Shown here: positions 1-64,000 of the stretch, one piece after another
Layout of the letters: every line of letters begins with the position of its first letter
Numbering within the stretch: the stretch's first letter is position 1
Source of the DNA: Tremella fuciformis
Taxonomy: Eukaryota; Basidiomycota; Tremellomycetes; Tremellales; Tremellaceae
DNA length: 64,000 nt
Assembly (NCBI GenBank): GCA_032768795.1
Contig: CP136498.1
Span: 434,001 to 498,000, forward strand
Direction of reading: 5' to 3'
Program-made: the position numbers and the translations under genes
The notes under the pieces: model-generated
Told to the model about the DNA's origin: nothing
Databases searched by the model: none
Seen by the model: the letters and a program-made list of their open reading frames with translations, nothing else

Positions 1-99
1 TGTTTGGGCTTGGTCCTTCTTTCTCCTGACGCGGCAAATGCGAGTGTCCTGGCGCGGGATTGGTGGGCGGCACGCTGAAGTAGGAGAGCGAAAATCCGC

Positions 100-565
100 C
101 TAGTTGCATCTGAAGCGTCGAGCCTTCAGCCTGTCCATCAATACCTTGCAAGACGAGCCAACTATCGCACCCACCACTCCGGGAGCCGAAATAATGATTG
201 CGTCTTCGGCGCCAGATGGCCGGACCGCGTGGAGGGTGTTGATGGAGTCGGGAGACGGGTTTGGCAGCGATAGAGACAGAGACGGGCTGGCTGCTGATTG
301 GAAAGTGGACGCGTCTCGGCTCACGTCACGAGAGTTGGAAATGGCCACTATGTCATCGGCCTCTTGCCGGTCGCATGGGTTGTCGGCGGTCGGAAAGGGC
401 CTGTCGGCGAGGGAACATTTGACCTTGGTCTCGCGACATTGACTGCATGTGGACCAGATGAGCGGCGAGCCAAACTTGGGATATTTGGCTGCCGACAGCG
501 CGCACGTCAATGATTTCTTGGTGCATCTCTTGCAACGGATCATCGGGGACGTCGAGGAAGAGGCC
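100..565 (-). CDS. Zn(II)2Cys6-like (split cluster) protein, 3' exon
   Basis: The exon encodes two half-cluster motifs, CKRCTKKSLTC and CSQCRETKVKC, separated by about 18 residues, followed by a Ser/Pro-rich tail. Together they follow C-x2-C-x6-C ... C-x2-C-x6-C, the layout of fungal binuclear zinc clusters, although the spacer is longer than the classical 5-12 residues. A likely acceptor (GGGACAG, with CTGAC upstream) opens the exon at about 565; the 5' exon(s) above it, perhaps reaching 808, are not resolved. A DNA-binding or nuclear role is inferred only from the motif. Other proteins with the same double motif are at 39097-40545 and inside both retrotransposons. No known gene name fits. 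Confidence 0.5.
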
Positions 566-1584
566 CTGTCCCGCGTCAGCGGTAGTCCTCGTTCATTTGC
601 AACACCAGGGAGGCAATTGCGTCACTTCAAAGACCGCACAGGAAGACAATGGGGACGCGATCGCCACGAAAACGATCACACGAGGAGAAAGGTTGACTGA
701 CTGGACCCAAAAGACGGGCACTGTGCCCCCCTGGCTGTCGTTGTGGGGCTCAAAGCCGTAGTGAGTCATGATCAGAGCGGCTTTCTGGCGTGAAGCGGCC
801 CCACGCAAAGGCTTTCTTGTCTGCTCGGTCAGCTTTGTACCGTGCTGTGATCGTCAACCGGGGAGGGGAAGGTGTGAGGACATTGGAATGACGAGGCGGG
901 ATCACAAAGTTGGGGATCAAGAGGACTGGACTTAAGACGGAGACTCACGCTGGTATTCCCGCGAATATCGTCTGATATGACAGGACCCGACACCATCTTG
1001 ATCAACAAAACGCTCTCCCGAGACTGAATATGTATGTTGATGGATGTAAAATATTCGACAGTACTAGCAGCTGCAAGTGGGCAGCCAGAAAACACGTGAT
1101 GGGTTTTGCTTCCGCCGGGATTGGGGAGCGCCAGCAAGGAGGAGGCTCATCATGGCAGTGTGAGCTTGCATAGTTCAAGCATCGATCTTGGCCGGGCTGG
1201 GGTCCGCATAGATCGCGATCGATCCACAGAGCGTGGGAAAAGCGCTTCATCGATCTTTGAACAGCAGAGCCAAGATGCTTCACAACCGGATCTACCACTG
1301 TGATACATGTACTCTACACTACCAGCCGGACCGAGAAAGTCGGCCAAAGGACTCCCGCACGTTGTCTCCCAAAGCTCTCGAGTTGCCCATTTGGGCGGGC
1401 GGTCGGAGAGGCTTGCCGTGCTGCTTTCGGCGTCTGGCCAGTCGGAGCATTTTGATCAACCGATCGAGATCGGTCCGGATGCTGCGCTGGGCGGACTATA
1501 CCCCTTACTCGGTGACCTTCCGCTCATTGTGTTCTTCGGCGTCCGCTCCCTCAGAGAAAGGGACTGTGTACATCACAGCATGGC
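566..1584. other. No resolved gene
   Basis: Short open stretches exist on both strands, for example on the minus strand at 593-808 (possibly the 5' exon of the preceding zinc-cluster-like gene) and at 829-1298. I could not assemble them into a convincing spliced model. Nothing repetitive is visible. Confidence 0.4.
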
Positions 1585-2867
1585 CTATGAACTATTGGCG
1601 GGAGAAGCAGGCTCGGTGCGCTCCGAGATGGTGCTCATATGGCTCCTGTCTGCGTGGTACCTCTGGGCTTTTGCCAGCTGAGCTCGGAGTGTGGCGCACT
1701 CCAGTCTGCGATTCTTGCCAGATCGAATGAGAGCCGCTTCCGCCTGTCCCAAACGCTCTCGCATGCTCTCCAGCTCGTTCTCAGAGTCGAAAAGGCGGGC
1801 TTTGAGGACCAGGATCTGGCGGCGAAGCTCATCATTGGCACCGGCAAGCGATTCGCCCGCGAGCCCAACCGACTCGACTGTCACTTCTTGGCTCCCGATG
1901 CCCACATCATCATTCCCCCTCTTGTGGGTCTGTACGGGGCCCGAGACTATTCGGTCAGCGTTTTTTCACAGGAATCCGATCCGAGATGATAGCTCACCGG
2001 GATCGTCAGAGGATGTGCCGATGACGCAGGGGGCACACAAGCGTTTCACGCCACGTCCTGCCTCCTCCTTCTCCAAATCTGCCAAACGAGCAAAGACGTG
2101 CGTCGAGATGGGAGTCAGATCAACAAGTGGAGGAAGACTAGGCCGTCCTTTGTCCACGGGGGCCGCGTGAGGGCTTGAAGGCGTATGCTGGTCTTGCGAA
2201 AACAGATCTGGGAGATCAAGAGCAGATACTCCTCGCGTCAACGGCGTAGGGGTAGGGGCTTCTGACGGCGAGACGGCGACGGAGAGTGTGGATGAGCGAA
2301 CAGGGGGCGTCTTGAGTGCGAGCCCGGCGGCGGCGTTGATCAGTGCCGATTGATAAGATTCCTCAGGACTTGACGTCAGCCCCAAGATCTTCGTCTCCGG
2401 TGCCCATCACCCACCGGACAGTGAACACGCCCTGGTCGAGGTCTTGATCCCACAAGTGAGAGATGCCTGGTCGGGGCGGCAGCGGCTTGGATGAGCGGGT
2501 GCGGAGCATGTCTCCCGCGCTGAAGAAAAAAGTCAGCGTCAAAACCAGTGAATGATGACAAGGGGAGAGACATACCTGTTCCGAATCCTCACCACCTTGT
2601 TGAAATCCTCGTGACACTCATTTGCTGATTTGATATGGGGGATGAAGTCACGCGCTTCGCCGTGCGACAGAATGCTAAAGTCGTCGTCAGAGTCAATGGA
2701 CGGCGAACGACCGACGGGGCCAAACATCAGATTATCTTCGCTGACCATGGACGCGCCCGGAAGAGCGACCCGCGGGCCATCGTGATGAGTGGGCGGACGG
2801 CGCGGTTTGGAGGCCAAGTCCGCGAGAGACGACGAGGATCGGGAGAACAGACGTTTGTAGGTGAACT
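1585..2867 (-). CDS. Unrecognised protein with C-terminal coiled coil, at least 4 exons
   Basis: Exons read as 2867-2576, 2519-2415, 2368-1998 and 1946-1585, with matching phases. Introns are 48-57 nt with GTATGT, GTGGGT and GTGAGC donors and CTGAC branch sites. The apparent stop at 1966 falls inside the last intron, which is 51 nt, a multiple of three. The product has an Asp/Ser-rich N-terminal part (SIDSDDDFSIL), a Pro/Ser/Thr-rich middle, a CAPC pair, then a heptad-like Leu/Arg/Glu segment (RQILVLKARLFDSENELESM) predicted to form a coiled coil of about 60 residues. The 5' end is uncertain: the first listed exon starts at an acceptor (GGCTCAG), so one short upstream exon is missing. I do not recognise the family. 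It lies on the same strand as the zinc-cluster-like gene downstream and ULP1-like gene A upstream. Confidence 0.6.
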
Positions 2868-3598
2868 CTGAGCCTCAGCGGTGCTCAACCTACCGACCTG
2901 CCAATTACTCGGCTGCGAGCGACTCTTGCGCATCCCGAGAGAAATTGGGATTGACTCGGTCTGCTGGGTGAGGAATGAGGTTGAAGGAAAGACAAACCAC
3001 CTCGGGATGGGAAATTCGCATGCACGTCCGACGCTTCGGTCCGAAAGTTCTACCCGGGTGTTTGAGGATTGGTTAGATGCTGGAGAACGAGTAAGTCATG
3101 AGCGGCGTACACCTGACAGATAAGAAACGACAACCAGAAAAATGGGTGCAAGTACGATCAATGGATGCTTCACAGTACCGTGACGGTTTTGTTCCCCTCT
3201 GCCGGATAATCGAGCGAGCGTGATACGGGTGTCTCGTTTGTCAGGCAGCTGTCCGCCTCTTTTGCGCTCACATCGATGCATCTGATAGGGGACCTGCGCC
3301 AAGCGCTCGTCACCATCTCCTCGAGCGCCAATCGGCACCCGAACGGTTGTGCTAGCCGCCCATGCTTGAACCCGCTCCATCGCACGGGATATCAGTGCAT
3401 GTTGGAAGATAGCACAGTGCTCTCAAAGAGATGGGTTTCTGAGAACAACAGCGATGCATGACATGGGCAAACGAGAAATGACAAATACAACAAGCTTGAG
3501 GAGATGTGCCGTAGATTGATCTCTTTCCGTTTGGATTCCCGGGACGGGCGGGTGTACTTATCTCCTTGGCGCAAATCCCCGCCCTACTCTGCCAAAAG
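2868..3598. other. No resolved gene
   Basis: This gap lies between the coiled-coil gene and the 3' end of ULP1-like gene A. A short upstream exon of the coiled-coil gene may lie near 2890-2933 (minus). Otherwise only scattered short frames are seen. Confidence 0.4.
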
Positions 3599-5471
3599 TC
3601 AAGGCCTCCACGTCTCCCACAATTTGCCAGAGGACAGAAGGGAGAGTAGCCTCTCGCCAACGTGCCGATCCCTAGTCACAAGGGCGAACTGGCGGCGTCG
3701 TAAGGCCGAGCAATAGTGAACACTGAACGTTCTTCGGGGGCTGCCGAAGAGCATATTGGAGTACTGCGGCCCGTGTGGGATTCGGCAGATGAGGTTGATG
3801 GCTTCAATGGCGAGCGGCCCGCTATCGAAGGCCGGCACAGCGGTGGTCGACGGTACCTGATGCTCAGCACGGTGGAGTTCGGGGAGAGAAAACACATATT
3901 GTCTCACCTGTAAGGCTCTACCAAGGTCGGCGACGGCCGTCCTCCACGGTCGGGTTGACTGATCAGATGGAATGAACATTTCAGGCAGGGTCAATTCAAC
4001 CTGTACCCTCAGTCATTCGAAAAAGACCCCTCTTTACGAAGGGGCCACTTACCCATTCGCAAATGCGCCGAGCACAAGTACCGAGCGGCGGTCCCGCGGC
4101 AACCGTTCCAATCGGCTGGGGAAAATGGTATAGTGTTGCGACCCGACTTTTGAGCGCCATGATCAAGATAGCCCAGCGACTATCGATCGATCGGTCGTCG
4201 AGCTCCCGGACGTCGATGCATATGGCACATAGTATCGATCGAGGCAACCATTGTCGTGCGTTGACCGTGTGGTTGACGATCGACCCACACCCAAAGGCGG
4301 GAGCAAGTCGGAGCCAGAGGTCGGCGGTGAGCCGTTTCGACAGGGTGGGATCCTCCAGATCTATCCGACAGACCTTGCCGTCCGAGAGGACAGTGCACAC
4401 GACCGGTCGTGGATAGATGAATGGGGCGTGAGTAAGGTGCGAGGCGATTGCGGCCTTGGGTCCGGCAGAGGAGCGTCTTCCGGCTACTGCCGTGTCCGCC
4501 AGCAGGATCTGCGTCTGCTTTGCGAGAAGAACTTGGACTGTCAGAGACGAGTAAGCCTCTCGGCCAACCAGCTGCGGGTGCAGGCTGGACGCTGGTTCCA
4601 GCAGCCAGGTCTCAAGCGAACTTGGTACTGGGCCGACAGTCCCGAGGATGGTTGACACGGTGCCGACCCGAGTGGAATCCCTGGACGACAAGGCAGTGCT
4701 CCACTGCTGAAAAGTCGAGATGATGTCGTCGATCGAGTCAGTCAGGTCGTCATCGCCACCGGGACACAACGCGTATTTCCACCCCAAGCTGACGAGGAAG
4801 TTGATAAGATCAGGGTCGCTTTGTAATCTTTGCCAAAGACTTTGACTTAGGTTGGTCAAGGCGTCTGGTCGGTCTGACGCGATCCACGACGATTCGCGGT
4901 CGCGGGCGGTTTGCGCAACCGCTGACAGCGCCATGATCGTCAAGAGCCAAGCTGGAGCTTGAGCCGATCCGTATGTCACTGGTTCCCGACCATCTCCTCT
5001 AACCCCCGATTCATCTCGCTCGACCTGTTCGGTCTTCTTCGACCCCGACGTCGCGGTCGATTCCAGATCACACAGCGTCTTCCTGTCGACCAGGCACCAA
5101 TCGCTGTCGGTCTGATCATGCAGATAACGAGCGATGTCGCGCAGCAAATCACTGCTCGATCCGCCGTAAACGTAAGCGAGATCTTGCAACCGCGAGGTCC
5201 CATCCGATTCGTCCACCTCCTCCTGAAAATCAGCTTACCGCCCGATCTCATGCTCTCTCCTGCCACCGCCTCAACGGAACACACGGTGTGACGGCGGGGG
5301 ACGGATACTGACTGATGACACTGGGTAAGCCGAATCAGGCCATGGGGTCTTACGGCGTATCGGTCCCTTGTCCTCCTCGGTGGCTGACCGACAAGAGTCG
5401 AAAGACGTCCGGATGTTCGATACCAATGGAGTAACCCCCAGACGAGGTCGCTTCGCCGTTGGTAGCGACAT
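3599..5471 (-). CDS. ULP1/C48-like pseudoprotease A
   Basis: Four exons, 5471-5283, 5222-4053, 4000-3908 and 3862-3599, all join in phase 0 and give about 571 residues. The start is an ATG followed by a basic nuclear-localisation-like stretch (AKRPRL). The C-terminal third resembles the SUMO-protease (C48) fold: a strand-turn-strand (ILCAICIDV ... SRWAILIMALKSRVATLYHF) where active enzymes have His-Trp and Tyr-Asp-Ser, then FDSGPLAIEAINLI where they have DCG. So His is Arg, the Asp position is His, and Cys is Ser (AGC, 3823-3821). The reading frame is otherwise clean, which argues for a maintained, catalytically inactive protein rather than a decaying gene. Gene B at 20074-22165 shares the DSG change. 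Assignment to the fold is by motif alone and rests on moderate similarity. Confidence 0.65.
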
Positions 5472-6495
5472 GTATTGACAGGGAAAAAGGGGAAGACAAG
5501 CGGGGGCTATAGATAAGTGCAGAAAGAATAGAGAGGAGATTCGTTAGTAACTTTGTTCATCAAGACTCAGGGTAGTGATGTCAGGCACCAAGTCTTACTT
5601 CTGGGCACATGTGGTAGACGTGTCGCGGTCAAGGGAGTATTGAGCAGCTCGCCCGTGGACGCTTCCATGCTGTCGCCTCGCTGCTCGAGCGCGGATTGCC
5701 AAGCGCTACCTTGGATGGGTGAGGAGGAATAATCCCCATCGAAGCAATCAATCCCGCCTGGGAGCGCCAGACCTCGACCTCGATCCCGGACCTCGTGCGT
5801 TCGGACGTGGCCGCTTACAATACATCGCTCGCAGATGAGACGAGTGGACGGGGGAGTATATGACGGACGAGACGCAGCGGTAGACGACCAGCAACGCGAT
5901 CATCGCACGCGCATCATCGCCAGGCACTCACGGATACCCGCTGATGCACGTCGACCGTGTCGGGCGTGGGAGCGTACCAGGACACGGTGACCTTGGGGAT
6001 CGGCAACGTTTGATACTCGCGCCGCGCATCACGATCACTCGTCTGCTATGCAGCTCGGAGCAGATGAGACACGGCGATGAGTCCGGGCATCGCTCATGCT
6101 GTCGATACATGTCACGCTTGAAAAACGATAACCATGTTCGCATACCTTGCGGACGAGAGTACAGATCATCGGGAGGAGAATATGTCATTCCAGGCCCCGT
6201 CGGACGCAATGCGTACGAGATCGGGATTCCGCTGATCGTCAGGTGTGTGAAGCCCTTGTCGACACGCTCGATACCGCCTCAAAAGCCTCCACGGATGCCA
6301 CCTCGGTAGGAATAGTCCAGATGGTCCTGGAGTGTTACACAACGATGAGAGCAATGCATTCGTCTATCCTGCAGTTCTCTACTTATGAGCCGTCGCTCTG
6401 GCGGCCTGTGCACGACTGCTCGCTCATGCTCTTATTGTCCTACACCGCATCCTGCCCAAAGAGGCAATTCTGACCCAATGAGGCGTCCTCGGGGC
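5472..6495. other. Possible plus-strand exons, unresolved
   Basis: Two plus-strand stretches read like protein: 5737-5860 (IPIEAINPAWERQTS ...) and 6247-6420 (VCEALVDTLDTASKAS ...). They may belong to one spliced gene, but I could not connect them. The region between them has many stops in all frames. Confidence 0.25.
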
Positions 6496-6876
6496 CTATT
6501 GTTCAACATGGAGGTCGTCAAAGACCGGGTTGGTCTCTAGTTGTCGAGCACAAGGTGAGCTCAATGGTTTGTCGCGCATCCATTCTTGCGGGCCTGACCA
6601 GCAGTCTTTCGACTCTGTCCTCAACGACAACTCTGTCGCCGCCAACAAGTCTGCTGAGACCGATGTGGACCGCAGTCCGCCCAAAAAGCGATCATGGCGA
6701 GACACCATCTGCTGCGCCGCCTCGGTCTGCATATCCCTCGATCTACTCAACATACTCGCAACCGTCTCTGAAAGAAGCCGCCGCGGGTCTGTGGGCCTTG
6801 TCCCCAGGACCCGGGTGTGGAGAGGGTGACTATGAGAGCGGGAGCGACGGATAAAGTCAGCGTCGGACTCGCTCAA
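6496..6876 (-). CDS. Unrecognised Ser/Arg-rich ORF
   Basis: An open stretch of 126 codons on the minus strand has a helix-prone, Ser/Arg/Glu-rich middle (LLSETVASMLSRSRDMQTEA) and two cysteines near the end. It is probably one exon of a spliced gene, since an AG acceptor lies just above it. I found no recognisable domain. Strand is favoured by amino-acid composition only; the plus strand also has open frames here. Confidence 0.3.
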   Translation of the reverse strand: MSESDADFIRRSRSHSHPLHTRVLGTRPTDPRRLLSETVASMLSRSRDMQTEAAQQMVSRHDRFLGGLRSTSVSADLLAATELSLRTESKDCWSGPQEWMRDKPLSSPCARQLETNPVFDDLHVEQ

Positions 6877-8176
6877 GAGGCTCCAAGTGTAGCGAGCTTT
6901 GCGTGTTCAAGCGCTCGCGCCCTTGGCGCATTGGTGAGAGACTGGGTGGGCGGGTGGCTGCCTCGCCTCGACACGTAATGATCGATGCATCGAAGGATCG
7001 ACTTGCTTACTCGTGCCGTGGGATCTTACGCTTCGAGCCACCATGATCAGAAGAGCATCGGGATCAAGCGCTGGCAGTGATCACGGTGCTTTCGTCGGCC
7101 ACTCACCTCGTCGTGGTCGTCGCTGATACGCGCCATCTGCTTGTGCGTCTTGACTCGCCACACCGGAACACGTGATGGGATCGTTTCTGGACCTCGACTC
7201 AATACTCCGAGAGACGTGTGACATTGTCCATGCCTGTTGCGACCTTGCCCAGATATCCTCAGTTCCCCCCACTCGAGAGTACATCCCTCCTCTCAAGTGG
7301 CATAAATGGCGATTCGATTTGGCGCAACAATGTCATACAGTCAGCGCCTGATCTCATCATGTGAGCAAGACAGATGGGGTGCCTCTCAAGCGAGCCGGCC
7401 CGTGCGAAGCGTTCGAGTACCGGGCGGGTAGTCGATACTGTACAGGAGCGCCCTCCCAAGGGACGGAAACCGAGGTCGACTTGGCTGAGACTAGCTAAGA
7501 CTCGTCGATGGTATTACGGCCACCTGTTGCCTCGCTCAGCACTAACCTGAGAGTGATGAGAGAGGCAACAGAGCGTGGACGAGGCTAAGTAAGGCTTGGC
7601 AAGGCTGAGCGGAATTTCCGCCTTTGGACTACGTGAGCGGATAAATAACCATTTCCAACGCTAAGGTTACAGTCCCCAGGCTAGACGGGGCATGACACCG
7701 CCGCCCAAGGCAGATGACGGCAAACGTACATTGTTGTATCCGCCATTACATGTCTCACTAGTTTTTTTTTTCTTTTCAGCGGTGCGGAAAGACCGAGTCG
7801 TCCCGCATAGGCTGACAATTGACGCCCTGGAGTAGCCAAACAAGCGCCCTCTCAGCGCTTCTTATCAGGGCCTTTGTGCACCATCAATCACCGCCGAACG
7901 AAAGCACCCACTGAGGCGGGTGAGGATTCTGATCGTTCCGTTACCAGACGCGTGCTTGCTTGTTCTGGCTTCATCAACACTACATCCGGTCTCATATCCT
8001 CCCGTAGTATAGTCGTATTAGAGATGACTATGATCGCTCCCTCTCCCAAAATAGATATATGTGTCCCCAAGCCACCATCTCCGCCTCAACTCTCCCGATG
8101 TCTTGCGACCGCGCAAGAGAAGATGTCCTGCTCCTTGCTACCGCCCATTGCGCCAGCCCGCCCCGCATCGCCTCCC
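6877..8176. other. Intergenic or unresolved, with a pyrimidine tract
   Basis: I see only short minus-strand frames at 7081-7459. A T-rich pyrimidine run (7757-7780, ending TTTTCAG) looks like an intron 3' end or a promoter tract. A plus-strand frame at 7874-8194 overlaps the minus-strand acidic repeat and is probably a shadow. Confidence 0.35.
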
Positions 8177-9706
8177 CTACTTCCCGTCATCTGACCAAGG
8201 TTCCGCCGCCGACGTATCAGAGTCAGCAGAGGAGTCCTTGGCCTGCTCATCCGACCAAGGTTCCCCCGCCGACGTATCAGAGTCTGGGGAAGATTGTTTG
8301 GGCTGTGCGCCAACATCAGAGTCTGCCGAGCCGTCCGAACTCGCCGCGAGGAGATTGGCCTTGCGCTTCTTGACGGGTGATTTCCGAGTCGGTTTGGACG
8401 AGATCAAGGGAAGGTCGGTGGGACTGGGCAGATCTGATGTGGACGAGCCACTCGCATTGTTAGAGGTCGTGATTTTACCGATTGGGGACGCCATCAGCGA
8501 CCCGTCCGCATGGGTTCGTGGTGGATGCTGAAATGCCCATGCCGATCGGTGTGCAAAGGGACCGTCGAGCGCTGCGAGGAAAGCGCCATACTGGACGGAT
8601 CGCAATAGTCCAAAGTGGTGGATAGCCAGTAAGTTGAAGCCAAGGATGGTCGCTTCGTCCTCGATGATTTGCCTTGGGTCTCGTCAGCGATGGCGAACAA
8701 GCGGATGGTTGTCGGAGAGATCAAAAAACTCACCATTCGCGATCGGAACTCAGATGAATCGTGTTCCAGCTATTGGGCAGTTAGCATCCCGCAGATCCTA
8801 GTCCTTCAGCGCGCCCCGCGAGAAGAGATACCCCCGAATCGACAGCTCACGAAGTGAAAAGAACCGTCTCGGTCGGGATGCTGATCGTCTTTCGGGCGGC
8901 GGTCTTCTTCTTTGTGGGCTTTGGGTTGCTCCGTCGTGTTGCAGTTCCGGTCGACGCACCCTGTGCATTGCGCTGTGCCGCTACTAGCTTGGAGGAGGGA
9001 AGGTCGATCGATTTGAGGGCGATCTCGAGTTTGCGCTCGTAAAGCTTCATTCGCGATGCGACTTCGTGCGGTTCCGTTGTACACCACAGGAAACTCCATA
9101 TCACCCTTGATGAGACCCGGCGCGGGCGCAGCGCTCTGGATATCGGTCTGACCGCGTGTGATGGAGCTCCCCTCATATTGCGCCAGCACCATCCAGTAAT
9201 CTAATGCCGAGTCGGGAGCGTGTGTTTCGTCGCGCATGGTAGAACGTTCATTGCGGCATCGAACGCGTTAGGAGAGGATGACGGGACGGGGCGCAGTGTG
9301 ATGATCATTGAAGGAAACCTGGGCGTCAGCGCTGCACCGACACCAGGCACGTCGCGGCCGCCGGTCCTCATCGACCAAGCTGAATCTGATCTTCATGGCG
9401 TCATCGTCAATGGCAATAGGTTCCGACCGGGACGAATGCTATGCTCACCAGGCGGCATCGTCAAAGTCGAGCTTTACACACCATCGGCCGTGAACGTACG
9501 ATCCAGTGTCAATGTTGAGGGCGAGGTGCAGAACCGCAAATTTGGCCATCGGACCGGTCGCGGGAACGGCAATGACGGCGCGGCTGGCGTGCGGTAAGCG
9601 AGCAGTACAGCAGACGGAGCATACCTCACTCACCCGATGACAAAGTGTCCAGCTTGCCACATGGCCTCACGCCAGTCGTGCAGAGCTGCGCCCAGCGGGG
9701 TCGTCA
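8177..9706 (-). CDS. Unrecognised multi-exon gene with acidic repeat tail
   Basis: Protein-like minus-strand exons run from an ATG near 9706 (MTTPLGAALHDWREAMWQAG) through a GTGAGT intron into a conserved-looking block (PMAKFAVLHLALNIDTGSYV), then 9237-9050, 9010-8856 and 8605-8177. The third piece is Lys-rich (NPKPTKKKTAARK), and the last has a Lys/Arg patch followed by an acidic tail with two copies of a DSDTSA(A/G)EPWSD unit. Not all junctions could be fixed, so this could be two adjacent genes. No domain is recognised. A basic segment next to an acidic Ser/Asp tail is common in chromatin-associated proteins, but that is only a composition-based guess. Confidence 0.35.
8188..8286. repeat. 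Short coding tandem repeat
   Basis: Two near-identical copies (CCGACCAAGGTTCC(G/C)CC followed by CGACGTATCAGAGTC) lie in tandem about 60 bp apart. On the minus strand they encode the repeated acidic SDTSA(A/G)EPWSD unit. Unit length is a multiple of three, so copy-number change would keep the frame. Confidence 0.7.
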
Positions 9707-10149
9707 TCTGCGTTCGGGGGCGGACCGGAGCGAGTGCGGGAGCGACGAGTGGGGAGAGTTCGCGCCCGAGCCAGAGCTAGACGCTGCCAGGCCCGAAGGT
9801 CCCCTTGGCGATTTTGTCTTGGATCTAGCTCCCGTTGCGCGTCGATGCCATGCTGCGTCATGCGTCAGAAGAGAACAAACGAACAACTAAACAGAAGAGT
9901 AAGTTGGGCCCGAAGTGACATGTTGATGGGGTCACGTGAGTGCCACGTTATCGCCCCAATCGTCGCCACCAATGAATTGTTAGAGTACTTTCAACACTCG
10001 ACTCTCTGCGTCACAGACATGCTAATCATGGCCTAAGGCGAGGGCAACAAAGGCGGATCTGAGTTTGCTTCAAATGGCCCAGTCGGTCAGCGGTTCGCTT
10101 GGCTCAGCGCCAGCGCCACAGAGCCGGTGGCGGATTGATATAGAGCGGG

Positions 10150-10790
10150 TCAGAGGGGACGCTCGGATCGGCGGGACTGCGCCTTGTACCAAAGTAATAG
10201 TACGAATTCAGGTGCGTCAAGCGCAACTCTGACCAACAGGATCAAATCTACCCGCCTCCTGGTCAAAATCGCTACGAGCGCTAATGATGACGATCTCGCA
10301 AGCGACCGATGCCGCATTAGACCTTCCACGGTGAGCTCTTCACACGATTGTACGACCTGCGTACTGTCGTTGACGGGATCCAGAGTCTGCGGAACTTGAA
10401 TCGGCTCAGCCTTCATGGTCCACCGCATGGCACCAGTGATGGCGCGGGAGAGAGCGACTAGAGAAGCGAAGTGGAGTCAGCTTCCTCTCATCGACACGGT
10501 GAGATCCTTCGTGCTATTGCGGAATGTCGCTGACGATAGGTCGGGCGGGACCTGTGGGCACTTGTGAGCAACTCATTTGTGACAACCTCTCTATTAGATC
10601 CACCCCGCAAGCCTCCGGGCATTTCGATTCGGAAGTGTGTCGGAGAGCACTGCGACTGACGCCCGCCTCTCTCGTGACTGCCTATCGATCCGTGCGCCGC
10701 TTTGCAGTCTTTGCCGTCCCCAAATACAACCTCGAGACCGATGGCGTCTCGCAGTCTCCTCACTGGAACGAAGAACGGACAAGCCGCCAT
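10150..10790 (-). CDS. Unrecognised protein, two candidate exons
   Basis: An ATG at 10790 opens a frame with a short hydrophobic/charged start (RLRDAIGLEVVFGDGKDCKA). A second minus-strand stretch at 10470-10150 (SLVALSRAITGAMRWTMKAE ... ALVAILTRRRVDLILLVRVA) ends in a plain stop. A GT-AG intron around 10490-10470 would join them, but the phase is not verified. The second part has a hydrophobic Leu/Val run that could be one helix. No family is recognised. Confidence 0.3.
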
Positions 10791-10911
10791 CGACTTGCCA
10801 AAGTCGCTGACGCCGGACCGAGGGAACGCTGGTCAGCGCGGCTGGTATCCAACGAGGTCAGGAGGGTCCGGCACCAATCAGAGGCTATGCTGAGCAGTAG
10901 AAAAGGAAGCG

Positions 10912-11410
10912 CTCGTCAGTCAATGCGGCCGATGCGGTTGCGCTCTATTCGAGCCAGCAGTCCTTCGACGGATGGCGCAATAACGGCCGAAACCGGCCAG
11001 ATTTTCCGGCCGACCTCGGTCAAGGGCAGGACAGACGTCCTGACGGCGCAGCTGCAGCTCCGCCCACTGCCAAGGCGACTTGCAATGGCGGGATTGCGAG
11101 CTGCGACTTTGACTCGGCGTAACGACAAAGTGGAAGCGCTGCCGCAGCCGCCGAGGCGCTCGACAACGCGAAGGCGGGGACAACGAGGACGAGGATCATA
11201 CGGAACCGGGTCACATGTACACTGCAACACCACCCAAGCGGCCTCAAATTGGATACGGTGTCGGACGCAACGGACATCCCGGACTCGACTGCCAGATGGA
11301 TCATATGGCGGACATGACAAAGATGAGCGCGTGGAGCTGGCTTGGCCCCGAGACCGTACGTCGTCTCGACGCCGTCTTCATCGCCCCACATATCGCTGGC
11401 CGAGCCTAAC
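10912..11410 (+). CDS. Unrecognised protein, candidate exons
   Basis: Two plus-strand stretches look coding: 10918-11120 (ADAVALYSSQQSFDGWRNNG ... GGIASCDFDS) followed by GTAACG, and 11178-11352 (DNEDEDHTEPGHMYTATPPK ... MSAWSWLGPET) followed by GTACGT. The intron between them could not be phased. The larger Arg-rich open frame in another phase over the same DNA looks like a shadow. Function unknown. Confidence 0.25.
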
Positions 11411-12072
11411 CTGCCAGCGACTCCCCGACTAGATCATCGACTGGCCGGCAGCTGCTGTCTCTGACTCACGGTAGCTTGACGAGGAAGGAACACCACGATA
11501 TCTCGGAAGAAAGCCATGCTGTATGTATCCGTCAGTACAGACTTTCACGGCGCGATGACGCATGTCCGACTATCCCTTCTTCCGTTTGTGCAGAATATGT
11601 CGACTTGACTTATCGTCGCATTCACGGGAAGAAACGAACCGCCATCGAGCCCCGATTCGGAGCTCTAGTATGGTGTCCGACTGCTCTGCAGTACGAGCAA
11701 CGGAGCGGGAAGAGAAGTACGCAGACTTAAGGCTGAGGGGAGGGGCGGCTGCGGTCCCGGGTGTGAAGCTCTGGGGGTCGCAAATGCGATAAGAGCGGAG
11801 CTGCTCTGGATCTGCACCGCAGACCGGAACCAGAGGCGGCCACGCGTGAGCTGTAAATCCGGATCGGACGATTCTTCGACTAGACCATAGTATAGCAGCC
11901 TGACTGGATGTATCTGCATCCGGGCCGCGAGCTCCTAAGGGCCCATACTCTCGTACAACATTCGCCCACTTTGGTCATCAAGAGACGCTGAAGATGAGGG
12001 ACGTCTTCGCGCCTCGTGAGTGCATCGGAATCACGGGACTTGTTATTCACCAGACATCCTGACACACCAAAC
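11411..12072. other. No resolved gene
   Basis: A plus-strand frame at 11562-11792 contains CRICRLDLSSHSREETNRH, which superficially resembles a C2H2 finger, but it has no splice context and the spacing is poor. I see nothing else in this stretch upstream of the myosin-like gene's 3' end. Confidence 0.35.
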
Positions 12073-15000
12073 TTATGTGGTTATGTGATACGATGCATTC
12101 AACAAGTCCGTCCCTGACCCCTCACCATAGATCGGCAAACCATCGGTGGTCTTTGACGAACCCGTACTCGTCTTCGATCGCTGATTCATCAGCCGGGTCC
12201 ACGCACGTTGGCCAGCCACCTCATCGCGCCATACCATAGCATGAGGCAGGGGCGAGATGTGGAATGAGATGACCCACCTGTGAGGACGACATGGCTTGAA
12301 TTCCAAGTACATCGCGGTACCGGTCAACAAGGTGTTGCACCCATTGACGAATGGGAGCCCTGCATACCGCGCTGGGCTGTTCGAGCAGACTGGCAGCCGT
12401 GATGATCTCCCTCAACTTGCAGTCGACCGGCTCGATGCGCAACGCCATGCCGTGTTTATCAGTCGTCGCCAGCAGTTCGATCAGTAGTCGTTTCTCTATC
12501 GTCTCGGGGTACGACTTTTCCAGAGAGGCAAAGTCGATGTTTGGACTTTGAGCCTCCAGGCGTCTCTTGGACCAGACCTCGATGACGGCCAGAAGTGGTA
12601 TGACCCTGTTAACGAGCTGGTGTCGATCGAGCGTGGAGAAGCCGTAAAGTCGGTCCCACACCATCTCGGCGGCGATGTCGCGTCGGTAAGTCAGGCTTCC
12701 GAGGTTGTCGTGGAGACACTTTGCCAAGTTGAGAATCGTCGTCGGTAATTTGTCATCGGGCAAGGGTTTCATGCCGGCATAGTACGAGAACTGTCCGAGC
12801 AGATCGAGCAGGATGTCGAGCTTGTACCGCTCCTGGTCCTGCAACCGCTTGCCCAGCTCTTTGCTCTTTGCCCGATCCTCCTGGCGAAGCGAGGCGCATT
12901 GGTCAAATTTATGAGACAGGTCCTGCATCTGTCTTATATGCTCGTTGGCGGACTCGCCGTATTTCGTGATCTGGTCCGACATGCTCGCGATTTCGGCGTC
13001 CTTGCCGAGGATCTCGACAGATTTCGCTTCGGTCTGAGCGGTGAGAGTCTCGATCCGGTCCAACATCTCCCGACGGGCGGACAGGGCGGTCGCGAGCTCC
13101 GATGTGAGCTGCCCGATCTCCTCTCGGTCCCCAACCTGCTGGGCTGACAAGTCCAAAACCTGTTGGGCGAGCTCGCCGTTTTTCTTTGACTCGGTGCCGA
13201 GCTCGAGCTGCAACTCTGAAAGCTGTTGGGCGAGCTCGCCTTTCTTCTTTGACTCGTTTGCGAGCTCGAGCTGGAGACCCGTCGTGTGACGTATATGAGC
13301 AAAAGAACGCTCCCCATCGTGGTTGGCCCAGTCGTCATCGTCCGACGAGGGATTCTCCATGATGGTCGACGGCGTAGATGCGGTCCAGACCGGAGGTAAA
13401 TTGTCGACATCGACGTCGCCGGCATTGGTGGTCGAGTCTCGTAGGAGCAGCTCTCGCTCGAGCATCTTGTGAGTGGCGCTCTGTAAACAGACAGTGTCGT
13501 GCCGAACAGCATAAGAGCCCTGGCCCAACAAGGCGGTGTGCCGTTGCGCCATTGTCTCCAGAAGCCGCGAGATGCGTGCCTTGTCCTCATCCCATTCGAT
13601 CCCAGCTGCCGAGGCATCTCGTGCGTCGACGTTGGGGATTGGGCCGGGAGCAGTATGCAGCAGCGCTGCGTATCTGACCCGTCAGCACATGCAGAGTAAC
13701 GCGGAGATTCCGGCCAGACTCACCTCGCCAAGAATACGGTCATCGGCAGCACCTTGTCCCATGACAGTTGCAAGGCGCGGATGGCGGGGAGGATGTGGCC
13801 CCGGGCGACCTGCTGCGAGATGTAGTCCCGATTGTCGGTCAAGATATCTCCTTGTGCCGTGTCTGAAATTGCGACCGAGATGGGGCTGATCCGAAGGCAT
13901 CGGATGACATTGACACGCTCGGCAAGATGTCCGAGGCCGACAATCGCCTCGATCGTGTCGATCGTGTTTTGGGTTTGGGACTTGATCGAGGCGTCAACAT
14001 GTCCTTCTAGCACCTTGAGAGTGTCCAGGTGACCCAGTATGTGTGACAGCCGCTGATTGCGCAAGGGCCCGTTGTGCTCGAGGAATTGTCCGAGCTGATA
14101 CGCGACCGTGGACCCATAATGCTGGACCCGAAGCTGAGGAGACTGGCGCTCTCGCCCGTCCGACTGGACCTCGACGTCCAGGTTGAGAACGTCCGGATTG
14201 TCGGCAAGCAGGCCGGTCAGGTGCTCGGTCAAGAGCTCAACGTCTTTGCGCATATCCTGTTGGACGCCCGTGGCACGACCGATGCTCTGCAGCAGGGCAA
14301 TGAACACTGCACGGGCTCGACTGGTGACTCTGCCCTCCATCTGTTCGCTCTGGTCGTCGTTGTTGTTGTCCTCGTCGTCCGCGTCCTCATCGGTGATGAA
14401 GCTGTTCGCGACGTTGTTCGCGGTCCGAGTCCGTGACTCTCCCGCAGAGGAGTAATTATCCAATAGCTGGGCACGCGTCAGCATACACGACCTCAATCCG
14501 GATTCGATGGCTGACTGTGGCATGTAGGAACTCATCAATTGAATTCATGCAGAGATGATCGAGTAGGTTCTATGATCATCAGTCCCATCGACATACCCAA
14601 GTATGAGAACGCGACTCACAATGTCGACATGTTCGCTACCGGGCTGGGTGTCAGCATTGATCACGCATCCTTGACCTCTCTCACACTATCCACAATCTGG
14701 ACACCGCCTTGTTGGTGGCTCTTGCTCGAGTGCTGTCCCATGGCCCCAGGAGTGAGCTTGAGGAGGTATTCGTTGTTGCGTTTGACCAGGACCTGTACAA
14801 GGTCAGGCGTTGTCCAAGGGGTCAATACTCTGCCAGACCTACCGCCCACATACGTTGATACACCAAACTGCCAAGGAGCTCGCGCACATCGGCCCTGATC
14901 TCGATTTTCGTCCCGTCCGAGGTTGAGCTTTTGACCAGAAGCGCGCGGAGTGCGTCTTCGCTGCAGCCCCAGAGACAAGCCACGCGAAGCAGACAGGAGC

Positions 15001-16230
15001 GCGTCTCGTTGGTGGCGGATGTGTCCGAACCAGTGACAACGTTTCCAAGGGCCAGCACACCTTCGAGCAGTGCCTCGAACCCTTTGATCTCGCGAGCGTC
15101 AAATCGCGCAGCGAGGTCTTGACGGATGGCTCCCCAGTCCCTCACGGCTGCGTGTGCCTTCTCCCATGTGCCCAGTATTCGCCATCTCGTCACTCCGTCA
15201 CGATGACCGCGGTCGCTTATGTGGATGGCGTACGCGACGAGTATGTGGAAATTCGACTCTTCTTCGCGAGGTACCATGACGCGAGACCGTTCCCAGCCGA
15301 ATACCATCAGACGGACGGTGGAGACTGCTCCCGTCTCTTTGTCAAACGCAAACTGGGACTCGTCAGCTTCAAGTCGCCCTTACAGCTTTTGCGATTTCGC
15401 ATTCGGACTGAACAGTATGGTCGCAAGGGGAAGACGATGCTCACCCGGAAAAGCCTCCCAAAACGTGAAGAGTTGGCGTTCATCATGGTGGCAGCATTAC
15501 CGAATGCTTCGCAGATCCGATCGTTGCGTCGGACCTCGTCGTAAATGCCCTCAGGCGCACCGGTGCTGTCGGTCGAGAGGTGGCGGATCACGTTGTTGCA
15601 TGTAAAAGATTTGCCTGCGCCCCTGAAAACATGTCAGACAGCAGCGCGCACTTTGAGCATGCGTGGACTGACGATTCACCCAGCATGAGTATCAATTCCT
15701 GACTCCCCTGGGACCGAGCGTTGGTCAAGATTGTACGACAGAACTGGTCGAACAGCTCGGTCTCGGCATGATTCTTCGACACGCACGGCACGAACAGCTT
15801 GTGGCCTTGTCCCACCGTGGGGTTCAGAGCGATCTGACGGACATCAGCGGTTTCCCAACAGCATCTTGGATCCCGACCATGAAGAACCAACGGCTTACCA
15901 TCATGTTCTGGATCCGAGTGAACGCTTTGCCAGCACGCAGTCTAGCGATCAGGACGTCGGTGACGGCCGTCAGCCTCGACCTCGACACAATCAGAAAGCG
16001 TGGGACAGACTATAGTCCTGGGTGACGTTGACCCTGGGTCCGACGGCCAAATCATCGACATCTTCAGCAAAAGCAATCTTGGCCGGGGACCAAGCGGCCG
16101 GTGAAGCGAGTTGACATGGGCCGTCTACGGGGTCCTTCAAGATGCACAGCAAAGTTGGAGCCTTCAGAAATCTCCTCGATCGGGTTCTGCAAAGTGCCGA
16201 TGGAAGAGTGTGGAGTAGAGTAGGTCGTCA
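12073..16230 (-). CDS. Highly diverged myosin heavy-chain-like protein (class V-like architecture)
   Basis: A spliced minus-strand gene whose exons reproduce a myosin motor in order: the N-terminal DVLIARLRAGKAFT block (15960-15899), 15833-15673, and 15623-15445, with the P-loop GESGAGKS split by an intron. Switch I follows as NSSRFG. Then come ERSRVMVPREEESNFHI (15352-14843), exon 14792-14685, a switch II of the form DSPGSE (DxxGxE kept), exons 14643-14620 and 14569 onward, 14466-13724 and 13673-12278. Junction phases fit at most introns. After the converter-like region (VFLA ... YAALLH) there are no obvious IQ motifs. An Asp-rich linker leads to a coiled coil (LANESKKKGELAQQL repeats) and a helical C-terminus resembling a DIL/cargo domain. 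ATP-site residues are retained, so motor activity is possible. The start codon is unresolved. A normal class V myosin is longer, so this is best seen as a fast-evolving paralog. Confidence 0.75.
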
Positions 16231-17005
16231 AGATTGCCTGGTGGATAAAAGCTAAGTGGGAGAGGAATTGCGATTCAGGGACAATTTCGGACCGAGCGAT
16301 TTCCTCGCCTCGCCCAAAATGCTTAACTACCCTGCGGCTGCGTTGCGGTCCTCAAGCTCGTACATACATTGGCCTCTAAGCTTGACCCTTCACGATGCCA
16401 GCACCTGCATTCACGTATGTGCCCAACATTTCGGTCCTCCGACTCATGGTCGTCGAGCAAAGTGCGGCGCCCTCTGCATCCGCCGCTTCCGATTCAGGCC
16501 TTCCATCTCGAGGTAGGTCGATGAATGTTGCTCACTTGATCAGCAGTCAATGAATGTTAAATGATGATGATGATCAGAGGCCGCTCTTACATCTTCTGCA
16601 ATCACTTCAAACGAACTGCCAGCGAACCCGACCGTTCCGCCCAGCGCCCTTCATGTCGTTGGTCAAAACGAGCAGATGGCCGAGAAGCGTCAGGAGAAGC
16701 CGGAGCCCAGGGAGGCGAACTGTACGGTACGTGAACATTATATCCTTCCAGAGTGCATCAAAATGACATGTCAGACCCCTGCTCACGTTCCCGAAGTCGC
16801 TGCTGCCAATCTTCCAAGGTCCAGAGCAGCCGCACGACGTTCTACCCTTGCTCTCTTGGACAACATCATGGCTTGAGTAGGGATGTGATGATCGGGTTTA
16901 GCAATGTAGTGATCCCATTCGAAAGCCATAAGACCGACATGCACGCCGGCGACTGCCTCGCTACTACCAGATGCCTTGCTGCATGCCCATGGTGTATATA
17001 CTGTA
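16231..17005. other. No resolved gene
   Basis: This is the 5' flank of the myosin-like gene (its first exon may extend here) and the 3' flank of the next minus-strand gene. It contains an ATGATGATGATC run near 16561. Plus-strand frames at 16554-17076 are short and unconvincing. Confidence 0.35.
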
Positions 17006-17986
17006 TCACTCCATTACTCTCAATACCCAAGGGGGCCTGTCGGTTCCGTACCCGCCTTCCACGCACCACCTCTTGACCTCGTCGGTAGGCGCGGATGGCT
17101 TCATGAACGCAAGCCGGACGTAGCAGTCCAGATCTTCCAGCTCCTCTTGCAATTCCTCGAGGCACTTCTTTTGCCTACGAGCCGTGGTGGCCTCGGTACC
17201 CGGCATCTTGACGGTCGCCAGGGCGTTGCAAATCGATTCCCGCAGGCCGTCGTGAAACCAGGCGTACGGCAAGTTGAGGAAGAACCCTTTGCCAATATGA
17301 AACCGCTGGCCTCCGCCTTCTCCCCGCCAGGCTGTACATGAGCTCAAAGCTCGACGGCCCATGTTCTACTGACTTTGAAGGGTGTCCCTCTCTTTCAAGA
17401 CTGCGTCAGAGCATTCCTCTACCTGGTCCCAGAATGCTCTCGGGAGATCCGGCTTGGTGTCGCCGTACAGGATGAATTGACGCCAGATGTGCAAGAGTTC
17501 GTTGATATGAACATTGATTCGGGTCAACTGGGGTGGGGTCAGCAAGTGACTCGTCTATCAGTGCGCCGCACCAAGTGACTCCTTGGCTCTGGACGGACTC
17601 GCGACTCGAGGTGATCTGACGGAAGGCACTCACCACCGCGGCATGCGCTTCCACATCGATTCGACTTTGGGCCGTTTGCTGTTGGCTGGACCTGGTCTGC
17701 GACCTTTGGGTGAAAAAGTCATCGATTCGGTCCTATTCTTCAGCTTGAATCAAGGAGACCAGGCGTGTCACATATTGGCTTGAACTGATTCGAAGGCTCA
17801 CCACCGGAGTCCGCAGTGTCCGTGCGGGCTTTGGCCGTTCCACCACTCCTGAACGGGATCCATGTTGTCCCGGGTGGCCCACATGTCGTGTCTTTCCCCG
17901 CCTAGCCGGGCGGTCCCGAATGGCAGCCGAAGTCCCCGTCGTGATGGGTTGGCGCTGACGAGGCTCGACCACATTCACACTCAGAT
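17006..17986 (-). CDS. Unrecognised protein, 4 exons with fitting phases
   Basis: Exons are 17986-17802, 17732-17634, 17527-17374 and 17331-17006, with GTGAGC, GTGAGT and GTCAGT donors. The phases fit across the introns and the frame closes at a single stop. The N-terminal part is Arg/Pro-rich. It is followed by Gln/Ser-rich residues, then a well-formed globular part (INELLHIWRQFILYGDTKPD ... FFLNLPYAWFHDGLRESICN) and a Glu/Leu-rich helix (RRQKKCLEELQEELEDL). I do not recognise the family. The first exon begins at an acceptor (CTCTTGCAG), so at least one 5' exon is missing, perhaps up to 18.0-18.3 kb. The gene lies between the myosin-like gene and the divergently transcribed gene at 18305. 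Confidence 0.6.
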
Positions 17987-18304
17987 CTGCAAGAGGTATG
18001 CGCAATGGTGGCATCACGCGATCGCTCCTTCTCGACGCCTGACTGAGGAATGCTTATCTCGAAAGGACTGCGCGGAAAGCGGTGTGCAGGAAATCCTTAG
18101 TCAATAATGAATGTCAAATCTTCAGCCTGTGTGGCGCTTCGGACCGAAACCTTCCTGCTCGGTCCGAGCCAAGACAGCGGAATCCCGCTGGAAACTCCTT
18201 TTTCCTTTGCTTTCCTCATTTGTCGACCACAAGAGAGCAGGGCTCCTGATCCGGCCCATCTCCCCGTCGCAGCTCGAGGTCAAAAAGGCTCTAGCGCGCA
18301 AAGC

Positions 18305-19924
18305 ATGGGTAGCATCACCTTTACAACGCCAGAGGGTCGGCCAGAGGAACTGATCCGCATCGGGTAAAGATGGACGCCTGCTGGATTGGAGCTCGGCTGA
18401 AGCCCCAGAGACGCATCGGCAGCCGCAAAGCCTTCCCCACAGGAGGTGGATCGACGTGTGAAGACTGCCTTGGACGGAACGGACTTTGAGCTTGGTACGT
18501 GGCTGGAGCTGCAGGGGCGCTCGTGCAAGTTGACGCCGTTCAGTCGAGATACCCTTACCATCTCTTAAAGGGAGATTGGGCAGGCAATTGTTGCATCAGA
18601 TCCTCGGTCTGGCGATGTCCGCCGTTACCGCTAACCCCGGGCTCGACGCGAAAAGTGAGTGACTGGAGCACATCTACCTGTACCATCGGGCCACATCCAC
18701 GGCGTCGGGCGACCAACTGCTCACAAACAGAATATTCGACACACACTATCATCTTGACCTGTTTCGCCACTGCTCCATCAATAGCCAACGACCTCCATGC
18801 CGCCCTCGGTCTTGACGAAGCATTTGCAGCGTTGCAAGAGCTACAGTTACCCAGTCGCGTTGGACTGCTCAGTCTGGCCACCGGCCGGGTCATGGTGCTT
18901 GACAAAGCGACCGTGAATTCGTGCGGCGGTTTTATTGATGTGAAGCGGACTGGGGTGATATGGTTGTTCCAGGTGAAGACACGAGTTCCGGGGGGGGGGG
19001 GGGGGGGGGGGAAGGAGTCGACAGCGCAGCGGCTGACGTCCAGCTCCTCGGCCCACAGTCGGCTATGGACATCGTCCTTGTCCGTGAGTCAGAGCCTCAG
19101 CTGCGAAACCCCTGATTAGATGACAAAGCTGATCTGTTTGCGCCTGTCGCCCCCGGAATTGATATCCTGCGATCGGACGACGATGTGCTCCTCACCACGA
19201 CCCCTTTGATGTGAGTACGCGCTTGAAAAGCGCTGCTCCCTCGATGGTTATCCGCTGACTCTCGCATAGTCACCACCTTGTCCGGCGCTACCTCACCCGC
19301 CCAACATCGGGGACCGATGACAAGACTCTACTCTCCATCGTCAACCTGACCCTGGAGACATCATCCGAGGGTCCCAAGCCAAGCGCGTCCTCATCCCCTG
19401 TCACCGGCCCTTTGGAGCGCCAGCCAGTTGCGGGTCCCCGTCCTGGGTCCAATGCGGCCCAGAGCGGGAGTCTGCCATTGACGAGACACGACGCGGAGGG
19501 AGGCAATGCGGCTCTACATCCTCTTTCCGACCGACAGACATCTGCGCGCATCCGACCGGCATATTCAGTCACCGCCGCTTTCGAAGCAGGAACACATCCC
19601 TCCAGAATACCGAGGCGCATCGAGAAAAGCTCGCAGGTGATCGAACATGGTCAGAGACCACAGGCCAAGTCGTCGACTCGTCTGCATACCGACCAGGCCA
19701 TCAATGAGAGATCCGAGGTCTGTAAAGTGAACATGGCGGGCTTGCGACCGATGATCACAGCAAGCAATTACGAGAGCTTTGTGTTTGGAGACCTGGACGA
19801 CGAGCATCATCGAGGTGGAGGAGACGCCAACAATGGCGTGCCCGTCCCGGGTGTAGAACCTGGCCGATGGCGGGAGCAGGTCCGATCGGCGAAGGACGCG
19901 ACTCGAGATGTGGCTCAAGCTTGA
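18305..19924 (+). CDS. Unrecognised 427-residue protein, 7 exons
   Basis: Exons 18305-18363, 18409-18494, 18544-18654, 18731-18972, 19044-19083, 19120-19210 and 19270-19924 join with consistent phases to a 428-codon frame including the stop. Introns are 36-76 nt; the fourth, at 18973-19043, contains a run of 22 G. The N-terminal 220 residues look like a compact alpha/beta domain (VEIPLPSLKGRLGRQLLHQI, FAALQELQLPSRVGLLSLAT, SAMDIVLVHDKADLFAPVAP). The C-terminal half is low-complexity, Ser/Pro/Arg-rich, with an acidic DLDDEH patch. No catalytic motif is recognised. A further intron inside the last exon (near 19636) is possible. The gene is intact and sits in the block with pseudoprotease B. Confidence 0.7.
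18990..19011. repeat. 22-nt poly-G tract inside an intron
   Basis: An uninterrupted run of 22 G lies 17 bp after a 5' splice site on the transcribed strand of the seven-exon gene. In the RNA this could form a G-quadruplex. A 21-nt C run sits in an intron at 44695-44715. Confidence 0.95.
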
Positions 19925-20073
19925 AGGGCGTCGTATAGATATGTAGACAGTCCTGATGTTACATGTATATACTGAACCTGCGTCACGTGACTGGAGTTTG
20001 ATCATCCTCCTCATCATACGATCTGGTTTTATAGCTGTCTTTCACGTTGTGGACCTCGGCCGAAGCAGCAGAC

Positions 20074-22165
20074 ATGATGAGTCGACATCAAATGATGCGA
20101 GACGCCCACCGCTTGGCCGCTTGTCACCCGTCGAGCGCATATTGGCACGGACCTGACCTGGTCGCCTTTTTCCACAAGCCGACGATGGATTCAATTTCCC
20201 CGCCTGTGCTGTTTCCCGGGGAATCACTACCCACGCCACCTCTCGTGGATATTCATCCTTTCGTTTTACAATTCCAGGATGGTCCGATTCGTCTCGCGGT
20301 GCTGTGGGCAGAGTTCATTGGTCGGCCGGCATTCTGTAAGTCTGGCCCTCGGCGTACCCGTGGGAAGGGCCCGGGAAGAGCACCTCACATCGCTGATGAA
20401 TAGTCGCGGTATTCATGACGACAAGGAACGGAGCTCAACTTCCCCCCGAGATCCGGCTACAGCTTCCCCCCTCGTGCAATATCCAGTGCTTGATCTCATC
20501 GAACAGTGTGGATGTCCCTGGTACCTGGCGACGCATGGAAGACAAGGAGACTCGTGACGCCTTTGGCCAGGACATGGCCATCAACAGTCTGGACGACCAA
20601 TATCGGCGAGGTCTGAGCAGGTCACTCGAGATCGGTCTCGGCCTCGACCATTTGTTCCGACGCATCCGGTACGCCGTCCACTCTCGCGACGCTGATCTGC
20701 CGAGAAATGCTCATAGTCTTAGCTCACCCGACCGCATTGTCCTGTTCATCCTCGCATGCATCGTGGGCTACCAACGGCCTCGCGAGCACTGTCTCGGCTC
20801 CTGGAACGCCTTCGACCGAGGTGATTCGGTCAGCATCTATGCCACGGTCGTGAGGGACATGGAGCGACACGACGGTCGCACTCCATCCGTCAATCTGCCG
20901 GTGGCGACCGATGCTACCGAGCCTCCTTGTCAGTCCGATGAGCTCACTTCAGAGGTGAGCTCGAGTGTCGAAGCGGATACACTCCCAGCTGACTCGCGCC
21001 AGGTCAGTCTAGAGCAAGTTGCCGGATTCTGGATGCACAGCGCCGAAAACGAACTCGGATATCCAGTCAGCTCGGATCAGCTGCAAAGTCTCCTTGCCGG
21101 CAAGCGACTGTCCCCAGGATGCATCGATGCTCTGGGCCGTCTCATCGCGCTGGACGCAGCAAATGACGGTCGGAAAACGACGTGGGTGGACAGTTGTGCG
21201 GCCTCGATGATCCTGGCTCGCACTGTTGGTAGCGGAACCTCCTATGTAAGTTTTGTTTGCCGCCCCCGCAAGCGAGACTTGTACAACCGGATGTCTCAGC
21301 TGACGAGCAGGGAGCTCGGCATACAGACACCGAGACGACTTGCGTCGTGCTGGACTTGCCGAGCAGTCGTTTCGTGCTGGGAGTGCTGCATCATGCACCA
21401 AGACGCATCCTAACATATGATCCTGGGCGGCATTACGGCAACGACGGGGACTATGCACTGATCGACTCGGTAAGGAAACTCTTGGAAAACGAGGTGGGGC
21501 ATTGACATCAGGCCTTGCGTGAGTTCTGCCGACCAAATCCAGATCCGGCGCACGGCAGCGACGATTACAAGATTGAGCGGATGGACGTGAGCCTCTGCGT
21601 GTTCCTCGAATCGTTTAGATGAATGGCAGTGGCCGCAGTGTAAATCAGCCGCCGATAGCGGGGTGTACATCTTCCTCGCCGCGCTCGACCTCTGCATGGC
21701 GGCCAACGGTCCCGTACCTAGGCCCGACGAGCACTGGCTCACGCATGGTCGGTGGCGAGACATGCTTGTGCGCGAATTGCGCAATGGTCGACTGGACAAG
21801 GCCTACCGGTCGAATCTGACAGGCGCGCAAACCCGCACGGCTACATTCTCGTCCAATGGCATGGTGGAATCTGTTAGTCCAGGTCATGATGGTCGCCGAA
21901 GGACGTGCTGATCAGTTTTCAGGATGCCCCATTCTCTGTTCAAGGCGCACAAGACTTCCGTCGGGTAAATGACATCAGTGATAGATCCACGATGGGAAAA
22001 CGGCGAGCAGCCTCGGAAGACGGGGACAACCATCGACCAGCTAAGGCTGCCAAACTGGCAACACAGCAATCCGCGCAATTAGCAGTGGAAGATGATGTCT
22101 TTGAACAGTATATCAATCTTGTCAACAGCCAACAGTCGACCCAAGATGGTCCGCCGCAGCCGTGA
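20074..22165 (+). CDS. ULP1/C48-like pseudoprotease B
   Basis: Six exons, 20074-20335, 20404-21245, 21311-21469, 21512-21586, 21630-21872 and 21923-22165, give 607 residues with every phase fitting. An N-terminal region of about 260 residues is followed by a ULP1-like domain: SLEQVAGFWMHSAENELG and WVDSCAASMIL (substrate-side helices), then CVVLDLPSSRFVLGVL, where active enzymes have His-Trp, and RILTYDPGRH (the Tyr-Asp is kept). Next comes WPQCKSAADSGVYIF, where the Gln is kept but the nucleophile Cys of DCG is Ser (AGC, 21657-21659). The tail carries nuclear-localisation-like basic patches (GKRRAAS, RPAKAAKL). His and Cys are both lost, so SUMO-protease chemistry is not expected; a SUMO-binding or regulatory role is inference. 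It is a paralog of gene A at 3599-5471. Confidence 0.75.
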
Positions 22166-22213
22166 TATTGGTGAACGGCAAACCGTTGGCGGATCCAGCG
22201 GATCCTGCTATTT

Positions 22214-23769
22214 TTGGCCAGCGACGTTTGGATTAGCGACGGCGAGGATCGAGGAGAAGAAGATGCAAAATCATATCATCTCTGTGTCGAGCAAATGGAA
22301 GATCTCTCTGAATGTGGCTCGATCGGTAGGTATTGTACCGAATGCAGCGGTCTTGATCCGCGTATTCGACTTGACCTGACGTCTTCGTTGTCCTCATTTT
22401 GCGACGTCTGTTCGTCGAGCCGAGCCGAACATGCTTACCTTGGTACCATTGGAACATTCGGTAGCCCACATCAACTCACCACCCGTACCGAGGCCATCAA
22501 CCGGAGGAGGGCGGCAGCTCCAGGTCAAAGGAGTGCAACGCAGAGCTCCGGAAGATGCTGCTCGTAGCAGACCGCCATCCTTCAAAGTGCTGGGCGACCC
22601 TGTCGTTTCAGCCAGACTGTAAAAATCTCCGACGCCTACGCTCCGCTTCGCTGATATGCAGTCAGCCATACCAGTGCGTCCCCGATACCCACGACCTTAG
22701 CCAGCGAGAGTCATCCCATCTCCGGCCGAGGATGCTTGCCCTGATACGGCAAATTGACGAGAGTCGTCTCGCTCCACGTCTCTTTGCGGCCGTCCGGTTC
22801 CACGTGCAGATCGCGGCACCGTCGCACCAAGATTTCGAGCTTACCTTTGCTGTTGTCACTCCTCGAACTTCTAGTTGTGCTTCGCTTGCTGATGATCTTG
22901 ACCGCCAACGACGGGACAATGGTGCTCGAGACTGAAGTCTCACAGTGTATTTGAGAGACGCGCTCCATCAACGTTCGGCACAACGGCTTGCCGCTCCGAA
23001 TGCCTAGCTAGTTAGTCTACTCACCGCTCCTCGCGACTCGCGACTTTCCCTGCCAGCGGATTTGCCGCGTCCGCTATATGACCCTTGGCAGCTCCCGTCT
23101 CCCGGTACAGTACCGCACCTCGTCGCTTAGCCATGCATACCGGTTGGATCTTCGCACACTCCATCTCTTCTGGATACCATCGCGCTGCTGTTTGACGATT
23201 CCCCCGCCATCTCGGACAACGGCAACAACCATCGCTCTGGCCTTGTTACAGTATCAACACTGTTCAAAATCTGCCGACCGACCCCATATCCGAATCTTTG
23301 AAACGTGCATGAGCTTCATCTCATCAGGCCAGTCGGAATGCGCACCTGAAATAGCCCGCGTCAACAACACCGACCGCAGCGTTTGATCCCTCAGCGACCT
23401 CGGCGCCGCAACCTCGCTGCCGACCACAGTGAGACCGCCCTAGGGTCTCTCCTGAACAATCGTGGCCGTGCTCGGAGGAGCTCCTTATGTCCCGTCACAA
23501 TGACGCCATCGCGGACTCGGAGCGGTAAACCCGAGACGTTCACGCCCGGACTGGGCTTCGTGAACCCAGATCGGATGATGGCGATAGACAAGTCGCGCAA
23601 GAATGCTCTCGTCAAGGAGCAGTCGACGTTTCATCGCGAATGGCATGGCGTGCAGCCGTACTGGCTGGAACAGACCGTGACAGCAGCCTGTGGATGTATG
23701 CGCCTGCCCATGAGAGTGCTCTTCGGCCAACGCGCTCTCGGCATGAGAGCGCATTACCTGCCAGGGTAA
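22214..23769 (+). CDS. Unrecognised Cys-rich gene, exons only partly resolved
   Basis: Plus-strand protein-like stretches follow gene B. The first, at 22214-22567, has paired cysteines (CTECSGLDPRIR ... CDVCSSSRAE). The second, near 22720-22935, contains ALIRQIDESRLAPRLFAAVR. The third is near 23140-23310 (SLLDTIALLFDDSPAISDNG). The last, at 23500-23769, contains KPETFTPGLGFVNPDRM and YWLEQTVTAACGCM and ends in a stop. Introns between them have plausible GT and AG ends, but I could not confirm phases. It may be one gene or two. The two CxxC pairs could bind a metal. No family is recognised. Confidence 0.4.
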
Positions 23770-25321
23770 ATATGGCAAGGCTTTGCTGTCTTCGCGTCAC
23801 CGCTGATTTCTCGATTTGTCAAAACATTTTGCTTCTTGTGACATGGTTGCATGCGAGGGTATCGGGATGACTGGATGGACATACATTTTGATATGAGTCG
23901 TACCGAGATGTGAGCTTTGGTTGACCGAGATGTGATGAGCAGGGTAAAGGGGAGAAACACGAATTGATGGGTCGAATGGACTGGCGATGGCGTGACAGCA
24001 CAAGTTTGATCGTTTTCATCATTAGCCTTGGTATCAGCAAGTAAGTGAGGCTGACGCATGCCTAGTGAAAGAGATGACTCTGCGATCAGGTAGCGCGGCC
24101 GCGCCCTTCAACTGCATTCCTCACACGCGTCCTCAGCCCGGGTTAATCGAACGAACAGTCAGTCCTTGTGCCTTCCGACGTCCTACAACCCAATCTGGAC
24201 AATGTCCCTGCCCCTCGAATCTGTTACCGGCTTTAAGACGACTTGAACTGTCGACGCGCTTGAAGCGACCCCTCATGCGACTTTCGCATCCATCATCAGC
24301 AATAGCGGCTCCGTCGGGTCCTGACGAACGCGCAACGCCATCCCAGGCATCACCGTCATTTTCGTGACGACCGACAGAGGTGATCTTACGACGTCCCCAC
24401 GACCATCGGTTGGCGTGTGAGTTAAATGACGGATATGAGGTCAGATGACTCCCTGGAGTGTGAGTTTGAGATTGGTGCAGACTTCCAGCGAGAGAGAAAA
24501 ACGTCACGGAAAAAAGGCTGATGACCGATGGATGGGTGTATCTGGAGGTTGGCGTGTGTCGCACCCGAGCCGACGCATTTCCATGCCGACTCTCGGTCAG
24601 CAAGAGAGACCGCATACGAACAAAGACGGTCAAGAAGCTGCACATGCAGGAACAGGATCACAGCTGTTGGTGTACTGTACTCACATAGATCAAAGTCACT
24701 GCCACGGCCACCTTGATCGCTGATCGGTACCAGATTTAGGCGCCCACGCATTTGATCGCCTATGTCTGCCACCTATCTTGCGCGCCTAACTTTTACACGG
24801 GTCAACATGCGCGTATGGGGTTGGGTTACTTTTACCATTGCATCTCTTTCTTCTGAGCGCACACACACCATGTTCAACGTCGATGATGCCGCGGGCACTC
24901 TCACTGTCAGACCATCTTGGCTGCCCAGGTCAGCGCGCGACTCATTGTTCGGCTTGACCATGCCCGAGAGGCAAACGATTCTCACGCCGGAGCAAGCAGT
25001 CTCGTCTTCCCGTTCAGCCCTGCCCGTTGCGCTTTTCTGACAGCCGGGTCTTCCTTTCGAGCATGTCTGAGCGGGGTCTGGCTTGTGATACCAACTCCAA
25101 GCTGGCTGCCGCGGCAGACAGGTTTGATTGATCGACTTTTAGTGATTCTCCCAGGGAACCAAGTAAGTACAGCAGCATCGCGATCACATCCGCATATATG
25201 CCTGAACGGTAGTCAGGGTGTGAGGACATGCGATGGTACACACATAGTCTTGAAGTCTTGTATAAACAGGCGAGTCACGCGACATCGGTCCGCATGTTGT
25301 ACTACTGCTCTCTCAGGCCGA
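23770..25321. other. Unresolved; a few candidate exons
   Basis: On the plus strand an ATG at 24870 in a good context opens MFNVDDAAGTLTVRPSWLPR, followed by possible GTCAGC and GTAAGT donors. On the minus strand 24133-24370 is open with a Gly/Asp/Arg-rich composition. I cannot decide the strand or connect exons. 23770-24060 is AT-richer and looks intergenic. Confidence 0.3.
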
Positions 25322-26432
25322 TCACCGGTCCGTACTTTGACTTCTTCTTTGGTGGCGTAGGCAGCGGTTCGACCTGGTCTTGGTCATGCTACTATCAGCT
25401 CGCATTGCCTGCCACAGGCAAGTCGGACGTACCACCGCCAATGGTTGAGGCCAGATTGCCAACCGCTCTTGCTTCACCTTCTTGTCGTCCGGATCCGCAC
25501 GTTCGGTCTTGACTGAACCCCAGCCTCCCCGTAACCGCTTGAGCTGCGTCCGCTTCTCCCTGATCTCGAGGTCTTGCTTGGCGATCCGTGACCTGGCCTC
25601 GAGGACTCATATTCGATCTCATCTTCGGCTTCTTCGATCTCGCGCACTGTCGTCAGACGTCTTCGTCATGGAAAACTTCGAACTCACCATCCTCGGCGGA
25701 GCGAGCGGGGATGTCTGGAGCATCGTTGCTTGCTCCAGGCAGCTCAGGGGCCGGACTGCGAGGGATAATTTCGCCAAGCTGTAGCCAGTCACGGGTCCGA
25801 TACTGATTGTCAGAATTCCTCTTTCAATACACAGATAGCACCATAACTTCATTAAGGCCACGCCATCGTACTCTCGACCGGGTCCTGGGGCCCAGCTACA
25901 TGTGCTGCCCGCGCGGGCAGGCCTCGACTCGCCCGGTCTGCCAGCTCAGCCGACTTTCTCATAAACGTAGACGACGCACACAATCTGCGAGGTGATGATG
26001 CCCGGCTGCACCGAGTCACCTACCCGCAAAGCAGTTGCAGAACGAGTTACTTTCACAATCATTTCGTAGAATGGTTTCTCGGCGAATGACGACGCTCGGG
26101 CCGGTAAACCATATGAGGGGGCATAGGCATACCCGCAACTGAGCACGACTTTGATGGTGCCGACCCCGTCTGTTGCCCCGAGATCCATTTCCGCATCCTC
26201 CTTCTCCTCGGTCAGATTCTTGCGAGTCAGTCGATGCACCCTCGATCTGCGAAGCGCCCACATCAGCGGAGAAAGCCATAGACCTGCTCATGACCGACGA
26301 GCCTACATCCCGTATCTGCGAGTCGACGACGATCTCGCCCGTCCTGTACCGAGGCCATATTTTGCCTGTGATGAGTTGGCCGTCGATGTGTACGTTCAGC
26401 AATATCGCCTCGTTGATGAAGCGGCATGCCAC
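25322..26432 (-). pseudogene. DUF7918-like gene, probably frameshifted
   Basis: The minus strand encodes the beta-rich module seen in DUF7918 proteins: VHIDGQLITGKIWPRYRTGE, then MSRSMAFSADV, then after an intron DGVGTIKVVLS. A charged helical C-terminus follows (REIEEAEDEIE ... RIAKQDLEIREKRTQLKRLR). Between the two halves of that helix, near 25612, the frame shifts by one base and no intron of acceptable size fits, so the copy is probably broken or uses an exon I cannot see. The same helix in the sister copy at 27720-27917 is uninterrupted. The N-terminal strand (VTCFIES-like) is missing upstream on this strand. DUF7918 has no assigned function; family assignment is from memory of its pattern and is moderately certain. 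Confidence 0.5.
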
Positions 26433-26940
26433 CGGCCGCGTCTGGGACAGTGACCTGCTTCATCGAGTCCAAGTCGCACGAGGTAAGACGCGACGAGGGC
26501 AGTTTGAGCCGTGTGCCTGACACTGCCAAGCAGTTCAAGATTGTCGTCAACACTGATGCGCGAGCGAAGCCCATGGACACCCGTGCGGCGTGGTCTGTCG
26601 ACGGCACATGAATCGTGGCACATGTCCTACGTAAAGACCATCCTCGGCATCATGAGGTAGCCACGAGCTTTGTGCAGGAGAATGGGAGTGTGGAAGAAGC
26701 CACGATGAGATTTGCACCATTGGTATGCCGATCTCTGCCAATCCATACAGATGAGCTTCGCTGACGAGTGAGGCCGTGAACGATGTTTGTCCTGTACCTG
26801 GGGACCAGAGCCTGCAGGACTTGGGTAGCATTCTGGAGCGGAAAGGTCACGGCTCCGGGGGTAACCTCCGTCTCCGCGACAAACGCCGTTCCCGAAGGCA
26901 CGAAGAAGGTGCGTCATACGTACTGCGGTGTGCCATGGCC
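26426..26940 (+). pseudogene. DUF7918-like gene with an in-frame stop
   Basis: The plus strand starts with an ATG at 26426 and encodes SGTVTCFIESKSHE, a 48-nt intron (GTAAGA ... TGCCAAG), then QFKIVVNTDARAKPMDTRAA and WSVDGT. A TGA follows where sister copies continue, and the same frame then resumes with DUF7918-like sequence (HHEVATSFVQENGSVEEATM, RFAPL) up to a GTATGC donor. TGA is one transition away from CGA (Arg). So this is probably a copy killed by a CpG C-to-T change, or less likely an unusual intron. It overlaps the 5' edge of the minus-strand copy and is head-to-head with it. Confidence 0.5.
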
Positions 26941-27099
26941 CGGGACGGTGTAGCTGACAACTCAGGGATTGGTCGGCATGCGAGCAGCGTGCGTCATTCG
27001 ACACTGACGATAGAGGATGCCACGGGTAACAACACGCAGTGTCGGCACTAGCAAACCTACGGCTCAGACGGTGGAGCACACTCAATTCCACCCTGAATC

Positions 27100-27700
27100 A
27101 TCACAGGTGGACAACCTGAACATCAGGTTGCAGGCAGGTCTTCGATGGTTTTGAGTGCAGGAGGCTGATTCACAGTATCATCCAAAAGGAACCTTAAAAA
27201 CGATGGGGTTGATAGAACGCGGTTGGTGGCCCGACTTGCGGTTGTCGTACCGATCACTGATCGGCCAGATCTACCAGCCTTGCTAGATTCCGACAGCGAT
27301 AGTGACGGAGACGACGGTGGAGCCTACACAAAAGCGCGTTCTTGCTCTGGAGGTGGGCTGTTCGATGAAAAAACTGCTGTGAGCTAAGTGTCAGAGTGAG
27401 AACGCCCGCTTGCGTAAACGAGTGAGACGAGGGCCTGTCGACAACGGAAGAGACGGAACCCCAGGAGCTTCCGGAACAAGCGCAATCGACCTCACCCTGA
27501 AATGAACTAGACCCAGGCAGTGCAGATTACGGGGCCTGATACGCTGATGCGTGAGGGTGCACAAAGGCACATGATGCATGTATTGTCACGAAACTCGACG
27601 GCATTGTACATTGACACTGCTGCATTAGTCTTCCCCATTTGTGTCTCAGCGATAATTTTGATTGATAGAATGTGGTACGACACGTACCGAGCTTGTTTGT
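27100..27700. other. Intergenic, no gene seen
   Basis: No long or spliced frame is convincing here. A 3' intergenic role for both flanking DUF7918-like genes is likely. Confidence 0.4.
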
Positions 27701-27719
27701 CACCCCAACTCCTCAAGCC

Positions 27720-28874
27720 TCACCATCTTTGTACTTGGCCCGGCGGGCTGAGAGCTTCCCAGCACCGCTCCTTCCCGCTTTCCTTGAGGTTCAATCGCTT
27801 CTTCATGATCTTCAGATCCAGCCGTGCCATCTCTATCTCCTGCTGCAATATTTCCAGCTCGGCTTCTTCGTCTTCTAGAAAGATGAATCTCTCCACCCGA
27901 GAGTCCTTTCGTAACATACCGATCGTGGCAATCTCGTCTTTATTCTCTGGCGCAGGCGTGATCGGGCGAGGCGACGATTCGGGACCAGGGGTTGAAGGCG
28001 CTATCTTGAACTACTTCAGCCACTCGATTGTTCGGTACTGCGTTCCATTAATACCGAGTCTTCGGATGAAGAGAGCGCGGTAACTTTGAGTAGCGCCACC
28101 CCACTGTCTTCCTCTGGCTGAGTATGCTTCCAGTTGTACGATTTTGCATCGACAATAGGTGTCGCTTCCCCCGTCCTATCGTGTGAGCAGCGAGATTCCA
28201 CGAGAGAGCAGTATACTGACACATCTTGTGAGGTAGTGATTGCGGGCTGACACCAGCCGAGAAATCCTGAGCGGCGACCATTGGTTGATAGCAGTACTGT
28301 ACCTTCAAGGCTGCCTCGTGGAACGGCTTCGCCCCAACCGGGACATTGCGTCCCCATCCCCGCTTACATATGGCGCCAAGGACTTCGCGGGCGGGCAAGG
28401 ACCACCTGGATCGTTCCGACTTCTTTCACGATCTTAGTCGTGTCGGCCCCATCTTCACCCGGTGCGAGATCCTGTCGTGAGCTGAAGCTTGATTGACCCA
28501 TAGAGAGGTTGCTGACCGTTGGCGAGAAACTCAACGACCTTTGCACGATGCGTCCCTTCAGCTTCCCTCTGCGATCGCGCACAATCACCTCCCCAGCTTC
28601 ACGCTTGCTCCAGAAACCACTCCGGACCTCAGAACCGTTCACATGCACATGAAATGCGACGGCTTCGGTGTAGAAGGGACATCGTTTGGCACGACTTATG
28701 ACCGCCCCGCAAGTCTTTATTCAGCCACCAGCTGCCAATGGCTAGAAAGCAGCCCACCGTGCCACTCACGCACTCGACAAAACACCCAGTCACGTCTCCC
28801 TCTACACCATCTCTCTCCCCGATCGCTGTCTCGTGTTCGTGCGGAGCTACTTGTGAAAAGCGAAAGCGACGCAC
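27720..28874 (-). CDS. DUF7918-like protein
   Basis: Minus-strand exons encode DVTGCFVEC, then, after a 55-nt intron with donor GTGAGT, AVISRAKRCPFYTEAVAFHV and HVNGSEVRSGFWSKREAGE. Next come VQRSLSFSPTV and VGTIQVVLARP, and finally a Glu/Leu-rich helix (EDEEAELEILQQEIEMARLD) ending at 27720. The order and motifs match the two neighbouring copies at 25.3-26.9 kb. The middle exon junctions between 28364 and 27930 are not fixed, and the first exon is unclear because element 1 is inserted only 20 bp upstream of the frame, possibly separating the gene from its promoter. Function unknown. Confidence 0.5.
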
Positions 28875-28889
28875 ATCACTAGCTCACGA

Positions 28890-28894
28890 AGGGA
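28890..28894. repeat. Target-site duplication, left copy (AGGGA)
   Basis: AGGGA directly precedes the 5' LTR and recurs directly after the 3' LTR at 35850-35854. Removing the element and one copy reconstitutes a continuous minus-strand OTU-like frame. Confidence 0.95.
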
Positions 28895-29092
28895 TGTAAT
28901 GGAATACGTCATCACGGACATGTCCGTAGTAGCCGACTACCCGTGAGAACTCTACATATACAGACTGAGAAGGAGAGGATACCTTCTTCGAAGAATGTAT
29001 TATTCATCTGTCACCTGGTAACTCATCCTGGCATATCAGTCGACCAGCAAGGCAGTCACTCACATACCAACTCGCGTTCACCGATCCCGACA
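28895..29092 (+). repeat. 5' LTR of element 1
   Basis: 198 bp, TGTAAT ... CCGACA. A TATA-like CATATACA lies at 28954-28961. About 30 bp downstream, at 28990, begins the 13-nt stretch complementary to the primer-binding site, which fits a transcription start there. Confidence 0.97.
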
Positions 29093-29094
29093 GT

Positions 29095-29107
29095 TAATAC
29101 ATTCTTC
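29095..29107 (+). promoter_or_regulatory. Self-priming primer-binding site (Tf1/sushi type)
   Basis: TAATACATTCTTC, 2 bp after the 5' LTR, is the exact reverse complement of GAAGAATGTATTA at 28990-29002 inside the LTR. This is the arrangement of Tf1/sushi-group retrotransposons, in which the 5' end of the element's own mRNA folds back and, after cleavage, primes minus-strand DNA. No tRNA-complementary TGG follows the LTR directly. Confidence 0.8.
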
Positions 29108-29128
29108 CCATACTTGTGGACGACAGGT

Positions 29129-32100
29129 ATGTCAGGAAGACCTACGAGACAGAACCCAACAGGAGGAGCGCCGGGAATCGACGCCCAGGCGACCCTACCT
29201 GCCGATAACAGCCACACAAGCCTTCAGATACACCCTCAACCCTCGTCACCTACTACTCGCTCGTCGCCGTTGTCCAATCTCGAGCAACCACTCGAAGAAC
29301 AGCCGACGACTGGCAACAGCGACTCAAGAACCGCTCCACTCGAGGCTCCACCGACAACGTACCCGGTGGATACGAACGGAGTACATGGTTCGCACTATCT
29401 ATCAACTCGACTAGCGGAGGAAGAAATTCCCCGAGTTACCCCTTTTGTGCGGGGCAATCCCCCGCACCTTAGCCAAGGTCCCACGTATCAAGAGCTACTC
29501 GACCAACGAACTAGGATCGAGATGCAGCTCCAACAGATGGAGCAGGCACGAAGACAGCCTGTCCGAGAGCCTACACAGCCGAGGACGTCGACTACAGAAC
29601 CGTACATGACAACTACGGGGCTGAATCAACCCGTGGACATCAAAGTGGCCGCCGAGGCCGCCAAGAATATCAAGAAGCCGGATGTCTTTAGAGGCGATTT
29701 AGACCGACTGAAGCTGGATGCTTTTGTGCACCAAGTCGAAAGATACCTGCGAATCGCAGCACCTATCTACCCGACCGAAGAGCTCAAAGTGATCTTTGCT
29801 TCCGGCTACCTACGCGACGAGGCGGAGCAGTGGTACACTGGCCTAGTCGACAACAATCAAGAACCTACCACCCTGGTAGGGTTTATGACCGAGCTTCGAC
29901 GAACCTTTGGCCGTCACCATGAGGAATTCTCGGCCTACTTCGAACTGGACCGACTCAGACAAGGCAACATGTCGGCCTCTGAGTACGTAGTAAAGTTCCG
30001 TACTATCCTAGCACGGACCAATCAGTCACCGGATACGCAGTGCATGGCCTTCTACAAGGGATTGCGTGAGTACCTGCAACGCGAACTCATGACGCAACGA
30101 CCACGCCCTACATTCAGCGACTTCAACGACCTAGTCGAGCGTACCCTGTCTATTGACGACGCAGACCGAGAAGTCCGTGCGTTGCACCCCAAGCACCCAT
30201 TTCAGGGACCAAACCCGCCGGGCCGACACCAAGGAAATACCCGATTCAACACCCCTAGTCAACAAGTACGAGGGCATTTCCGCCCAAAAGTGGGATTGGA
30301 CACGGCAAGTAGCAGAGAGTCACCACCACGCACGGCGAACAAGTCTACAACCCCTAAGCCTCAAAGTGGCAGGACGTTCACGCAGCAGCCGAGAGGTCCT
30401 CTCTCGGAGGAAGAACGTAAGGCCCGTATAGAGGCAGGGGCTTGCACCTATTGTGGGAAAATGGGCCACACGATCAACAACTGTTGGACTCGACCACAGA
30501 ACAAGTTACCGCCACACCGGATCAACGTAGCCCAAACCGACACAACCGATCAGACCACAGAGAACCACGTAACAGGCGATTACGCAGCTGTCAACAGCCA
30601 AGAAGGTTCGATGGCGACAGAGAGAGTGAACGTCAGACTCACTCCACCAAGCGAGCCCCAGAAAAGAAACTTGAGAGACAGGTTCAACCGGGTAATGGCC
30701 AAATACAAAGGTCTACACAAGGTGATACCGGACCTAGGCTATCAAGAAATTCAAGGGTGGAACGAGAAGAATTTGACGCCTGAACAGGCGGAACGGAAGA
30801 CGTATGTAGCTAAAACACAGAACGTAGTACGCAATTACATTAGGAAGGCGACGTGCAGGGCGGATCCGTCTGCCTTGTACTTAACCAAAACGGAACCCCT
30901 CGAAGGGTCCAAAAGAACATCAAAAGAGGACGGCGTACGCGCCAATTATGAAACGCCTACAAGGCTGTTCAACGTCCCGATTGGCCTATCACAAATCCCT
31001 GGAGAGACCGCTAGGGCCCTCCTAGATACGGGAGCGACGTCCAACTTTGTCGACGACGAGTATGTGGCTCGACATCACCTCCCCATGACAAAACTCAAAC
31101 GACCAACGCCATTGGTAATGGCGGATGGCAGGGTATCCGAGTACGGACTCTTAACCCACCGAGTACAGCTTACGGTCCTACTGGGAAGGGGGTTCGAACC
31201 TTATCACGCCGACTTCATAGTCTCCCCGATACGCATAGCACACTTGATCTTAGGCATGCCCTTTCTGGACAAAGTGCAGCCTGTGGTAGACTGGAGTGCG
31301 AGAACTCTAGCACCACGGGACACAACAGACAAGACGCCAGACCAGGCCACTGCGTGGCTCTACACCGCCATCACGACGGCAGAACCGCCTACTGAGACAG
31401 AGCTACCTGCCGAATATGCACACTACAAAGACGTATTCGATAAAGGACAGGCCGATAAGCTACCAGAACATCGGCAATTCGACCACGCCATCCAACTGAG
31501 CTCGGACAAGGTACCACCAGCTGGGCCTATCTACGCACTTAGCCCACGAGAAAGGGAAGAACTAATGGCGTACCTGCGAGAAAACCTGGATAAAGGCTTC
31601 ATCAGAGAGTCACGATCCCCCGCAGGAGCACCAGTCCTATTCGTCAAAAAGAAGGACGGAAGTCTGCGGTTATGCGTCGATTACCGCAAGCTCAACGCCA
31701 TGACGATCAAGAACAAATACCCTTTGCCCCTGATAGGCGACGTAATCGACCAGATACGTGGATCGACCGTGTTTACCAAGTTAGACCTACGGGGTGCATA
31801 CAACCTCGTCCGCATAGCGGAGGGGGATGAGTGGAAGACAGCCTTCCGCACACCCTTCGGACAATACGAGTACCTGGTCATGCCCTTCGGGCTCTGCAAT
31901 GCACCAGGCTCGTTCCAGCTATTTATCAACCACGTCTTCCACGACCTACTCGACAAGTACGTGGCTGTATACCTCGACGATATATTGGTGTACTCCAAGG
32001 ATCTGGAACACCATACCCGCCACGTACAGGAAGTCCTGCGACGACTACGAGAGTATAAGCTATTCGCCAAACTCTCGAAATGCCAATTCCACAGCAACGA

Positions 32101-34381
32101 GGTGGAGTTCCTGGGTTTCGTTCTTAACAAAAACGGCATCAAGATGGACCCAAAGAAGGTGGAGGCGGTACAGGACTGGCCCACGCCTACGAACTTGAAG
32201 GAGACACAGTCGTTTGTAGGGTTCGCCAACTTCTACCGCAGATTCATCAGGAACTTTTCGGTAATAGCCAAATCCTTACACGACTTAACCAAGAAGGGAA
32301 CGCCCTTCCAATGGGGACCCAAACAGCAGGACGCTTTCGATTCTCTCAAGCGAGCGATGACTACGGCTCCCGTACTCAGCCACTACGACCCAAATCTTCC
32401 CCTATTACTAGAAACGGACGCGTCGGACTACGCTCTGGGTGCGATCCTGTCACACACCTACCCAGATGGTACGACCAGACCCATCGCATATGCTTCTCGG
32501 AAGATGGATCCGGCAGAACTCAACTATCCAGTTCACGACAAGGAGTTCCTAGCCATCGTGTACGCATTCAAGAGTTGGCGACATTACCTCGAAGGTACCC
32601 GAGTACGAGTGGTCGTACTATCCGATCACAGAAGTCTAGAGTACTTCTTAACCACCAAGCAATTGACAAGGAGGCAAGCTAGATGGAGCGAGTACATGGC
32701 CGATTTCGACTTTGTCATCCAATATAGGCCAGGCAAACAAGCTACCAAGCCAGATGCCCTGTCCAGACGACCAGACTATCGACCTACGGACACCAAAGCA
32801 ACCACCTTGTCACCAGAACTCAACGCGCACAACTTCAAGGCGTTGCTTTCTTCAGCACAGTACCTGGCAACTAGGGTCGAATACAAGGACCCTATGGCTC
32901 AAGAAGACTTTAAAGGCGCCATGGATGTGCACGAACAACAAAAATACGTGGCTCTTACGAAGAGCCATCCCGAAGAATACAAACACAAGGACGGCCTCTT
33001 CTACTACCACGACCTACCTATCGTGCCCGAGAAGCAACGAACCACGGTCCTCATATGGGCTCATAACCTACCGACGGCTGGCCACCCGGGGGTGGCTAAG
33101 ACCACATCCAGGCTACTTGCAAGATTCTGGTGGCCGAGGATGCGACGAGACGTCAAAACATGGGTAAAGCATTGCGAAACGTGCCAAAAGACCAAACATA
33201 CCAACCAACTACAACCAGGATTACTGCTAGACATACCCGTGGCAGAGCGACCCTGGTCAACTGTATCTACCGACTACATCACCAAATTACCGGACTCCAA
33301 GGGCTATACCAACATCAGCGTCTGGGTAGACCAGCTAACGAAGGCGGCGATCTTTATACCTATCGACAAGCTCGACGCCCCTACCCTGGCGGAGGCGTTT
33401 CTTACGAAAGTCTACCCAAGAACGGGGTTACCAGACCGTATCATCTCGGACAGAGGAGCACAGTACGTGTCAGCTTTCTGGCGCACAGTCACCAGTAAGC
33501 TTGGCTGTGACCTCAAGTTCTCTACCGCGTACCACCCACAAACGGATGGGCAAACCGAAATAGTCAACAAGTGGCTGGGCCAGTACCTACGCGTATATGC
33601 CAACTACGAACAGGACGACTGGTCCGTGCTGCTTCCTACAGCGGAATTCGTATACAACACCACGGTGCACGGAACCACCAGAATGACCCCCTACGATGCT
33701 TGGTACGGCTACACCCCTAGGCAGAATATGACAGACCCATTGGGAAGTTCCTCGCACGAAAGCGAGGAGGGGGTGACGTATACACGCAGGATATTTGAAA
33801 GATTCAAGTACCTTCAAGAACAGATCAAGCACGCACGGGCACAGAACAAACAGCAATACGACCGTAAACGCCGGTTACAGACATTCAAAGTGGGCGACCT
33901 AGTCTTACTTTCTGCTCGAAACTACAGGGGAGCTAGGACATCAGCCAAGCTAGATAACCGGTGGTTAGGACCATTCAAGGTGGCAGCAAAGGTCAACGAC
34001 AACGCATACAAGCTGCACCTCCCCGAGTCCTACAGGATCCACGACGTGATCAACGTGGAATACCTGAAGCCCTTCTACGCCTCAGAGGAAACAAGTACTA
34101 GCCAGTCACAACCTACGCAGTCGCCCGTCAGCGACATAGTGTTAGATGACAACGGTTATACCTACGAGGCGATCCTCGACGAACGAATGGTCAAGGACAA
34201 ACATGGGATTACCTCCAAACACTACCGTATCAAGTGGATAGGATGGCCTATCAGTGACAGTACATGGGAACCAGCGGCAGAGGTGGAAAGCGACCCTGCC
34301 TTCACCACCATGTACGACGCCTACTCAAACTCGGAGAGCCAGAGTAGGAGAAAGAGATTCGTACCTAACAGGTACGCGTGA
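29129..34381 (+). CDS. Gag-Pol polyprotein (Gag, protease, RT, RNase H, integrase, chromodomain)
   Basis: A single 1750-residue frame from the first ATG after the LTR. The frame stays open upstream into the LTR, but no ATG lies there. Visible in order: a Gag domain of the Ty3 type; a zinc knuckle CTYCGKMGHTINNC (residues 439-452); an aspartic protease LLDTGAT with Asp633; a reverse transcriptase with YLDD at 948-951; an RNase H (ETDASD, Asp1097); and an integrase with HHCC (H1312, H1319, C1349, C1352) and D1382, D1441, E1477 (D-x35-E). A C-terminal chromodomain spans about 1679-1735 (HYRIKWIGWPISDSTWEPA). Gag and Pol are fused without a frameshift, as in Tf1-like elements. The chromodomain directs integration to modified chromatin in related elements. 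All key residues are present, so activity is expected. Confidence 0.97.
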   Translation: MSGRPTRQNPTGGAPGIDAQATLPADNSHTSLQIHPQPSSPTTRSSPLSNLEQPLEEQPTTGNSDSRTAPLEAPPTTYPVDTNGVHGSHYLSTRLAEEEIPRVTPFVRGNPPHLSQGPTYQELLDQRTRIEMQLQQMEQARRQPVREPTQPRTSTTEPYMTTTGLNQPVDIKVAAEAAKNIKKPDVFRGDLDRLKLDAFVHQVERYLRIAAPIYPTEELKVIFASGYLRDEAEQWYTGLVDNNQEPTTLVGFMTELRRTFGRHHEEFSAYFELDRLRQGNMSASEYVVKFRTILARTNQSPDTQCMAFYKGLREYLQRELMTQRPRPTFSDFNDLVERTLSIDDADREVRALHPKHPFQGPNPPGRHQGNTRFNTPSQQVRGHFRPKVGLDTASSRESPPRTANKSTTPKPQSGRTFTQQPRGPLSEEERKARIEAGACTYCGKMGHTINNCWTRPQNKLPPHRINVAQTDTTDQTTENHVTGDYAAVNSQEGSMATERVNVRLTPPSEPQKRNLRDRFNRVMAKYKGLHKVIPDLGYQEIQGWNEKNLTPEQAERKTYVAKTQNVVRNYIRKATCRADPSALYLTKTEPLEGSKRTSKEDGVRANYETPTRLFNVPIGLSQIPGETARALLDTGATSNFVDDEYVARHHLPMTKLKRPTPLVMADGRVSEYGLLTHRVQLTVLLGRGFEPYHADFIVSPIRIAHLILGMPFLDKVQPVVDWSARTLAPRDTTDKTPDQATAWLYTAITTAEPPTETELPAEYAHYKDVFDKGQADKLPEHRQFDHAIQLSSDKVPPAGPIYALSPREREELMAYLRENLDKGFIRESRSPAGAPVLFVKKKDGSLRLCVDYRKLNAMTIKNKYPLPLIGDVIDQIRGSTVFTKLDLRGAYNLVRIAEGDEWKTAFRTPFGQYEYLVMPFGLCNAPGSFQLFINHVFHDLLDKYVAVYLDDILVYSKDLEHHTRHVQEVLRRLREYKLFAKLSKCQFHSNEVEFLGFVLNKNGIKMDPKKVEAVQDWPTPTNLKETQSFVGFANFYRRFIRNFSVIAKSLHDLTKKGTPFQWGPKQQDAFDSLKRAMTTAPVLSHYDPNLPLLLETDASDYALGAILSHTYPDGTTRPIAYASRKMDPAELNYPVHDKEFLAIVYAFKSWRHYLEGTRVRVVVLSDHRSLEYFLTTKQLTRRQARWSEYMADFDFVIQYRPGKQATKPDALSRRPDYRPTDTKATTLSPELNAHNFKALLSSAQYLATRVEYKDPMAQEDFKGAMDVHEQQKYVALTKSHPEEYKHKDGLFYYHDLPIVPEKQRTTVLIWAHNLPTAGHPGVAKTTSRLLARFWWPRMRRDVKTWVKHCETCQKTKHTNQLQPGLLLDIPVAERPWSTVSTDYITKLPDSKGYTNISVWVDQLTKAAIFIPIDKLDAPTLAEAFLTKVYPRTGLPDRIISDRGAQYVSAFWRTVTSKLGCDLKFSTAYHPQTDGQTEIVNKWLGQYLRVYANYEQDDWSVLLPTAEFVYNTTVHGTTRMTPYDAWYGYTPRQNMTDPLGSSSHESEEGVTYTRRIFERFKYLQEQIKHARAQNKQQYDRKRRLQTFKVGDLVLLSARNYRGARTSAKLDNRWLGPFKVAAKVNDNAYKLHLPESYRIHDVINVEYLKPFYASEETSTSQSQPTQSPVSDIVLDDNGYTYEAILDERMVKDKHGITSKHYRIKWIGWPISDSTWEPAAEVESDPAFTTMYDAYSNSESQSRRKRFVPNRYA

Positions 34382-34504
34382 GCGTACCTGTCAATAACCT
34401 ACACTCGTTGTTCCAACTACGCGACGGTCATTACATGCAAGAGAACGCATAATTATGTACAACACGCCCCGGAAGAGGAAGGAAGCGCCAACCTACAACA
34501 CCTA

Positions 34505-35432
34505 CTACGCATCGTCATCGGGCTCGGCGTCCTCCTGATCGGTCGCCTCGTCGTCGGATGGGTCCGACTCCTGTGCATAGCCGCCGCGGCCTCTATACTT
34601 GGAATAGTCAACTGGCCTTTTGGGAGACCTGTGCTCCGTCTTGACCTGGAATCCGTCGACTATCTGCCAATTAGCAACCGTAAGTGACCAAATATGCTAA
34701 CGTACAAACAAGGCTCGCCCGACGTACCCCTTCCATCTCTTCTTGTCATGGGCGGTCATGCGGTCAGTAGACGACAGCTCGCTCCGTAGATCCTGCAGAG
34801 TCGAGCCCAGTTCCTGCCAGGCACTTTCGCGAACGGTGCCCCGAGGACGTTTGCCTAGGGCAAGACCGAGCTGGATGTCGCAAGAAACTCCATGCTGGGA
34901 GTGACAACGCACGCAGCTGAGGTAAGCGTAGTTGGCAGGAACAAAACAGTACTTGCGAGGAAACTGCGCGGGACCCGCCTCCTTGGAGTACTATAGCGGC
35001 CACGACACAAGGCTTGCCAGCCTTTTCGCAGGCATTACACTCTGGTAATGAGCCGTGTAATCGCGGAATAGACTCACTGTCGGCGGCCCTTACGATCCTT
35101 AGCCGACCATCCCACGCTGCTATGAATGCCACGGCGGTGCGCATCACATGAGCTCGGTGCCGGCCAGCTTCATCAACCGACATCGCCGCTAAGGTCGAAG
35201 ATAGCTGGTTGGAGAGATCCTACTAGTCAGCGAATACCGCTCAGTAACTGCCACGTACCGCCGCTCGATGCTTGGCCTGAGTGAGGGTCCCGTCAAAGCC
35301 GACATGTCGCGCTCGGTACGTTCTACCGTTGCCTATACGGTATGTAGTCGAATCGTCGTTGGCATCGACGATGGCGTACGAGGCAGGAGGGGATACAGAC
35401 ACGTCTGCGGCGGTGTAGATACGAGCAGGCAT
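34505..35432 (-). CDS. Antisense, spliced accessory protein of element 1 with two zinc half-clusters
   Basis: Exon 1 is 35432-35259, followed by a 39-nt intron (GTACGT ... CTGAC ... TAG). Exon 2 starts at 35219, exon 3 is about 34916-34706, then a 43-nt intron with GTACGT, and exon 4 is 34663-34505. The donor between exons 2 and 3 is unclear; a GT at about 34976 would keep the frame. The product has CNACEKAGKPC (C119, C122, C129) followed by CVRCHSQHGVSC, then a helical Arg/Leu/Ser segment and a Lys/Arg then Asp/Glu-rich tail (SDPSDDEATDQEDAEPDDDA). It lies tail-to-tail with pol, 123 bp between stops, and would be transcribed from within or near the 3' LTR. Introns survive because they are antisense to the genomic RNA. 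Role unknown; a nucleic-acid-binding regulator is inferred. Element 2 has a positional counterpart. Confidence 0.7.
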
Positions 35433-35636
35433 CGTTAACGTACTTGGCAAGTTGGGGTGTCGCTCGAGGATTCAAGAAAGAAGAGAGATGGACGAAGAAC
35501 GGGCGCCCAACCTGGCTGGTTCATATATTACCGCGCCCGTCACTGCACGCCCTACTCTGCAGTTCTCATGTCGACACCCTCACGACCGTCGTCAAGGAGA
35601 CGCCCGTCGCTAGGCTCGGTCGCGACGCCCGAGGAC

Positions 35637-35651
35637 AAAGGAGGAGGCGAC
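35637..35651 (+). promoter_or_regulatory. Polypurine tract of element 1
   Basis: AAAGGAGGAGGCGAC lies directly before the 3' LTR and fits the plus-strand priming site. One or two pyrimidines near the LTR edge make the exact limits uncertain. Confidence 0.65.
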
Positions 35652-35849
35652 TGTAATGGAATACGTCATCACGGACATGTCCGTAGTAGCCGACTACCCG
35701 TGAGAACTCTACATATACAGACTGAGAAGGAGAGGATACCTTCTTCGAAGAATGTATTATTCATCTGTCACCTGGTAACTCATCCTGGCATATCAGTCGA
35801 CCAGCAAGGCAGTCACTCACATACCAACTCGCGTTCACCGATCCCGACA
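35652..35849 (+). repeat. 3' LTR of element 1
   Basis: Identical by eye to 28895-29092. Read on the minus strand it also has a TATA-like TGTATATG, which could serve the antisense gene ending at 34505. Confidence 0.97.
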
Positions 35850-35854
35850 AGGGA
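35850..35854. repeat. Target-site duplication, right copy (AGGGA)
   Basis: Matches 28890-28894 exactly. Confidence 0.95.
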
Positions 35855-36110
35855 TTTCCCATCGCTAATGATGCAGACCTGAACGTTCAGCCCCAGACAA
35901 GCTGCAAGGAGTGAGCACACCTCATAGCCCTCATACTCACCTTTCGAACGCATGTCGATGCTCCCTCCTGGATGAATGCAAGAAAAGACGTGACAGGATT
36001 GAAATGGCATCTATTCTGCTCATAATCATCAGGTGATCATTTTGTCGGTAGACATGATCGCTCAAGCTGTCAGAGGCCAGTTGGCCGGTAGCGGCGGTCA
36101 TTGGTAGCTC
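35855..36110 (-). pseudogene. OTU-domain-like fragment interrupted by element 1
   Basis: Minus-strand sequence resembles an OTU deubiquitinase fold: SDHVYRQNDHLMIMSRIDAI (the helix after the catalytic Cys region) in one phase, and IDMRSKGEYEGYEVCSLLAA followed by GLNVQVCIISDGKS (the WGG-E-x-AL strand region) in another, with a GTGAGT ... TTGCAG intron available between them. The upstream DGNC-type catalytic motif is not seen. Element 1 is inserted directly after DGK, so the remainder lies below 28890, where only a few more codons are open. OTU domains are sometimes carried by Mutator-like transposons, and a MULE transposase lies next door on the same strand. Assignment is tentative. Confidence 0.4.
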
Positions 36111-36179
36111 GTAGCTCTGTAGAAAGCGATGAAGAACTACCAGGGAAGCGAATCTGCGGTATAAGGAGTTGCGGGACGC

Positions 36180-37574
36180 TTAGTATCCACCGTACGTGGT
36201 ATTTCCACAATTAGCCTCTGCTCGAAATCGCTGTTCAGCAGCAAAGGCAAGACCATGAGCTTTACTCGCATCCTCACGTCTCCTGTGCACCTCCCATGTC
36301 GTTATGTCGAGCACAAACTTGTCTCGAGCTCGTTTGTATACCCAGTTCTTCTGCTCCACCGGATTCGAAGTACGATGGCCATAGCGGGTTGTTGGAAAGG
36401 CGTAGTCTGCCCAGAACAGATGAGGAATCGCGTTTAGGTGTTGAGCACAACTGACCATCAGTGTTTGTCGCGCAGCTCCGCAACATACTGCATGTTGAGC
36501 TCTCTCAGACGTGAGAGGGCTATCTCAAGCGACCGACCCCTTGCCCCTTGACCACCTCCCAACATGCAGCTCGAATTTCCTCTCCCCAAAGCTTCACAAG
36601 ATTTCTTTCGATGTGCTTGCAGCAGCAGGCCCGTGTTGCGCCCTCGAGCTCTGCTGCAACAGCTATCGCCAAGCCCTTCTGCCGATCACTCATGGTCACA
36701 GTGTTGCGCTCGTTAAGCCCCTCAAAGGCTTCCCCAAGACTTCGCATGGACCAGTCCCAGTGCACCGTGTCCTCTCGAAGCGTAATGCCGCAGGCCAGGT
36801 TGATGCCCTCCTCATTGGCGACGCTGTCGGCAGCTAGGACAAGGACATACTCGTGCAATGTCTTGGTGAAGGCCGCATCGACAGCGATGAAGGGGCGCAA
36901 GTGTTGCCACGCTTGCCGCATGCGGGACGGCGCAATGAAGAGGCTACTGAGGCGTTGGGACACCGTCTTCATGTGAACTAACGCCTGCAGATCGAGGGTA
37001 AGGATGTGCTGGGCGTAGGACGGGAGAAGCGAGAACTGGTGGATTTGGTGTTCAAGCTCGTTGCCGTTGATCGCAGAGAGAATTCGCAGGGCACTTTCAT
37101 ACGAGAGCTCGCTGCATTCACGATCTCTCCACCACTCGATCACTTGAGCGGGTGTTGTGTCTCGCGTCACACTCATCCCAGAGCGCACCTGTCATATACC
37201 AACATGGCCAACCCTTTCTTCCACATCACGCTCACCTTTGGCTCGATGTAGTCCATAGAATTCATTGTCCTTCGCCGTAACTTTGCTACACCGATGCAGT
37301 GATGCCGAGAGTTGATCTGTCGCAGGACTGCCATGAACGGGCAGCTGGGAACAATGCAGACAAGACGGAGATGGTTGGTACCACGCTTGTCAACCCGCAA
37401 GTTACCTCGCTGTTGGTGCGAAGCAGAGGGAATCCGCAGCTTTGCGTGGGTGATAGAGTCGGAATAGTGACCTTTCTTGAAGGACAAGGCTGTCGTTGTG
37501 GCCCGACAAGCTGTCCTCTGTGGGGAAAGACAGGCTGATAGATAATGCGAGCGAGAACGGGGGAGAGGTGACAA
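36180..37574 (-). pseudogene. Mutator-like (MULE) transposase, degenerate
   Basis: The N-terminal exon (to about 37236) carries a MULE-type zinc-binding domain (LRLVCIVPSCPFMAVLRQIN ... HHC). A 48-nt intron (GTGAGC ... GACAG) leads into the DDE domain: FIAVDAAFTKT (first Asp), ... TVTMSDRQKGLAIAVAAELE (second Asp), CCCKHIERN, then RSLEIALSRLRELNMQ and, further on, HLFWADYAFPTTRYGHRTSN (the C-terminal Mutator signature). Near 36540 the frame must shift by one base to continue, and another shift is needed near 36460, with no plausible intron for the first. So the gene is probably inactive. It ends with a Gly/Tyr-rich tail at 36180. Terminal inverted repeats were not located. Confidence 0.8.
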
Positions 37575-38179
37575 GCGAGGGGCCGGGGTGCAGCTAATGC
37601 GCTTCTGGCCGAGCGATTCCGATCAGAGGGAAGTGGACGGATAGAGACTGACAGTATCCAAGCAGACGTGTATTGATGAGCTCTGCGCCGAGTCACCTCC
37701 CTACCAAGATGCACAGGATGCCTATTGTTTCCCGGTCCAGTGACCTGGATGTCCGAGCTCCAGACGACGGCCAGCCTAGAAGGAGGTCGTCGGCGGATCT
37801 GCGGTATGCTCAGCTCGGTGCAGACATCAGAGCAGACACACGTACGCATGTGATGCTGGGCAGGCCAAAGTGGGACTCTTGACAATCGCGTCAAACTGGC
37901 AGCATAGACAGACGAATAACCCCGGGCTCCGGAGCGGCTGAGCGAAGAGCCGTTTGGGTGCCGCCGCGAAACCGCCATATGCGGGAGAGTACAGTACACG
38001 CAAGGGCAGACGGAAGACCGCGAGGCCTTGATCGCATTGGTCGGACGGGCCAGAGATGTCGTTGCGTAGAAGGAACCCCAGTGGGCCCGGTAGCGGGATA
38101 CCGGTCCCGAATGCTTCACCTGATACAGTGGCATAGCTACCTTTCGTAGATCTGTTTGTCGCTTGCGCTCCTGCGCTGT
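37575..38179. other. 5' flank of the MULE transposase, no gene resolved
   Basis: A 321-codon minus-strand frame spans 37286-38251, but it is Arg/Ser-rich, overlaps the MULE N-terminus in another phase, and looks like a shadow. The region may contain the MULE promoter and terminal repeat. Confidence 0.35.
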
Positions 38180-38813
38180 GCCCCTGCCACGTCGTCTACT
38201 CGTGTGCCCGCCGGATGGCAGATGGACACCCCAGCCGCGACGATATCGCATGTATCATCTCTCCGTCGGCCTATCGCTTCCACCAGGCGCAGTCGCTATC
38301 GATTCGTCACTCGATCAAACCCGCACCTTGTAGCGAGCCGAGCGCATGGACTGTTCTCGCATTCGAAAGCCACAGCTCACTGTGAACAGATGACCTCTCT
38401 CTCAGCTCAACGATGGGAAACATCCGAAACAACTACCTACTCCTTGCCTGTTCCGTAACCTGATACCGCACCCCCGCCGATCCCCCCCGCTTGCCCGCCC
38501 ACAAGCCTGTTGGCTGTTCTCCCGCCTCACCATCGATCCTCACGTCCACCAGATCACAAAGCTTCGTGGGAGCAGATCAGGCTACGGCCAAAGCATCCCT
38601 GACCGCATCCCCATCCCCGTCGAATGCCTTGCCGATAGTGGAGTGGGCGGGAATGGCGCGAAAAGACAACGGTTGGCGAACGACGGAAGACAAGGATGGG
38701 GTCTGGCAGAATTTCGAGACGCCGGAACGTCGTTTGGTACATGGCATGTTTGGCTTCAATGGTCGCCGAGTGCCCAGTCGTTTGTCCTTTGCGGGGCGGC
38801 CCGCTGGATGAAG
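38180..38813 (+). CDS. Unrecognised protein, candidate exons
   Basis: Plus-strand stretches 38182-38382 (MADGHPSRDDIACIISPSAY) and 38491-38811 (SNALPIVEWAGMARKDNGWR, DGVWQNFETPERRLVHGMFG) have protein-like composition. Between them lies a region with GT and AG candidates that I could not phase. No family is recognised. Confidence 0.3.
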
Positions 38814-39096
38814 TAGTACCGGGGAGTGGATGCGTCGAACCAACTTGTTTGTTGGCAAACCTGGCAGAGCGAGGTCGGCTACTGCCTCCAACGGGCGGGG
38901 TATCACTCGTGTTTTGAAGCCGATCATTCCTCTACGTCATGACGTTGTGTACCCGCTGTCCGGCTCGTCACGATGTCTTGTCAAGGGGAATACGGCTTCA
39001 AGCGCGTAGTCAAAAGAGAGAAAAAGGCAACAGCACACCGGTAACGCAAGGGGATGTACTGTAAGATGTGAGATCGTCAGATATACATTCGATCGG

Positions 39097-40545
39097 CTAG
39101 AAATCTATCATACCACCTAGGTCCTCGCATAGTTTCTGCTGACGTCTGTTCCGCAAAATTTGCACGAGATCCCGTACCTTGTTTATCACTGCCCAACCGT
39201 CGTCCAGAGGGGCAACGCCTTTGTCGGGCCACGACACATCGTCCACCGATGCCTCCAAGCCTAGCTCGGCTGCCATTTCCTGCTCCGCCTTGAGGTATCG
39301 CAGGTGAAACGCGAGAATTTGCTGGGGAGCGAGGTGGGGTTTGGATCTGAGTGTCGGTGTGGGTGCTACGATCTTTATGGCGGCTGCAGGAGAAGATGGA
39401 GCATCCGCGGGAGTGATCAGCGGCTCGTGAGTAGGATGGAGTGGTACTCGTGGAGAGGACACGGTCGAAGACAAGGAGGCTAGACGAGATCGAGGCGGAG
39501 TGTGAACTGTGATATGCTTTGGACTCGGCGTCCACGAGGCCTGTGAATCAGCTCTACCGCCTCGAGATTGGGTGCCGTTGGCCCCGCCACGAAGCTCACC
39601 ATTGCTGCTTCAGCCTCGTGCAAGGTTTCGAAGCCCATGCTTTCCTGCAGGTACTGAAAATGCTCGAAGCCAATCCCGTCATCGTTGTCGAAAAAGTCGT
39701 CTAGCGCCGAGCGGAGTTGCCCCGGGTCGCTCAACTCCTCTTCTAGATCCCGACCATCCCTGTACACATCTTCATCCGTCAATCGATCCCGCCGCCAAGA
39801 TGTACATCCAGACTCGCTTCTGGTGTCGCGAGGGGAGGAGCATCCGTCATCTCCTGGGTCAAAGAGGTCGGTCTCCCACTCGTCCTCGTCATCGCCGACA
39901 GGCTCGCTCTGATCAACATCATCCTCGACGTCGTCCGACAAGCTCCGTCGATATGCTTGTAATGCCTTGCTCAGGCCATCGCTCAGCTCCAATTCGACCC
40001 GGGGTAGCTTCCGGTCCAGCGCATCCAGTATGGCCCATGTCGAGTTGCACGGCAGGAATCGGATGATCGGTTTGGATGGTCCGCCGCCCGGAGTGTGGGC
40101 AAAGACCGGGCTCACCCAATCGTGAGTAGGCCGTTGCTCGATGCGGCCCAGCCGTTTGCCGTAAACCAGTCGAGTGATCGGTGCCGTCAGCGGAACCGAG
40201 GAGGAAGAAGGAATGGGGGATATGGACAGGTGATGGTGTACGCGTTGGACTCGTCTCTTCCGCAGTGTGCACGCGAGCTTTTTATGTCGACATCTCGTGC
40301 AGGGGCCCACGATCAGTCCACCCCCGCTGTCCTCCCTTGCGATATCTACGCCCGTCGTCCAGCAGTGAGACGAGTCGGGGCCGAGTTGGCAGGTCTCGCA
40401 TAGGAGAGAAGGATGCCTGAAGAACGTCAACCTGACAGTCCTAGCTGCAAGGTCCGATGTGCACTCACGAATAGGTGTCTCCGGTTTGAGGGATGAAGCC
40501 TACGCGAAGGAGCAGCTCCCTAGGTGCACGATAGTTGGTCGGCAT
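39097..40545 (-). CDS. Split zinc-cluster protein with acidic middle
   Basis: An ATG at 40545 begins MPTNYRAPRELLLRVGF. A GTGAGT intron of about 52 nt (CTTCAG acceptor near 40416) leads to the main exon ending near 39480. The motif is C32-x2-C35-x8-C44, a Gly/Asp-rich spacer of 20 residues, then C65-x2-C68-x6-C75 (CTRCRHKKLAC), followed by a basic stretch (RKRRVQRVHHH). That order, cluster then basic linker, is typical of fungal Zn2Cys6 regulators, although the spacer is long. A strongly acidic middle (DDVEDDVDQSEPVGDDEDEW) could be an activation region. A last exon (39474-39097) adds a Pro-rich part and a helix (ILAFHLRYLKAEQEMAAELG). The junction near 39500 is unresolved. It looks like a functional host gene of the same type as the retrotransposon antisense proteins. 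Confidence 0.6.
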
Positions 40546-40798
40546 CAAGTGGGACGACACGCAGGGTCTTGGTGTTGGTCCGAGGATGAGGGTGGGAACG
40601 AGAATGGTGGATGGACGGGAAAGAGCAAGGTGAGACTGACCATGAGTCATAACCACGTGGTCTCGACTCCACGTGAGTTGTGGATCCATTCGGACTTTTT
40701 TCTATAATACTAAGGGTACCCGCACGGCGTGATCGGTCGTGGCATTTTGATCAGTGCTCACCCGACCTTTATGACAAAACTGCAATCGCTCTGCAGGT

Positions 40799-40915
40799 TG
40801 CTACTCAATTTTACTGATTGCCCCATCTAGTGCATATGATTCTATGGCAGACAAGGAACATATCCTGCAAAGCATGCATCAATTGCTGTGCTCAGTCTGA
40901 AGATCTGGCCATAGG
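40799..40915. repeat. Diverged direct repeat, copy 1
   Basis: Begins with TTGCTACTCAATTTTACTGA and matches 41938-42052 for about 115 bp with many substitutions. On the minus strand both copies encode a related peptide ending MGQSVKLSS; copy 1 has two stops in it. Confidence 0.75.
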
Positions 40916-40999
40916 CCTATGGCGGGCTGATTGTCAGGAAACCGACACGGCATCCTGACCACGAGACTACCACGAGGCAACTTCCGACGGAAACATCCA

Positions 41000-41640
41000 A
41001 AGGATCCTACGAACCGAAGAACGTGAGTACGATAGAACCGTCACTATTAGTCACGAATAACTACGACTTGCTCTTGAAAGCGCTGGAACAACCTGGAGAA
41101 CGATAGAAGGATACGTCTCAGTCTTCCATCGGCCGAGTTGAGATAGGAACGCACGCAAGGACAAGAGTCAGGTCCACGATAACGGAGGATAGAGTTATCT
41201 CACAGTCAGGGCCACGGGGCGGAGACCGAGGACGATAAGGACGACGGGCACGCAAGGAGATTAGATGCAAGCCAGCGCGGAGAGAAGACGATAGAAGAGA
41301 AGAGAGACGACGAGAGAATACTAGAGAGTATTGGGAACGAGTAGAAGCGACTAGGAGAACGATGGAACGATCCACAAAGGACGATGCTAGAAGGATCAGA
41401 GTGAGAGCGGGCGAGAGTCAGCAGATACTTAAGAAGGAAGATCGCAGAGGAAGTTCCTCAGCGATCTAGTTAACTAGTCCTCTAGATAGAACGTCTACTT
41501 AGAGAATCGACCGTACCAGTGACGAGAGATAGATAAGTGAAGTGAGTCTTGATCGCTCCTCACCCAGCTTGGTTCCACTCTACTCTTGTTCGTTACTATC
41601 TGTTACAAATAGTCGTTAATAGTTAGCAGCTTGAACCGAT
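41000..41640. other. Purine-rich, GAGA-type sequence; possible old LTR
   Basis: Long runs of GAGA/GACGA-like sequence, low in pyrimidines on the plus strand, are followed by AT-rich sequence (TTAACTAGTCCTCTAGATAG). No gene is visible. It could be a solo LTR remnant, but I could not find convincing ends or a target duplication. Confidence 0.35.
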
Positions 41641-41937
41641 AGATTGATTTAGGTGAGCTTTAGTTGGATCTAATACAGGTCACCGGGTACAGGTCTGACA
41701 CTGATGGCTAACCCAGCCCGACACAAAACATTGAAGTCCACAGCATCATTGCACATATGCATGCACATGGCCCTTAGAGCTTCTTTCTCTTGACCATTCA
41801 GGTCATATGACATGTCATGTGGGTCCTCAAGGGGCTGTGGGCAAGAATGACTGAAGATCTTGGGTGGCTGGTGGTCCGGTGAATTATTGCTACCTTCACC
41901 CAAGCCAGTGACCGACCATACTGCAACAGTCACACAG

Positions 41938-42052
41938 CTTGCTACTCAATTTTACTGATTGCCCCATGTGGTGCATACAGTTTGAGATGGCCCAAAGAGT
42001 CCACAGTGCGAAGGATGCATGCATTGCTCTGCTCAGTCCAGAGATCTAGGGA
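41938..42052. repeat. Diverged direct repeat, copy 2
   Basis: Partner of 40799-40915. The surrounding minus-strand frame (41942-42142) is open and encodes a peptide with Trp, Cys and His, probably a remnant of a DNA transposon protein. Confidence 0.75.
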
Positions 42053-42154
42053 GTGGCAAATCTCACCGATGATTGACCTGCCACAGAGCCACCTTTGGTC
42101 GCTATGTTCATTCATAAAATGCGCTCTACACAGGTATTTCATGCTTCAGGCATG

Positions 42155-43083
42155 TCAAAGCTGCCTGCTCATCCAGTTGGAGGGTCCAGCCTGGTTTGGA
42201 TCAAGGTCATTCAGTGCCCGAGCCTCCTGGGCTGCCAAAAGCCTTGCTGGCCGGGCAGCTATGAAGTCCGCCTTCCACTTCTCTCTCTCCGCCCTATCTT
42301 TGGCCCTCTGTGTTTTCTGTGCTTCTTTCTCTACCTGCTTGGCTGCAAGAACTTCCCTCCTGGTACTCCTCTCCTCGCTCTGAGCCTCTTTCTGAGCCCT
42401 CTTGGCCGCAGCAGCCTCTTTCCTTGACTGTTTCTCTCGTGCCTCCTCCTCCCGCACAAAATTCTCCTCTACCATTCTCCTCCGGTGGGCTTCCACCTGC
42501 TCTGGCCCTATCCATAGTGCCATCCTCTCCTCATGCCCGGGCACAATTGGCTTGAATGCCTTCTTTTTCCTTGCTTGCTTGACGGCTTCCCTCAGACCAG
42601 CTGAAGTTGCCTGCGAGAGCTTGTAGGCCGCCTCCAGCCAGCCCGGTGATCCTCTTAGCCATCTTGACCACCGCATAAGGAGCCTTCTTCTTGTTGCTCT
42701 TGACTTTTCTGAGTAGCGCCCCAGACTGCCCCTCGCCCAGAGGGGAGGAGGGTACAATAGCGATGTCGGTCGGCTGGTGATGGTGTGCGGGGCATGACTG
42801 GAGGGCAAAAGACTCGCTCGATCACAATTGCTCGATTATGGGGGAAGATGCCGGCTTTGCTGAAGGCGTTTTTAATGTTGTCTATGGGGGAAGATGCCGG
42901 CTTTGCTGAAGGCGTTTTTAATGTTGTCTGCTGTGACGGCTTGGGACCAAGCTTGCAGCAGGATGCTGAAGAATCGAGCTTTGTTGACAAAGAGTCTGCC
43001 TTCGGTGGCTTGCCATTGCCGATCAAAGATTGTGGTGTATGCCGTAGAGAGTGGAGAGAATAGCCCAACATCAAGTGGCTGTA
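42155..43083 (-). pseudogene. Pogo/Fot1-type (DDE superfamily) transposase 3' fragment
   Basis: The minus strand reads QPLDVGLFSPLSTAYTTIFD, then RLFVNKARFFSILLQAW and ADNIKNAFSKAGIFPHN. This matches the end of Pogo/Fot1-type transposases: the QPLDVG motif after the DDE core and the N-I-x-x-A-F-x-x-x-G-I-x-P block. The C-terminus (42808-42155) is a long Lys/Arg/Glu/Ala helix (KRAQKEAQSEERSTRREVLA). A 49-bp local duplication near 42838-42930 disrupts the frame. The catalytic half is absent: at 43084 the sequence gives way to the 143-bp repeat. So this is a dead remnant. Confidence 0.7.
42838..42930. repeat. Short tandem duplication in the transposase remnant
   Basis: A stretch of about 49 bp beginning TATGGGGGAAGATGCCGGCT is present twice in direct tandem. 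It breaks the Pogo-like frame. Confidence 0.85.
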
Positions 43084-43226
43084 TGTCATGATGGGCATGA
43101 CACGCCAGCCCGGTAACCCTGTTATATACCAATGGGACCTGGTTTGGGATTAACCAGAGCGGTTGGCCACAGATTTCCTTTTGGGTTTAAGGTGTGAGAG
43201 TACCATGAGAGAGACTTCGTGACAGT
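43084..43226. repeat. 143-bp direct repeat, copy 1
   Basis: Starts TGTCATGATGGGCATGACA and ends CTTCGTGACAGT. It differs from copy 2 at only a few positions. Ends TGTCA and TGACA(GT) are inverted repeats, LTR-like. Confidence 0.9.
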
Positions 43227-43324
43227 AAAGGAAATCTTAGTCCAGCGTTCGAATCCCGGACGGGGTCTGGGAGGGGAGGAAGTGCAGAGCTCAAGGGCGA
43301 GCTCTGTGGTGAATGGGTGGATAG

Positions 43325-43467
43325 TGTCATGATGGGCATGACACGCCAGCCCGGTAACCCTGTTATATACCAATGGGACCTGGTTTGGGATTGACCAGAG
43401 CGGTTGGCCACAGATTTCCTTTTGGGTTTAAGGTGTGAGAGAACCATGAGAGAGACTTCGTGACAGT
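43325..43467. repeat. 143-bp direct repeat, copy 2
   Basis: Copy of 43084-43226. The 98 bp between the copies contains GTTCGAATCCC, a pol III B-box-like sequence. The pair could be a miniature LTR element (TRIM-like) or a tandem duplication of a 241-bp unit. Confidence 0.9.
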
Positions 43468-44266
43468 CACGCTAGATAGCATAGCTGGCTCCTAACCATT
43501 GAAGCAAAAGGGCACAATGATCCAACTCATAGCAACCTATGCTCAGATCCCAGCTATATACGCTGAGAATTGGCCACATGTCACGACCCCGTCATGACAG
43601 AGAGGCTGCAGGGCACACGTTCTTGTGGAGAACATAAACTGATCAGCAGAGAACACATGTGAGAGGGCCCACCAGTTGACAACCCGTCTGGCCTTGTGAC
43701 AAAAATATCTTGTTGTCACAATAGCCCTTGACATGAATGGAAAGCTCTTTGACACTCAGTGTACTTGCCATGCTCACCGCCAAGCTATAACAGACCCCTT
43801 GACGCACACTCAGAAACAGCTTGCTGCATCTGGCAATCTCAACAATAGGAGTGGTGGAGTCACGATGCTGCGCTCTCCCAACGTGTTACAACTTGACTAA
43901 CAGGCATTGAGTTCCACAAATGAACCAAAGCAGCAGCGACAACAAGTGGCCAACTCTGCATGTGATCCTTCTCAAGTTGACGAGGTTGTCAAGGGCACCT
44001 GAAAGCATCAACAGTAGTCTGAAGGGTGTGATGAAGTCTTGCTGAGTGAAGTGCAGTTGACTACAAAAGAAATGCGCATAATTGGCTTGCATGTCTCCCG
44101 TAAATGGGGGGATGGGAGAAGGCGGTGAATCTTTGGCGCCGCGGAGCGGCGCTCCTCTGCTAGTCTCTCCTTGACGCCCTCACTCTTTCAGAGAATAGAG
44201 AGAACCCTTACGACGCGCTCAATACCCATTCATCTCCCGACACACCGACTGCACGCCTTCTCCAGT
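43468..44266. other. No gene seen; transposon debris and promoter of the next gene
   Basis: AT-richer sequence with short minus-strand frames (43543-43755, 43886-44092) lacking any recognisable motif. The last 150 bp before 44267 is the likely promoter and 5' UTR of the coiled-coil gene. Confidence 0.4.
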
Positions 44267-45096
44267 ATGACGCCACCCACACCCACGTTCTCTGCCGGTA
44301 ACGTAGAGCAAAGTTTCCAACTTCTCCAACGTTTGCGCGACAACCCTCCCGGCATTTTGAGCGATCTCGACCGAGAGCATCTCGACGTTATCGTCTCCCT
44401 CATTGATACGGGTGTCGATCTGGAACGCAGCCTCGCAGAGAAAATCAAGAACATCGGTGCGATGCGTACGTCGATCGCTCAGCTCCAGGCGGAGAACGGG
44501 CGAGAAAAGGCAAGGGCCGACGGCATGGAGCGCCAGTTGGCGCAAGCCAAGGCGCAGAGTAGAGAGGCGGATCTGGTTGCGGAACAGGCTACGACGGCTC
44601 AGCTTAAGGGCGAGTTGAAGCACGCGACCACCGAGGTGAGCGACGGGGAAATCAACTTGGCACCCCATTCACCCATGGCCGGCTCCATGCGCCTCCCCCC
44701 CCCCCCCCCCCCCCCTCTCCCCGGCTTCCCCCCTCCTGCTTCAGAGAGGTCGAGTTGGACAGGGCTGATGGTGACAGCTGGAAGACACGCGACGCAGGCT
44801 GGGGGAGCAGATCGAGAACGTAAAGGTGAGTTGGCAATCCCGACTGTCGCATTGCATGGATTTGTCAACTGATCAACGAGGACTTGACTTCGAAGTATTC
44901 GGTGCTCGAGACCGAAAAGTCTAATCTCGCTCGGGAACTGGCCAACATGGAGGATGAGGCGCACGATGTCAAAAGACGAAGATTGACGGCAAGAACGGTG
45001 TTCAGATTGACAGAGATCCAGAGGCAAGCAAACGATGAGACTTGCAAAGCTCTAATAGAAATGTACGCTGGAGACGAGGACGACGGTACCGGTTGA
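44267..45096 (+). CDS. Small coiled-coil protein, 3 exons
   Basis: An ATG in context CCAGTATGACG begins exon 1 (44267-44636, ending CCGAG before GTGAGC). Exon 2 (about 44801-44825; the acceptor may instead be GTGACAG near 44780) and exon 3 (44880-45096) continue a Leu/Glu/Lys/Arg heptad pattern: IAQLQAENGREKARADGMER, QLKGELKHATTE, LEDTRRRLGEQIENVK, YSVLETEKSNLARELANMED. The tail has a basic patch (VKRRRLTAR) and ends acidic (YAGDEDDGTG). The first intron carries a 21-nt poly-C run. The product, roughly 215-230 residues, is mostly coiled coil and probably dimerises. No family name is recognised; it resembles the coiled-coil tail of the gene at 1585-2867 only in composition. Confidence 0.65.
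44695..44715. repeat. 21-nt poly-C tract inside an intron
   Basis: Uninterrupted run of 21 C in intron 1 of the coiled-coil gene. Compare the 22-nt poly-G intron tract at 18990-19011. Confidence 0.95.
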
Positions 45097-45787
45097 TCAT
45101 TGTACTCAGAACTCTAGCTACAAGGAGCGTCCGTCAATCATAGTTATCTTATGTTGTAAGTTAGGCATCTCCATACAAGCAGGATCAGATATGTTCCGAT
45201 GGATGAGCGAACAGTACGCAGGTGAGCCTCATGACTCGGTCGCAGGTTACGACGGGAATTGTCTTGTCCCGCCTCCAGGTGACTTCGCGCCTGATCCCCC
45301 GGCGAGGAGTGAACCCTGCCCGCCCCGCTCCGGATGCCGAGCATTCAAGAAAGTGTTACATGGTCGGGACATCGAGCCACACAATCGGTGGCACTTCTGA
45401 CAATCAGCACGAGACATTGCCATCTATCATTTGGCGCCAAGCACGGCGCGAGCGTGACAGGCGGAAGATTGAGGTTCACCTCTCTGGCCACGCCTTCTGA
45501 AGTCATCACCGCAAAGCACACACAGTCGTCTGTCCCCACGTCGCCCTGCAGAGTTGTCCTGCAGGATCCCCGCCACGTTGCACCGCTCGTCAATCACCCT
45601 CGGTCCAAGACCACGAGTCTAAAAGCCATGTGGGCTTAAGTCGATCGACCGAGTCGCGTACGGAGTGTGACATGATCATGTGCAGCCGATCCGCAGCACC
45701 ACTCGAGGTGCAACCTGCTGCCTTCTGTATCTGCAGAGCACCATCAGTGCAGCCAAAACCGATGAGCAAGTGGTACCTGGCTAATGC
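45097..45787. other. No resolved gene
   Basis: A plus-strand frame at 45191-45400 (MFRWMSEQYAGEPHDSVAGY) is open but short and lacks splice support. Nothing else is visible. Confidence 0.35.
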
Positions 45788-46641
45788 TCACAGAGTGCAA
45801 GGCCGGACAAGCTGGCTTGACCTGATGCGCAATGCAGTGGCGCCTAGCTTGTATAGTCGGGTGGAAATGGGTTGCAAAGGCTGACTCATCAGCACAACGC
45901 CGCGTAGCAATCGCCAATGACGCACATTCGATTCTGACCGATGGTTGAAGCTATTGCCCCGTAGCTGACCTCGAAGCTCTTCAAGATCGGTTGCAGTTTC
46001 GGCGTCCAACTTGACCCCTCGAGCATACGAGCCCTGCTGGGCCTGTCCGGCGGAGGGATGGCCGCGGGGAGCGGCGAGACGGGTAGTCGAGCCTACATCG
46101 CCATGGTGGGCAGTCGTGGAATGAGATCGGGGATGTACGGAAAACGGAAGTGCGCGCCATGCCATTCAATCGCGCCCTGTCGGGAGGTCTTCACATCGAG
46201 GTCGTACGTGCGGTCACGCGGAGTGGTTGATCCGATCGGTTCAGGAAGGGGATGCTGATGGATGACGAGCGGTACGCGGACAGGAGCAACTCGGTGCCAG
46301 TCAGTGTCTGCAATGTCAGCCAGAACGACCACGGATACCGGAGACTCTCGCCAACACTGTTGACCTTGCGCGGCATAGCCCCCTACCGGCTTGACCACTT
46401 TCTCGTCCTATGTCCGGACATGCGTTCAGATCACCGCTCGGCGACACTTCAGCACGTCTTCGCCCACAGGAAGTATGGAGGGTGCTCGGCGCCGCGATCG
46501 ATTGTGCCAGACTTTTTCGTCTACAATGCCTGACACGTCAGCTTCTGCTTTAACTCCCCACCGGACTGGACCCCCGCAGAACGGAGAGAACCCAAGAGAA
46601 AGATGCCGCAGGTTCGGGATTGAGGCAGAACACACACTCAC
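45788..46641 (-). CDS. Unrecognised protein, copy S1 of a dispersed family
   Basis: Minus-strand stretches at 46641-46426, 46398-46093 (RVPLVIHQHPLPEPIGSTTP, GAIEWHGAHFRFPYIPDLIP) and 46060-45788 (GVKLDAETATDLEELRGQLR) look coding. Related sequence occurs at about 53000-53255 (+) and 56790-57110 (-). The shared blocks are GTTGACGT(G/T)(T/C)CAG and TTCTGGCTGAC(A/G/T)TTGCAG, 220-250 bp apart. The latter looks like a branch site plus intron acceptor. No domain is recognised. It may be a low-copy gene family or a transposon-borne gene. Confidence 0.35.
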
Positions 46642-46669
46642 GCATCATTCTCCCATCCTCAACTTTTTC

Positions 46670-48861
46670 CGCGTCTGAGGTCGTTGTTGGGGAAGGGGAT
46701 ATAAAGGCTTCATACGTCGTACGCAAGTTGTTGGGTGAGGCATCGCCGCTTGGGCGTCGGTAACCTTATATACCGATTGGAGAGGATATCCGGACTGTTG
46801 ACAATCAGCCGAGTAACTTGCAACTGCTGGCTGAACCTGCATGAGCGGGGGAGCAAACGCGGTGATGAGAAGCATACTCACCGTAAAGCTTGCCGTTGGC
46901 TAGCGAACCCTCCTCGATTGTTGTAACCCTCACGTCTCCCATTCTGCTGGCACATATGGCACGTCTGCAACCGACCTTGCTTTCCTCCCCAGTAGGTATC
47001 CCTGCAGCGCCGCGTTGAGAATCGCATAGGCAAGACAAGGTGGTCGTAAGGCGGCAGGTGGTGTTCGTCCGGGGTGGGGAAGGGTTGGGTCTGCTCGGTC
47101 TGCTCGAGGTGGTGAGAGGTTGAAAAGAGAACGAGCGAATGTGAGGATGATACTAACGTTGAAAGTAAGGCACGAAGTAGGGACAGGGCGGGGTCGGGAA
47201 TTTGGTCCTCCCCTTTCAAGGCCCCGGCGCATCCTTCGCCCGGCTCAGATTTCATGCATACCTGGAGACTTGAACTCGATGCTGGGACAACCGCCACGCG
47301 TCAGGCTACGTATAGAGCCCAAAAAAAAAAGTGTGCTACAATAAGAATCAAGCAGATGGGATCTTCCGGTGATGTTCCTGCTGGTGGGCGGACGAACGGT
47401 GGATGAGGCTCACGAGTATCCGCATCAATGCCTATTCGTAACTATCGTCCCTTTACGTGCGCCCAGGCGGCAGCTCCAGCATGCACATGCTGGTCTCTAT
47501 CCTTGCTGATCACTTGGGGCATCGCATCGTCCCCTCATCCGCCGCCTGGCGGAGTTCTCTTGCCCCAACGGATTCCCGGCCGAGTGGTTGAAACAAAGGG
47601 TACCGGTCGCCACCGACTGTTTCTGGTCGACCACAGCCTTTACAGCTGCGGTTCAACCACGTACGGGTGCGTCTCTGCCCGATCTTTCGAATGGTTTGCG
47701 TCGCAAGCCCTCAGCTGAGCGTACAATCTCAACCGATTCGCTGATAGCTAGGCCCGCTAGACCCTGCATTATGCGGAGGCGAGGTGCTCTGCCTTGCACG
47801 AGTTGTCGTCTGAGCCTCCTAGAGATCATTTGCTTACGTGGGTGGATGTTGAGAGCTCAAGCAGAGGGATGACCCCTCTACCAGGTCCCCCAGTGGCCAC
47901 GAGCCATGTCAGGCCATACAGACGTACTCAATGTTCCTCCTTGAGTATTCGCGAACCGGCGACCCGGGGAAAACGGACCCCCCGGCCCATGTTGAGGCGA
48001 GCCTGTAACGGCTCATACGCCCAATACAGCTATGCATGAAGTACGATCCGATGCATGGATCTTTGAACTATCCGATGGCACCAGTCAATATGCTACAGGG
48101 CCATGTACAATCTCAACCGGTGCTCGAATGTATGTGGGTGGCATGAGATGGCTTGGGCGCCGGTGGAGGCGCTCAAGGTGATCCCTTGCTTCTTCACCCA
48201 CAATGAGAGCTGGCGGGTCTCCCTGGACGACGCTCCACTCTACCCGCTTTGGACCAGACCACTCTTTGCCCGGCACTATCTCCGATTGAACTCGGCGATC
48301 CGTGAGCTGTCACACCCCACCCTCCCCAACAAGCCTCGAAAAGACCAGATGGCAAGCATATCGATGGGGTGTTCTTAGTCCACTCGACTGGTCGTCTCTG
48401 CCGCAGCGTTGCCCCTATGAAACCCTGTCGACATGATCACATCGCGCACAAAGGCAGGATTGCTGGGTCGATGATGTGGCAGCGGTGATTCTCAGGGGAG
48501 CACGCTTGATCGCGAAGATTGAGCCCCGTAAGACGCGTTCGAGGGGGCATATCAAATCGCGTCAAAGTCGACAAGGACAACTCACACCCAGCACAAGATC
48601 AGATGAAATGACGCCAAACCCGACGCCACGGCGACCCTTTGGCTGACAGGTAGCGCAGCAACCCGGGCCTCGGCGAAATCGGTCATCCCTGTACTCTGCG
48701 ATCACAATCGCGCGCCGAAAATCTCTGCAGATCAAAACCATCGCCACGCATACTTTGGTTTGGCCCTGTACGTTTGGGCGTCCCGAAAACTCCTGGAGTT
48801 TCGGTCACCGCTCCTAATCTCGAATGTGCGACCACCAGACCAACAACTCTTGTGCTCCTCG
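46670..48861. other. Gene-poor stretch with short recurrent motif
   Basis: Only short frames on both strands, for example a minus-strand CHMCQQNGRRE-containing frame at 46878-47297. Two copies of CAATCTCAACCG occur at 47724 and 48108. I see no gene I can support. Confidence 0.35.
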
Positions 48862-49230
48862 CTAGCGGTGGTCATACCGCATACCGGACCTGATCTGGGA
48901 CTCAGCATTCACGCACGTATTGTCAACACATCGGAGAAGGAGGGACGTAAAGTTGAATCTGCCCGCCCGGTCCGCTGACGGCTGTCGTAAAGGAAGGAGC
49001 CATTTTGCAGTTGGGCAGAAAGAGCTCTGGCGTTTGGGCGCAATGCCCACCGAGGGGGGGTTCCATAAGGCTGCTGGCAGAATTACCATGTGAGTCTGAC
49101 AGCCTTTTCTGCCTGCATATCGCCTCGCTGGCAGAACAGTCTTTCTCTCGGGGCTGATGCGACTATCGGACAGAGAGATTGTGATACCATCAAGTGTACA
49201 CTCTCCACCGACCAGCAATCCGCCGGACAA
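48862..49230 (-). CDS. Unrecognised ORF
   Basis: A minus-strand frame of 122 codons starts with MSGGLLVGGECTLDGITISL and continues through SPERKTVLPARRYAGRKGCQ. Composition is protein-like, with five cysteines. It is probably one exon; no family is recognised. Confidence 0.3.
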   Translation of the reverse strand: MSGGLLVGGECTLDGITISLSDSRISPERKTVLPARRYAGRKGCQTHMVILPAALWNPPSVGIAPKRQSSFCPTAKWLLPLRQPSADRAGRFNFTSLLLRCVDNTCVNAESQIRSGMRYDHR

Positions 49231-49659
49231 CCTGCTCTCTGTTCTCGGCGCCTGCCCCTACTACTCATGCGGACCCAGGCCTGACACGATTGGCAAATAT
49301 GGCTAGTCCAACGAGAGAATGATCCAAGTGAAAGGCTCGCTCTTTCAGGTTGGAGCTGGGGTGATCGCTTAGTACTGCCCGATCGACACGGCGAGCCCCA
49401 GCGACCCCAGCTCTTCTCGCCAATTGAACGCATGAGGAGCGCTCAATGAGGCGTATCCGGAGCCTGCCATGCAGGCATCTTCTCCTTGCAGGCCACGCGA
49501 GGCAGGTGTCGTCAGCGGCAGGACGCAGGACACAACCATGACGTCTCAATAACCAGAAGCGGTGCCGATCTTCTCTCGAACCGTCCGCTGCCGGATCGCC
49601 GTTCAACAATCCGATCCGAGCTGTGACCCTCCGAATCGATGTAAAATAGGAATCCGGCG

Positions 49660-50945
49660 TCACCCTTTCGCTCCTTGATAGGCTTGGCCTCCATCTCGAC
49701 AGCTCGGGTCGCAATTCTGCTCGTTTCGACTCAAATCGGCACGAGGCGATGATAGCATTCCGACTGGCTTGAGCCCCGCCGGCGTTGTCCTGATCACCGC
49801 AGGCGCTTTGCGACTGAGGAGGCGGATCGGCCATTGATCGATGAATTGTGGAGAGAGTTCGATGAGGGTATTCCGAAGCGGTCTGTTTCTGGATTGCCGC
49901 GCGAAATCGGATCGCGCGACCATTGAGCGGTTACTACTGATTGGGAATATTTTGGGTCGGCTTGTAACGTTGACCTGGGAGATGAGAGGATGAGCGCGTC
50001 GAAGGGATTTCAATTCGCGAAGACAGGCGAAAGCGAGTTGACTCAGGCGAGCCGTTTGTCATCAACCGACTCCCTCCGTCAAGCGGGGCGGAGATTCAAA
50101 GTGACAGGGTATCGGTCGGGCGAAGCTGGACCTATAGTCTGAAAGAGTCAGCGCAATGGCAAGCTGGATCGCCTTTCAAGAAGGGTCTCACCTTTACGTC
50201 ATTGAGAAAGGAGATCCCGTAAAGGTGAGAGTTTTGGCAGGCAAAATGCACTAGGATGACGTCGAAGTCCTTCGAGTAGGCCGAGGGGTCTTGGCAACGG
50301 GGAGCAAGTCAACCTCAGAAGCCCCGCAAGTATCAGCGAATAAGCATGGCGCTGTGATCGGCCCACCTTACCGGCTCTCCAGGGGCGTCCTCTGCGATCT
50401 TGGCGCAGTATGTGCGCACCTCTTCGAATGCCCGATGGGACCCTCTGCTCTGGGCGCCAGCAAGCATTCCCTCGCAGCTTGCATTCGCAACTCGATGCAG
50501 CGATGCTGAGTGAACAGGTGATGGATGGGTACGCGTTGACAAGGGTTGCAAGGCAGAGGGTGATCCGCATCCACACTGTGGGCCTGGCGTCGGTCACGCA
50601 CGGGGAAAGGGCCCACAGCACAGATCACAAAGAGGCGACTCACATCTGTCAGTGGCCTATTCGCAGCCGGCTGCACGATTCCCTAAGTGGTCGCACACCC
50701 TTGTATCCCCGGTAGCTGACGGAGTAGCGCCGGCCAGCCCCAACTCGTCACAATGAATGGGAGTCTGGGGCTGCCTGGACAGCAGCAGGAGCATCCACGT
50801 CACGCGACGAAGTTGAAGTCGTACCCGCGAGAAATGCACCTGCGTTGATGAGGTCGTAAAGGCCGTCAATGGAAAGAAACTTCGTCCGTAGGAAGGAGAG
50901 GGAGCGAAAATAAAGAGGTTGAGGAAGGTGAGGGTACTCTACCAA
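49660..50945 (-). CDS. Unrecognised multi-exon gene
   Basis: Minus-strand exon-like stretches are 50945-50748 (SFLRTKFLSIDGLYDLINAG), 50480-50335 (SRGSHRAFEEVRTYCAKIAE) and 50285-50193 (KDFDVILVHFACQNSHLYGI), the last followed by a perfect GTGAGA donor and a CTGAC ... TATAG end. A further stretch is 49990-49740 (LIELSPQFIDQWPIRLLSRK). Junction phases were not all checked, and the start could lie higher. It is the most gene-like stretch between 45 and 57 kb. Function unknown. Confidence 0.4.
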
Positions 50946-53900
50946 CTCCCCGACCGATAGGATAGCACCGCCCCCCCCGCCAGATAAATTAGATCACTCT
51001 ACCTTCCCCACGAAGGGCAATGTTTCGTGTCCACCTAAAGAGGTAAATTTCCGCTCGGCTCGGCCGCTTGAGATGCTGCATCAATCTCGGGACCTGAAAC
51101 CAGTCTCGTTGGAGAGCCCAAAGTCTGATGCATCGAATGGTACTATTTGCAGTGCTGATGGGACTCTCTGAGCCGACTTACTGGAGATTAACTTGCAACA
51201 AGTGGTCGATAATCTCCCGTGTTTGGCTTTCCGGCTAAACCCAAGGAGCGAACCATTAGCATACACCGAATGGCCTCTCAGGATCTATTGGACAGTCACA
51301 GGAATGACGTTCTGTGGATTTTCAGTCCAAGTATGTTGCACAGGTTGTCTTTGGCTCGGTCGGCAACGTGCTTCTTTCAGGGTTTGGCATGTCGAGAGGA
51401 GAAGAGTGTTACACGATGATAGTTGCATTCTAAGACGTCTTCGGGACCGTCTTTCTCTTATATGACACTGCTACAGCTATGAAAAGTATCTGTGCGTCCC
51501 CGAACTGACCAACGGCTTATTGTCCTCTCCCGATATGACCCAATGCGGTAATTCTAGCAGTCCTGCAGTCTCATTATACTCTCCCGCCGCCCTGAGTTGT
51601 CCCGAGAGGCCTATTGTTCGACAAAGAGGGCCCAAACTGCCAGGGCGCCGGTTGAGATTGCCCGCTCATGCATGGTCCTGCCGTGCGGCTCAATCGATAG
51701 AACAGGGGATGACGAGACTAAATGCGTAGCCGTACACCAAAATATCCGGCGGCGACGACGGCTACTTTCACCTCCGGAAACGCGGGGAGTCAGTTGACAG
51801 CGGGTCCGGTCTGTGTGGCGGAGAGACCGTGCTCGTGCGTGACGTGCTGAGCAAAGACCTTCCTGGGCAGACAAAGTCATGCTCCACACCTAGGGGCTGC
51901 GCGGACACACAGAACGGGTCATTGATTCCAGTATGGGCCCGCTATCCGCTGCCCGTCTGGCCTGAGCAGGCGCTCGACCCAAAGGTCTTACCTGCCATGG
52001 TAATCTGCTTATGTTGGAGTAGCTTGGAGTGTTTCGGCTCTAGACACAGCCTGCCTCGCGACGTATAGGTGCATGCGGTCGTTTCGTATCAATGCGCGCA
52101 TACCACCTTGGAAGGATCCACCTGGTAGCGGGCGCGGTGGGCCGGCATCTCGCCGCGGGGAGAAGCGATAACCCGGGGACACTTATCTGCCTCATTTCTG
52201 GGCGTAGCGCGACGATCTTTGGCTCTATGCCTAGCTTGGATCGCTGGTATACCGTGATTGAGGTGTGGATGTCTGAACACAGGCATACAATCTCAACCGG
52301 ACGAGGGAAAGGGCGGGCCCAGTAGAGCGAAGGTGCGCCCGGCAGGCCCAGTGCGGCCGAGGTGGACCCCGGGTATAGGGACCGGGTTACCCGGTCCCAC
52401 GTGGTCCTTCTGCCCACCCCCTACCTCATCATTTCCTCTCTCGCTCGCTACCGGTCCTCGCGAACTCGAGCATATCGATCCCCCAGACGTCAAACGGCAC
52501 AATCACAGCCCCGTCTGCTGCCTATGGCTCGATCTGCACCATTGGCTGGCGGTCCACCATCCGCTACAAATTCAGCCAGGCGAACGGTGCCCAGCAACGC
52601 AGGGAAACGAGCATCTAGGAGAGACCACAGCAAACGCTTTGAGTGCACCGAGGCGAGATGAGGGTGATATAAGATGGGAGCCTGCATGACGTAGCAAGCA
52701 CCGGGTGAGCTTGCTTGTTATGACAGTGTCTCTGCCCACCCTGACTCAAAGAAGCGGTTATACCGAGGTGACTCGGCGGTCCCCACATCCTTCCATTTGC
52801 AAGAGGCAGCGCCTCAGCGGCACCGCACATCCCAGTCAACAGCACACCGAGTATACACCTCCACTTCTGTTTGGATGCCCAAAAATTCCGATATCAGGAT
52901 GCGATGCTGGCAAAGGTAGAGACCAGGGACTCTTGCGTGAGTACATGTCCTGATCACGAGTACGCAATGTCGCTCTTTAGACGTGTGGAGAACGACCAGT
53001 AGTTGACGTTCCAGTTATGAACAGGCGAACACGATGACACATCCCGTCCAAAAGACGAAGCAGCGATACCGCGGGCGTTCGCGACTGTGGACTGTGTTCC
53101 ACCATCGCTGAACGGTAATCGACACCGCAAAAGTACCGTCACGGCACGATCGACTTGACAGCTAGGAGATGCGGTGTTGTCCAGCTGGCTGTTAGGTTTG
53201 TAGCGTTGAGCCCTTTTGGGTTATCGCTCTCGTTCTGGCTGACTTTGCAGTCACCAGCTTGGCGAGGGACAGGCAAAGGAGCGGTCTCATCCGCACAGCA
53301 CCCGCCACGCCCCTGCTGTCCTGTGCTAGACACAAGCCGGTCGGTGCAACTCGTAGGGCGATCTAAATACGGCTTACTCCCGTCTGGGCTCGGGTAAGCA
53401 CGGAAGGCCGCACCTCCCAGGCCTTTGCACGCGACTGCGCCAATCAAATCGGTTCAACCTCGAAGCTCAACCTTGACGCCTGCCCCACAACACTCAGCAG
53501 GGCGGTCTTCGAGAGGACGAAGATGGGCGCGGGAATCAGAACGGATCAGGGAGAGCTTCGAATCACCCGCAGGACAGAGGTTTTAATCCATTTGTGACTC
53601 AGATTCGCAATGTTAGTCGACACCGCTTGATTGATCAAGTTGTGCTGATGCCTCAGCATTTGTTTCTTATTGCCACTGTCTGCGTAACGTATTCCTGCTT
53701 GCAAGGGTCCGCCAGCTTGTCTGGTCTTCCAATCAGTGATTGCACAGGTCCGTCTTCAGTCGGGGAGCACTGGCGCAGTAGACTGACACCATCTAGCCAA
53801 CGGTGATACGTTCCGGCAGACCGGGGCATCGAGGGAGTGTCCGCTTTGGTATCCTCTCAATGAAATACGGGGACAGACGAAAGACTTCCCACCGGGGTAG

Positions 53901-54897
53901 AATCTACATGGAGCCGCTACCGGGACACGCCAAGAATCATGACATACCGATGAGGACGATGACGATGCCGATCAGTTTGACGAAAAGGAGCTGAGCCATC
54001 TGTGAGATCTCCGCTCGGCGATGCTGCGCTCCTCCAGGAGGGGTAGACGAAAAGGGCTTGAACCCCAGTTCTCCAGACTTGACAGCAAGGGACGGACTTT
54101 CTGACCTCGCAAGAGGCAGAGACGACGATGGTGAGCCCCTTCGCCAGTCGCACCCGTTGGTGAGGTGGTCGAGCTCATCCGCAGCGCAGCAACAATCAAC
54201 ACTCAGTAGCGAAAACATTACCGCACAAACTCCAAGCGCACCTCATCAACTCTCCTCTCCTCCAGCTACATCCTCGCATTAAGCAGGTCAATCAGTCCCT
54301 CATATCCGATCCCCTTCTGGTTCGGCCTCGCCCGTAGCCGAAACACCTCCATCAACACCCGCACTCACATTTGCACTCACATTTGCACTCACATGCCGCC
54401 AGCTCGTCCATGCATTCCCGGAGCGGGATCCTGGCGTGGAGGCCGAAGTGGGGATGGAATTTGACAATCTCCTCGCGATGGTACTGGCTGATGGGGGTCA
54501 AAGAGTGATTCCTGTGTCCCCGGCGAAGCGGAAAGGAAAGGTCGTGCATGCGCTGTGGGATAGGAGTCGGTGAGAATCACAAGAGGTGGTGGGATATGTG
54601 ATAAGTATCTCGCCACCTGTTCTCATATTGACGGATCCTGCCGCCGGCCGGTGCAGTTTCTGTGGCGTCCGTTTGCCTGATTGACATGCTGTATCTGCTG
54701 ACGACCCAATTGACGCCTTCTCAGTTACATGAAGATGTCGTGTCGAGCTAACCTGCAGATACGCAGAGATCGTGACGAGCATGAAACGTCTAGCTCAGAA
54801 GGTAGCCGTTCGATCCCCAAAACCAGATTTGCATCTGTTGTCGGAAAAGTGACCACGCTCATGACCCCACCGACTACGAGCAACTATCAACATCGCA
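50946..54897. other. Mostly decayed or intergenic sequence
   Basis: I find no gene I can support over this stretch. It holds the S2 copy of a dispersed family (about 53000-53255, plus orientation), two sites of CAATCTCAACCG (51648 on the minus strand, 52288), an 8-C run at 50968, and a short tandem repeat at 54357-54392. A minus-strand frame at 54352-54560 (HREEIVKFHPHFGLHARIPL) may be one exon. Confidence 0.4.
54357..54392. repeat. 12-bp tandem repeat
   Basis: CACTCACATTTG is repeated about three times. On the minus strand it encodes alternating Cys-Glu-Cys-Lys. Confidence 0.85.
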
Positions 54898-55517
54898 TCA
54901 TTTGGCTGTCATGTCAATTGGAAGGTTGAGCAAGTCATCAACCGTGGAAGCCGCACCGGCGACGATTCGGTACTTCTCCGTTCTCGACCTCCTTGTCATT
55001 TCACCTTTTCTTCGACATTTCTTATCGTCTCCATGTGCGTTCTCGTAGCCGATCAACAAAATGCAAGATGCAGATATCTCTGGGTATCGAAGTCGCGTCT
55101 CAACACGCTGGGAAGGGATCAGGTCAGTTTTACTTTTCGGCTTGTTGCTGAGCATGGGCCCAACCCAGGTTGATATACAGAGACTCGTCCAACCACACTC
55201 GCTGCACGGCTGTCGCTTGCGTCTCCCTTCAGATGTCTCCATCCATTCTGCCCACCACCACCGACCGGTCTCCTCCTCCAAACGTGTCTCCACTCTTTTC
55301 CCGAGCTCTCTACAATGTCTTTCGCCTCCTCTCCCTTCCCGGTCCTAGACTGAATATGGGGACCGGGGATTGGATACTCGGTTCTGGGCGTTGGGCATTG
55401 AGACATTCCGGTGATATTGGACGAATCGGAAACAGCGTAATCTTCAGTGAGTATCTTGTCCAGTGTGCGCCACGCGCGTTGCTCATAGCAGTTTTTGGAA
55501 ACTTCCTCCCGGCCCAA
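54898..55517 (-). CDS. Unrecognised candidate gene
   Basis: Minus-strand frames at 55517-55119 (RAWRTLDKILTEDYAVSDSS) and 55090-54898 (EKYRIVAGAASTVDDLLNLP, stop at 54898) read like protein. Another phase in the middle (RVWLDESLYINLGWAHAQQQ) also does, which implies one or two introns I cannot place. No domain is recognised. Confidence 0.3.
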
Positions 55518-57473
55518 ACAAATTGTTCCTTATCAAATGGTCACGTCGCTTCCAGCAGCTCAACAGCAAAGAAGGGGCAGCGCTGCTTGACGTGATGAGA
55601 GGACATGCCGTCCAGATGGCGCAACAGACATCTCAGCCCTCCAGTATCCAGCAATACGCCGTGGTCTCAAGCAACAGCCCTGGTTCGGCTGCTCAAGGAG
55701 CGAACAAGTCTCTCCCAAAGCATCAATCCGTTTCACTCAGCGTTCATCCGACAAGATGAGACAGAGTGGACAATTTGGCTCGAACGCTTGAGATGTCAGT
55801 ACCGAGATGGGACTTTCGTGCGTCCTTTGCCATGTCGGATGAGTCCCGAAGCTGATGAAAGGTTGTTTAAGATACAGTAGCATGTCAAGCGATAACGTTC
55901 ACCAAACCCCTACATTACATCAGCCAGCCGATACGAATATCACGGTTTCCGGATCCCTTGACGGCGATCAAAAGTGGACGAAGACTATTTCAGGGAAAGA
56001 AGTGCAGCGTTCATAGGGATAGAAAGGCTGGTCACTTGCTGCCTCGACCTCGTGGACATCGCCTTGACGAGGCTGATGAGCAGGGCGTCCGATAATCCAT
56101 CCAATCTGCCCCGTCTCCGTATCGCTGCAAGATGCAGCGGGCCACACTGTTCTACATCCCGTCCAGAGCGCTTCTCGACATACCTCGAATCGATATCCAC
56201 TCGACCACCGTTACGACTCGGCTGGCTAGCGCGCCACTACCATCCGTCCCCAACCACGACCCCCTTGTGCCTCGCCTACCACCTCTCACTCACCGAGGCA
56301 ACCTCGCTGCCCATCGAGCTCCTCATTTTCATGTTCGCCGGGCACAGCAGCCTGCTCAAATACGTGCAGTGAAATGCCATCTGGCCCCCGCAGTCGATGG
56401 CAATGGAAAACAGAAGCTGAGTTATTAGCACGATTTGACAAGTCAAGCAGTGTCAACTAACGTTGCAAACTCTTTTGCGATTGGATTGGAAGTTCTGTTG
56501 ATCCACGATTCACTTGAAGCTCTGCCTGATCCGTTGTTTTTTCCAGGCCCATCTTCGTCCGCCACGAGCCGGCCCAAGTACGCGTCGTAGAGCAGGCGTC
56601 GAGGTCGAGGTGAGAGCTTGCTTCAATGTGATAAATAGTCGCGTGCAAGAGCCCTGGATGTGTGCGGCTTTCCGTGCTCAACCGAGCCCCAATAGGAGGT
56701 GGGCAAGATCACGGATTTTCTCGTGTAGAAGAGGGAGCGGCGTGGCGTATGCCGTGCTAATGAGACCGCTCCTCCCCAGATATCCCGTGCCGTATGCGCT
56801 CAACCGGTGACTGCAACGTCAGCCAGAACAAGAGCGGAAATCCGAGGCGTTCACCGCTCATTGGCCGAATCGCCAGGTCCCGACCGTCTGCACCGCCCGC
56901 ATATCCCCACTGTCAAGTCGAGCGTGCTGCGATGGTCTCTTTGCGATGTCGGTCATCGCTCGGTGATGGGGCAACACCGTCGCAGTTGCCCACAACGCGA
57001 ATAGAATATATGTTGATTTCTTGACACCTCGGTGGGATGTGACAAAGTGTTCCCATATGTATGCCTGACACGTCAACAACTGCTCGTCTCTACAGCTCCG
57101 AGGCGCGACACCTAGCAATGGTCAAGAAGAACGTGCACTCACGCATGAGTCGCCAATCTTCACCTTTCTTCGCATCGCCTCTTGACATCGAAGTTGAAGG
57201 GCGTCGGGGTAGATGTGCACGTGGATACTCGGGGCGCAGATGGGTGAGATATGCAGAGCCGCGAAGGCGTTGATCCTTGAGATGGAAAAACGCGGCGTCT
57301 GTCGAGTTAGCTTGGGACAACCGCTGCCCAGCCTAGCGTCGACAGAGACAGAGTTTTGACGAGTAAGCGCATCATGGGCTTTGTCCGTTTCGCAAGATTC
57401 CACAGCAGGTCACTCTCGCTTCTGCGCTTCCGCCTCATGCACTTGACGTGTCTGCGGCCGGCCGCTCAGATCC
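55518..57473. other. Gene-poor stretch with S3 repeat copy
   Basis: A plus-strand frame near 55540-55759 (SKEGAALLDVMRGHAVQMAQ) and a minus-strand frame at 55985-56200 are open but isolated. 56790-57110 is the S3 copy of the dispersed family, with a stop in its shared block. Confidence 0.35.
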
Positions 57474-57749
57474 TTGTTTCACTGCGTTGCCGTGAGCACC
57501 GCCCCTGCAGCGAATGCTGGAGCGCCAGCAGAGTGTTTGAACTGCGCCAAAGGCAGCAGGCGGTGCTACAAGGGGGCCGATGAACGTCAAGGAAATCGAT
57601 GTGTCGTGCTGGCGAAGACCTGGGTAGCGACCGAACAGGATATGATGGTAAGAATCATCGCAAGGTCACTAGGGCAGGGAGAACAGGATGTGTGGCGGGA
57701 ATTTGCTCCCGCCACTCGAGTATATGCTTGCGCCGCTCCTTCGGCTTGA
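57474..57749 (+). CDS. Fragment with one zinc half-cluster
   Basis: A plus-strand frame contains ECLNCAKGSRRC (C-x2-C-x6-C) and a nearby single Cys, then a helical part (TWVATEQDMMVRIIARSLGQ) and a stop at 57749. It resembles half of the double motif found at 100-565, 39097-40545 and in the retrotransposon antisense genes. A partner motif was not found, so it may be a broken copy or one exon. Confidence 0.35.
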   Translation: MFHCVAVSTAPAANAGAPAECLNCAKGSRRCYKGADERQGNRCVVLAKTWVATEQDMMVRIIARSLGQGEQDVWREFAPATRVYACAAPSA

Positions 57750-58502
57750 TTTCAGATATCTACACCATACTGGAAGGATACTGTCAGTTCAGGCCACGTA
57801 TAAAGCCAACAATCTACGTGCTACGACCAGATAAATGAAGAAGATAGGTCTTGCTGGGTGAGGGCGTCGATTCGGGCAAGACCGAGCCACCTCCTTCCTC
57901 CCATGTCCCATGTGGAGCCTAGACCTCGCCGTTGGCTCAAGGTGAAATGCATGCACTCGTGAATAACAGCTGTATCAGCCTGCTCCACTGCAAATCATGC
58001 TATGTGCAGAACCACAATGCTATATGCTAGGCTGAGAGGTGAAGCCAAATGGCATGTTTGGGTTGAGCGTCTTGCCTGGCGCGGACGGGCGGTGGGCAGC
58101 GAGCGGATACTGGAATCGATGTCCCCTACAATCAGTCGGCGCCGCTCCGGTGTGGTGCGAGCTCGTTGGTCCTCATGTAGCACACGGTCACTGTGCCGTC
58201 AGCCCAACTTCCCCGACCCCGCTGCCAACACGATGCGGTCCCATCATCGGAGCAGAAGACAACACTTGCCGCGACGGGGAGCTTCTGGACCCATACATGG
58301 TGTCCTGCTACGCACTTTGTATCGCTAGATGCCCCGTCTCCTACTCCACCGACTGGATCTCGCTGCAGCTTCATAACTGAGCGGATGATCTCAAGCGGAG
58401 CGCCGACAGTCTGACCGCCCAGTCTGTCCCCGGTCTTCCAGAACCTGTAGGGAGTCCGCTGCCGACCGAGCCAAGAGTGTCTTCCGCGTCTAGAACAGCC
58501 GA
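57750..58502. other. No resolved gene
   Basis: Both strands have open stretches at 58039-58380 with protein-like composition, and I cannot choose between them. Nothing is recognised. Confidence 0.3.
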
Positions 58503-59090
58503 ATGACCAGAGCGCCTATCCTCTCACTGGCTGACTATGCAGTTGGGTCTTGGGAGGCCGTCCAGATATCTCTATTGTTTCCCTCCTTGGGGCCCACCCA
58601 AATCCGGGACAACCCGGAAAGCCAAACACGGATAATTAATGACTTCTTGTTTGGACACAAAAGTAAAATCAACCAAGAGACAGTTGTCTGCTTGAATCTT
58701 GAACCACCTTTTGGTCCCACCTGGATCCGCCTCTATGTCACCAAAATCTATGCGATGCCAGTGGTACTAGGCATGCCATGGCTCCGGCAACATGACCCCT
58801 TCATCAGCTGGAGTCGCCTCACAATCACACCTAGTACCCACTGGCCAACTAACTGTACTATTAGGAAACCCACCGACTCAGCTCACTTAGCAGTTGTTCA
58901 AGCCACCCCTCTATCAAACGACCTCTCCAATGTCCCGATGGAGTACCACAAGTATGCTGATGTCTTTAGCAAAAAGAGAGCGGACCAGCTCCCACCTCAC
59001 CGGTCTTATGACCATCACATCCCACTTGTCACGATGCTACGCTCTCCCGTTGGCAGAGGCCCTCTCGCACAATATCAGAGTCAAGAATAA
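58503..59090 (+). pseudogene. Truncated Ty3/gypsy pol fragment (protease end to RT start)
   Basis: The frame encodes WIRLYVTKIYAMPVVLGMPW then RQHDPFISWSRLTI, the C-terminal part of a gypsy protease. It continues with MEYHKYADVFSKKRADQLPP, HRSYDHHIPL and a diverged GPLAQYQSQE, the start of reverse transcriptase, and ends at a stop. The protease Asp-Thr/Ser-Gly and all RT catalytic motifs are absent. It is from a different lineage than elements 1 and 2, to judge by the sequence. No LTRs are visible nearby. Confidence 0.85.
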
Positions 59091-59116
59091 AGGATTAAGG
59101 GGTAGAAACGAGGATG

Positions 59117-59700
59117 TCGAGGTAGGATCCTCGTCGAGGTTGGATCCTCGTCGAGGTTGCAAGGTCGTCGAGGTAACAAGGTCGTCGAGGATACAGCGTG
59201 AGTGCGACTCAGCCACGCTGCGTGCCACGGAGAGAGTGAGATCGTCAATGGTGATCCATGAGACTCAATCAGAGAGTGCTGAAGAACTACGACGGGCGCC
59301 CTGGGCATCCTATATGACTCTGCGCCTGCTTCCCGTCGTCGCGCGTTCATTCAACGTCTACTCCCTCGTCGAGGTTCTCCAGCCCGAGGTAGGTCACGTG
59401 TCGGCCACGTGAGAGATGTCGGTCACGTGCGTAGGTCGTCGAAGTCGAGCTCCTGCGAGACACGCGTCTCCATCCACTCCAGCCTTCTCCCTCGTCCTCG
59501 TCGAACACACCCGCATTGCCGATCCAGGAGTCGAGATAGCAGTCGTATGACGTCGCTTGTAACGGGAGCGAAACTCTGGCGACAAGTCGTCGAGCGGTCG
59601 TCAAGGAAACGGAGAAAGGACTGCCAATCCGTCGTCGAGGTAGCCTCGTGTTGCTTGAGGGCGTCGCCATGTCGCGGGGTGCTCGAAAACGACATAAACA
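59117..59700. repeat. Cluster of GTCGAGG-type short repeats
   Basis: The core (T)CGTCGAGG(T/A) recurs many times, densest at 59117-59195 where GGATCCTCGTCGAGGTTG-like units follow each other, then more loosely to 59700. Several CACGTG-like sites lie near 59395-59430. No gene is supported; a G run occurs at 59703-59713. Confidence 0.7.
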
Positions 59701-59762
59701 GAGGGGGGGGGGGGAGAGGGCGTCAGCGCTCTCTTCCCCACCACCTTTCATAACTCACGTCT

Positions 59763-60008
59763 ATGCCCCGGATTCATCTCTCCAAACCGAGGACACTCGA
59801 CGCATCAACCTTCACCACCACCTCGCCCCGTCCATCCCCCTATATCCTCTACGACACCAGTTCTCTAGACAACGCGCTGTCCTATCCTTCTTCTACAACC
59901 CCTACGACAACTATAGACGAAGCATCTTCTGACTCAGACGGGTCAGTAACACTCTGCACAGAGACCGATTCTCGATTTGAGACTGTCAGTGTCGACTCGA
60001 TGTCATGA
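59763..60008 (+). CDS. Ser/Thr-rich ORF cut by the element 2 LTR
   Basis: An ATG at 59763 (context GTCTATGCC) opens an 81-codon frame rich in Ser, Thr and Asp (TTTIDEASSDSDGSVTLCTE). Its last three codons come from the LTR that starts at 60001, so the natural 3' part was displaced and should lie beyond the far end of element 2, outside the window. Product unknown. Confidence 0.4.
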   Translation: MPRIHLSKPRTLDASTFTTTSPRPSPYILYDTSSLDNALSYPSSTTPTTTIDEASSDSDGSVTLCTETDSRFETVSVDSMS

Positions 60009-60509
60009 CTCATGATAAGGAAAAGGAGAAAACATGACTCATGGAATGATGTGTTATTTGGAGAACGTTTATCAGTTGATTAGTCAGCCTCCACCTTGCT
60101 TAGTAAGCCTCCACCTCTGAGGCATTTTTCCTATTGGCTAGTTCAAAGAGCTTAGTCAGCCTCCACCTTTGAGGCATTTTTCCTATTGGCTAGCTTGTAG
60201 TTTCCCACGGTGGTCTAAGTGAGGCATTTATCTGATTGGTCAGTAAATCCCTCACGACCCCTCTTTAATTAGTCCTACCTTTAAGATGTGAAGGGTATAA
60301 AAGGAGGCCTCATCTGGCCCTTCCCCCCTTCTTCTTCAGCAATGGATCTTGTGTCTTCTCTTCACACAAAGTCACTCAGTTGGTCTTAACCCAACACTTC
60401 AGTCACCTCAGTACCTAAGGCAGTCATCAAGCTCTACGAGCCAGAGACTAAACCCCTTCAGTACCCAAGGCAGACCTCTCGCTACCGCAGACTACCCGCA
60501 GGCGTGACA
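60001..60509 (-). repeat. 3' LTR of element 2 (509 bp)
   Basis: Ends TGTCA and TGACA form a 5-bp inverted repeat. Inside is a 41-bp direct repeat (60101-60141 and 60153-60193) with a partial third copy before it. The right edge is set by TGACA at 60505-60509, 4 bp before the accessory gene's ATG; the left edge interrupts an open frame. The polypurine tract expected just inside (60510 onward on the minus strand) is only moderately purine-rich, so the right boundary is not proven. Confidence 0.75.
60133..60304 (+). promoter_or_regulatory. CCAAT/TATA promoter in the LTR, pointing at the antisense gene
   Basis: ATTGG (inverted CCAAT) occurs at 60133, 60185 and 60235, followed by a consensus TATAAAAGG at 60296-60304 on the plus strand. 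A start about 30 bp later would give an mRNA leader of about 180 nt ending at the ATG at 60514. The direction is opposite to pol. Confidence 0.7.
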
Positions 60510-60513
60510 GTCG

Positions 60514-61870
60514 ATGTCCAACCCATCTCTGTCTCGCGCCGGCACCGCCCAACCCGAAGGCACCCCCTTCCCATCCCCCACGCAAGCCGCCTCGACTGCC
60601 GACATCCCAACAGTCGACGAGGCTGTTCCACTCCCCGCCGTCGGAGCCATCCCACCGCCCGACGAACAAGCTGCGGAGCTACTCAGCGATGCGCCTGCCG
60701 CGGCTGTCCCACAGGAAGAGGGGGAGGAGGAGTTGGATGTAGAGGCTGGTGTGGACGAGCTAGCGCCCGGCACTCCAGCATCGTCGAGCTTGTCCGAGGA
60801 GGAGATTCCTCCTAGCCGGCGATTTGACCCGCGTAGTGCTTCCGAGGAGGCATACTATGTGGAAAAAGGATGGGGTCTGCCGGTCCCAGAGTCAGAGCCA
60901 TTGGACCGTTCGTTCTTTGGTAAGTAAAGTCTGCAAGTTTTGCCCAAGCTGATCAGTAGGTTCCCACTATCCCGACCGAGGACAACGGGGATACAACAGA
61001 TCTCTGACATGGGCCCGGGTGAGTATTGTCAGCTACCTGGTATCCTCTGACATTCAGCAACAAGCGGGTTCACGGCCGATCCGGGTTCTAGAAGGGGATG
61101 AGCGATGTGAGGCGTGTGTCGCGGACGACCTCCCGTGTCGCATCGTCGAGGAAGGCAAGAAAGTGAAGTGCTTAACGTGCGGCACCCTAGCCTGCTCGTT
61201 CGGCACGGTAACTCCTGGCCCCTCTTCATCGGCACGGCGCCGTCAGGTGTCCTTCGCCCGCGCCACGTCTCCCTCGCCCGTCACGCCCGGCGCCCGACGC
61301 TCCGGCCAACTCGCTGCAGCCCGGTCCACGTCGATGACCTTGGCCGCTGGCCTCGCCAACATCGACCTAGCGGGCACGGTCAAGGCTTCTGGGAAGAAAG
61401 GGAAGGGAAAGGGAAGAGAGAAACGTCGGGCTCGCTCTTCGTCCTCGCCCATTTCGTCACCGTTGGCACACAAGAGGCTCCGCTCGGGGCATCCTACCTT
61501 GACGAGTAGGCTGAGCCCGCTCCCTCCCCCTGCTCCGGAACCGATGGATGGCGCTGGCACGGGTTGGCTAGGGGATGGCGGACTCGATCCTGTACCTCAA
61601 GCCGGACCATCAAGGACTTCTCACTGGTCTCCACCCCCGCCCATGATGCAGCTACCGCCGCCAACACCACCACCATCCGCTCCAGTGACCTCGACCTCTG
61701 CCCCAGACCGCCGGTGGCAAGAGTTATTTCAATTGAGTCATTTCGCTCGCCGGGAGACTCAAGCACCGATGCGTACCTACTTTATCTCACGGGCACGGGA
61801 CATCGCAGGTGACTTGGGTGTTAACTTCAACGAGTTGACACTTGGGGAGTTTCTTGAGGGGACATCTTGA
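60514..61870 (+). CDS. Antisense, spliced accessory protein of element 2 with zinc half-clusters
   Basis: Exons 60514-60919, 60960-61018 and 61058-61870 join in phase to 425 residues, with introns of 40 and 39 nt (GTAAGT ... CAGTAG; GTGAGT ... CTGAC ... TTCAG). The N-terminal 135 residues are Pro/Ala/Glu-rich. Then comes C172-x2-C175-x6-C182-x10-C193-x2-C196-x4-C201 (CEACVADDLPC and CLTCGTLAC), a Ser/Arg/Lys-rich stretch with KGKGKGREKRRARSSSS, a Pro-rich part, and a helical end (RWQELFQLSHFARRE ... DIAGDLGVNFNEL). It is antisense to pol, tail-to-tail with 124 bp between stops. Its ATG is 5 bp inside the LTR, whose CCAAT/TATA promoter faces it. The basic and cluster regions suggest nucleic-acid binding (inference). 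Counterpart of 34505-35432 in element 1. Confidence 0.75.
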
Positions 61871-61994
61871 CCGTAGCTTGTCTTGTCTCTTACTTCTTGC
61901 TTCTTGCTCTTTGCCGTCTTGACTCTTGTACCTTCCCGCATGTATGTCTCTCACCGCTCACTGCTTCTCAGCCTACGCTCTGTCGCTGCTTCAC

Positions 61995-64000
61995 TTAGGC
62001 CCTGGTTGCTGCTTGGCCTCCTGGCTTCCCCGGGTTCTCCTTGTGGAACTTCTCAATGCTCGCCCAGGCTCCATCAATGTTCCCTGCCGGTTCCCATGTC
62101 GTCGCCTCATCCGTTCCCTCATACCCGAGCCACTCCACCTTGTACTCCAATCGTCCTCTCCTTTTCCTCGAGTCGATGATCCTCTTCACCTCGAATGATT
62201 CCCCTTCCTCGTCGACTTCCACAGGCCCTGGCGGATCGTATGTTTGTCCTGGGAGCGTTGGTGGCTCGAATACCTTGAGTCGGTCCACCGAAAAGACTGG
62301 ATTGACCTTCATTGTGTCGGGCAGCTCGAGCTTGTACGCGCTGCCCGCCTTTGCGATGATCCTATAGGGTCCACACCATTTCAAGTCGAGCTTCTTCGAA
62401 GGTCGTCGAGTTTGTATGTTCTCCATCGACAGCATCACTTGGTCCCCTACCTTCATCTCGGGGGCCTCCTGATGCTTGGCGTTGTACCCTCTTGCGTATG
62501 CCTCATTGGCGAGCTCGATGTTCTTCTTGCACAAGGCGTGCACCTCCTCGAGCGAGGCAAATTTTTCAACGACTGATGGGATCTCTCGAGCTTCTCCCTC
62601 GACGACGATGGATTCTGCCCACCTTGGGGCATAGCCGAAGTTTGCTTCAAAGGGCGTCATCATGATTGCCGAGTGCATTGAGTTGTTGTACGCGAACGCC
62701 GCTCGCTGGAGGAGAGTAGCCCAGTTGTCCTGCTTGTAGTCGCAGAAGATCCTCAGGTATTGTTCGAGAGCTTGATTTGTCCTCTCTGTCTGCCCATCCG
62801 TCTGAGGGTGGAAGGCCGTCGAGAGGCTGACCTTGATGCCGAGGGTGTTGCACATTGCCCCCCACAGCTTGCTGGTGAACTTGCTTCCTCTATCCGAGAT
62901 GATGCTCGTGGGTAGCCCATGCTGCGCTACCACATTGTCGAGGACAAGGTCGACCAGGCCTGCCGTGTTGAGCCGAGTTGTCGTAGGGATGAAGATAGCC
63001 CATTTGGGGAGCCGGTCGACGACGACAAGAATCAAGTTGAAGCCCGAGCTGGCGGGAAGCTCCTCGATGAAGTCCATGGAAATCGAGGACCATGGCCTGT
63101 CAGCTATCTCCAGGCTGTGTAACAGCCCATGGGGACGCTGACGCACCGGTTTGCACCGCTGACACACTGCGCATCCTCGCACATACTTCTCCACGTCCCG
63201 CCTTAGCCCTAACCAACAGTGCTCCCTCCTAACCAGCTCCAGCATCTTCGCAACCCCAGGATGTCCAGCCAATTGCCCCTCGTGGTGATCCCGCATGACC
63301 TTAACTCTTGCCTGCTTGATGTCCGGGATGTAGAGTCGACCGTTTATCCTGAGAAGACCATCCTCGTCGAACTTGATCTTGCTTGCCTCGTCGAGGCCCA
63401 GTCTCTTTGCCAGTGACCACGCCTTCGGATTCTCCTCTTTCGTGATGTTCTTCTCCCCTCTTAGTTCTCCAATCTCCTCCAATGTATCCTTCAAGTCCTC
63501 ATCTCCGCGCTGCCCTTCTTTCAATTCCCCTCGAGACAATCCCCTCAATTCTCCTTCCTCGTCTTCTCCTTCTTCTTCGTCTTCTCCTCCTTCTTCGTCT
63601 TCCACCAGCGCTCGCAACATGTAGCCCAGACTGGATGTGACCGTACTCTCCTCGTCGAAGCTTGGCAGGGCTTGGACTAGCTCTGGTTCTGCGTCCTTGC
63701 CCTGTGGAATGTAGTCGGCTCTCCTCGATAATGCATCCGGGTAGGCTGCCTTGGTTCCTGGTCAATAGACGATCTTGTATGAGAAGCCAGCCAGGGTATC
63801 CACCCATCTCGCAACTCGAGGGCTGAGTTTCTGTGGCTCCATCCAGTATGTGAGGTTGAGATGGTCGGTCAAGATCGTCGAGGTAACCTGCAGAAGAAGG
63901 TGCCGGCGTCGCTTAAAGGCCATAACAATTGCGAGGAACTCTTTCTCCGTGGTGGTGTAGTTGAGCTCCGCTCCTGAGAAGGCACCCGACTCGACTGCAA
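61995..64000 (-). pseudogene. Pol of element 2: RNase H end, integrase, chromodomain; one in-frame stop
   Basis: From the window edge the minus strand reads TTTEKEFLAIVMAFKRRRHL and ILTDHLNLTYWM (RNase H), then KIVY, TGA, PGTKAAYPDALSRR. The stop at 63764-63762 replaces the Arg usually found there, one C-to-T change from CGA. After an acidic linker the integrase has its HHCC zinc site (GHPGVAKMLELVRREHCW ... CAVCQRC). The catalytic DDE follows (SMDFIEEL, ISDRGSKFTS, TDGQTERTNQALEQY). A chromodomain (LEYKVEWLGYEGTDEATTWE) ends just before the stop at 61995. Apart from the single nonsense codon the frame is intact, so inactivation looks recent. Confidence 0.92.

Follow-up and report, generated by a model that had tools for sequence, protein, structure and literature searches.

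An antisense gene with predicted introns and a zinc-cluster-like motif between pol and the 3' LTR of Ty3 chromoviruses in Tremella fuciformis

The chromovirus and its antisense gene

The window, by which we mean the whole 64-kb stretch of Tremella fuciformis DNA that was analysed, contains a complete Ty3 chromovirus at 28895-35849 (Table 1). The element is young, its 5' and 3' LTRs being identical at 198 nt each, and the 5-bp target duplication AGGGA is present at both outer LTR edges. In Pfam, the single gag-pol frame, with its pol stop at 34381, scores 133.4 bits for RVT_1, 123.3 for RT_RNaseH, 41.5 for rve and 39.9 for Chromo (cut-off 25.1); reverse transcriptase, RNase H, integrase and C-terminal chromodomain all exceed their cut-offs, which makes the element a chromovirus. 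The 13-nt stretch complementary to the LTR presumably resembles the primer sites of Tf1-type self-priming elements, and Rfam and tRNA scans of the window returned no matches. A fragment of a MULE/Mutator-type transposase adjoins the insertion (36520-37188, minus strand).

Opposite to gag-pol, between the pol stop and the 3' LTR, lies a second gene, which spans 34505-35432, starts with an ATG at 35432, ends at a TAG stop and is convergent with pol, with 123 nt between the two. Four predicted introns, of 39, 36, 40 and 42 nt, separate its five exons, and the predicted product of 256 aa contains two CxxC-x(6-7)-C halves followed by an acidic C-terminus. The original prediction had placed a spliced antisense gene here, in a young and intact Ty3 element, and the ATG, single stop, half motifs and acidic tail that it described are all present. 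A TATA-like stretch, TAATATATG, occurs at about 35522-35530, that is 90-98 nt 5' of the antisense ATG, in the unique region and outside the LTR.

Table 1. Coordinates of the two Ty3 elements and their antisense genes in the 64-kb window
Feature	Position	Strand	Remarks
5' LTR (198 nt)	28895..29092	+	start TGTAATGG, end CCCGACA
14-bp palindrome ACGGACATGTCCGT (CGG-N6-CCG), candidate protein-binding site	28914..28927	.	5' LTR
Putative self-primer site, 13 nt	29095..29107	+	complementary to GAAGAATGTATTA at LTR position 96
gag-pol, single open frame	29129..34381	+	gag, protease, RT, RNase H, integrase, chromodomain
Exon 5	34505..34663	-	acidic tail, TAG stop
Predicted intron 4, 42 nt	34664..34705	-	GTACGT/GTACGC..CAG/TAG; CTAAT ahead of acceptor
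Exon 4	34706..34916	-	second half motif CVRCHSQHGVSC
Predicted intron 3, 40 nt, GC-AG type	34917..34956	-	GCAAGT..CTCAG; directly 5' of fourth cysteine
Exon 3	34957..35041	-	first half motif CNACEKAGKPC
Predicted intron 2, 36 nt	35042..35077	-	GTGAGT/GTAAGT..CAG; read-through also open
Exon 2	35078..35219	-	
Predicted intron 1, 39 nt	35220..35258	-	GTACGT..TAG/CAG; CTGAC ahead of acceptor
Exon 1	35259..35432	-	ATG at 35432
Unique region, antisense ATG to 3' LTR; presumed antisense promoter and leader	35433..35651	-	promoter role inferred
3' LTR	35652..35849	+	same sequence as 5' LTR
Palindrome ACGGACATGTCCGT, second copy	35671..35684	.	3' LTR
Second Ty3 element, cut by window end	59000-64000		own antisense zinc-motif gene
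Antisense zinc-motif gene of second element	60514..61870	+	predicted exons 60514-60919, 60960-61018, 61058-61870; introns 40, 39 nt
3' part of pol of second element	61995..63620	-	38% identical to query, integrase and chromodomain region

Among the 19 listed copies of the gene described below, the splice sites vary only within the usual choices (GTGAGT or GTAAGT, GTACGT or GTACGC, CAG or TAG), the one exception being L014, in which the GC donor of intron 3 is lost. The predicted introns are of normal size for this genome, since those of host chaperonin genes are about equal to them, with a median of 44 nt and a range of 38-65 nt (22 estimates from profile gaps, joins with a gap of more than 15 positions being excluded). 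Splicing is least certain for intron 2, because an in-frame read-through is also open. For intron 3, a model of 28 nt (GTACTC..GCGCAG) with a 260-aa product was rejected in favour of the 40-nt GC-AG intron, for two reasons: the upstream changes are silent in the frame of the latter but not in that of the former, and the L078-L081 group has an intron in matching phase immediately ahead of its fourth cysteine. Some of the protein, genome, Pfam and viral-contig searches used the 260-aa version, which differs from the 256-aa protein only around the intron 3 junction. Training an ab initio model of splicing and codon use on pol did not yield full antisense genes.

Copies of the element and selection on the antisense protein

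The genome searched comprises 28.1 Mb in 11 contigs, in which 40 of 56 candidate places were scored, so that copy numbers are lower bounds; 19 of the scored places span the pol end to the 3' LTR and 21 are LTR-only. The 19 listed copies split into two groups of 7 and 12, the antisense frame is kept in all 19, and each of the 19 pol matches of this element's family has an antisense gene beside it. An antisense open reading frame between pol and the 3' LTR is present in all 19 of these copies and is conserved like the other proteins of the element.

Across the exons, 37 of 771 sites vary among the 19 listed copies, 26 of them at third codon positions. Synonymous changes (27) exceed non-synonymous ones (10), which against an expected non-synonymous fraction of 0.72, at an assumed transition/transversion weight of 3, gives an omega of about 0.15 (P 2e-8, a value that, like the others given here, overstates independence because the copies are related). 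For the 25 sites at which the variant is shared, the counts are 21 and 4 and omega falls to 0.07, while the last 393 codons of pol yield 0.14, or 0.09 for shared sites, in 18 of the 19 copies (the partial L070 being omitted). The comparison shows purifying selection on the antisense protein at a strength like that on pol (0.15 versus 0.14). Copies that lack the gene and neutral decay of its sequence had been named in advance as observations that would speak against it; both were looked for, none of the former was found, and of the latter the lost splice donor is the only instance.

The introns, at 16 of 157 sites, are about twice as variable as the exons. Non-coding rates are uneven, since the stretch from the ATG to the LTR (7 of 219 sites) varies less than the exons and that after the stop (12 of 123) as much as the introns; the 3' LTR varies at 7 of 198. 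The two other frames of the antisense strand give omegas of 1.75 and 3.4. Read on the gag-pol strand, the joined exons have one frame that looks constrained as well (omega 0.22, P 6e-6), an effect of its sharing third positions with the antisense frame; without joining, 34382-35651 contains 8, 15 and 12 stops in its three sense frames.

Antisense genes in other chromovirus groups

Antisense frames of similar cysteine pattern were seen immediately after pol in other loci that carry it. The antisense proteins of four groups, this element's included, were used as queries against the genome, the groups being our own sorting by similarity and pol frame length. Of 126 matches, 106 were counted; 19 were set aside as second, N-terminal pieces of the 19 copies, and so was one, at E 0.227, with no adjoining pol. 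Antisense matches lying up to 4 kb 3' of a listed pol account for 85 of the 106 and sense matches for none, with 21 having no listed pol; as the matches are exon pieces, some genes are counted twice. Seen from the side of pol, for which the list holds 105 scored of 241 candidates, 83 of the 105 matches have an antisense partner and 11 fall in neither the positive nor the negative class, and six further pairs come from additional match lists. The motif was also seen by eye in single copies of three more groups (L077, L087 and L088, the last with only its second half clear). In one group, represented by L074 and L076, the 1.4-1.5 kb that follow pol contain no clear motif, for which loss, a different gene or a gene lying further out are possible reasons. 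A comparable antisense gene is present in 11 of the 12 chromovirus groups examined, this element's group counted, where the chromovirus status of the other groups is taken from 38-44% identity to the query from the integrase through the chromodomain region.

Gene structure is also held in common. The antisense genes of the second element of the window and of its relative L083 have their two introns in the same places and agree in the LDR-FFG and NR-L-WA blocks as well as in the zinc core, and L079 has a 58-nt intron of the same phase as intron 3 of the 34505-35432 gene, directly before the fourth cysteine, with boundaries that are kept in L078, L080 and L081. In an alignment of nine cores, drawn from eight groups, six cysteines are invariant at 20-53% identity to the first row, an invariance that is partly a matter of choice because the rows were picked by their CxxC pattern; position, orientation and common introns are the stronger evidence for a shared gene.

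Some further cysteine-rich frames were encountered. At L075:240-425 (plus strand), about 500 nt beyond the first antisense ORF as seen from pol, stands a second six-cysteine frame, which may be a second gene or belong to a neighbouring element. Three frames, of 1763 aa at L084 (C1:2593499), 486 aa at L085 (C4:59356) and 2023 aa at L086 (C8:43415), encode zinc-core proteins of the L073 type; none has a listed pol within 4 kb, and L084 has a repeat-like tail. The window itself holds an ORF at 39480-40430 (minus strand) with CxxC halves (CETC...CTRCRHKKLACTL) and no long pol frame adjoining, whose genome matches, apart from itself, come to one weak relative at C9:603434-603709; it may be a host gene or an orphan with the same type of zinc motif.

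What the protein resembles

Three relatives on short public contigs were found in the protein database: P0001, which belongs to this element's family, P0002, from the L075 group, and P0003, from the L072 group. P0003 is unbroken, and its zinc core matches that of the L072 protein residue for residue, whereas the flanks differ. An alignment query built from the second element and L083 retrieved no relatives from the same database, nor did the search of viral contigs, and absence from these collections says little because they may be poor in fungi.

Compared with Pfam, the antisense proteins reach the cut-off of no family, and of the 151 Zn_clus sites in the genome none of the 150 listed comes within 1.5 kb of any of 94 antisense matches, small or repeated pieces being excluded. 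For Zn_clus (PF00172, cut-off 21 bits), the 260-aa model of the present protein scores 11.9 bits and the 256-aa version is not listed, with the best relative, P0002, at 13.0 bits, also below the cut-off. DUF3716 (PF12511, cut-off 22 bits) is likewise not listed for this protein and scores 11.9 bits with L072 and 13.7 with P0003. The site C3:10125-10322 is matched both by DUF3716 (17.9 bits, below the cut-off) and by the L072 protein (E 1.4e-5), and this domain is a possible distant relative.

Zn2Cys6 clusters follow the consensus spacing C-x2-C-x6-C-x(5-12)-C-x2-C-x(6-8)-C. In this element the cysteine halves are separated by 17 residues, which places it outside that consensus; the related proteins of L073 and L075 fall within it. 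Few basic residues lie between the second and third cysteines. A profile of six relatives that leaves out the present protein (A3) has 13 matches in the PDB, the best at E 0.024, and 12 of these are HAP1/CYP1, LEU3, LAC9, GAL4, PUT3 or an ethanol regulon factor, which we take to be Zn2Cys6 (Gal4-type) activators of six kinds. The profile of all nine cores, the present protein included, has 14 matches, ten of them Gal4-type and the rest hydrogenase and peroxin chains, at a best E of 0.41. The matches of both profiles are weaker than the usual significance line, and common cysteine spacing can explain most of the similarity. The single-sequence fold model of P0002, of low confidence at a mean pLDDT of 66.2, has two long helices after the cluster and found no match in the PDB at E 0.001 with Foldseek.

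A palindrome in the LTR

Each LTR contains the palindrome ACGGACATGTCCGT, whose CGG-N6-CCG form is one bound by some Gal4-type factors; within the window it occurs only in these two places. It lies 63-76 nt before the inferred RNA start and, in the 3' LTR, upstream of the antisense gene. Among the 3' LTRs compared (19 of 21 loci, L020 and L021 being LTR-only and left out), 18 of 19 have it intact and L018 has it changed. Dinucleotide-shuffled LTRs contain CGG-N6-CCG in 2.3% of cases and a 14-bp palindrome in 1.3%, frequencies to be read in the knowledge that the palindrome was noticed before the test. Seven regions 5' of other antisense genes were compared irrespective of their LTR boundaries: four contain CGG-N6-CCG and three do not, and neither ACGGACATGTCCGT nor a common palindrome motif was found in the seven. 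As a protein target, the LTR palindrome is a lead, not a result.

Proposed function and its alternatives

Our preferred reading, to which we give a probability of roughly 55%, is of a functional antisense accessory gene whose spliced product is a Gal4-like zinc-cluster nuclear protein that binds the element's own LTR and sets its transcription. Transcription would run antisense towards pol, from a promoter located either in the LTR or in the unique region ahead of the ATG, and the transcript would be spliced to encode the 256-aa protein with its putative six-cysteine Gal4-like zinc cluster and acidic tail. The introns would survive reverse transcription of the sense RNA because the gene is antisense, and they make sense only if the antisense strand is expressed. 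The protein would then enter the nucleus and bind the LTR DNA, thereby adjusting the level of sense transcription and of the antisense gene itself. Rather than having been captured recently, the gene would have been passed down within this fungus's chromoviruses for a long time. A bolder extension, which we entertain only tentatively, is that of a self-regulating lineage, most members of which would encode an intron-bearing antisense Gal4-like factor that binds a palindromic CGG site in the LTR and couples sense to antisense expression, the trait dating from the common ancestor of the groups or earlier and the domain having diverged together with its LTR sites.

That the protein is real but serves as a nucleic-acid chaperone, a particle component or an aid to nuclear import of the integration complex, instead of regulating transcription, is an unlikely but serious alternative. 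It would suit the weak basic patch in the cluster and the failure to reach the Pfam threshold for Zn_clus, and nuclear entry of the integration complex is raised for such proteins in a review (PMC7264820). The weak profile similarity of the relatives, with Zn2Cys6 activators making up 12 of 13 PDB matches, points the other way, and an acidic tail fits a regulator. We think it improbable that the antisense RNA itself is the functional product, acting through dsRNA silencing or transcriptional interference with the protein secondary. Convergence with pol at a distance of 123 nt would favour such a role, and the same review proposes dsRNA for genes of this kind (PMC7264820), but the constraint lies on amino acids (27 synonymous against 10 non-synonymous sites), the introns vary more than the exons, and related proteins persist in groups whose core identity to the first row is only 20-53%.

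Capture of a host zinc-cluster gene that has no role in the element appears very improbable. The genome does hold 151 Zn_clus sites, and one of these is the only non-element match to the present protein, but at E 0.23 that match is not significant; constraint equals that on pol, and position and orientation are the same in about 11 groups. Hardly credible, finally, is a chance antisense frame with accidental splice-like signals: short introns are easily found by eye, and our own 28-nt model of intron 3 proved wrong, but the synonymous excess across the 19 related copies (P 2e-8) and the homologous gene structures of other groups both count against it.

A single genome here offers many element groups, an identifiable motif, pol-like selection in one group and a candidate target in the LTR. 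Because groups, motif, selection, introns and candidate site stand together here, the function of such antisense genes becomes directly testable. Annotation pipelines could meanwhile be counting genes of this type as host zinc-cluster or orphan genes.

Comparison with known systems

In plants and in Boty, LTR retrotransposons are already on record as carrying antisense accessory genes, whose functions are described as unknown (PMC7264820). Among fungi, brtn is an antisense gene found in the Boty-like elements of Botrytis cinerea (PMC8365987, PMC4227169, citing Zhao et al. 2011), and for Monilinia a transcript similar to truncated Pol and BRTN is reported (PMC5987419). We liken the brtn gene of the Boty-like chromoviruses of B. 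cinerea and Sclerotinia sclerotiorum to the present one by description only. What stands of the original prediction is a protein-coding antisense gene with introns, kept in frame in 19 of 19 copies, whose omega equals the pol value and which has a relative on another, public contig. Its claim to novelty, that no fungal Ty3 element had been described with such a gene, was wrong and fails because Boty elements carry brtn. Searches of the open-licence PMC literature, at the level of titles and the beginnings of abstracts, gave no fungal Ty3 element with an antisense gene of the zinc-cluster type. An antisense gene in a fungal Ty3 element is therefore of a known kind, and its four-intron, zinc-cluster-like form, spread over 11 of 12 groups in one genome, is undescribed as far as our searches show.

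Among plant elements, gene23 of maize Grande and its relatives is alike in being antisense, in lying between pol and the 3' LTR and in being conserved like the other proteins of the element; it has a promoter upstream of the gene and a nuclear protein product (PMC7264820). It differs in belonging to a plant lineage and, in the part of the review available and compared by description, in carrying no mention of a zinc cluster (PMC7264820). The TRP28 ORFs of Retand are also antisense, occur in 97% of clusters and are credited with potential DNA binding and a proposed regulatory role, but they encode a TRP28 domain in non-chromovirus plant elements, and the word 'intron' is absent from that text (PMC11963269).

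With the Gal4-type Zn2Cys6 proteins (PF00172), the likeness consists of six cysteines in two CxxC halves and, for the relatives, of weak profile similarity to HAP1, LEU3 and GAL4, whereas the middle loop of this element's protein is longer, its basic patch is weak and the Pfam cut-off is not reached. The original prediction likened the gene to the spliced antisense regulators that complex retroviruses make from the 3' LTR, and a promoter there and a trans-regulatory role may hold here too. A more distant parallel is HBZ of HTLV-1, of which a spliced form exists and which is a bZIP rather than a zinc-cluster protein. The likeness is by analogy only, HBZ being an antisense-encoded nuclear protein of a retroelement (PMC11963269). 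The antisense promoter of HTLV lies in the 3' LTR (PMC7264820), whereas the TATA-like stretch of the present element stands in the unique region.
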